Of a stretch of DNA of 35,077 nt, positions 1 to 35,077 are shown in pieces. The translations under genes were made by a program, and so were the position numbers. The stretch comes from Syntrophus gentianae (GTDB lineage: Bacteria > Desulfobacterota > Syntrophia > Syntrophales > Syntrophaceae), in NCBI RefSeq assembly GCF_900109885.1, contig NZ_FOBS01000031.1, positions 1 to 35,077 of the forward strand. Reading direction: 5' to 3'. Every line of letters begins with the position of its first letter. The first letter of the stretch is position 1. A model generated the notes under the pieces. It searched no databases. It saw only the letters and a list, made by a program, of their open reading frames with translations, and had not been told where the DNA came from.

Positions 1-443
1 CCCCTAATATTGGCTCGGCAACTCGACCAAAGATAGTCCTCCGGACGTGTCACCAGCGCCGATTTTACAGGATTTTGCTCAATGTATCTTGCCACTGCCC
101 ATAAATAGGATTCCGTATCAACAATAGTCGAAAAGAAGCGGTTCTGCCATAACCGACCGCTGCGTTTGTATTTCCGGTTGACGTGCTGTGTGTACAGAAG
201 ATTTGTCCTGCCGATGCAGCGGGACAATGACACATCACTGGCTGGAACGACCAGGATATGGACATGGTTGGTCATCAGGCAATAGGCCCAGACGTCAACG
301 GCTAATCTTTGGCAGTAGTCTTTCAGCAGTGATAAGTACTTGGCTTTGTCTTCATCATCCAAAAAGACATCGACACGGTTATTACCCCGCTGGGTGATAT
401 GATGTGGATAATGGGGCGCTATGATACGGGCGATCCTCGGCAT
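1..443 (-). CDS. REP-associated tyrosine transposase (Y1/HUH family), cut by the window edge
   Basis: The reading frame opens at the ATG on 441-443 and runs off the left edge without a stop (147 codons visible). The translation carries the IS200/IS605-like Y1 signature. The HUH motif H60-V-H62 lies in the context TNHVHILVVP, and the presumed catalytic tyrosine is Tyr120 in ARYIEQNPV. The start MPRIARIIAPHYPHHITQRG is typical of RAYT proteins. Such enzymes nick single-stranded DNA through the Tyr and act on short palindromic REP sequences. The C-terminus is outside the window, so integrity cannot be judged. No Shine-Dalgarno sequence is obvious. The family call is firm; activity is not shown. 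Confidence 0.85.
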   Translation of the reverse strand, partial: MPRIARIIAPHYPHHITQRGNNRVDVFLDDEDKAKYLSLLKDYCQRLAVDVWAYCLMTNHVHILVVPASDVSLSRCIGRTNLLYTQHVNRKYKRSGRLWQNRFFSTIVDTESYLWAVARYIEQNPVKSALVTRPEDYLWSSCRANIR

Positions 444-488
444 GAAAAATTTCTACATTGATCCGCACCAATTGTCAAGCATAAATAC

Positions 489-521
489 GGGAAGTGTCCC
501 CACATTACCCCCACATTACCC
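489..521. repeat. Short palindrome and 11-nt tandem repeat beside the RAYT gene
   Basis: An imperfect palindrome GGGAAGTGTCCC (489-500) is followed directly by two tandem copies of CCCACATTACC (499-509 and 510-520). It lies between the RAYT start and the end of the efflux permease gene. RAYT enzymes recognise short palindromes with a small foot sequence, so this may be the remains of a cognate REP-like end. That role is inference. Confidence 0.4.
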
Positions 522-535
522 TGAATAATATCGGT

Positions 536-1702
536 TCAGCCCGTCCGCAAAGCGTCCACGATCTGCAGGCGGGCGGCCCGGAGGGCCGGCAGGACGCCGC
601 CCACGAAGCCCATGATCAGGGCGAAGAGCAGTGATGAGGTAACGATTTCCGGCGTCAGGGTGAAGCTGAAGGCCAGTTCGGAGAAGGTCTGGAAATTCAT
701 GGTGGAAACGGTGATCAACTGCAGAAAGGACGCCAGGAAGAGGCCCACGACCCCGCCGAGGAGTCCGAGGAGGAGGGATTCCATCAGGAAGGCCAGGAGG
801 ATGCTGCGCTGTTGAAATCCCAGGGCCCGCAGGGTGCCGATCTCAGCGGTCCGGTTGGCCACGGCGGCGTACATGGTGATCATGGCGCCGATCATGGCCC
901 CCAGGGAAAAGACCAGAGTCAGGGTGAGGCCGACGATCCGCAGGAACTTGGCCATCATCTCCGACTGTTCGGCATAGTATTTCGTTTCCCGCTTGACCTC
1001 GACGGTCAGGCGGGGGTCCCGTTCCAGCCGCGTCTTGATCGACTCGAAGTCCCCCGGATTGCGGAGGCGGAAGAGGACGGAGGAATAGGAAGGGCGCCGG
1101 AAGGCGGCCATGAGCTGATCCGCATCTCCCCAGATTTCCGAGCTGTATCCCCGGTTTCCCGCATCGAAGACCCCGACGATCCGCCAGTTCCGCATCCCGC
1201 AGCACAGGGTTTCATTGAGACCGCCCCCCTGGAAGCGCTTGGCGATGCCGGAGCCGGCCATCATTTCCAGGGATCCCGGCCGCGGCAGACGGCCGGCCGC
1301 GAGCTTCACCTGGGGGCGGAGCGCCAGGGAGGAGGGGCCGATGCCGCGGAGGACGACATTGCCCGGATCGCCGCTGACCCGCTTGGGGAGCGTGACCAGA
1401 ACGACGAGTTCCTTGGCGAAGAGGGGGAGGCCTTCGGGACCGAGGGCGATGTGCTTTTCCGTTTCGAGAATGGCCGCCTGGTCGCGGGGCACGCCGCTCT
1501 GGACCTCCGAAACCGCTCCTTTCCGGATGGCCACGACATTGTCGAACACCCCTGTTTCCACCAGCGTTGTCTGCAGTCCCTCCGCAAGCATCAGGATAGC
1601 GGCAAAGACGAAGACCACCAGCGCCATGCCGGCGATCGTCAGGGCGGTCGTCAGGCGTCGCGTCCAGAGATTCCGCAGGGTGTAACTGAAGGGGAGAGCC
1701 AT
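536..1702 (-). CDS. ABC transporter permease, FtsX/MacB type (distal gene of efflux operon)
   Basis: Membrane subunit of a MacB/LolCE-type ABC system, 388 residues from the ATG at 1702. One N-terminal membrane segment (about residues 18-40) is followed by a large extracytoplasmic domain and three C-terminal segments. The cytoplasmic-loop sequence NRTAEIGTLRALGFQ between the C-terminal helices is the conserved FtsX-domain motif. The frame is open a further 73 codons upstream, but that stretch overlaps the preceding permease and looks unlike a membrane protein. The ATG at 1702 overlaps the upstream stop (TGATG), which fits translational coupling. Such permeases work by mechanotransmission, moving a substrate out of the periplasm or outer leaflet rather than through the inner membrane. 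The substrate is unknown. Confidence 0.87.
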   Translation of the reverse strand: MALPFSYTLRNLWTRRLTTALTIAGMALVVFVFAAILMLAEGLQTTLVETGVFDNVVAIRKGAVSEVQSGVPRDQAAILETEKHIALGPEGLPLFAKELVVLVTLPKRVSGDPGNVVLRGIGPSSLALRPQVKLAAGRLPRPGSLEMMAGSGIAKRFQGGGLNETLCCGMRNWRIVGVFDAGNRGYSSEIWGDADQLMAAFRRPSYSSVLFRLRNPGDFESIKTRLERDPRLTVEVKRETKYYAEQSEMMAKFLRIVGLTLTLVFSLGAMIGAMITMYAAVANRTAEIGTLRALGFQQRSILLAFLMESLLLGLLGGVVGLFLASFLQLITVSTMNFQTFSELAFSFTLTPEIVTSSLLFALIMGFVGGVLPALRAARLQIVDALRTG

Positions 1703-2859
1703 CAGGCGATCCTCCGCAGCCCTTCCGCGATGCGGATTCCGATGGCCCGCTGGAGGGGGATCAGGGCGGCTACGATCCCCACCAGGAGAGCGGCGGCCAG
1801 GTCCAGATAGAGCGTATTGACCGAGATGTTGAAGATGGGGAAATAGGTCCCCAGTTTTTCCTTGATCAGCGCGGCGGCGGGATAGGTCAGGGCGATCCCC
1901 AGGGCGCAGCCAAGCAGGCAAATGACCAGGGATTCCCCCAGGATGAGGACGGCAAGGTGCCGGCTGCGGAACCCCAGGGTTTTGAGCACGGCGTATTCCC
2001 CGAAGCGCTCCCTCGTCGTCATGGCCATGGTGTTGGCCACGACGGCCAGGATGATGAAAATGACGACGAAAGACACGATCTGAATGGCCACCACAATGGC
2101 CCCCGTCATGGCGATGAACCCCAACTGGAAGGCCTTTTCCGTCTCCGTCAGGGTTTCCGCCATGGAATTCCTGAAGAGCCGGTCGATGGCCGTGGCCACT
2201 TCCTCGGCCACTTCCGGCCGATTCACCCCGACCATGTAGAAGCCCACCTGGTCGGCACGGGCCGGGGCCGTTTTTTTCAGGGATTCATTGAGATAGTCCC
2301 ATTGAAAGACGAACTGCGTCTCGTCGACGTTTTGATCCCGTCCCCGGTAGATGCCCCGCAGCACAAAATCCCAGTTGCCCGGAAAAATCGTCCCCTTCAG
2401 CGTTACCGTGTCTCCCAGGCGCCAGCCGTATTTTCCCGCGAGCTTGCGCCCGGCGACAAATCCCTTGCGGTCCCGGAGGAAGGCGGCCTTTTCGGCGGGG
2501 GAGAGGGTATATTCGGGATAGAGGCTCAGGTAGGTTTCCGGCTCGACGGCAAAATTGGCAAAGAAGTTCTTCTCGTCGATGTAGATCCCGCCGAACCAGT
2601 TGCCCCAGGAGACCGTCTCGACGCCGCTGACCTGGCGGATTTTCTCCTTGTAGGAAAAGGGCAGGGGGAAGATGAGGGAGATGGCGTTGCGCGTGACGAG
2701 TCGGGTGGCCGAAGAGGCCGCGACCCCGGCGTACCAGGCGTCGACGAGGGTGCGGAGCAACCCGAAGGCCAGGATGGCGACGGCGACCCCGAGGATGGTG
2801 AGTCCGCTGCGCAGGCGGTTGCGGAAGGCGTTTCTAAAGAGAAGACGGAAGAGCATCAT
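1702..2859 (-). CDS. ABC transporter permease, FtsX/MacB type (proximal gene)
   Basis: A 385-residue paralogue of the next gene. A first membrane helix at about residues 17-37 follows the basic start MMLFRLLFRNAFRNRLRSG. A MacB-like periplasmic domain follows to about residue 250, then three C-terminal helices. The motif TTRERFGEYAVLKTLGFRS between them is diagnostic of the FtsX family. It starts inside the 3-prime end of the ATPase gene (26-nt overlap) and its stop overlaps the start of the next permease by one base. Two non-identical permeases with one ATPase suggest a LolCDE- or DevC-like heterodimer, whereas MacB carries permease and ATPase on one chain. The cargo cannot be read from sequence. 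Confidence 0.87.
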   Translation of the reverse strand: MMLFRLLFRNAFRNRLRSGLTILGVAVAILAFGLLRTLVDAWYAGVAASSATRLVTRNAISLIFPLPFSYKEKIRQVSGVETVSWGNWFGGIYIDEKNFFANFAVEPETYLSLYPEYTLSPAEKAAFLRDRKGFVAGRKLAGKYGWRLGDTVTLKGTIFPGNWDFVLRGIYRGRDQNVDETQFVFQWDYLNESLKKTAPARADQVGFYMVGVNRPEVAEEVATAIDRLFRNSMAETLTETEKAFQLGFIAMTGAIVVAIQIVSFVVIFIILAVVANTMAMTTRERFGEYAVLKTLGFRSRHLAVLILGESLVICLLGCALGIALTYPAAALIKEKLGTYFPIFNISVNTLYLDLAAALLVGIVAALIPLQRAIGIRIAEGLRRIA

Positions 2860-3565
2860 TCGTCAGGGTTCCCTTCTCCAGGTGCCGGATGATCCTGGCC
2901 CGTTCCGCTGCCCGGGGGTCGTGGGTCACCATGATGATGGTCTTGCCGGACTCCTCGTTGAGGCGTTCCATGAGGTTGAGGATCTCCTCCGCGGAATGCC
3001 GGTCCAGATCCCCGGTGGGTTCGTCGGCAACGAGGATCGCCGGATCGGTGATCACCGCCCGGGCGATGGCGACCCGCTGCTGTTCCCCCCCCGAAAGCTG
3101 GCGGGGGTAATGATCGCTGCGGTCGGCGAGGTTCACGACCCGCAGGGCCATCTCCACATGTTCCTGCCGCTCTCCCCGGGACAGGGAGGTCAGATGGAGG
3201 GGAAGCTCGATGTTCTCGTAGGCGGTCAACACGGGGATCAGGTTGTAGAACTGAAAGATGAAGCCCACATGGGTCGCCCGCCAGTGGGCCAGCTCCGCTT
3301 CCGCGAGAGACGTGATGTCCAGGCCGCCCACGAGGATCGTCCCCTGATCCACGGTGTCGATGCCGGCGATCAGATTGAGCAGGGTGCTCTTCCCCGACCC
3401 CGAGGGGCCCATGAGGGCCAGGAATTCCCCTGCGGCGATGTCGAAGGAGATGTCCTCCAGCACGGGGACGGGGCGATTCCCCCGCCAGTAGGACTTGCTG
3501 ACGTCCCGGATGGACACCATGGGCCTGGCGGATCGGCTGTCTTCCTTTCCCATGGCGGTTCTCAC
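2834..3565 (-). CDS. ABC transporter ATP-binding protein, LolD/MacB-type
   Basis: A 243-residue ATPase with every ABC motif intact: Walker A GPSGSGKST (53-61), Q-loop Gln105, signature LSGGEQQ (157-163), Walker B ILVADE (177-182) with the catalytic Glu, and switch His215. Sequence around these motifs (LMGPSGSGKSTLLNLIAGID, GFIFQFYNLIP) places it in the LolD/MacB/FtsE group that serves FtsX-type permeases. The GTG start at 3565 overlaps the adaptor stop (GTGA) and has AAGGAAAA just upstream. An ATG 12 nt further in (3553) is a possible alternative. It powers the two downstream permeases. Confidence 0.92.
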   Translation of the reverse strand: MRTAMGKEDSRSARPMVSIRDVSKSYWRGNRPVPVLEDISFDIAAGEFLALMGPSGSGKSTLLNLIAGIDTVDQGTILVGGLDITSLAEAELAHWRATHVGFIFQFYNLIPVLTAYENIELPLHLTSLSRGERQEHVEMALRVVNLADRSDHYPRQLSGGEQQRVAIARAVITDPAILVADEPTGDLDRHSAEEILNLMERLNEESGKTIIMVTHDPRAAERARIIRHLEKGTLTNDALPSSL

Positions 3566-4779
3566 TTTTCCTTGATCTGAATCCGCGAACCGTCCCGCAG
3601 GCGCTCCGAGGGCTTCAGGACGACCCGGTCGCCGGGCTTCAGGCCGTCGAGGACCTCGACAAGGTCGCCGAAGGATTCACCCTGCTTCACCGGGATTTCC
3701 GAGACGCGGTCCTCTTGAATCCGATAGGCCACGAGGCGGCCGTCCCGCTTGACCAGGGCGGAGGCGTTCACCGCCGTCCGCAGCCGCTGCTCGTCCTGCC
3801 GGGGCGGACGGGAGAGGAAGGCGACCTTGGCGCTCATTTCCGGCAGGATTCGGGGATCCGGGTCCAGAAACCGGACCTTGACCATAATGGTCGCCTTGGT
3901 CCGGTCGGCGGTGGGGACGATCATGTGGACCTGCCCGCGGAAGCGGGTATCGGGAAGGGCGTCCAGTTGAATTTCACAGGGTTGCCCGATCTTGACGAGC
4001 GCCAGGTTTGATTCGGCGACATCCGCCTCCACCTGCAGGGAGTTCAGGTCCGCGATGGTCACGACGGCCGCCTTGGCGTTGGCCGCCGCGCCCAGGGGCG
4101 TGACGATGTCGCCGATGTCGGCGTTTTTCGTCAGAACGACGGCATCGAAGGGGGCGCGGATCAGGTCATAATCCAGGGACACCTGGGCGGCCCTCAGGGC
4201 GGCTTCCCCGGCCTTCTGCGTCGCATCCGCAGCGGCCACGGCGGCTTTGGCGCTCAGGTAACGCGCCTCGGCCGAATCGAATTCCGCCCGGGAGATGACA
4301 TCCCGCCGCAGAAGCTCCTTTTTGCGCTGGTAATTCTGGGTTGCATCGTGCAGCTCCGCCCGGGTCGAGGCAGCCTGGGCCCGAGTCGTGTTCAGATTGG
4401 CGGCGGCCTGATCGCGCAGGGCCCTGGCGTCTTCATCCTCCAGGCGGGCGATGATTTCGCCGGCCTTAACCCGGCTTCCCTCTTCCACCGAAAGGGCAAC
4501 CAGGCGTCCCGTAATTTTGGCGGCCACGGCTGCTTTCCGCTGGGCCACGACGTAACCGCTGGCGTTCAGGAGGGAAAAGGTCTGGGAGGGATAGATCCGG
4601 GAGACGCCGGCGACCTCCACGGAGACGGCGGGAGAAAGCCGGCCGGTGAAATAGAGCAGGACGAGAATCAGGAGAAAGAGGACCGCGGCAATCCAGTAAA
4701 GGGGGGAAAGCCTTCGTCCTTTGCGCGTCGCCCGGTCGGACTTGTCAATCTTCAGCCGGGTAAGGTCTTCCTGGACCAT
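3562..4779 (-). CDS. Periplasmic adaptor (HlyD/MacA-type membrane fusion protein)
   Basis: A 405-residue inner-membrane-anchored adaptor. A basic N-terminus (ATRKGRR) precedes a single membrane helix at about residues 28-45. A split lipoyl-like domain follows (AKITGRLVALSVEEGSRVKAG on its first half), then an Ala/Arg/Glu-rich helical hairpin at about 110-195, and beta-barrel and membrane-proximal domains with KPGDRVVLKP near the C-terminus. MacA-type adaptors link an inner-membrane ABC pump to an outer-membrane channel. No TolC-like gene lies in the window, so a channel from elsewhere would be needed. It is the first gene of the four-gene operon; a GGGAG lies 10 nt before the ATG. Confidence 0.88.
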   Translation of the reverse strand: MVQEDLTRLKIDKSDRATRKGRRLSPLYWIAAVLFLLILVLLYFTGRLSPAVSVEVAGVSRIYPSQTFSLLNASGYVVAQRKAAVAAKITGRLVALSVEEGSRVKAGEIIARLEDEDARALRDQAAANLNTTRAQAASTRAELHDATQNYQRKKELLRRDVISRAEFDSAEARYLSAKAAVAAADATQKAGEAALRAAQVSLDYDLIRAPFDAVVLTKNADIGDIVTPLGAAANAKAAVVTIADLNSLQVEADVAESNLALVKIGQPCEIQLDALPDTRFRGQVHMIVPTADRTKATIMVKVRFLDPDPRILPEMSAKVAFLSRPPRQDEQRLRTAVNASALVKRDGRLVAYRIQEDRVSEIPVKQGESFGDLVEVLDGLKPGDRVVLKPSERLRDGSRIQIKEK

Positions 4780-4859
4780 GTGTTGAATGCTCCCGAGGTA
4801 AAAGCCCGGATACGGGCAGATATTCTACTTTATCTCCGATCTGAAATGGGAAAAACAGA

Positions 4860-5978
4860 TCACATCTTCCGGCGTCTGCAGAATCGGTCGGACAGCCTCT
4901 GGAAAAAACCGCGGGAAGGACGTTTCCCCTTTCCCGAGACCCTTTCGAACTCATTGAGGAGGCGTTTCTGGAGTGCCGAAAGTTTCCGGGGGATGACCAC
5001 GCGAATCCGGACAATTTGATTGCCGTGGCCAATGCCGTTTAGGATCGGCATCCCCCTGCCGGGAAGCTTGAAGATTGCCCCATGCTGCGTTCCCGGAGGA
5101 ATGGCCAAATGATCGTCCCCCCAGAGGGTCGGAACGGTAATCCTTGCGCCCAGGGCTGCCTGCGTCATGCCGATCGGAATCGTACAGAGAAGATCGTCGC
5201 CCTCCCGTTCAAAAAGGGGATGGCTTTCGACGACCATTCTCACGTAAAGATTGCCGGGCGGCCCTCCCCGACGGCTGGGCTGTCCCTCGCCGGCCACAAA
5301 GAGTTGAGAACCGCTTCCCACGCCCGGCGGTATTTTTACGGAAAGAGGGACGGCAACGGGAACTTCTCCTTCTCCGCGGCAATCCGCGCAGGGAGATTCC
5401 AGGTATTGACCCTGTCCCCCACAGGCCGAGCAGGTGACGGTCAGGCGGAACAGGGAATTCCCACGGGAGATCGACCCTCTGCCGGAACAGACCGGACAGG
5501 TGATCCATCCGGTGCCCGGTTTCGCGCCGGAGCCGCTGCAGGTCGGACAGATCCGGGTCCGCGGAACCTCCAGGACAACGTCCTTGCCCTGGGCGGCTTC
5601 CTCCAGGGTCAGGTTCAGGGAAACGACCAGATCTTCTCCTCTTTCTTCCTCCTCGGTCCGTCTCCTTCGTCCGAAGGGGAAATCCCATAGTTCGTCGAAG
5701 ATTCCGCCAAAGGCCCGGAAGATGTCCTCCGGTCGGGTGACGCCATGATAACCGCTGCGCTCCAGACCTTCACGGCCGAACCGGTCGTAAATGCGCCGTT
5801 TGTCCGGATTGCTCAACACTTCGTAGGCTTCGGCGGCCTCCCGGAAGATTTCTTCCGCCTCTTTGTTTCCGGGGTTGCGATCAGGGTGGCATTGCAGGGC
5901 CATTTTCCGGTAGGCCCGCTTGATCTCTTCCGGCGAAGCCTCCCTGCTGACCTGCAGAATCTCGTAATAATCACGCAC
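4860..5978 (-). CDS. dnaJ: Chaperone protein DnaJ (type I Hsp40)
   Basis: A 372-residue co-chaperone that stimulates DnaK ATPase and holds unfolded clients. It has an N-terminal J domain with the HPD triad at 31-33. Four zinc repeats follow: CPTCSGSG (144), CPVCSGRG (161), CSACGGQG (183) and CADCRGEG (197). C-terminal beta-sandwich domains include [10 protein letters not shown]. The linker between J domain and zinc region (about 75-115) is short and has few Gly-Phe repeats, being acidic and basic ([15 protein letters not shown]); this is atypical. The start is GTG at 5978 with GGAGG 9 nt upstream; no in-frame ATG fits the J domain. No dnaK or grpE is beside it; the neighbour is groEL. It could be a specialised DnaJ paralogue rather than the housekeeping copy. 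Confidence 0.93.
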
Positions 5979-6030
5979 GGGCGAATTCCTCCCGTCTGCT
6001 GAAAACGATGATATTTCCGGATATGCTTTT

Positions 6031-6060
6031 TAAGATAGCGTGTTTTTTGTCGATAAGCAA
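6031..6060 (-). promoter_or_regulatory. Candidate dnaJ promoter
   Basis: On the minus strand TTGCTT (6055-6060) is followed after 17 nt by TATCTT, and the hexamer context CTATCTTA resembles the -10 region before groES. It lies about 50 nt upstream of the dnaJ start and downstream of the groEL terminator, so dnaJ would have its own transcript. The -35 match is weak. Confidence 0.4.
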
Positions 6061-6096
6061 CGACTTCGTCGGGAAGCGTCCGCTTTGACTCAGAAA

Positions 6097-6131
6097 AAAA
6101 CCTCCCGGCCACGACGGCCGGAAGGTTTTTA
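6097..6131 (-). terminator. Rho-independent terminator after groEL
   Basis: An inverted repeat pairs CCGGCC (6105-6110) with GGCCGG (6116-6121) around a 5-nt loop. After one mismatch it extends through CCT/AGG and A/T pairs. Read on the minus strand, the stem ends in a run of seven T residues. It sits 25-60 nt beyond the groEL stop and ends the groES-groEL transcript before dnaJ. Confidence 0.9.
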
Positions 6132-6154
6132 CAAGGGGGAAAATCGCTTTGTGT

Positions 6155-8105
<1,951 letters not shown>

Positions 8106-8206
8106 TTACTTGCCTCCTCAAAATAATTATTTCATGTAGGATTGGCATGCCGGGCATGCCTGATTTTCTGAATGCTGCAGAGCTTTTTCGCAGTTTAAAC
8201 AGGACA

Positions 8207-8235
8207 TAAGATAATCATGTAATGCCACTTGTCAA
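8207..8235 (-). promoter_or_regulatory. groES-groEL promoter (heat-shock candidate)
   Basis: On the minus strand TTGACAA (8229-8235), a 15-nt spacer and TATCTTA (8207-8213). The same TTGACAA-N15-TATnTTA pattern precedes the hsp20 operon. The predicted start is about 95 nt before the groES ATG. No CIRCE (HrcA) operator is present in the leader. The sigma factor is not established: it fits a sigma-70 promoter and partly the CTTG/CYTATnT form described for RpoH of alphaproteobacteria. Confidence 0.65.
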
Positions 8236-8266
8236 TAAATTGAAGGGGATTTTTTCTGCAGAGAAT

Positions 8267-8314
8267 GCTCTTTTCCGGTCCTGTCCGGAAAAGAGCCCGG
8301 AACAGGACCGGAAA
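8267..8314. repeat. Two overlapping, mutually exclusive perfect hairpins between hsp20 and groES
   Basis: Hairpin A pairs GCTCTTTTCCGG (8267-8278) with CCGGAAAAGAGC (8285-8296), 12 bp around a 6-nt loop. Hairpin B pairs TTTCCGGTCCTGT (8272-8284) with ACAGGACCGGAAA (8302-8314), 13 bp around a 17-nt loop. They share 8272-8278, so only one can form at a time. No T-run follows on either strand. The element lies after the last hsp20 stop (8377) and upstream of the groES promoter, both genes reading leftwards. Confidence 0.75.
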
Positions 8315-8376
8315 GGTTGTCGCTATGAACTGGCCGGAAAGGTCAGTGATATCAGGGATGTCAGCGTCTTGTGCTG

Positions 8377-8883
8377 TCATTCCGTGGTAATCGGAATTTT
8401 CTTGCCCTTGGTCTGGGCTTCCTCCGTTTTGGGAAGTTTGACGGTCAGGACCCCGTTTTTAAAGGTGGCCTCTACCTTTTCCAGGTTGATTCCCTTGGGC
8501 AGAGGAATCACCCGGTGGAAGGAACCATAGGTCCGTTCCAGGCGGTAATAGTCCTTTCCTTTATCTTCCTGTTCCTCTTTCTTTTCGCCTTTGAGGGTTA
8601 CGGCATCGTCGGAAACCAGGACTTCCACGTCTTTTTCATCAATTCCGGGAATTTCGGCCTTGATGGTGAATTCTTCGTCACTTTCCCGTACGTCGACGGA
8701 GGGTGAAAAACCGGCATAACGATCTTCCAGGGCACCAAAAGGCTCAAGATCGAACCCCCGGAAGAAATCATCGAAAAGCCGATTCATTTCCCTCTGCAGC
8801 GAATAGAAGGGATGCTCATCCTCACGCTTTGCAGGCGCTTCCGTTCTCCTCTTCAGGGAAGGCAAAAGACTTTTGATTGCCAT
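8377..8883 (-). CDS. Small heat-shock protein, Hsp20/alpha-crystallin family (third gene of hsp20 operon)
   Basis: A 168-residue ATP-independent holdase. The alpha-crystallin domain spans about residues 60-152, with the late consensus FKNGVLTVKLPK. A C-terminal IPI (I-x-I) oligomerisation motif lies in KKIPITTE. The N-terminal arm is amphipathic (SLQREMNRLFDDFFRGFD), which is typical. An acidic/basic loop EKKEEQEDKGK lies before the dimerisation strand. AAGGAGGAACAAATC leads into the ATG. It follows the second hsp20 by 37 nt and is probably cotranscribed from the promoter at 9841-9869. Confidence 0.95.
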   Translation of the reverse strand: MAIKSLLPSLKRRTEAPAKREDEHPFYSLQREMNRLFDDFFRGFDLEPFGALEDRYAGFSPSVDVRESDEEFTIKAEIPGIDEKDVEVLVSDDAVTLKGEKKEEQEDKGKDYYRLERTYGSFHRVIPLPKGINLEKVEATFKNGVLTVKLPKTEEAQTKGKKIPITTE

Positions 8884-8920
8884 GATTTGTTCCTCCTTCT
8901 TAGAGTCTGTTCTTTATTCT

Positions 8921-9325
8921 TTATCCTGCCTTGATGGCTATTTTCTTTGCCTGAACAGGGGCAGCCTTGCGCAGGACGACGCGAAGCACGCCATTTTTGA
9001 CGGATGCTTCAATGTTCCCCCTGTCTACGTCTTCTGAAAGGGTAAAGGTCCGCTGATAATCGCCGACATCGTATTCCGCGTAGTACAAGCGGTGTTCCTG
9101 AGGCTCAACCTGCTCGACCGTTCCCTGAATTTTCAGGACGTTTTTATCCAGGATGACTTCAACCGAATTTTCATCAACGCCGGGGACATCCGCGATCAGC
9201 ACCATCGTTTCAGGCGTTTCGTAAATATCCACTTTTGGTGTAAAAATCTTCGTGTTCTTCGTCCGTTCCGATACGGCGGGTTCTGCCGCCGGCTGTTTTT
9301 CAAACTGTTTATATTCCTGAACCAT
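8921..9325 (-). CDS. Small heat-shock protein, Hsp20 family, short form (second gene of hsp20 operon)
   Basis: A 134-residue Hsp20. The alpha-crystallin domain begins at TPKVDIYETPETMVLIADVPG and ends in the consensus VKNGVLRVVLRK, with an IAI motif in KKIAIKAG at the C-terminus. The N-terminal arm is only about 28 residues and polar (YKQFEKQPAAEPAVSERTKN), unlike the amphipathic arms of its neighbours. It may therefore form smaller assemblies or mixed oligomers. GAAGGAGGG precedes the ATG. It lies 17 nt after the first hsp20. Confidence 0.94.
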   Translation of the reverse strand: MVQEYKQFEKQPAAEPAVSERTKNTKIFTPKVDIYETPETMVLIADVPGVDENSVEVILDKNVLKIQGTVEQVEPQEHRLYYAEYDVGDYQRTFTLSEDVDRGNIEASVKNGVLRVVLRKAAPVQAKKIAIKAG

Positions 9326-9342
9326 GAGAAAACCCTCCTTCG

Positions 9343-9786
9343 CTATTCCGATTTGATGGCTATTTTACGGGGCTTGTCTTCTTCCGCCCGGGGCAGATGG
9401 ATCTGCAGGATTCCCTTTTCATAGTTTGCTTCAACCTTTTCCGGATTGACGTTGAAGGGCAACTGCAGCCCCCGGCTGAAACGGCCGAAACCCCTTTCCT
9501 GACGATGATAACGGCATCCTTCCTCGAGTTGCTCCGGTTCTCTCGATCCCTTGATGTACAGAAGGTCGCCCTTTGTGGTAATCTCAATGGCGTCGGGATC
9601 CATTCCGGGGAGCTCAGCCCTGACAACCACATCGTCCTCACCGATCCATACATTGACCGGCGGGTAATGCTGGTCATACTCCTGAGTCAGACCTGAAAAA
9701 AACCGATTCATGTCTTTATGAAAGCGGGTCATTTCAGGAAACATATCCAACATCCTTCCCATTCTCCAAATTCCCGGTCCAAACAT
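9343..9786 (-). CDS. Small heat-shock protein, Hsp20 family (first gene of hsp20 operon)
   Basis: A 147-residue Hsp20 beginning MFGPGIWRMGRMLDMFPEM. The alpha-crystallin domain runs from about PPVNVWIGEDDVVVRAELPG to YEKGILQIHLPR, with an IAI motif in RKIAIKSE. The frame stays open to 9855, but the ATG at 9786 is chosen. AGGAGG lies 8 nt before it, and the predicted promoter (9841-9869) sits inside the extra upstream stretch. It heads a three-gene operon of divergent paralogues. Confidence 0.93.
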   Translation of the reverse strand: MFGPGIWRMGRMLDMFPEMTRFHKDMNRFFSGLTQEYDQHYPPVNVWIGEDDVVVRAELPGMDPDAIEITTKGDLLYIKGSREPEQLEEGCRYHRQERGFGRFSRGLQLPFNVNPEKVEANYEKGILQIHLPRAEEDKPRKIAIKSE

Positions 9787-9840
9787 TTCGTCTTCCTCCT
9801 TCAATAGACTGATATCGTTCAGGATAAATCCTTTTGGCAC

Positions 9841-9869
9841 TAATATAGTCACCAAACTTTAGTTGTCAA
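9841..9869 (-). promoter_or_regulatory. hsp20 operon promoter (heat-shock candidate)
   Basis: On the minus strand TTGACAA (9863-9869), 15 nt, then TATATTA (9841-9847). The -35 is a full consensus match and the -10 (TATATT) matches five of six. The predicted start is about 48 nt before the first hsp20 ATG. Spacing and boxes match the groES promoter. Confidence 0.7.
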
Positions 9870-10007
9870 GGCAGAGAAAAAAAGGGCGTTTCCTTTCCTC
9901 TGTGGCAGCTTGTGCCGGGTTGTCGCGATGAAGGATCGCCGTTGGGAGGGAGTAGGCGATTAAAACCGGGAAAGGGAATTTGTCAAGGGGTCGACAGAGA
10001 GGTCCGG

Positions 10008-11735
10008 TCAGCGAAGGCCGGAGTTTAAGTGGGAGCGTTCGAGCGAAGCCATGATCACCGTGAGATTCCCGGGAATGTTATCGATATTGTAAATGTCCGG
10101 ACGGAAGTTGAGTTTTCCCTCTTGATCAATCCAGACCGTCTTATAAACGATATGGACGGGAACAACTTTGGGAAGGATCAAGGTCTTGTTCTTTCCCTTT
10201 TGAATCTCGGCCTGAATGTTCCGGCTCGACCAGCGATTGTCGGACGAACTTTGCAGCAGATAGGCGGCAAGATCCACGGGCTTTTCAATGCGGATGCAGC
10301 CATGACTGAAACTGCGCCGGCTCTGGGCGAAAAGCCTCCGCGTGGGGGTGTCATGGATGTAGATGTCGGCTTCGTTGGAAAAGACGAACTTGACGCGACC
10401 GAGAGGATTGTCCGGTCCTGGTTCCTGTCTCAGAAAGTAGGGAAATCTCTCGGTGGAATAGCGGGACCAGTTGATGGTTTCCGGAGAAATGGGTCGGTTT
10501 TGGTAATTGCCGCCCGCAAAAACCTTCATCTTCTTTCCCGAAAGGTATTGGGGGTTCTTCTTGAGCTTGGGAAGATATTCCTCCACGGCGATGGTCTTGG
10601 GCACCCGCCAGTAGGGATTCAATTCGACCGAGGTGACCCGGCTGCTTAAAAGATTCGTTCGTTTGTTGGTCTTGCCGACGATGGCCCGGATGTTCATGAC
10701 CACGTTCTGGTCTTCCACCACTTCAAGGTTGAAGGCCGGGATATTGATCAGCAGGTGACGATTTCCCAGTTCTGTGGGCAGCCAGCGCAGCCGGTCCAGA
10801 TTGACGGCAACCTGACAGATGCGGACTTCCACGGGGACGTTCAGATGCCGCAACGTGGGCGGACCGACGATGCCGTCTTGCCGCAGGCCATGTTGCCGCT
10901 GGAAGGAACGAACGGCGATTTCCAACTCCCGGTCAAACACGTCATTGGGGATTGCCTGCGAAGTGTTCGGCGACCCTGAAGTCATCATCAGCCGGTTTCT
11001 CAGCAGATTGACCCGATAATCACGCATTCCTTTTTTCAGCGGGCGGCCATCCGGGATAACAGGCCAGCCTCCATTTTCCGCGATATCGATGTAACTATTG
11101 AGTATTTCGTGAAGTTTCCGGTAATCGTAAAACCGGGGAGCCAGATCGTTAAGGGTCCCTTCCAAGTTTTTGCTTTCCAGGGCATTGACCAGCGTTTTGA
11201 CGAGATCGGTCTGTCTGGGTTTGTAGACCCAGCCGGGATATTGCTTTTGATGATCTGCCCTGCCGCCGGCAAAATGAGCGGCATAGGAAAAAAACGCCTC
11301 CGTCAGCAGCAGATCAAGATCTGCCAGACGTTCAGGGTTTACGGGGTGATCCAGCTCCTTTTCCCGGGAAATCGCCGTCATCATGGTTTCGATGCGCTCG
11401 ATGCCGTAATCCTGGGGGCACAACCCTTCCCGATAGGACCGCTTCAAAATCCGCAGCAGCGTAACTGCCTGCGCATCCGGTCCTTCTTCCCCAATCCAGG
11501 CCGGCAGACCCTTCCGTTCCGAATAAAAGGTTTTCAGCAGCCGGGCGGTATCCTCATCGTTGTAGGCAAAGTTCAACAGAGATCTTCCCGTTGCGGTTGA
11601 GACCCTCTGCTGGATACGATCTGTGGCCGTATCGGACGGGTTGCTTGCCGACAGCATTCCTGTGGTGATGAACCAAGTCAGGGCTGCCCCGATCAGGATC
11701 AGAATCTGGATAATATGGACTCTCTTCAACCTCAC
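10008..11735 (-). CDS. YcbB/LdtD-type L,D-transpeptidase with peptidoglycan-binding domain
   Basis: A 575-residue periplasmic enzyme predicted to form 3-3 peptidoglycan crosslinks or attach partners to meso-diaminopimelate. An uncleaved signal-anchor lies at about residues 8-28. An LdtD-type scaffold domain follows, then a peptidoglycan-binding motif at about 272-297 (VRSFQRQHGLRQDGIVGPPT). The YkuD catalytic domain contains H461 (YIHDTP) and SHGCIR with the nucleophile Cys480. Overall order and length resemble E. coli LdtD (615 residues). The start is GTG at 11735 with AAGGA upstream. It lies 73 nt after the FHA gene on the same strand, so read-through from the kinase-phosphatase-FHA operon is plausible. 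Confidence 0.92.
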   Translation of the reverse strand: MRLKRVHIIQILILIGAALTWFITTGMLSASNPSDTATDRIQQRVSTATGRSLLNFAYNDEDTARLLKTFYSERKGLPAWIGEEGPDAQAVTLLRILKRSYREGLCPQDYGIERIETMMTAISREKELDHPVNPERLADLDLLLTEAFFSYAAHFAGGRADHQKQYPGWVYKPRQTDLVKTLVNALESKNLEGTLNDLAPRFYDYRKLHEILNSYIDIAENGGWPVIPDGRPLKKGMRDYRVNLLRNRLMMTSGSPNTSQAIPNDVFDRELEIAVRSFQRQHGLRQDGIVGPPTLRHLNVPVEVRICQVAVNLDRLRWLPTELGNRHLLINIPAFNLEVVEDQNVVMNIRAIVGKTNKRTNLLSSRVTSVELNPYWRVPKTIAVEEYLPKLKKNPQYLSGKKMKVFAGGNYQNRPISPETINWSRYSTERFPYFLRQEPGPDNPLGRVKFVFSNEADIYIHDTPTRRLFAQSRRSFSHGCIRIEKPVDLAAYLLQSSSDNRWSSRNIQAEIQKGKNKTLILPKVVPVHIVYKTVWIDQEGKLNFRPDIYNIDNIPGNLTVIMASLERSHLNSGLR

Positions 11736-11808
11736 GAAAAATCCTTTTGCGCCATGATTTCGGCTGCTGTTCTTCAGCCTTCTGTCAAAACTTAAGATGG
11801 AGACCGCT

Positions 11809-12513
11809 CTATTCTTCCTTGATGTAGAACTGCATCTTCAGGCCCCCCACTTCCACAAGATCTCCGTCTTTCAGGTCATACCGGGATGTCATGTCCTGTC
11901 CGTTGATCTTCATGGATTTTCCCCCTGAGGGATTGATGAAGTACCCTTCTTTCCTCCGGTTGACCAAGGCGGCCACTTTGGGGGCAAAAAAGCCTTTGAG
12001 ATGGATGCCCGCCCCATCTTCCTTTCCGATGGTCGTCACCCGCTCCTTCAGGAGATAATCCCTTTTTTCCGTGGATCCATTCACGACCACGAAGCCGCCC
12101 AGGACGTCGGGCTTGGTCTTTCCCGTGGAAGCCAGAAGATTTCGCTGATCCTGCGGAGCAATCACCATGGTTTCATCCATGGATCTTCCCCTCAGGGTCG
12201 CATTTCTGGGATCCACTTCCCTGTTCCTTTCGGAAATCACTTCCAAGGTGTGGATTCCGACAAGAACCACGTCGCCATTGAATATTTCACTTTTGAAAAC
12301 TTTTTGTCCGTTGACATACGTTCCATTGAGGCTGTTCGTATCCTCAATGTAGAGCGTATCCCCTTCGTGTGTGAATTTTGCATGATGTCCGGAGACAGCC
12401 TGATTGTCAATTACAATATCATTGTCCGGCTTTCTGCCGATGGTTATGACATCTTGCTCAAGGGGGATTTCTTTGACAACGGCTCCTTTAAATTTTAATA
12501 AAACCTCCGCCAT
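11809..12513 (-). CDS. FHA-domain protein with a second, degenerate FHA-like domain
   Basis: A 234-residue cytoplasmic protein. The first FHA domain (about 20-92) has the phosphothreonine-pocket residues: GRKPDNDI (26-33), SGHH (41-44) and NSLNGTYVNG (60-69). The linker holds a DETMVIAP segment with Thr115. The C-terminal part (about 138-232) repeats the fold loosely (VTTIGKED, INPSGGKSMKINGQ, DLKDGDLVEVGG) but lacks the Ser-x-x-His and Asn-Gly pocket, so it probably does not bind pThr. AGGAGG lies before the ATG. The gene starts 3 nt after the PP2C stop, making it the likely reader of kinase products. Confidence 0.9.
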   Translation of the reverse strand: MAEVLLKFKGAVVKEIPLEQDVITIGRKPDNDIVIDNQAVSGHHAKFTHEGDTLYIEDTNSLNGTYVNGQKVFKSEIFNGDVVLVGIHTLEVISERNREVDPRNATLRGRSMDETMVIAPQDQRNLLASTGKTKPDVLGGFVVVNGSTEKRDYLLKERVTTIGKEDGAGIHLKGFFAPKVAALVNRRKEGYFINPSGGKSMKINGQDMTSRYDLKDGDLVEVGGLKMQFYIKEE

Positions 12514-12516
12514 TCT

Positions 12517-13326
12517 TTACCTCCTGAACCATCTAAAAAATTTGAGAACCGACGCAAACCGGCGCTTCCTGGCAAGGTAACCGGCAACAACGGTGATATT
12601 GTCTTTTCCGCCCTTCATATTGGCCATGTTGATCAGTTCCTGGCACGCTATCGAGGGATTATCAAGAGACGTTGCCATGAGCAAAATGTCTCGATCGGAA
12701 ATCATTCCGGACAAACCGTCGCTGCAGAGAATCAGCACATCGCCTTCCGCCAGCGTCATTTCGTCCAGATCGACATCAACAAATGGAGCAATACCGAGCG
12801 CCCTTGTCAGTACATGCCGGATCGTGGACCGTTCCGCTTCTTCTTTGGTAATCAGGTCATGCTTAACCTGCTCATATACCAATGTGTGATCGTCGGTCAA
12901 CTGTTCAATTTCTCCCGCCCTGACCAGATAGATCCGACTGTCTCCCACGTGGGCGATGCTCAGTTGTCTGCCCTGGATCATGATTGCCGCAAGGGTTGTT
13001 CCCATGCCGTGCAGTTGAGGGTTGCTCTTCGCCGCTTCATGAATCGCCCTGTTCGCCAGTTGAATCGCGGAACAAAGCTGATTCGTTGCATCGGAATAGT
13101 TTTCATTGTAACAGGACGCGATCAGGGGCGCGTTGCCTTCGCTGGCTTTTTGAAAATAATCCCGCAGGACATCCACCGCCATCTTGCTGGCAATTTCTCC
13201 AGATGCATGCCCTCCCATTCCATCCGCTACCGCCAGAATCCCCTGCTTGGGATCCACAAAGAAATCATCTTCATTGTTCGGTCGGATGAGCCCTTTATCG
13301 GTTTGGCCGGCAATATTCAGATTCAA
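12517..13326 (-). CDS. PP2C-family Ser/Thr phosphatase (Stp/PrpC type)
   Basis: A 269-residue metal-dependent phosphatase. Motifs in order: GLIRPNNEDD (Glu19-Asp20), ADGMGGHASGE (metal ligands Asp35-Gly36), HVGDSRIY (127-133), CSDGLSG (Asp203) and GGKDNITVV (Asp242). These are the metal ligands of bacterial PP2C enzymes. An unusual basic-aromatic tail (RKRRFASVLKFFRWFRR) could be an amphipathic membrane anchor, which would place it near the membrane kinase; that is inference. The start is TTG at 13326 with AGGAG 6 nt upstream. The gene begins 9 nt after the CHASE2-kinase stop and probably reverses that kinase. Confidence 0.94.
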   Translation of the reverse strand: MNLNIAGQTDKGLIRPNNEDDFFVDPKQGILAVADGMGGHASGEIASKMAVDVLRDYFQKASEGNAPLIASCYNENYSDATNQLCSAIQLANRAIHEAAKSNPQLHGMGTTLAAIMIQGRQLSIAHVGDSRIYLVRAGEIEQLTDDHTLVYEQVKHDLITKEEAERSTIRHVLTRALGIAPFVDVDLDEMTLAEGDVLILCSDGLSGMISDRDILLMATSLDNPSIACQELINMANMKGGKDNITVVAGYLARKRRFASVLKFFRWFRR

Positions 13327-13335
13327 GATCGTCTC

Positions 13336-15792
13336 CTAAATTTTGAGATAGGCGGCAAGGTCATCAACGATCTCACCTCCGTGCTGATAGCGTTTATCCG
13401 CGTCCTTTTCCATGGCCCTGTTCACGATGTCCGCAAAAAGTTCCGGGAGGTGAGGAGCCCTTTCCCTGAGCGGCTTGGGATTCGTCGAGGTGATTTTGTA
13501 CATCAGGGTGCCGATGCTGTCTCCTTGAAAAGGCTTCTCCCCGGTCAACATCTCATAAAAAACGACCCCCAGTGAAAAAAGGTCTGAACGTCCATCGATC
13601 TTCTGTCCGGAGATCTGCTCCGGCGACATGTAACTCGGCGTGCCAAGGACGGCGCCTGTCTGAGTCTTGGAAGAGCTCATCACGCGGGCGATGCCGAAAT
13701 CAGCGACCCGGATTTCACCGTTCTTCAGGATCATGATATTCGAAGGCTTGATGTCCCGGTGCACGACGCCGTTTTTGTGGGCATAGTCCAGGGCATTGGC
13801 CACCAGGCTTACAATTCGGACGACTTCCGGGATGGGCAGGAGGCTGTCCCTGCCGCAATATTTCATGAGATCCGTTCCGTCCAGCAGCTCCATCGCCATG
13901 TAGGCAAGATCGGAATCTTCCCCCACATCGTAAATGGTGACAATATTGGGATGGGACAGTTTTCCTGCCGCTTCGGCTTCCAGGAAAAATCTCTTCTTGG
14001 TTTCCAGGAGCCGTTCGTCCTCAATTTCTTCATAGCGCAGGGTCTTGATCGCCACTTCCCTGTTGATCTTCGGGTCCTTGCCCAGATAAACCGTTCCCAT
14101 GGCTCCACGCCCGAGTTCCCGGCTGATCTCGTAACGTCCGATGGTCGGCTTGATCTCGGTATCCTGCAGAATGACGGTATCATCCTTTTTGCTCCCGGCG
14201 GGTTGTTGGTTGACGGTGTCTCCCGCCAGCTTCATCCGCTGGATCCGGTCATTGATATCCTTGAAACTGCCAGCCTGGGCAATGTGATTATAAACCGCAA
14301 CGGCCTTCGTGAACAGCCGCTTTCTTTCGAAGTCAAGTCCCAGATTGTACAGAAGCTCTTTCATGGCCTTGTCCTCGACGGGACACTTCCGGAAGGTTTC
14401 AAAGGCCATGTCCAGCATCCCCTGTCCTTGAAAGGAAAGGCCGAGCATTTTATTGGCTTCCACGCTGTCCGCCTCGATGCTGACCTTTGGCTTTTCCGAA
14501 AAGAGATATTTCCGCGATGCCATAGCGAGATAACCGAGGATCAGAACCAATGCGGGATAGACAGGTTTTATCCAGTATCCCTGGCCGGCAAGGAGATAAA
14601 CGGAGAATCCGGCCCAGAGGATCAGCAGAGTCAGCGCGGCGGCGGCACTGTAAAGGGGCTTGAGCCTTGAGGTAACCAGGATGACAAAGCATCCGAACAG
14701 GACCATGACTGCCAGTTCAAGCCATACGGCCCATGCAGGCCGCACGATGTGCTCCTGGTGAAGGATGTTGTCCACCGTGCTGGCGATTCCGATCCAGGAA
14801 GGGGTGTCAGGTCCGGCGGAGGTAGCCTGAAAAGTTCCCAGACCCGTAGCGTTCAGGACGATGATGACAATCTTGTTTTTAAACACGGCGGGTCTTACCT
14901 TATGATTGAGGACGTCCACAAAGGAATAAATCGGGATATTCCAGTTGTAGTTGATCAGCATTCGATGCTCATCAAAGGTGGGAATGCGGGCGTTGCCGAT
15001 TTCTATCCCCTTGTTCAGACGAAGATGGTCAAGGTTGTATTTGAGAAACTTCAGGGTCAGTTGCAGCGCAAAGGAAGGGTAATAGCGATTTTCATAATTG
15101 ATAAGCAGCGGTTCGCTGCGCACGGCGCCATCCTTATCTGCTGCTACGTTGACATGACCGAGGGCCAAAGCAGGTTCCGCGAATTGAGCGATCGGCGAGA
15201 TCAGCTCCCGGGCGGTCAAACTGGGGGCCGTTGTGTCCAGTCTGACCGAGTTCCTGGTTAGATAATCCGGCAGGGCTTCAACGGCTGCGAGGGAGCGTCC
15301 CAGGGCGAAGGTTAAAGGCAGAACGACCCGATGGCTCCGGGCAATCGATTCAGCCAGCAGGGTATCATTATCCAACCGTCCCTCTGCTTCTTTAAGGCTT
15401 GTGTAAAGCTGTCCGCTTCGGATGCCTTTCGCTTCCAATCCGCTGAGAAGATTCCGGATCTCGGTCAATCCCTGGTTATGGTCATTTTCGGAAAAGGGGA
15501 TATCGATCCCGATCACTCTGGTTTCATAATCATGAAGCATGCCGATCATCTGGGCGATGTATCCTCTGGACCAGGGCCAGCGGCCAATAGCGGTGATGCT
15601 GTTATTATCGATTCCGATGACAACGACATTGGACGCAGGGGCTTTATCCCTGAAAGAAGAAACAGTGTCGTAGGCCTTGTATTCCAGCTGTTCCGTCTGG
15701 CTCCATTGCAGGGCATAGGCGCCGGCCAGCAGAAGGACGAGAAAACAAACAATGCTCAAATCAATAACAATTGAATTTTTAAACCGAAGCAT
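13336..15792 (-). CDS. CHASE2-domain transmembrane Ser/Thr protein kinase
   Basis: An 818-residue membrane receptor kinase. An N-terminal helix (10-30) leads into a CHASE2 extracellular sensor (about 35-345), recognisable by WPWSRGYIAQMIGML, VIGIDIPFSE and IASTVDNILHQ. Three helices follow (about 352-374, 381-403, 408-427). Next come a TPR-like helical linker (445-520) and a Hanks-type kinase (553-816): G-loop GRGAMG (561-566), Lys583, HRD (678-680), DFG (698-700) and SPE in place of APE. All catalytic residues are present. CHASE2 senses an unknown periplasmic cue. AGGAGG precedes the ATG. It is the first gene of the kinase-PP2C-FHA operon. Confidence 0.94.
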   Translation of the reverse strand: MLRFKNSIVIDLSIVCFLVLLLAGAYALQWSQTEQLEYKAYDTVSSFRDKAPASNVVVIGIDNNSITAIGRWPWSRGYIAQMIGMLHDYETRVIGIDIPFSENDHNQGLTEIRNLLSGLEAKGIRSGQLYTSLKEAEGRLDNDTLLAESIARSHRVVLPLTFALGRSLAAVEALPDYLTRNSVRLDTTAPSLTARELISPIAQFAEPALALGHVNVAADKDGAVRSEPLLINYENRYYPSFALQLTLKFLKYNLDHLRLNKGIEIGNARIPTFDEHRMLINYNWNIPIYSFVDVLNHKVRPAVFKNKIVIIVLNATGLGTFQATSAGPDTPSWIGIASTVDNILHQEHIVRPAWAVWLELAVMVLFGCFVILVTSRLKPLYSAAAALTLLILWAGFSVYLLAGQGYWIKPVYPALVLILGYLAMASRKYLFSEKPKVSIEADSVEANKMLGLSFQGQGMLDMAFETFRKCPVEDKAMKELLYNLGLDFERKRLFTKAVAVYNHIAQAGSFKDINDRIQRMKLAGDTVNQQPAGSKKDDTVILQDTEIKPTIGRYEISRELGRGAMGTVYLGKDPKINREVAIKTLRYEEIEDERLLETKKRFFLEAEAAGKLSHPNIVTIYDVGEDSDLAYMAMELLDGTDLMKYCGRDSLLPIPEVVRIVSLVANALDYAHKNGVVHRDIKPSNIMILKNGEIRVADFGIARVMSSSKTQTGAVLGTPSYMSPEQISGQKIDGRSDLFSLGVVFYEMLTGEKPFQGDSIGTLMYKITSTNPKPLRERAPHLPELFADIVNRAMEKDADKRYQHGGEIVDDLAAYLKI

Positions 15793-16027
15793 AATTCCTC
15801 CTGATTATTGCCCCAATCGTTCCTTTTGTCGCTAATTCATGCAAAATATGACCCCAGGTATGGGCTGGCACTCCAAAAATTTTACCTTCAGCGCAAAAGA
15901 GCTGTTTTTTCACAGCAAAATCCGTATGTGCCTGATAAGGGCAAGGAAAATAATGGGATTCAGGAAGGCGAGAGTTCATGAAATTCTGTAGGTTGACTTG
16001 AAGAAAAAAGTCAGGAGAGGGTCATGT
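15793..16027. other. Intergenic region before the CHASE2-kinase operon
   Basis: This 235-nt gap holds no convincing gene; a 66-codon minus-strand frame (15779-15979) overlaps the kinase start and has no recognisable features. A small minus-strand hairpin (GCTGT-GAAAAA-ACAGC followed by TCTTTT) could be a weak terminator for the upstream kinase. The operon promoter presumably lies here, but I cannot assign it with confidence. Confidence 0.35.
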
Positions 16028-17818
16028 TCAATGCATCAGGACATTCAAGTCATGAATGATGGACTGGTAGTCCTGATATCTGTCATCGGGATTCTTTGCC
16101 ATCATTTTTCCGATAATATCCGACAGCTCACTGGAGAGGATGGGATTTTTCTTCTTCAGGGGGACGAGTTCCTCGTTCAGGTGTTTAAACAGGATGGCTT
16201 CAACACATTCTCCGTCGAAGGGAGGCGCCCCTGCAAAAACGTTGTAAAATGTAGCCCCTAATGAATAGATATCGCTGCGGCAGTCTAATGGCCGACCCAT
16301 AATGCAATCAGGAGAGGCGAAAAGGGGTGACCCGACCAGACCCTCGGGTTTTCTTTTTTTGTTGCCGCTGCCGTCATTTACAATGGAAACGCCGAAATCC
16401 ACGACCTTCAACATGCCGTTATCGTCAATCATGATGTTTGCGGGCTTGATATCGCGATGAACGATGTTCTGTCGACTGACAAAATCGAGTGTCCGGCAGA
16501 TGGTGATGAAGTGTTCCAATCCCTTGGCGGTATTGAGGTTATTGTGATCCTTGATGAAATCGGCCAGGGTTCCGCCATTGATCAGTTCCATGGCAAAGTA
16601 GAGGACATCGTCCATCTGATCGATGTAATAGATTTGTGCGATGTTGGGATGTGTCAGACGGGAAACCAGGCGCGCCTCCTTGACAAACATATCCCTGTAT
16701 GACGCAATGGAAGACAGATTGTAAGAGATCACCTTCAAGGCCACATTGCGCTCAAGGACAACATCCCATCCTTTAAAAACCCCTCCCATGCCTCCGGCGC
16801 CGATAAAGGACACCGCCTTGTAATTTCCCAGCTGTTTTCCGACAAGACTGCGATAGAATTTAATTTCCAGCGCCTTTTCGCTCCGAGGTTCACCGAAATT
16901 GTTGAAAAGCGGATCGGCTGGGGCAGGCTTGTTGTCATTCATCCGGATGATCATATCGGCGTTGATCTTTTTCTCCACGGGTATTTCATCGACGACAGGA
17001 GATTTTCTGGCAGTGGGCTTCCTTTCGTTTTCCTTCAGGTTGACAATGTAATCGTATGTTTCGATCCAATCGATGGACTGTTCCGTCTCTACCCCGATCT
17101 CTGCCGAAAGCTGATGGTTGTTGATGGAGATATGCCGAATATGACTTTCGATAACGCATGTTCCGGAAGGCAGCGGCACCCGGATGTAGAGAACCATGCC
17201 GAGTCGTCCGAGCAGGGATGTCTCGATCAGCAATCCCTGCTTGCTGATATTTTTTACCCTGCCAGGCAGCCAGAGAATGGAATCGCGGGATAGTTCAAGG
17301 TTCACTATCTGCTTGGGGATTATTCTTTCGCTTTTCCGGCACTCGACCGGCGTCGCAGAGACGGCCTCCAAGCGTGGGGTAAAAGATTGATGAAGCCCTT
17401 CATTCTGCATGACCGAGGTTCTTGCCTTGACGGCCGTTGCAGGAAGCATTTCGCCGATGCGTTCGATCAGGACCGTTGGGGTCTCACCGTTCGGGGTATA
17501 GACGATGAAATCGGCGGCTCCCATACCGAATGCCTTACCGGCGCTCTTTTGATCGTGAATCGGCACAAAAAACACAAAAGGGATCTTTTTCAGGAAGGGA
17601 GTGTTCTTGAGAAACTCAAGGAATTCATATCCGTTGGAATCATCCAGCTCGCTGTCGCTGATAATGAGCGCCACAGAATTGTTGGAAAGCAGATTCATGG
17701 CGCTGCTCATGGCGGTGGCCGTAAGGACGGGGTATCCGGCCTCGAGCAGAGATTTGCAGACCGTGTTCAGAAATTTCTTGTCACGGTTGACTAAAAGAAT
17801 GTAATTTTTAAGGTCCAT
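16028..17818 (-). CDS. Pseudo-receiver-PilZ-Ser/Thr protein kinase
   Basis: A soluble three-domain signalling protein, 596 residues from the ATG at 17818. Residues 5-125 are a receiver-like domain. The putative acceptor Asp55 remains (IISDSEL), but the acidic pocket is NRD, and the conserved Thr/Ser and Lys are missing, so normal phosphorylation is doubtful. Residues about 155-260 are PilZ, with both c-di-GMP motifs: RKSER (Arg161, Arg165) and NISKQG (Asn190-x-Ser192-x-x-Gly195). Residues 332-590 are a Hanks kinase with Lys362, HRD (454-456) and DFG (474-476). The glycine loop is GAGGMGG. The frame extends to a TTG at 17854 and an ATG at 17842, but neither has a Shine-Dalgarno; 17818 has a weak GAG and fits the first beta strand. 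Confidence 0.88.
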   Translation of the reverse strand: MDLKNYILLVNRDKKFLNTVCKSLLEAGYPVLTATAMSSAMNLLSNNSVALIISDSELDDSNGYEFLEFLKNTPFLKKIPFVFFVPIHDQKSAGKAFGMGAADFIVYTPNGETPTVLIERIGEMLPATAVKARTSVMQNEGLHQSFTPRLEAVSATPVECRKSERIIPKQIVNLELSRDSILWLPGRVKNISKQGLLIETSLLGRLGMVLYIRVPLPSGTCVIESHIRHISINNHQLSAEIGVETEQSIDWIETYDYIVNLKENERKPTARKSPVVDEIPVEKKINADMIIRMNDNKPAPADPLFNNFGEPRSEKALEIKFYRSLVGKQLGNYKAVSFIGAGGMGGVFKGWDVVLERNVALKVISYNLSSIASYRDMFVKEARLVSRLTHPNIAQIYYIDQMDDVLYFAMELINGGTLADFIKDHNNLNTAKGLEHFITICRTLDFVSRQNIVHRDIKPANIMIDDNGMLKVVDFGVSIVNDGSGNKKRKPEGLVGSPLFASPDCIMGRPLDCRSDIYSLGATFYNVFAGAPPFDGECVEAILFKHLNEELVPLKKKNPILSSELSDIIGKMMAKNPDDRYQDYQSIIHDLNVLMH

Positions 17819-17899
17819 AGATCTCGATGTGAAGATATCCATCTGGATAAACAATACTTTTCAGCGTACAGCGATCCTGCATCGGGCCGTTGAACAAAC

Positions 17900-18745
17900 T
17901 CAGGGCATGGTCATTTTCGGATTGATACAGACGTGCAAGGCAAAAGACTGATCGCCTACTTGAAAGATCAGTACGGCGACAGAGGTGTTCTGCAGATAGC
18001 CGATCTGGTGGCCGGGGCCGACGACGACCGAAGGCAGTGTGATTTCAAAATGATAGGGCTTACCGACAAAATCCTTTTTTGTGGAACCGCTGATCATGTT
18101 GATGATTTCACTGACCCCGTCATGAATCAATTCCGCGTCGATTGCTCCCGCGTCCATCCCCATCATTTTAGCAACAATCGTTTTTGCCAGCTCCCAATAA
18201 AAGGTGACCACGAGCGTTCCTTCTGCATTTCCGGAAAGCCCCATGATACCGGAAACGTCACCGAATATCCGGATGGTGTTTGAGAAGTAGACTTTCTTGA
18301 ATTCCACCTCTATTCCCGCCATGGTCTCCATGATATGGCAGGTATTTTTGATAAAGGGATCCAGATATTCAAATTCTTCTGTAAGAGGCTCTCGATTGGG
18401 AATCAGGTAGCCGTTGATGATATGTTTGAAGGCCGGCAAGGGATCTGACAGAGAAAGCACTTCCGTTGCTCCGGCGATCATGTAAGGCTGCGACGGGATA
18501 TCTTTTTTCCGGGCATGGATGAGAATGATGGGGATATTCTGAAAGTTGCATGCATAGCGAAGTTTGCAGATCTGCTGTACGACGTGTTCCTGATTTTTGC
18601 CCATCTCCAGAATGATCATCTGGTAGCCGTTGAGGGCGATATTGTCATGAAATGGCTCATATTGAATTTCGTCATTTTCTCCCAACAGCCCGGAAACAAC
18701 TTTTTCGACCTTTGGGCTGCAATCAATTCCAAGTATTCTCTTCAT
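17900..18745 (-). CDS. Pseudo-receiver-CheX-like phosphatase fusion
   Basis: A 281-residue protein. The first ~115 residues resemble a receiver fold (ILGIDCSPKVEKVVSGLL; MIILEMGK where the acceptor Asp should be), but the acceptor is replaced by Glu and the pocket is lost. The C-terminal half is CheX-like: DPFIKNTCHIMETMAGIEV opens the domain, and SEIINMISG carries the E-x-x-N pair (Glu213, Asn216) that CheC/CheX/FliY phosphatases use to dephosphorylate CheY-P. The ATG at 18745 is chosen because GGAG lies 9 nt upstream; an ATG at 18760 has no such site. It lies between a canonical CheY gene and the PilZ kinase on the same strand, so CheY-P is the likely substrate. Confidence 0.8.
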   Translation of the reverse strand: MKRILGIDCSPKVEKVVSGLLGENDEIQYEPFHDNIALNGYQMIILEMGKNQEHVVQQICKLRYACNFQNIPIILIHARKKDIPSQPYMIAGATEVLSLSDPLPAFKHIINGYLIPNREPLTEEFEYLDPFIKNTCHIMETMAGIEVEFKKVYFSNTIRIFGDVSGIMGLSGNAEGTLVVTFYWELAKTIVAKMMGMDAGAIDAELIHDGVSEIINMISGSTKKDFVGKPYHFEITLPSVVVGPGHQIGYLQNTSVAVLIFQVGDQSFALHVCINPKMTMP

Positions 18746-18864
18746 AGAATTAATCTCCATTTTTCTATTTCTGGTAAAAAAAAGCTGGATGGCCTGAGAA
18801 ATTCTGAGGCTTTGATCCTGGTCTAAATGAACTGTGTCTTTGATAACAATACGTTTTCACGATT

Positions 18865-19236
18865 CTAATGATTATCCAGCACAGAATGAATGGCATCCAA
18901 CAGTTTCTCCGCAGTAAAGGGCTTTGTGAGATAACCCTGAGCGCCGGCACTGAGCGCTTCCTGGATTCTGTCGTCTTCAGACTCCGTTGAGATCATCAAC
19001 ACAGGAATCTTTTTAAAACGATCATCCCTTCGCATTTTTTTTATAACGTCAAGGCCGCTCAAGATAGGCATATTCCAGTCAAGGAGCACCAAATGGATCT
19101 CGCTGGCGTTGGCTTCCAGAATATTCATGGCTTCCTGACCGTTACCAGCCTGAACAGCCTCGAAACCAATCAACGCGGTTGTCTTTTCGATAATGCCGCG
19201 TATTAAACGTGAATCATCTGCAACGATCGCTTTCAT
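18865..19236 (-). CDS. Single-domain response regulator (CheY-like)
   Basis: A 123-residue stand-alone receiver with all signature residues: Asp7-Asp8, acceptor Asp53 in LLDWNMP, Thr84 in MISTES and Lys105 in LTKPF. No output domain is present, so it works by protein-protein contact, as CheY does. GGGGG precedes the ATG. It is the first clear gene of the minus-strand signalling block, 119 nt before the pseudo-receiver-CheX gene, which is a plausible phosphatase for it. No histidine kinase is in the window. Confidence 0.93.
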   Translation of the reverse strand: MKAIVADDSRLIRGIIEKTTALIGFEAVQAGNGQEAMNILEANASEIHLVLLDWNMPILSGLDVIKKMRRDDRFKKIPVLMISTESEDDRIQEALSAGAQGYLTKPFTAEKLLDAIHSVLDNH

Positions 19237-19780
19237 CCCAATTCCCCCTTTTGCATGGTATGTTCTCTATTTTACCGCCCAATCGCTCATCGGAATTTTC
19301 TTTTTGGATAAGGACCATAAATTGATCGGCACTTCCAGATGAGACGATCAGGGAAAAAATTTCCTTATGAATCATTCCGTGTAAAATATCTTTTCCCCAT
19401 GCTATAACTGTTCCGCGGGCATGAAGCGGGCGAGTGGGGCATGCGGTCATCGAGCTGAATTGAAATCCATTTCTTCCTCCAATTCCGGGTATGTCTTGGG
19501 GTTAACAAAAAAAGGAAATAAGTTGTAAATAAAGCTGGATGTATGATGGAAATCACATTCGAAAGTCGTGAATAAACATTAAATGCGTTAAAAAAGTTTT
19601 TTTCAGAAAAGAACATAAAGAGAAAGAATGACGCTGAACGTCAATAAACAAGTCGTTTCCATCGGCTATCTCTGTGCTGTACCGATCCTGCCGGTCAGGA
19701 GAAGCTGCCTGAAAAATGGGCTGAAGATATTCATAAAGTCGTAAAGCCATTATGGAAGGGCGAAGTAGAGGGAGTCTATC
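19237..19780. other. Intergenic region with a possible broken small gene
   Basis: No gene with a recognisable family lies in these 544 nt. On the minus strand a strong ribosome site (GGAGG, 5 nt before an ATG at 19470) drives only a 7-codon frame ending TGA. That stop overlaps an ATG (19450) opening a 78-codon frame that runs into cheY. This could be a leader peptide with a coupled small gene, or a frameshifted remnant. An inverted repeat TGACG-N5-CGTCA lies at 19629-19643, about 140 nt before the cNMP-binding gene, and might be an operator. The rest is AT-rich. Confidence 0.3.
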
Positions 19781-20269
19781 ATGAACCGGTGGGAAAACAT
19801 GATTCCAACAGCATCTTCACTTGAGGAACGGGCTGAATTACTGGAGCGATGTCAATGGGTTCCGGAATTGAGCTGGCGACAGATCGAGAATCTGGCCCGT
19901 TATCTCCAGGGGGCGAAAACGGCGAGGGGTGGTACGGTTATCCGTGAAGGTTCCCGGGACGCTTTCATGTGCATTGTTGTGGAAGGGAAGGTTCACATCA
20001 TCAAGGAGGATATTGAAGGGAAGGAAAAGTTGCTTTCTGTTGTAAGCAAGGGGCAGACTTTCGGCGAGATGTCCCTGTTTGATGGGGAACCGCGCTCCGC
20101 TTCGGTCAGGGCTGCGGAAGATACGACCATGCTGATCCTGACCCTGGCGAATCTCCAGCGGCTGATGGAAGAGGCCCCCATCCTCGGAGCAAAAATCCTC
20201 TACAAGCTGGGCCGGTTGATGAGTCAGAGGCTGCGGATGACCAGCGGTAAACTGGTGGATTACATCTGA
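19781..20269 (+). CDS. Stand-alone cyclic-nucleotide-binding domain protein
   Basis: A 162-residue protein with one Crp-like cNMP-binding domain (about 35-150). The phosphate-binding cassette FGEMSLFDGEPRSASV (94-109) holds the Arg-Ser pair typical of cAMP binding. There is no helix-turn-helix or other output domain, so it is not a complete transcription factor. It may be a ligand-responsive partner for another protein. GGGAG lies 6 nt before the ATG. It converges with a receiver gene and is divergent from the signalling block. Confidence 0.88.
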   Translation: MNRWENMIPTASSLEERAELLERCQWVPELSWRQIENLARYLQGAKTARGGTVIREGSRDAFMCIVVEGKVHIIKEDIEGKEKLLSVVSKGQTFGEMSLFDGEPRSASVRAAEDTTMLILTLANLQRLMEEAPILGAKILYKLGRLMSQRLRMTSGKLVDYI

Positions 20270-20337
20270 GATCAAGTTTCCTCAAGTCTTCCTCCGTTTC
20301 TGACTTCCTGGCTGTTCGTCCAGCTTGTTCCGAACGC

Positions 20338-20700
20338 TCAGATGCCGGCCTGGAGAGGAGGCGGAATATTTTTTAGAACGGCATGCAACTCGTCTAAGGG
20401 AAAGGGCTTTCTGAAAAAGACATCCGCACCTGCCTCTTTAAACTTTTTCGCCTCCAGGCAGCCGGTGATTCCGATAATGTACATGTGAGGATATCGGAAA
20501 CAGACCTGTTTGCACAATTCAAAGCCGGTCATTTCAGGCATTTGAGCATCGGTTATGACAACATCATAGGGTTTTTGTTGCAGCATTTTCAACGCTTGCC
20601 TGCCGTTGTTCGCCTTGCCGGCGGAGTAGCCCCAAAAAGTAACGCTCGATTCCAGCAGGTCGACTGTTTCATTGTCATCATCGACGATCAGGATGTTCAT
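20338..20700 (-). CDS. Single-domain response regulator
   Basis: A 120-residue receiver with Asp7-Asp8 (IVDDDN), acceptor Asp51 in ITDAQMP, Thr79 in GITG and Lys98 in FRKPF. No output domain follows, and the C-terminus is a short Pro-rich tail (IPPPLQAG). Conserved residues suggest it is phosphorylated by a kinase from elsewhere. A GGGAT lies before the ATG. It stands alone between two plus-strand genes; its partner cannot be inferred from position. Confidence 0.92.
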   Translation of the reverse strand: MNILIVDDDNETVDLLESSVTFWGYSAGKANNGRQALKMLQQKPYDVVITDAQMPEMTGFELCKQVCFRYPHMYIIGITGCLEAKKFKEAGADVFFRKPFPLDELHAVLKNIPPPLQAGI

Positions 20701-20913
20701 GTTTTATCCCTTGTTTATGAATTTTTTACCGGTCCTTGATGCAGGAAAAATCCCCTTTATTTCCCTGGGAAATTCTCAGGTCATGTTCCTTTTAAGAGTT
20801 GAACCAATAGAATGGCCTTAAAAATTTTCCTATCAAGGAAAGACTGATTTTAGAGGTTCTATGTCCTTATTTTTTTCTAAGGGAATGGATGAGAGAAGGG
20901 GGACTGGCGGAAC

Positions 20914-21789
20914 TTGTCTACTTTAAGTTTCTTTCTTTCCTTAATCGCCGCTTTTGGGTTGGCAACGTCCGACGCCCTGACCAAGCGATTCTTCAGCGAT
21001 CGATCCGCCTATGAGATGGGGCTGATCCGCCTCGCTTATACCCTTCCCTGGCTGCTTGGCGCATCTTTCTTTGTACCCCCGGCCCGAACGGATGCGGTTT
21101 TCTGGACTTGCGTGCTGATTGCCCTTCCCCTGGAGGTGCTGGCCTTTCTGTGTTACATGAAGGCCCTGAAAGTTTCTCCCCTCTCCCTGTCGCTGCCCTT
21201 TCTGGCCTTTACGCCCGGTTTCATCCTGCTCACCGGATGGTTTATCCTGGGTGAAACAGTTCGTATGGGCGGGCTGGCAGGGATTCTTCTGATCATTGTC
21301 GGCTCTTACTGTCTCAATCTATCTTCCTTCAAGCAGGGCGTGTGGCAGCCTTTTCTGGCCGTTTTCCGGGAGCCGGGATCCCGGCTTATGCTCCTGGTTT
21401 CCTTCATCTATGCCTTTACGGCCACGCTCGGGAAGCTGGCGGTTCTCCACTCCAGCCCCAGTTATTTCGGTATTGTCTATTATCTGATCCTGACGGCCCT
21501 GATGTTTGCCGGCCTGGCCTTTTCCGGGAAGAGGCCCGATAAAATCCTGCAGACGCGAACTCCCGGGATGGCCTTGGTGCTGGGAGGGACGATGGCGGTG
21601 ACGATTTTCAGTCATATGCTGGCCATTTCATTGACCCAGGCGGCTTACATGATTGCGTTGAAGCGGACCAGTCTCGTCATCGGCGTCCTGTATGGCGCCT
21701 GGTGGTTTCGGGAAGCAAAGATCGGAGAAAGGTTGGCGGGGGCTTTGCTCATGGTGGCGGGGGTCCTGCTGATCGGCCTCTTCGGCTAG
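20914..21789 (+). CDS. EamA/DMT-superfamily transporter
   Basis: A 291-residue inner-membrane protein with about ten hydrophobic helices in two halves of five, the EamA (drug/metabolite transporter) layout. Recognisable stretches include FGLATSDALTKRFF in helix 1, ILGETVRMGGLAGILLIIVG closing the first repeat and FREAKIGERLAGALLMVAGV closing the second. The substrate could be an amino acid, nucleotide derivative or other small metabolite; sequence does not decide. The start is TTG at 20914 with AAGGGGG 11 nt upstream. No operon partner is evident. Confidence 0.85.
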   Translation: MSTLSFFLSLIAAFGLATSDALTKRFFSDRSAYEMGLIRLAYTLPWLLGASFFVPPARTDAVFWTCVLIALPLEVLAFLCYMKALKVSPLSLSLPFLAFTPGFILLTGWFILGETVRMGGLAGILLIIVGSYCLNLSSFKQGVWQPFLAVFREPGSRLMLLVSFIYAFTATLGKLAVLHSSPSYFGIVYYLILTALMFAGLAFSGKRPDKILQTRTPGMALVLGGTMAVTIFSHMLAISLTQAAYMIALKRTSLVIGVLYGAWWFREAKIGERLAGALLMVAGVLLIGLFG

Positions 21790-21857
21790 CCATGCTGCCG
21801 GGTCAGGCCGGATTTTCCTCCTCTTCCGGTATTATCGTCTGCAGGGTGGTTGCATCT

Positions 21858-22352
21858 TCACAGGTCATAGAGGGTTTCATCGATCCGGGGCTGCGCACGC
21901 CGGTTGGTTCCCCGGGTTGTTTTCTGCGCCAGGGTGAACGGTTCTTCCGAATCCAGCAGATCGCCCATTTCCTGTTCAATCTGTTCCGGATCCTCGCCGC
22001 GTTCCATGCGGCTCAGGGCTTCTTCCATCCCGCTTCCCAACTGCAGCCCGGTCATATCGGACAGTTTCCGCATCAGGCGAACCGCCTGACGGGGATCCTC
22101 CTCATCGATTCCATCCATTTCGCTGGACAGCATGTTCATAGCCTTTTCCATCCGGCCTTCGTCAAGAGGAGGCATATCCTCACTTCCCGGTTCCTCTTTG
22201 CCGCGGGTTATTTTGGCAAACACCGACATCTGGCGTTTCAGGGGAACCGTTTTGCAGGTGGGGCAGTTGGGGATCTTTTCCGTGTTGACCGTGCGGGAAA
22301 AAAAATTATAAACGGTATTGCACTGCTGACAGTAAAATTCATAAATCGGCAT
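21858..22352 (-). CDS. FmdB-type zinc-ribbon protein
   Basis: A 164-residue cytoplasmic protein. The N-terminus is an FmdB/CxxC zinc ribbon: MPIYEFYCQQCNTVYNFF with Cys8 and Cys11, then CPTC (Cys30, Cys33). The remainder is acidic and helical (EDPEQIEQEMGDLLDSEE), with no enzymatic motif. FmdB-family proteins are widespread and mostly uncharacterised; a regulatory or metal-related role is only presumed. GAGGATAGAGT precedes the ATG. It follows the M48 protease gene by 159 nt on the same strand. Confidence 0.85.
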   Translation of the reverse strand: MPIYEFYCQQCNTVYNFFSRTVNTEKIPNCPTCKTVPLKRQMSVFAKITRGKEEPGSEDMPPLDEGRMEKAMNMLSSEMDGIDEEDPRQAVRLMRKLSDMTGLQLGSGMEEALSRMERGEDPEQIEQEMGDLLDSEEPFTLAQKTTRGTNRRAQPRIDETLYDL

Positions 22353-22511
22353 ACTCTATCCTCACATCAAGGCAATTCTAAAATATTCTATTCATTTCCC
22401 ATGAAAAATCAAGCTCATGAAAGTCTTTCCTTATCGGTGGCTTGTTGCCGGCAATCGGGTCTCCCCTTTCGCATTTGTTTCTGCCGGGTACGAGTGCGTC
22501 TTTGCCGGCTT

Positions 22512-23768
22512 TCATCTCGATGGGGCCAGCAGGCGGCCGATCCGTTCCAGCAGGGGGGGGTGAGAGTAGTAGAACTGGACGTAAAGCGGATGGGGGAAGA
22601 GATTGGATAGATTATCCTTGGCAAGACGTTTCAGGGCCGAAATCATGGGGATTGCCGTACCGGTAAGGGTTCGGCTGTAGTCGTCCGCTTCCCGCTCAAA
22701 CCGGCGAAGCACCGCAGCGCCGAGGGGGTTCAAGAAAAAGAAAAAGGGGCCCACCAGGATTCCGATGAGCAGCAGCCCGGCATAAGTCACAGGCTGAGGA
22801 AAGCCGAAGGTGGCATAGAGGAGGGGCCAGGAAAGCAGGAGGGAAAAGAGATAAAATAATCCCAGCGAGGCTATTTCCATGAAGATCAACTGCTTGAGGA
22901 TGTGCCTCTTTTTCCAGTGCCCGATTTCGTGTGCCAGGACGGCCAGGATCTCCTCCGGTGGGGAGGACGCCAGGAGGGTGTCGTACAGGACAATGCGCCG
23001 GGTTTTTCCCAGACCGGTGAAGTACGCGTTGGTGTGACGGCTCCGTTTGCCTTCATCAACCTGATAAATCCCGGATACCTCCAGGCCGGCCCGATTCGCC
23101 AGGTCCATCACGGCCTCTCTCAGGTTCGTGTCCTGAATCGGTTCGTAACGGTTGAAGAGGGGGGCAATGACCACCGGGTAAAGCCAGAGCATCAACAATT
23201 GGAAGGAGGCAAACAACAGCCAGGACCAGATCCACCAGGATTCTTCTGCATAGTGGATCAGCGATAGAAAGGCCCCCCCGAGCAGGCCCATCAGAATCGT
23301 GGAAACGCCGAGGTTTTTCAGGAGGTCCGTCACCCAGAGCCGGAAGGTCATGGTGCTGAATCCGTAACGTTTTTCAATTCCGAAGGTGCGGTAAAGATCG
23401 AAGGGGATGCCGACGATGCCGCTGGCCAAGGCCAGAAAGCCGAAGAAGAGAAGACCGGACGGGACAAAGGGAAGTTTCCAGCCGGCAAGAAGGCCCGTCA
23501 GCCAAGGTAAAAGGCCGGTGAGGAGAACCGCCAGCGTGATCAGATCATCCACAATTTCCTCAAAGGTGGTGAACCGGGATGACGTCACCGTATAATCCGT
23601 CATGCGGGAAAGGGTCGCCTCATCGATTTCGTCACGAAGCATTTCCGGTACTTGTCGTCCATGACGCTGCAGATGACGGATATTGAACAGAGTCAAAAGC
23701 TCTCGAAGGAGAACGCGGAGAAGAAAAAAAGTCAGAAAGATCAACAACAAGCTATTGAACGAAATCAT
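22512..23768 (-). CDS. M48 family integral-membrane metalloprotease (Ste24/CAAX protease-like)
   Basis: A 418-residue zinc protease. The catalytic HEIGH motif is at 280-284, and a downstream Glu ligand lies in RRFEREADDY (358-360). At least six hydrophobic segments are visible, including an N-terminal helix, with a Ste24-like arrangement of helices around the catalytic domain. The stretch EGKRSRHTNAYFTGLG is strongly conserved in the family. Bacterial homologues act in membrane-protein quality control; the substrate here is unknown. GGGGG precedes the ATG. Confidence 0.9.
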   Translation of the reverse strand: MISFNSLLLIFLTFFLLRVLLRELLTLFNIRHLQRHGRQVPEMLRDEIDEATLSRMTDYTVTSSRFTTFEEIVDDLITLAVLLTGLLPWLTGLLAGWKLPFVPSGLLFFGFLALASGIVGIPFDLYRTFGIEKRYGFSTMTFRLWVTDLLKNLGVSTILMGLLGGAFLSLIHYAEESWWIWSWLLFASFQLLMLWLYPVVIAPLFNRYEPIQDTNLREAVMDLANRAGLEVSGIYQVDEGKRSRHTNAYFTGLGKTRRIVLYDTLLASSPPEEILAVLAHEIGHWKKRHILKQLIFMEIASLGLFYLFSLLLSWPLLYATFGFPQPVTYAGLLLIGILVGPFFFFLNPLGAAVLRRFEREADDYSRTLTGTAIPMISALKRLAKDNLSNLFPHPLYVQFYYSHPPLLERIGRLLAPSR

Positions 23769-24131
23769 CTGTCCCCCAATCGATCTTTCATCTCCCCCGT
23801 CCGGTCCTTTTCGGCAGGGGAGAAATTCATTGCTTTGTTATCCGCTCCTTGGAGTCCCTTCGGGTACGCCTTTGCCGTCCCCACAAGACCACCTTGATAC
23901 CATTTTTGATCCGGAATTGGAATAACCGGCTAACTGTGTAGCTTTTCTTGCTGCCGAATTGTTTTTTTAAAGGCGATTCGATATAACCTGCGGGGGCTTG
24001 CGAGCGGAACCGGAATGACGATCAAAATAAAAGGATTGAATGTTAATGAATTTGGTGACATTATTACTGTTTAATAATTTTAATTTAAATTTATCTTCAA
24101 GAGAGTGCGATTGTCACTGCTAAGGATACCA
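23769..24131. other. Divergent intergenic region between the M48 protease and the helicase
   Basis: This 363-nt region must hold promoters for both flanking genes. The last 100 nt before the helicase are very AT-rich (TAATTTTAATTTAAATTT), as in a promoter or a long leader. CCGG-N11-CCGG (about 23915-23933) is a possible weak stem. Short plus-strand frames here have no recognisable features and I treat them as chance. Confidence 0.3.
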
Positions 24132-25712
24132 ATGGAACCCAACATGGAAAATTCCGAACCCGAATTACCACCTTCAAAAGAAAGTAACTCTGATTCCCTC
24201 CGGGGAGAACCGATTCTTGAGCCAGCCAATGCCCTGGCGGAGGTCCGTCTGGAAGAATTGTCTCCGGCCATGCAGACCGCTGCAACCAACGCAGGGTGGC
24301 CTTCACTGCTGGATGTCCAGGCGAAGGCGATCCCCTATATCCTGGCCCGGCGGGATCTCATGATCCAGTCAAAAACGGGCAGTGGAAAGACGGGGGCCTA
24401 TATCCTGCCCATTCTGGAACGCATCAACCCTCGGGAAGCTGCCTGCCAGGCCCTGATTCTTGTACCGACGCGGGAACTGGCCCTTCAGGTTTCGAAAGAA
24501 GCCCTCCTGCTGAGCGGTTCTTCAGGCGTTCGAACAGCCGTCGCCTATGGTGGCGTGGGGTATAATCTCCAACTGGAGGCATTCCGGGAAGGGGCGCACC
24601 TCGTTATCGGAACGCCGGGCAGAATCCTGGATCATCTGATGCGGGGTTCACTGTCGCTGAAGAGGCTGACGATTCTGGTCTTCGACGAGGCGGACCGCAT
24701 GCTTTCCATGGGGTTTTATCCGGACATGCGGCGGATCCAGGAATTCATCCCCCGCGAAATCAACGGTTACCTGCTGTCGGCCACGTTCCCTGCGCACGTC
24801 CTTCGCCTTGCCGGGGAATTCCTGAGAAAACCGGAATTGTTGAGCTTAAGCCGGGATTCGGTCCATGTGACGGAGACGGAGCACGTTTACTATGTTGTGC
24901 CGGGAATGGGCAAGGAACGCTCTCTGGTGCGGATTATCGAAGCGGAAAATCCCGTTTCCGCCATAATCTTCTGCAACACCAAGTCCGCGGTCCATTTCGT
25001 GAGCGTCGTCCTGAAACGTTTCGGTTATGACGCCGATGAACTGAGTTCCGAACTGAGCCAGAAAGACCGGGAAAAAGTCATGGCACGGATCAAAAATGGA
25101 TACCTTCGGTTTCTGGTGGCTACGGATGTTGCTGCGCGCGGCATTGATATTCCGGATCTCTCCCATGTCATTCAGTATGAACCCCCTGAGGATCCCGAGG
25201 CCTATATTCACCGCGCCGGTCGGACCGGTCGCAAGGGGGCAAGCGGCACGGCCATTTCTCTTGTCGCCGAAATGGAGCAGTTCCGGTTGAGGGATATTGC
25301 GAAGTCCTTCAGTATCAATCTCCAGGAGCGGACTCTACCTGGCGACGAGGAAGTGGAAACCATCGTGTCTCAGCGGGTGACCGCTCTGCTGGAGGCCAAG
25401 CTGAGGATGCGCGATCAGCTGCAGGTGGAACACATGCAGCGCTTTCTCCCTCTGGTTAAGAGCCTGCTGCAGAATGAAGAAGAAATGGCCCTGATCGCCA
25501 TGCTTCTGGATGATTTTTACCAGACAACCCTGAACACGCCGCCCCCTCAGCCGCCTGAACTGCGTCCATCGACCGCAGCCGAGAAGGAGCCCCACCCCGG
25601 CTCCGTTTCTGATGAAAAGAAAAAGCGGCGGCGACGGAAGTCTTCCCGAAGCTCTACCCAGAAGACATCGGAAAGCGAGGCACCGGCTGAAGCAACTGAG
25701 AAGGACGGATAG
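24132..25712 (+). CDS. DEAD-box ATP-dependent RNA helicase
   Basis: A 526-residue RNA helicase. Motifs in order: Q-motif region LLDVQAKAIP, motif I SKTGSGKT (80-87), Ia PTRELALQV, GG, TPGR, motif II DEAD (185-188), motif III SAT (216-218), motif V ARGID, and motif VI HRAGRTGR (360-367). The tail is highly basic (KKKRRRRKSSRSS), suited to non-specific RNA binding. Expected roles are ribosome assembly or mRNA turnover. The frame also opens at a GTG (24105), but the ATG at 24132 has AAGGA 5 nt upstream and is preferred. The N-terminal ~35 residues are acidic and unconserved. Confidence 0.93.
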   Translation: MEPNMENSEPELPPSKESNSDSLRGEPILEPANALAEVRLEELSPAMQTAATNAGWPSLLDVQAKAIPYILARRDLMIQSKTGSGKTGAYILPILERINPREAACQALILVPTRELALQVSKEALLLSGSSGVRTAVAYGGVGYNLQLEAFREGAHLVIGTPGRILDHLMRGSLSLKRLTILVFDEADRMLSMGFYPDMRRIQEFIPREINGYLLSATFPAHVLRLAGEFLRKPELLSLSRDSVHVTETEHVYYVVPGMGKERSLVRIIEAENPVSAIIFCNTKSAVHFVSVVLKRFGYDADELSSELSQKDREKVMARIKNGYLRFLVATDVAARGIDIPDLSHVIQYEPPEDPEAYIHRAGRTGRKGASGTAISLVAEMEQFRLRDIAKSFSINLQERTLPGDEEVETIVSQRVTALLEAKLRMRDQLQVEHMQRFLPLVKSLLQNEEEMALIAMLLDDFYQTTLNTPPPQPPELRPSTAAEKEPHPGSVSDEKKKRRRRKSSRSSTQKTSESEAPAEATEKDG

Positions 25713-26332
25713 GAATTTACCCAAAAGAATTTCTCCACCGGCCGTATCCGCTTAACCTGAAAACCCCGATTCTGCTGAAGGTGGCTCTGACCCGATTGTT
25801 GCCGTGTCGATTGTCCGGATGCGTGACCTCCTCGCCTCCTCGCATGCTTTGGTATCCAGTGTTTCCTTCCCAGGCACATCCTGTTAAATCCCCTCCAGGC
25901 GGGCAGTTTGTTGCGCTGTAAGTGAAAATCCTCATTGAAATGGCGGCTGTTTTGAGCAAGGGCACGGAAGCTGCAAACTTATAGTAAAGATGATGCCGGA
26001 TTCCGGGCGAGTACTTCCAATTCCAGATCAGAGTGCACCCTTCGTTGTCTTTCACGATCGGCATAACCCATACAGCAAGGGATGAAGGTTACCAGACCCT
26101 CGTTGTGAAAAGAGGGGACAGTAGGCGGAATTTCCAGGGATTTTATTTTCAGGTCAGGGGAAAAACGTTATGCAGGAAATTCATTCCAATTCCAGTGCAA
26201 AAAGGAAGGCAACGCGGCAAGGCACAGACGGGACAGGCCTGCGGCAGTGTACGCCGAGGAGCCGGTTAACGAAGTTGACGAATCAAGCCCGTGAATTTGA
26301 AATTGGAATAATGCGATTTTCGAGGTGACACG
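25713..26332. other. 620-nt non-coding region before the methyltransferase/reductase gene
   Basis: No frame here looks like a real gene; frames of 115 codons (minus, 25717-26064) and 78 codons (plus, 26033-26269) lack family features or good ribosome sites. The 12-mer TTCCAATTCCAG occurs twice (26015-26026, 26184-26195), and its core recurs inverted at 26301-26309, close to the start of the next gene. I found no match to SAM, SAH or cobalamin riboswitch consensus, although such a switch might be expected here. It may be decayed mobile DNA plus a long leader. Confidence 0.35.
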
Positions 26333-28180
26333 ATGAGTGCTCTGCAGAATATCCTTTCCCGGATGGCCGAGACCCCGCTGATTTTTGATGGGGCGATGGG
26401 GACGATGCTCTATGATAAAGGGGTTTTTATTCAAACCTGCTATGATGATTTGTGCCTGACCAGTCCCGGGCTGATCCGGGAAATTCACGAACAGTATACG
26501 CAAGCCGGCGCGGAGGTCCTGGAAACCAATTCTTTCGGCGCCAATCGAATCAAACTCCGGTCCTATGGACTGGCCGAAAAGGTGGCCGATATCAATCGTG
26601 CCGCCGTTCGGCTTACCCGCCAGGCGGCCGGGCAGAAGCTGTATGTCGCCGGTTCCGTGGGACCTTGCACCCAGGGGGGGCAGGTGATCGCAGGACCGGA
26701 AATTCTGGATGTTGAAGCCGCTTTCCGGGAGCAGATGGAAGCCTTGACCGGGGAAGGCGTTGATCTGCTTCTTCTGGAAACATTCAGTGATCTTAAAGAA
26801 TTGCAATTGGCTGCCCGGATTGCGCGGGAGACTGAGGTGCCGGTGCTGGCCTCCTTTGCCGTCGATGAAGAGGGAGAGACGGCAGCCGGAACGCCGGCGG
26901 AAAAGATGGCTGCGGCCCTGGAGACCGATCCTAACGTGGATGTGATCGGTTTGAACTGTGGCACCGGTCCGGCTGGGATTTACGAGGCCCTGCTCAAAAT
27001 TCTGCCCCAGGTGAGTAAACCGGTGGTTGTCATGCCCAATGCCGGGATGCCGAGGACTGTCGGGGGCAGGACCCTCTATCTGGCCAATCCGGAATATTTT
27101 ACCGAGTACGCCAAGAAATTCATCGAACTGGGTGTCCGCGGGGTCGGCGGCTGCTGCGGCGTCACTCCGGAGCATATTGCCACCGCGGCCCGGGCTGTCC
27201 GGGGGCTCAGCGGCGTTCGGAAGCATATTGAAATCGTGTCCCGCGAGCCTGCTCCGACACAGTTGCAGAGCATTCCGACGGCTGAGAAATCCCGTCTGGC
27301 GGCCAAGATGCTTTCCGGGCAGAAGGTGACTTCCGTGGAGATTCTCCCCCCCCGGGCCAGTGATTTCAGTAATATGCTTGCCAAGGTCCGTCGGTGCCAT
27401 GAAGCCGGTATTGATGCCATCAACATTCCCGACGGCCCCCGGGCCAGCGCCCGGGTCTCGCCCATGATCACGGCCTTGGTCATCCTCAAGGAAGTGGGGA
27501 TCGAGCCGGTGGTCCATTACTGTTGCCGGGACCGGAATCTGATCGGAATGCAGAGTGACCTGCTGGGCGGATATGCCGTAGGTCTCGCCAATTACCTGAT
27601 TATAACCGGCGATCCACCGAAACTGGGCAACTGCCCGGAAGCCACGGGCGTCTTCGATGTGGATGCCATCGGCCTCACGAAGGTGATCCATAATCTGAAT
27701 ACCGGCTGGGATATCGGCGGCAGTCCCGTAGACCCTCCCACGGGGATTCTGATCGGCGTGGGTGCAAACCCCTGCGCCGTGGATATGGAGCGGGAAATCG
27801 ACCGTTATTTCCAAAAAATCGAGGCGGGCGCCGAATTTGCCATCACGCAGCCGGTCTTTGATGTGGAGGCGCTGTTGCGCTTTCTTGACCGGGTGGAAAA
27901 ATACTCGAAACGGATCCCTGTTCTGGCCGGCGTCTGGCCCCTCCTGAGTTACCGGAATGCGGAATTTATGAACAATGAAGTCCCGGGCGTCGTGGTGCCG
28001 GAGGCAATTCTTCGTCGGATGGCAGAATGCGCAACGGGAGAAGAGAGCCGGCGTGCCGGAATCGAGATCGCCAGGACTATCTGCACGGAAGTCCATGACC
28101 GGGTGGCTGGTTTTCAGGTGTCTGCTCCCTTGAACAATGTAGAAATCGCCCTTGCCGTGCTGGGAAAAAGCGAAGTCTGA
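26333..28180 (+). CDS. Bifunctional homocysteine S-methyltransferase / methylenetetrahydrofolate reductase
   Basis: A 615-residue fusion enzyme. Residues 1-290 form a Zn-dependent homocysteine methyltransferase: IFDGAMGTML at the start, Cys209 in LNCGTGP, and Cys274-Cys275 in VGGCCGVTP as zinc ligands. Residues about 322-605 are a MetF-like reductase: VEILPPR, INIPDGPRASARVS, HYCCRDRN, ITGDPPK and ITQPVFDVE, the flavin and folate-binding signatures. The pair would reduce methylene-THF and supply methyl groups for methionine synthesis. The cobalamin-binding and reactivation domains of MetH are absent, so it could be a split MetH or a YitJ-like enzyme. A separate B12-binding corrinoid partner is possible. 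GAGGTG precedes the ATG. Confidence 0.93.
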   Translation: MSALQNILSRMAETPLIFDGAMGTMLYDKGVFIQTCYDDLCLTSPGLIREIHEQYTQAGAEVLETNSFGANRIKLRSYGLAEKVADINRAAVRLTRQAAGQKLYVAGSVGPCTQGGQVIAGPEILDVEAAFREQMEALTGEGVDLLLLETFSDLKELQLAARIARETEVPVLASFAVDEEGETAAGTPAEKMAAALETDPNVDVIGLNCGTGPAGIYEALLKILPQVSKPVVVMPNAGMPRTVGGRTLYLANPEYFTEYAKKFIELGVRGVGGCCGVTPEHIATAARAVRGLSGVRKHIEIVSREPAPTQLQSIPTAEKSRLAAKMLSGQKVTSVEILPPRASDFSNMLAKVRRCHEAGIDAINIPDGPRASARVSPMITALVILKEVGIEPVVHYCCRDRNLIGMQSDLLGGYAVGLANYLIITGDPPKLGNCPEATGVFDVDAIGLTKVIHNLNTGWDIGGSPVDPPTGILIGVGANPCAVDMEREIDRYFQKIEAGAEFAITQPVFDVEALLRFLDRVEKYSKRIPVLAGVWPLLSYRNAEFMNNEVPGVVVPEAILRRMAECATGEESRRAGIEIARTICTEVHDRVAGFQVSAPLNNVEIALAVLGKSEV

Positions 28181-28317
28181 GGGAGGAGCGAGAAGACTTT
28201 TTGTATGGAAATCATGGTTCGACGCTGGTATGAAAAAAAGGGAATCATCCTAACGAATTAATAGGTTAATGGATCTGAGTTTTCGTGAAAAATTAATTTG
28301 CCTAGAGTGATGTCGCG

Positions 28318-29157
28318 ATGATTGTTCGATGCTGGGGAGCAAGAGGGTCCATTTCCGTTTCCGGGAAAGAATACGTGAAATATGGGGGCGATACGAGCTG
28401 TATCGAAATTCGGACGCAGGAGGAAAAAGTCATTATTGTTGACGCCGGTTCCGGGATCCGGGGGCTGGGGAATCAGCTGCTGGAAGAGCGCCGTTTCGAA
28501 TATTCTCTGCTCTTTACCCATGCTCACTGGGATCACGTGATCGGATTTCCCTTCTTCAAGCCGATCTACCATCCGGGAGTGCGCATGGAGATTTTCGGCT
28601 GTCCCTTTGTCGCGACTTCCGCCCAGGAGATGCTCTCGCGCATTCTGAGGCCGCCGAACTTTCCCCTCACTCTTGCTGACCTCCGCGCTCATCTGACCTG
28701 CCGGACATCCTGCGTTGAACCCTTTGAAATCGGTTCCATGCGGATAACTCCCATTCCCTTGAGTCACCCTGACGGTGGGGGCGGCTATCGTTTTGAGGAG
28801 GATGGCAAAAGTTTCGTTCTGTTGACCGATAATGAATTAACGTACCGTCATCCCGGTGGGCTGAGCTATGAAGATTATATCCGGTTTTGCGAGGGGGCGG
28901 ATCTGCTCATCCATGATGCGGAATATACCGAGGCGGACTATCTGAAAAAAAAGGCATGGGGGCATACCGTTTACCGTGATGCCCTGCGCCTGGCTATGGA
29001 TGCGGGGGTTGCGAAACTGGGGCTGTTCCATCATAATCAAGACCGGACGGATTCGGAGCTTGACGCCATGGTGGAAGATTGCCGCAGGTCGATCCTATTG
29101 GGAGAGCATCGACTGGATTGCTTTGCCCTGCAGCAGGAAATGGAAATTTATCTATAG
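28318..29157 (+). CDS. Metallo-beta-lactamase-fold hydrolase
   Basis: A 279-residue protein. The metal motif is THAHWDH (His68, His70, Asp72, His73). Further ligand candidates are HPDGG after IPLS, and DAEY and GHT in the C-terminal part. The opening MIVRCWGARGSISVSGKEY is characteristic of an MBL subgroup often found beside receivers and diguanylate cyclases. Some members are related to phosphodiesterases; the substrate is unknown here. The ribosome site is weak (GAGTGAT). It is followed by a receiver 111 nt downstream. Confidence 0.87.
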   Translation: MIVRCWGARGSISVSGKEYVKYGGDTSCIEIRTQEEKVIIVDAGSGIRGLGNQLLEERRFEYSLLFTHAHWDHVIGFPFFKPIYHPGVRMEIFGCPFVATSAQEMLSRILRPPNFPLTLADLRAHLTCRTSCVEPFEIGSMRITPIPLSHPDGGGGYRFEEDGKSFVLLTDNELTYRHPGGLSYEDYIRFCEGADLLIHDAEYTEADYLKKKAWGHTVYRDALRLAMDAGVAKLGLFHHNQDRTDSELDAMVEDCRRSILLGEHRLDCFALQQEMEIYL

Positions 29158-29268
29158 AAAAATTTGGAATGCGGCGCCGGGAATTTATCGACAAGCCGCT
29201 TATTCATAAACGCAATGGCAAAAGAAACATGGATAAGCCGGAGCGTCCGGAAGAACAGGAGGTTGAAA

Positions 29269-29673
29269 ATGCCGCAGATTCTGATTGTGGAAGATGATGA
29301 TGAACTTCGATCCGTTTTGAAAGAGGTCCTGGAACAGGAAGGATACGGAGTGGCTGAAGCGGCAGATGGTAGGGCTGCCATGGAAATGCAGCGTCTGACG
29401 GGGGCTGATCTCGTGATTACCGACCTTATTATGCCGGAAATGGATGGCATTGAAACCATCATGGCCCTGCGGAAAGGATTCCCCTGGGTGAAGATCATTG
29501 CCATGTCCGGTGGCCACCGCGCCGGACCGCGGGCTTTTCTGAACCTGGCCAAGGCGCTGGGGGCGCATCGGACGCTGCATAAACCTTTTGTATTTGAGGA
29601 TATGCTGACGGCCGTTGGGGAACTTCTGGAAGAGACGCCTTGGGACGGTCCGGGGGGCCGCATTTTGTCCTGA
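29269..29673 (+). CDS. Single-domain response regulator
   Basis: A 134-residue receiver: Glu8-Asp9-Asp10 pocket (IVEDDDE), acceptor Asp52 in ITDLIMP, Ser80 in AMSGG and Lys105 in HKPF. All canonical phosphorylation residues are kept. The frame is open from 29164, but the ATG at 29269 is preceded by AGGAGG 6 nt away and starts exactly at the first receiver strand. It stands between the MBL hydrolase and a small conserved-looking protein, in a run of signalling genes on the same strand. Confidence 0.92.
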   Translation: MPQILIVEDDDELRSVLKEVLEQEGYGVAEAADGRAAMEMQRLTGADLVITDLIMPEMDGIETIMALRKGFPWVKIIAMSGGHRAGPRAFLNLAKALGAHRTLHKPFVFEDMLTAVGELLEETPWDGPGGRILS

Positions 29674-29736
29674 GGAATCCATTGTTGGCAACCAAGAAAC
29701 GATCTGCCGGCAAAGGCGAAAGGAGTTGGGAGTTTC

Positions 29737-30036
29737 ATGCGCAGAGTGGGTTCCGAAAAACTGGAACCAGGGATGATCCTGGCTAAGCCGATCCTGATGA
29801 AAAACGGGATGGTCCTCTTCGGAGAGGGGACGGAATTAACGGAGAATTACATCGAGCGGATTCGGAGCATGGCCGTTGAGGCCATCCAGATCGAAGGCAG
29901 TGCGCCTTCCACCGAATCCCGGGAAAAACTGCTGGCGGATCTGAATGCAAGATTCCGTCTGGTGGAGCAGCAACCGTACATGAGTCTGTTGAAGCGACTG
30001 GTTGAAGAGCATATTACCGAGAATTATGAAAATTAG
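29737..30036 (+). CDS. Small protein with LxPGMxLAxP...GTxLT motif, upstream of HDOD gene
   Basis: A 99-residue soluble protein. The pattern LEPGMILAKP, then GMVLFGEGTELTENYIERI, resembles the domain found at the N-terminus of some HD-GYP and related c-di-GMP signalling proteins. Here it is free-standing. The C-terminal 40 residues are a charged helix (REKLLADLNARF; LLKRLVEEHITENY). No membrane or catalytic motif is present. AGGAG lies upstream of the ATG. It is 36 nt before the HDOD gene and probably cotranscribed. The function is unknown; an accessory role to the HDOD protein is inference. Confidence 0.75.
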   Translation: MRRVGSEKLEPGMILAKPILMKNGMVLFGEGTELTENYIERIRSMAVEAIQIEGSAPSTESREKLLADLNARFRLVEQQPYMSLLKRLVEEHITENYEN

Positions 30037-30072
30037 GTGCTGAGAACAGGATCCCCGGGATAAGGTCATGCC

Positions 30073-30900
30073 ATGGATATAAGGATGTTGCGCCAAAAGG
30101 TGGAAAGGATCGAGATGCTGCCCACGATTCCCGATGTGATCAAGCGTCTTTCGGTCATCGTCGGAAATCCGAAAATCTCTCTCAGTGAAATCAGCAGCTT
30201 TATTTCCAGTGATCCGGCACTCACCAGCAGAATCCTGAAGATGGTCAATTCCGCCATTTTTGGCTTTCCGGGAAGGATCTCCTCCGTTACCCATGCGGTG
30301 ACGCTCCTGGGTTTCAATGTGATCAAGGGGCTGCTGATGGGGGTCACGGTTCTGGATCTCATGCAGACGGCGATGGTCGGTCTTCGGGAGCATTCCGTCG
30401 GCTGTGCCATAGCGGCGCGGACGATCGCGGAAATGAAGGGGATGAAGAATACGGAGGATGCGTCTGTGGGCGGCCTGCTTCATGATCTCGGCAAGGTGAT
30501 CCTGCTGCTTCAATTTCCCCAGGATTATAAATTGGTCCTGGAAGCGACGGACCAGAAGGGGATGCTGATCTTCAATGCCGAGAAGGCTCACTTCTCTGAA
30601 ACACATGCGGCGGTCGGTTTGTGGCTTGCTGAAAAATGGAAGTTCCCCAAAAATCTGACGGACGTCATTGCCTACCACCATAAACCCCAACTGGCGAAAA
30701 ATGCCCCTGTGGATACCGCCATCGTCCATCTGGCGGACATTCTGGTCAGGACCATGGGGTTTGGTTATGCCGGCGATGCCTTTGTCCCGGCAGTTTCGCC
30801 CGCTTCCTTTGAACAGCTCAATCTCAGCGAAGAGGAGATTCGGGAAGTCCTGAGGAACATCGAATCCATGCGGGGCATGGGGGATGATCCGGCATGGTGA
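30073..30900 (+). CDS. HDOD-domain signalling protein
   Basis: A 275-residue cytoplasmic protein. The HDOD fold occupies about 10-210: LPTIPDVIKRL at the start, ISSDPALTSRILKMVNSAIFG, then GGLLHDLGK (His137-Asp138) and AYHHKP (202-203). Several HD-phosphohydrolase histidines remain (107, 137, 178, 202-203), more than a pure scaffold needs. HDOD proteins usually act as output or scaffold modules in second-messenger and stress signalling. The gene overlaps the following pseudo-receiver-GGDDF gene (30894), so the two products are translationally coupled and likely work together. Confidence 0.92.
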   Translation: MDIRMLRQKVERIEMLPTIPDVIKRLSVIVGNPKISLSEISSFISSDPALTSRILKMVNSAIFGFPGRISSVTHAVTLLGFNVIKGLLMGVTVLDLMQTAMVGLREHSVGCAIAARTIAEMKGMKNTEDASVGGLLHDLGKVILLLQFPQDYKLVLEATDQKGMLIFNAEKAHFSETHAAVGLWLAEKWKFPKNLTDVIAYHHKPQLAKNAPVDTAIVHLADILVRTMGFGYAGDAFVPAVSPASFEQLNLSEEEIREVLRNIESMRGMGDDPAW

Positions 30901-31877
30901 ATCGAAAAACCATTGTAATCATCGGCAGAAATCCTGTCATGGTTTCCCTCCTGGAACAGAAACTGCGCGCCTCCCATTCCATCGCCACCTTTAACCGGAT
31001 TCAGCAGGCCCTGGACTTTCTCTACACGAACCTGCCGGATCTGGTGATCATCGAATGGCAAAAGGAGGACGACGCGACGGCAGACGCCCTGCGGACGTTC
31101 AAGGCCGAGCCCCTTTTCAGCCAGCTTCCCTTTCTCGCGATCCTGGACGAACCAGGGTCTGCCGTGAATTGGGATATCCTCCCCGTCGAGGATTACCTCC
31201 GCAGGACGGATCTCGAAGCGGAGGCGATCAACCGCGTGGAGCTCTGCCTCCTGCGGTCCGAGCGGTTGATCGAGATAAACCCCCTGACCCGGCTGCCGGG
31301 AAATATCTCCATCAACCGTGAGGTCCAGGCGCGGCTCGATCGGGATGGGGAGTTTGACCTGGCCTATGCCGATCTGGATCAGTTCAAACCCTTCAACGAC
31401 AAATATGGTTTCAGCCGGGGCGATGAGGTGCTCCGGGTTATGGGGCGCCTTATTCTCAGCATTGTTCAAAGCCGGCAGCCCCAGGGAAGCTATATCGGAC
31501 ATATCGGGGGCGATGATTTCATTTTCCTCATGGATGTCGGTCTTGCAGAGTCTGCATCGGAAGCCATTATCGAGGCTTTTGACCAGATTATCCCGACTTT
31601 TTATGATGCCGAGGACCGGGGGCGGGGCTATATCGAATCTATAGACCGGCAGGGAAAGACCAGGCATTTCCCCTTGATGACGGTTTCCATCGGCGGAGTG
31701 ACCCATCGCCGCAGCCGGCGGCTTTCCCATTACGGGGAGCTGACGGAGGCAGTTTCCCAGATGAAGAAATACGCCAAATCTTTCCCCGGCAGCTGCTTCC
31801 GCTCGGATAAACGTTCCGCTGTTCCGGCAGATTACCCTGCCACCCTTTCTTCCATTCCCTCCCATGAAATTGGTTAA
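30894..31877 (+). CDS. Pseudo-receiver-GGDEF protein with a GGDDF motif
   Basis: A 327-residue protein. The N-terminal ~115 residues have a receiver outline but lack the phospho-pocket (IGRNP where Asp-Asp should be; IIEWQ with Glu54 at the acceptor site). A GGDEF domain follows from about 125: LTRLPGN, AYADLDQFKPFNDKYGFSRGDEVL with its metal and GTP-contact residues, and GGDDF (205-209) in place of GG(D/E)EF. No RxxD inhibitory site precedes it. The conservative E-to-D change may lower or preserve diguanylate cyclase activity. It overlaps the HDOD gene by 7 nt, indicating coupled expression. Confidence 0.88.
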   Translation: MVNRKTIVIIGRNPVMVSLLEQKLRASHSIATFNRIQQALDFLYTNLPDLVIIEWQKEDDATADALRTFKAEPLFSQLPFLAILDEPGSAVNWDILPVEDYLRRTDLEAEAINRVELCLLRSERLIEINPLTRLPGNISINREVQARLDRDGEFDLAYADLDQFKPFNDKYGFSRGDEVLRVMGRLILSIVQSRQPQGSYIGHIGGDDFIFLMDVGLAESASEAIIEAFDQIIPTFYDAEDRGRGYIESIDRQGKTRHFPLMTVSIGGVTHRRSRRLSHYGELTEAVSQMKKYAKSFPGSCFRSDKRSAVPADYPATLSSIPSHEIG

Positions 31878-31987
31878 TCACGCAAAACCATACTTTTAAA
31901 AAGTCTTTCTTCTTTTCGCAGGCAATGTTGTCGTGTAAATCCATGCTGGAATGATGTCCGAAATTTGCTTTTTCGGCGGGGCGTGCT

Positions 31988-33325
31988 ATGGTGCAGACCA
32001 TGCAACCAAGAATTCTTCCCCGGAAGGAACACCGGATATCCCGAAAGCAGATAAGCCCGAATGTGCTACGCACACTCTATCGACTCCGTGACAAAGGCTT
32101 CATTGCGTATCTGGTCGGAGGCTGTGTCCGCGACTTGCTCCTGGAGCGCACCCCCAAAGACTTCGATATCGCCACAAACGCCACACCCAATCAGATCAAA
32201 CGGCTCTTTCGCAACTGCCGTCTGGTCGGCCGCCGTTTCAGGTTGGCTCATCTCCACTTTCAGGACGAAATCCTCGAAGTTTCCACGTTCCGAGCTGCGG
32301 CCCCCTCTGATGAAGGGGACATGGATGAGCCCGGTCCTGAGAATCGTCCTGTGCGGCACCTCAAGGACAGCGATGGAATGGTTCTCCGTGACAACGTCTT
32401 TGGCACACCGGAAGAGGATGCACTCCGCCGCGACTTCACGATCAATGCCCTTGTCTACAATATTGCAGATTTTTCGGTGATTGACTACTCAACCGGACTG
32501 AGCGACCTCCACGGGGGGTTGATCCGTCCCATTGGCGACCCCTATGAACGGTTTACCGAAGATCCGGTGCGAATGCTCCGGGCTGTTCGTTTTGCAGCAA
32601 CCCATAACTTTGCCATCGAACCTGCCACATGGGAGAGCCTCTGTGAACTGTCTTCCACGATTTCCCGCGCTTCACCGGCAAGGCTCTATGAAGAGATTCT
32701 GAAACTTTTCCTGCTTGGCGCTGCGCAATCCGTTTTCAGCCTTCTGGAAATCAGCGGACTCCTTACCGCACTTTTCCCCATGCTCAGTCAGTGGCTCAGC
32801 CGAAGCAGCCATCTCCGGGCCATCGTGTTCGGAAATCTTGAATGCCTCGACCGGCTATGCCAGAGTGGAGCACCGCCATCACCGTCGCTCTTCTTTGCCG
32901 CATTCTTCGGCCCCAGCCTGGAGGAAGCGGTGTCTGAACGCCAGAGGGACGGCATCCCCCGCCAGCAGGCGCTGGATGCTGTTTGCGCTGCGTCCTTGCA
33001 AGAGATCCGCAAAACCGTGAGCATCCCCGGACCGGTCGGCACTCAACTGCGAAACATCCTCGCCATGCAGCCATCAATGCACAGAAGGCCGCCGCGTCGA
33101 CCCTCGGTCATGGTCAACAGACCAGAGTTTGCCGATGCATTGGCATACCTGCGCCTCACAGCAGAGTCCAGGCGGGAAAGTCAAGATGTTCTGAAATGGT
33201 GGGAAGCCTTCCTTGCAGGGACGCCTCCCTCAATGGATTCAGCACCCCCTACAAATACGGCCTCGGCAAAAAGACGGAGGAAGAGACGACGCCGACATCG
33301 CCCTGCCACACCGATCTCTATGTAA
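31988..33325 (+). CDS. pcnB: Poly(A) polymerase I (PcnB)
   Basis: A 445-residue class II nucleotidyltransferase. It carries VGGCVRDLLL, the catalytic DFD (Asp58, Asp60) in KDFDIATNATP, the PcnB-typical FRNCRLVGRRFRLAHL, EEDALRRDFTINAL, and EDPVRMLRAVRFA. The last is shared with CCA-adding enzymes. The extended match and the very basic tail (AKRRRKRRRRHR) favour poly(A) polymerase over tRNA nucleotidyltransferase. It adds 3-prime A-tails that promote RNA decay. A second ATG at 32000 is a possible start. The 3-prime end overlaps the beginning of a decayed ankyrin frame. Confidence 0.93.
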   Translation: MVQTMQPRILPRKEHRISRKQISPNVLRTLYRLRDKGFIAYLVGGCVRDLLLERTPKDFDIATNATPNQIKRLFRNCRLVGRRFRLAHLHFQDEILEVSTFRAAAPSDEGDMDEPGPENRPVRHLKDSDGMVLRDNVFGTPEEDALRRDFTINALVYNIADFSVIDYSTGLSDLHGGLIRPIGDPYERFTEDPVRMLRAVRFAATHNFAIEPATWESLCELSSTISRASPARLYEEILKLFLLGAAQSVFSLLEISGLLTALFPMLSQWLSRSSHLRAIVFGNLECLDRLCQSGAPPSPSLFFAAFFGPSLEEAVSERQRDGIPRQQALDAVCAASLQEIRKTVSIPGPVGTQLRNILAMQPSMHRRPPRRPSVMVNRPEFADALAYLRLTAESRRESQDVLKWWEAFLAGTPPSMDSAPPTNTASAKRRRKRRRRHRPATPISM

Positions 33326-33717
33326 CGGCAGAGCGCAGACGGAAATCAACAGTCGAATCGCTGTTGTGCCGTGGAGCGGATCCCAACATTCAACTGGGTG
33401 CGGACAGCTGTTGCCCGGGTTGGTCACCATTAATGATTGCCGCTGCAGAGCGCCGTAGCGATACAGTAAAACTCCTCTTGATGTTTGGCGCAGATGTCCA
33501 ATGCGAGGAACAAATTTGGCCGCACTGCCCTAATGTTTGCTGCAAATTACGGGGTTGTTTCCATCGTCGAGACTCTACTGGAGCATGGTGCTGATCCGAA
33601 TATGCAGCCGATCATTCGATCAGGGATGCAAGCGGATTAACCGCTCTTGGTTTGGCAAAGAAACAGGGGTTGGCAGAAATCCAAAACCTGCTGGAGGCAC
33701 GAGGTGCCAAAGAATAG
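33196..33717 (+). pseudogene. Frameshifted ankyrin-repeat gene
   Basis: Ankyrin repeats run across three reading frames. Frame one ends a repeat with GWSPLMIAAAERRSDTVKLL and FGADV. Removing one C at 33498-33499 restores GADVNARNKFGRTALMFAAN in the next frame. After HGADPNMQ a second shift (near 33622-33634) is needed to reach DASGLTALGLAKKQG and the stop at 33715-33717. At least two frameshifts therefore separate at least three repeats. The start is uncertain: frame one overlaps the end of pcnB from about 33196. Sequencing error could explain one shift; two suggest decay. Confidence 0.75.
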
Positions 33718-33778
33718 TGAGAGCCCGTGTGGGTAGCAGAAAAATGAAAAGTGCAGGGATAAAAACATGATTAAATTT

Positions 33779-33802
33779 GCTAGATTTCATTTGAAATCTA
33801 GC
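33779..33802. repeat. Perfect palindrome overlapping the stop of the small minus-strand gene
   Basis: GCTAGATTTCA (33779-33789) and TGAAATCTAGC (33792-33802) pair perfectly over 11 bp with a 2-nt loop. The TAG stop of the minus-strand 81-codon gene (33798-33800) lies inside the right arm. It separates that gene from the ankyrin remnant. The U-tract is poor on both strands, so a terminator role is only possible. Confidence 0.5.
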
Positions 33803-34043
33803 GGGTTACCATTGGGTACCATTTTCTTGTTATATTATCCAATAGCAGTTGAAAAGCTGTTTTGCCGTCTACAACCCCTTCAAGATTGTCGATACTTCCC
33901 AAAATCTCATTAAATATTTGTTTGGCTCGTTCTTCAGGTAATCCGCCTGCCATAGCCGGTTGTAGGATTGCAATAAGTAAGGATGCTATCTCTTGAGAAC
34001 CTTCAATCTTTTGCGCTTCCTCTTCTTTAATTTCTTCGCTCAC
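33798..34043 (-). CDS. Small acidic hypothetical protein
   Basis: An 81-residue protein from a GTG at 34043, which has AGGAGG 5 nt upstream. The open frame extends to an ATG at 34076 that lacks such a site. The product is acidic and helical (SEEIKEEEAQKIEG; LPEERAKQIFNEILG) with a hydrophobic middle (IASLLIAILQPAMAGG) too short for a firm membrane call. I recognise no family. The neighbourhood is IS debris and an ankyrin pseudogene, so it may be accessory DNA. The good ribosome site is the main reason to call it a gene. Confidence 0.5.
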   Translation of the reverse strand: MSEEIKEEEAQKIEGSQEIASLLIAILQPAMAGGLPEERAKQIFNEILGSIDNLEGVVDGKTAFQLLLDNITRKWYPMVTR

Positions 34044-34350
34044 CCATTCCTCCTCGTTTTGAAATGAGAATATCAACTATCCATTTATTGTCGATATTAC
34101 AAGTCTTATTCGATGGCTCTCGTTAAGCGAGGTAAAGTATAAAAAGAACTCAGCAAGGTCCCGTCAAAGTTCATCTTGGAAGGATTTGGATTGTAAAGGA
34201 TTATGAGCCGAATTTGTTAAAAACAAAGATTTGGTATTGGAAATGGTCAAGTTCCTGTAAAAATGAGGATTTAGGTTGAGGGACAGGCAGAGGAAAATGA
34301 CTGCTCTCCAGAAAGAGGCACGTTTTTCAGGAACAGAGTGGTTTGTATGG
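34044..34350. other. Non-coding region between the small gene and the ISAs1 remnant
   Basis: About 300 nt without a credible gene, RNA or terminator. It is AT-rich and probably includes the promoter of the small minus-strand gene and the outer end of the degraded IS; I could not identify its terminal repeat. Confidence 0.3.
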
Positions 34351-34768
34351 TTATACGCCGATCAGCCTGAGCGCTTGGTAAGGTTTAGCTGCCATGTCCC
34401 GGATGCCCTCAGCAATATTGGCTTAATTCGCCATTCGTAAGAGGCTGATGGCAAGATTGCGGAGTATGGCCATCATTCTGGGACCGGTATTGGTTCGTAT
34501 TTGGGAACGATCTTCATTGAAGGTCACATCGCGGACAGAATGGCTTTTGTTTTCGATGCCCCAGTGTCCTCTGTTGATTTCCAGGAGTTGTTTCGGCGAC
34601 GCTTTGTCGGGCTTCAGGCTGGTGATCAGGTAAACGGTTTCGCTTCGTTTTTTGCCGGTTTTGAGGATTTCGGTATGGCGCTCAATACAGGCGACCTGCC
34701 CGCAGAAGGGGAAATTTACATAATCATTCAGACTTTTCTTTTACAGTTAATTGGGCTTTTGTGCCCAT
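34351..34768 (-). pseudogene. ISAs1-family transposase remnant
   Basis: The minus strand encodes the C-terminal part of an ISAs1-type (H-repeat-associated) transposase: INRGHWGIENKSHSVRDVTF, then FNEDRSQIRTNTG and ILRNLAISLLRMAN. An in-frame TAA (34423-34425) interrupts it before ANIAEGIRDMAAKP and the native-looking end LRLIGV (stop at 34351). Upstream, the frame is lost at a TAA (34741-34743). An N-proximal fragment AQLTVKEK appears in another frame, consistent with an internal deletion. Most of the N-terminus is absent. It cannot make an active enzyme. Confidence 0.82.
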
Positions 34769-34858
34769 TGGGATCTCTAACCTTCTGAATTCACTGTATC
34801 GCTCTTTGAAAAAATCGGGGCCATCTCAAAAATGTGGTGCCAAATGATAGGTTGAATA

Positions 34859-34904
34859 TTCTTGACATAGCAGAGCATATTTCATATTCATGGGGTGTCA
34901 AGAA
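34859..34904 (+). promoter_or_regulatory. Promoter of the IS1634-type transposase, embedded in an inverted repeat
   Basis: TTGACA (34862-34867), 17 nt, TATTCA (34885-34890), placing the start near 34897 and about 20 nt before the transposase ATG. TTCTTGACA (34859-34867) and TGTCAAGAA (34896-34904) form a perfect 9-bp inverted repeat, one arm on the -35 box and the other at the presumed start site. Confidence 0.5.
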
Positions 34905-34916
34905 AGGTGTCTCCCC

Positions 34917-35077
34917 ATGTTTGCCAGAGTCAAGAAAACCGGTCCATACGAATACCTCCAGATAGTCGAAAACCGACGGGAGGGCAAAAAAACCATCCAG
35001 CGGGTTATCGCCACAGTCGGCCGCATGGAACAACTACAGGCCAAGGGCGATATTGAGAACCTGGTGCGCTCCCTTTC
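34917..35077 (+). CDS. IS1634-type transposase, N-terminus only (cut by the window edge)
   Basis: The frame opens at the ATG on 34917 and runs off the right edge after 53 codons. The segment MFARVKKTGPYEYLQIVENR followed by IQRVIATVGRMEQLQAKGD is the characteristic N-terminus of IS1634-group (IS4-like DDE) transposases. The catalytic domain lies beyond the window, so activity cannot be judged. A plausible promoter lies just upstream. The element abuts the ISAs1 remnant, suggesting a hot spot for insertions. Confidence 0.8.
   Translation, partial: MFARVKKTGPYEYLQIVENRREGKKTIQRVIATVGRMEQLQAKGDIENLVRSL

Follow-up and report, generated by a model that had tools for sequence, protein, structure and literature searches.

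Pkn1 (MXAN_1467) of Myxococcus xanthus, the deletion of which reduces sporulation, is a Ser/Thr kinase with a PilZ domain in the same chain (PMC8316039, PMC8844925) and in this respect resembles the protein considered here. The comparison is one of descriptions. The passages on Pkn1 in these two papers place its PilZ domain at the C-terminus, devoid of the c-di-GMP motifs, and they describe kinase and PilZ only, with no CheY or CheX partners named. PixA (MXAN_1087) of the same organism combines a receiver with a PilZ domain having all the c-di-GMP residues. It differs in that the PilZ domain comes first and the receiver, with its phosphorylation residues, second, and the account of it mentions no kinase domain (PMC8316039).

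Pairs consisting of a single-domain CheY adjoining a CheX with the ExxN motif are known from chemotaxis systems, and one cheX homologue has been reported in each of three Geobacter species (PMC2577667). CheY-like and CheX-like ORFs are also adjacent in three genomes of the current analysis (G175, G349 and G371), with no kinase motif flagged in these loci, of only about 3.8 kb. The nearest solved counterpart of the kinase domain itself is PknB, the best chain match (E-value 3.5e-47). The NCBIfam model of PASTA kinases scores 256.5 bits, under its cut-off of 450, and, unlike kinases of the PknB/StkP type, the protein carries a receiver and a PilZ domain in front of the kinase, and Pfam detects no PASTA domain in it.

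The window, which is the whole stretch of 35,077 nucleotides analysed from the genome of Syntrophus gentianae (3.7 Mb in 71 contigs), encodes on one strand a CheY, a CheX-type protein with a receiver-like front (REC*-CheX) and, as the third gene, a Ser/Thr kinase preceded in the same chain by a degenerate receiver (REC*) and a PilZ domain (Table 1). We read these genes, with a probability of roughly 0.45, as a chemosensory-type cassette with a kinase output, in which CheY and CheX would set the kinase and the PilZ domain, through c-di-GMP, would act as a second gate.

Table 1. Features of the three-gene locus, in coordinates of the window
Feature	Position	Strand	Basis and remarks
CheY-type single-domain response regulator, complete phosphorylation site	18865..19236	(-)	Pfam, alignment
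REC*-CheX, receiver-like N-terminus and CheX phosphatase domain (17963-18256), ExxN kept	17900..18760	(-)	Pfam, alignments, profile comparison
REC*-PilZ-Ser/Thr kinase gene	16028..17818	(-)	ORF, ATG start, 596 aa; Pfam; homologues
Degenerate receiver, residues 7-106	17501..17800	(-)	Pfam, alignment; D55 kept, acidic pair, Ser/Thr and Lys positions replaced
PilZ domain, residues 161-245	17084..17338	(-)	Pfam
RxxxR motif RKSER, residues 161-165	17324..17338	(-)	alignment
NxSxxG motif NISKQG, residues 190-195	17234..17251	(-)	alignment
Hanks-type kinase domain, residues 333-582	16073..16822	(-)	Pfam, chain match, residues

All the three domains of the kinase protein score above their Pfam cut-offs, the receiver with 37.5 bits (cut-off 30.2), the kinase with 157.9 (31.7) and the PilZ domain (PF07238) barely, with 23.6 bits in the full protein and 28.4 for the excised stretch against 22.5. 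The original prediction of a single chain with receiver, PilZ domain and kinase is therefore borne out, and its reading of the residues agrees with ours for the kinase (Lys, HRD and DFG kept), for the receiver (Asp kept, the rest of the site lost) and for the two PilZ motifs. The nearest named relatives of the protein, 82 and 79% identical, are found in two Syntrophus metagenome-assembled genomes. The same domain order has been recovered in 16 genomes, the window's own counted, and a 17th homologue (L122, in G561) ends at a contig edge before the kinase; in another (L060, in G082) the contig stops inside it. Since the order recurs in 16 genomes the fusion is not due to chance, and an assembly error was dropped as an explanation on the same ground.

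The gene has a patchy distribution. With the first 267 residues as query, 8 carriers were obtained among 155 genomes of the class, and with the PilZ stretch 6 among 395 genomes of the phylum, the window's own genome being included both times. Profile searches added the order of G356, where 7 of 85 genomes carry the gene (three of the seven were already among the carriers of the phylum search), and the order and class of G399, where it is present in 2 of 3 and 2 of 17 genomes respectively, both already known. All searches pooled, there are 17 distinct carriers in three orders. A single-contig genome of the same genus (G001) gave no match, either with the whole protein at E ≤ 1e-60 or with the N-terminal part at E ≤ 1e-12. 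Other phyla were covered by a short-word scan, in which 33 of 35 loci from other collections match only from query residue 275 onwards, a range that takes in the kinase and no more than some of the linker. In eight of nine such relatives inspected by eye no receiver or PilZ domain lies ahead of the kinase; the ninth (L042) is partly masked. Among plasmids 888 records match and none covers more than 80% of the query.

Conservation is highest in the kinase, whose mean identity to the window's sequence is 0.69 as against 0.55 for the receiver and 0.51 for the PilZ domain. Its catalytic residues (K362, E381, H454-R455-D456, N461 and D474-F475-G476) are complete, and the Lys, Glu, HRD, Asn and DFG positions are kept in all the 16 homologues that reach the kinase, L122 being left out of the kinase counts and the kinase tree on account of its contig end. 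These features speak against a protein that mainly tethers CheX to a complex by means of an inactive or marginal kinase domain. Such a role might be read into the activation segment, which is GSPLFASPD in the window's protein and has forms such as GTPLYMSPE in relatives from other phyla; on balance we hold it to be very improbable.

The receiver in front of the kinase matches a profile of the cassette CheY proteins with a probability of 97.6%. In the profile alignment D55 corresponds to D53 of CheY, V85 to S83 and Y107 to K105, and N11-R12, placed by eye outside the aligned part, stand where CheY has the acidic pair D7-D8. The residue set of a phosphorylatable receiver (acidic pair, Asp, Thr/Ser and Lys) is thus reduced to the Asp. 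The replacements are themselves conserved, with N11, R12 and V85 present in every one of the 17 homologues; D55 is found in 15 of them.

The fixed partners of the kinase, overlooked in the original prediction, are the strongest clue to its function that has been found. A CheY gene followed by a CheX-type gene lies directly upstream on the same strand at all the 16 loci with enough DNA, the window included. In G310 the arrangement is split over contigs, the kinase opening one (L071) and the CheY-CheX pair lying on another, where the adjoining ORF (L075:156-698) looks by eye like CheD. The phosphorylation site of CheY (D7, D8, D53, S83, T84 and K105) is kept in 11 of 11 aligned sequences and the ExxN motif of CheX in 12 of 12, these counts being drawn from the 16 cassette loci. 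The CheX domain (PF13690) scores 64.2 bits against a cut-off of 27, and its motif is in register with the E..N of five solved chains of CheX/CheC type; its E and N are presumably the catalytic residues. Among the 395 phylum genomes, full-length CheX relatives of at least 52% identity are confined to the six that carry the kinase, the other matches listed being at most 41% identical. This co-occurrence does not amount to six independent events, because the six carriers partly share their ancestry. The 16/16 linkage, the co-occurrence and the residue conservation are all counted in favour of the cassette reading, and the presence of the same two chemotaxis-type genes ahead of the kinase suggests a chemotaxis-like pathway feeding it.

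Compared with the CheY-CheX pairs of chemotaxis, the CheX of the cassette has a receiver-like N-terminus and is followed by a Ser/Thr kinase gene. The evidence for this N-terminus is moderate and comes from profile comparison: the CheX front matches the cassette CheY profile with a probability of 69% (E-value 4.5e-5 over 43 columns; PilZ control 0.1%), and the Pfam scan detects no receiver in it. Against the receiver-PilZ profile of the kinase the probability is only 1.7%, a result that counts against our reading.

The gaps between the genes in the window are 104 bases from CheY to CheX (18761-18864) and 81 bases from CheX to the kinase (17819-17899). The CheY-CheX gap values of the other minus-strand loci include the stop codon, and the value of -214 at L059 stems from an over-long start. 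Scans for promoters and terminators gave no more than shuffled sequences did, so that the single transcript we infer for the three genes follows from their order and spacing alone.

Of direct relevance to a chemosensory input is the locus L122, where a che operon on the same strand directly precedes the cassette, with the end of a CheA gene at the contig start followed by genes for CheW, an MCP, two CheR and CheB. At L071 genes for a flagellin-type protein, FlgK, CheB, a single receiver, an HDOD protein, CheD and CheR lie on the opposite strand next to the kinase. Both sets of neighbours support the cassette reading, as does a CheW search of 13 carriers, which gave matches in 12 (G561, G588, G592 and G599 lie outside this set). 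These two are the only ones of the 17 loci beside which other chemosensory or flagellar genes were recognised, the rest having been judged by eye from ORF starts and by comparison with the window, and this is counted on the other side, together with the carrier G082 (82% complete), which gave no CheW match, and the two of 13 carriers in which flagellin is missing (11 have matches). CheW and flagellin matches also occur in G001, which has no such kinase at the thresholds used; the same genome gave three CheX matches, one of them in a frame of 311 amino acids.

The PilZ domain is the least certain of the three. The PilZ model was matched at E ≤ 0.01 by 7 of 12 homologous N-terminal parts, by 11 of 15 homologous PilZ stretches and, among four further full or cut homologues, by L120 and not by L119, L121 or L122. 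A profile of the 15 stretches retrieved nothing at E ≤ 1 from solved structures. When the whole protein was modelled from 30 alignment rows, the kinase was predicted confidently and the receiver moderately, with pLDDT under 40 in every block of residues 161-250; the PilZ domain modelled alone (3 rows) has a mean pLDDT of 49.1, too poor to judge a c-di-GMP site. These poor models are counted against our reading. The possibility that the motifs arose by chance has been dropped, as both RKSER and NISKQG fall within the PilZ match.

The complete c-di-GMP motif, RxxxR with [DN]xSxxG, is found in the window's protein and nine further homologues, hence in 10 of 17, and is incomplete in the remaining seven. 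By position, both arginines are present in 14 homologues, the Asn in 16, the Ser in 10 (it is replaced in the other 7) and the Gly in all 17. One or both arginines have been lost in L058, L060 and L070. In L060 masked letters stand ahead of the motif, and in L070 the second arginine is absent in both alignments, the first being at the motif in one alignment only. The three are not mutual sisters on the kinase tree, though support is weak at several of its nodes and L058 and L060 branch off one after the other; this placement points to loss on two occasions at the least and probably on three. With the full motif in only 10 homologues out of 17 and an arginine lost in three, sensing of c-di-GMP, plausible for the window's protein, would not be a fixed trait of the family.

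The capacity to make the messenger can be attributed to the carrier genomes as far as GGDEF matches tell, which number eight in the window's genome and are present in nine of nine genomes searched, eight of these being carriers; this is counted for the cassette reading. The window's genome also has seven PilZ matches. Of the six PilZ loci other than the one described, both motifs occur in L001, L002, L003 and L005, the four for which the right frame was assigned (L004 and L006 are outside this count). With both motifs complete and eight GGDEF matches in the genome, gating of the window's kinase by c-di-GMP is possible. The complete motifs and the abundance of GGDEF and PilZ matches would equally suit the original prediction, namely a stand-alone Hanks kinase with c-di-GMP as its main input and CheY and CheX as mere neighbours. 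That account appears unlikely to us, because the linkage to CheY and REC*-CheX, at 16 of 16 loci, is as strict as the domain architecture itself, and the motif is incomplete in 7 of 17 homologues.

The opposite view, that the PilZ domain senses c-di-GMP nowhere in the family and instead has a structural role or binds proteins, with CheY and CheX alone running the kinase, draws on the arginine losses and on the seven replacements of the Ser. It draws also on S177, R178 and W183 (window 17270-17290), which lie outside the motif, do not vary among the 17 homologues and outrank the c-di-GMP arginines; among 101 columns of the PilZ region R161 ranks 17th, R165 22nd and S192 44th. This ranking is also counted against our own reading. 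From the literature, Pkn1 provides a PilZ kinase without the motifs (PMC8316039, PMC8844925), and the part of PMC8316039 on PilZ proteins of M. xanthus reports that PlpA has the c-di-GMP residues yet does not bind, and that PixB binds without the Ser; motif and binding would on this account be loosely tied. Set against a non-sensing domain is the retention of both arginines in 14 of 17 homologues and of the Asn in 16, despite identities of only 32-85% between the PilZ stretches of 14 relatives and that of the window. We regard a PilZ domain without sensing function in the whole family as somewhat doubtful.

The cassette may be pictured as working in the following way. A CheA-type histidine kinase would charge the cassette CheY, and the REC*-CheX encoded next door would take the phosphate off it. 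The degenerate receivers on CheX and on the kinase would serve as docking surfaces and not as phosphorylation sites, the state of CheY and CheX would set the Ser/Thr kinase activity, and the level of CheY~P would be read through the degenerate receiver of the kinase. The PilZ domain, lying between receiver and kinase, would provide the second gate; in members with intact RxxxR and NxSxxG, the window's included, it would in all likelihood bind c-di-GMP and so switch the kinase from one state to another, and in some relatives this input would have been lost and the cassette retained. The kinase would then phosphorylate its substrates, and a CHASE2-type kinase, a PP2C phosphatase and an FHA protein encoded downstream in the window, L054, L068 and L069 are candidates for a shared network. 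The full scheme, in which phosphate signalling through CheA, CheY and CheX converges with c-di-GMP on one Hanks-type kinase by way of two degenerate receivers and a PilZ domain, is put forward tentatively, as possible rather than probable.

The PilZ-kinase fusion (Pkn1), the receiver-PilZ fusion (PixA) and CheY-CheX pairs are already in print or known, and the new part would be the union of the three in one conserved cassette. Neither a receiver-PilZ-kinase protein nor a cassette of CheY, CheX and a Ser/Thr kinase was found by literal terms in titles and abstract starts of the open-licence literature, which is weak evidence of absence. The original statement that the exact architecture was not known as characterised in this lineage stands to that extent; its wider novelty is reduced by Pkn1, as described in the papers cited above, in which a PilZ domain and a Hanks kinase are already joined. 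Should this reading be correct, the cassette would be a small, defined junction of two-component or chemosensory signalling, c-di-GMP and Ser/Thr kinases, systems that are usually studied apart, and the natural arginine losses of L058, L060 and L070 beside relatives keeping the residues provide ready-made comparison proteins.

Other signalling genes have been observed around the cassette. Downstream of the kinase in the window (11809-15792) the CHASE2-Ser/Thr kinase, PP2C phosphatase and FHA genes assigned by Pfam stand in a row, and by likeness to the window's proteins the order is repeated in L054 and, interrupted by an additional small kinase, in L068 and L069. They were considered as fixed members of the cassette and rejected, being found besides the window only at these three loci, though some loci end earlier. 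In L119 the gene directly upstream of the cassette CheY (9171-10736) encodes a fusion of a kinase with a cyclic-nucleotide-binding domain, and Pfam assigns a stand-alone cyclic-nucleotide-binding protein to window 19781-20269, near the cassette on the opposite strand. At window 30073-31877 an HDOD gene precedes one that matches part of the GGDEF model (positions 5-101 of 161); HDOD-like genes are also present close to the kinase in L071 and, judged by likeness, close to the cassette in L067. Three small ORFs at window 8377-9855, which resemble one another and look like Hsp20, have relatives in L067 that adjoin the cassette CheY on the opposite strand.
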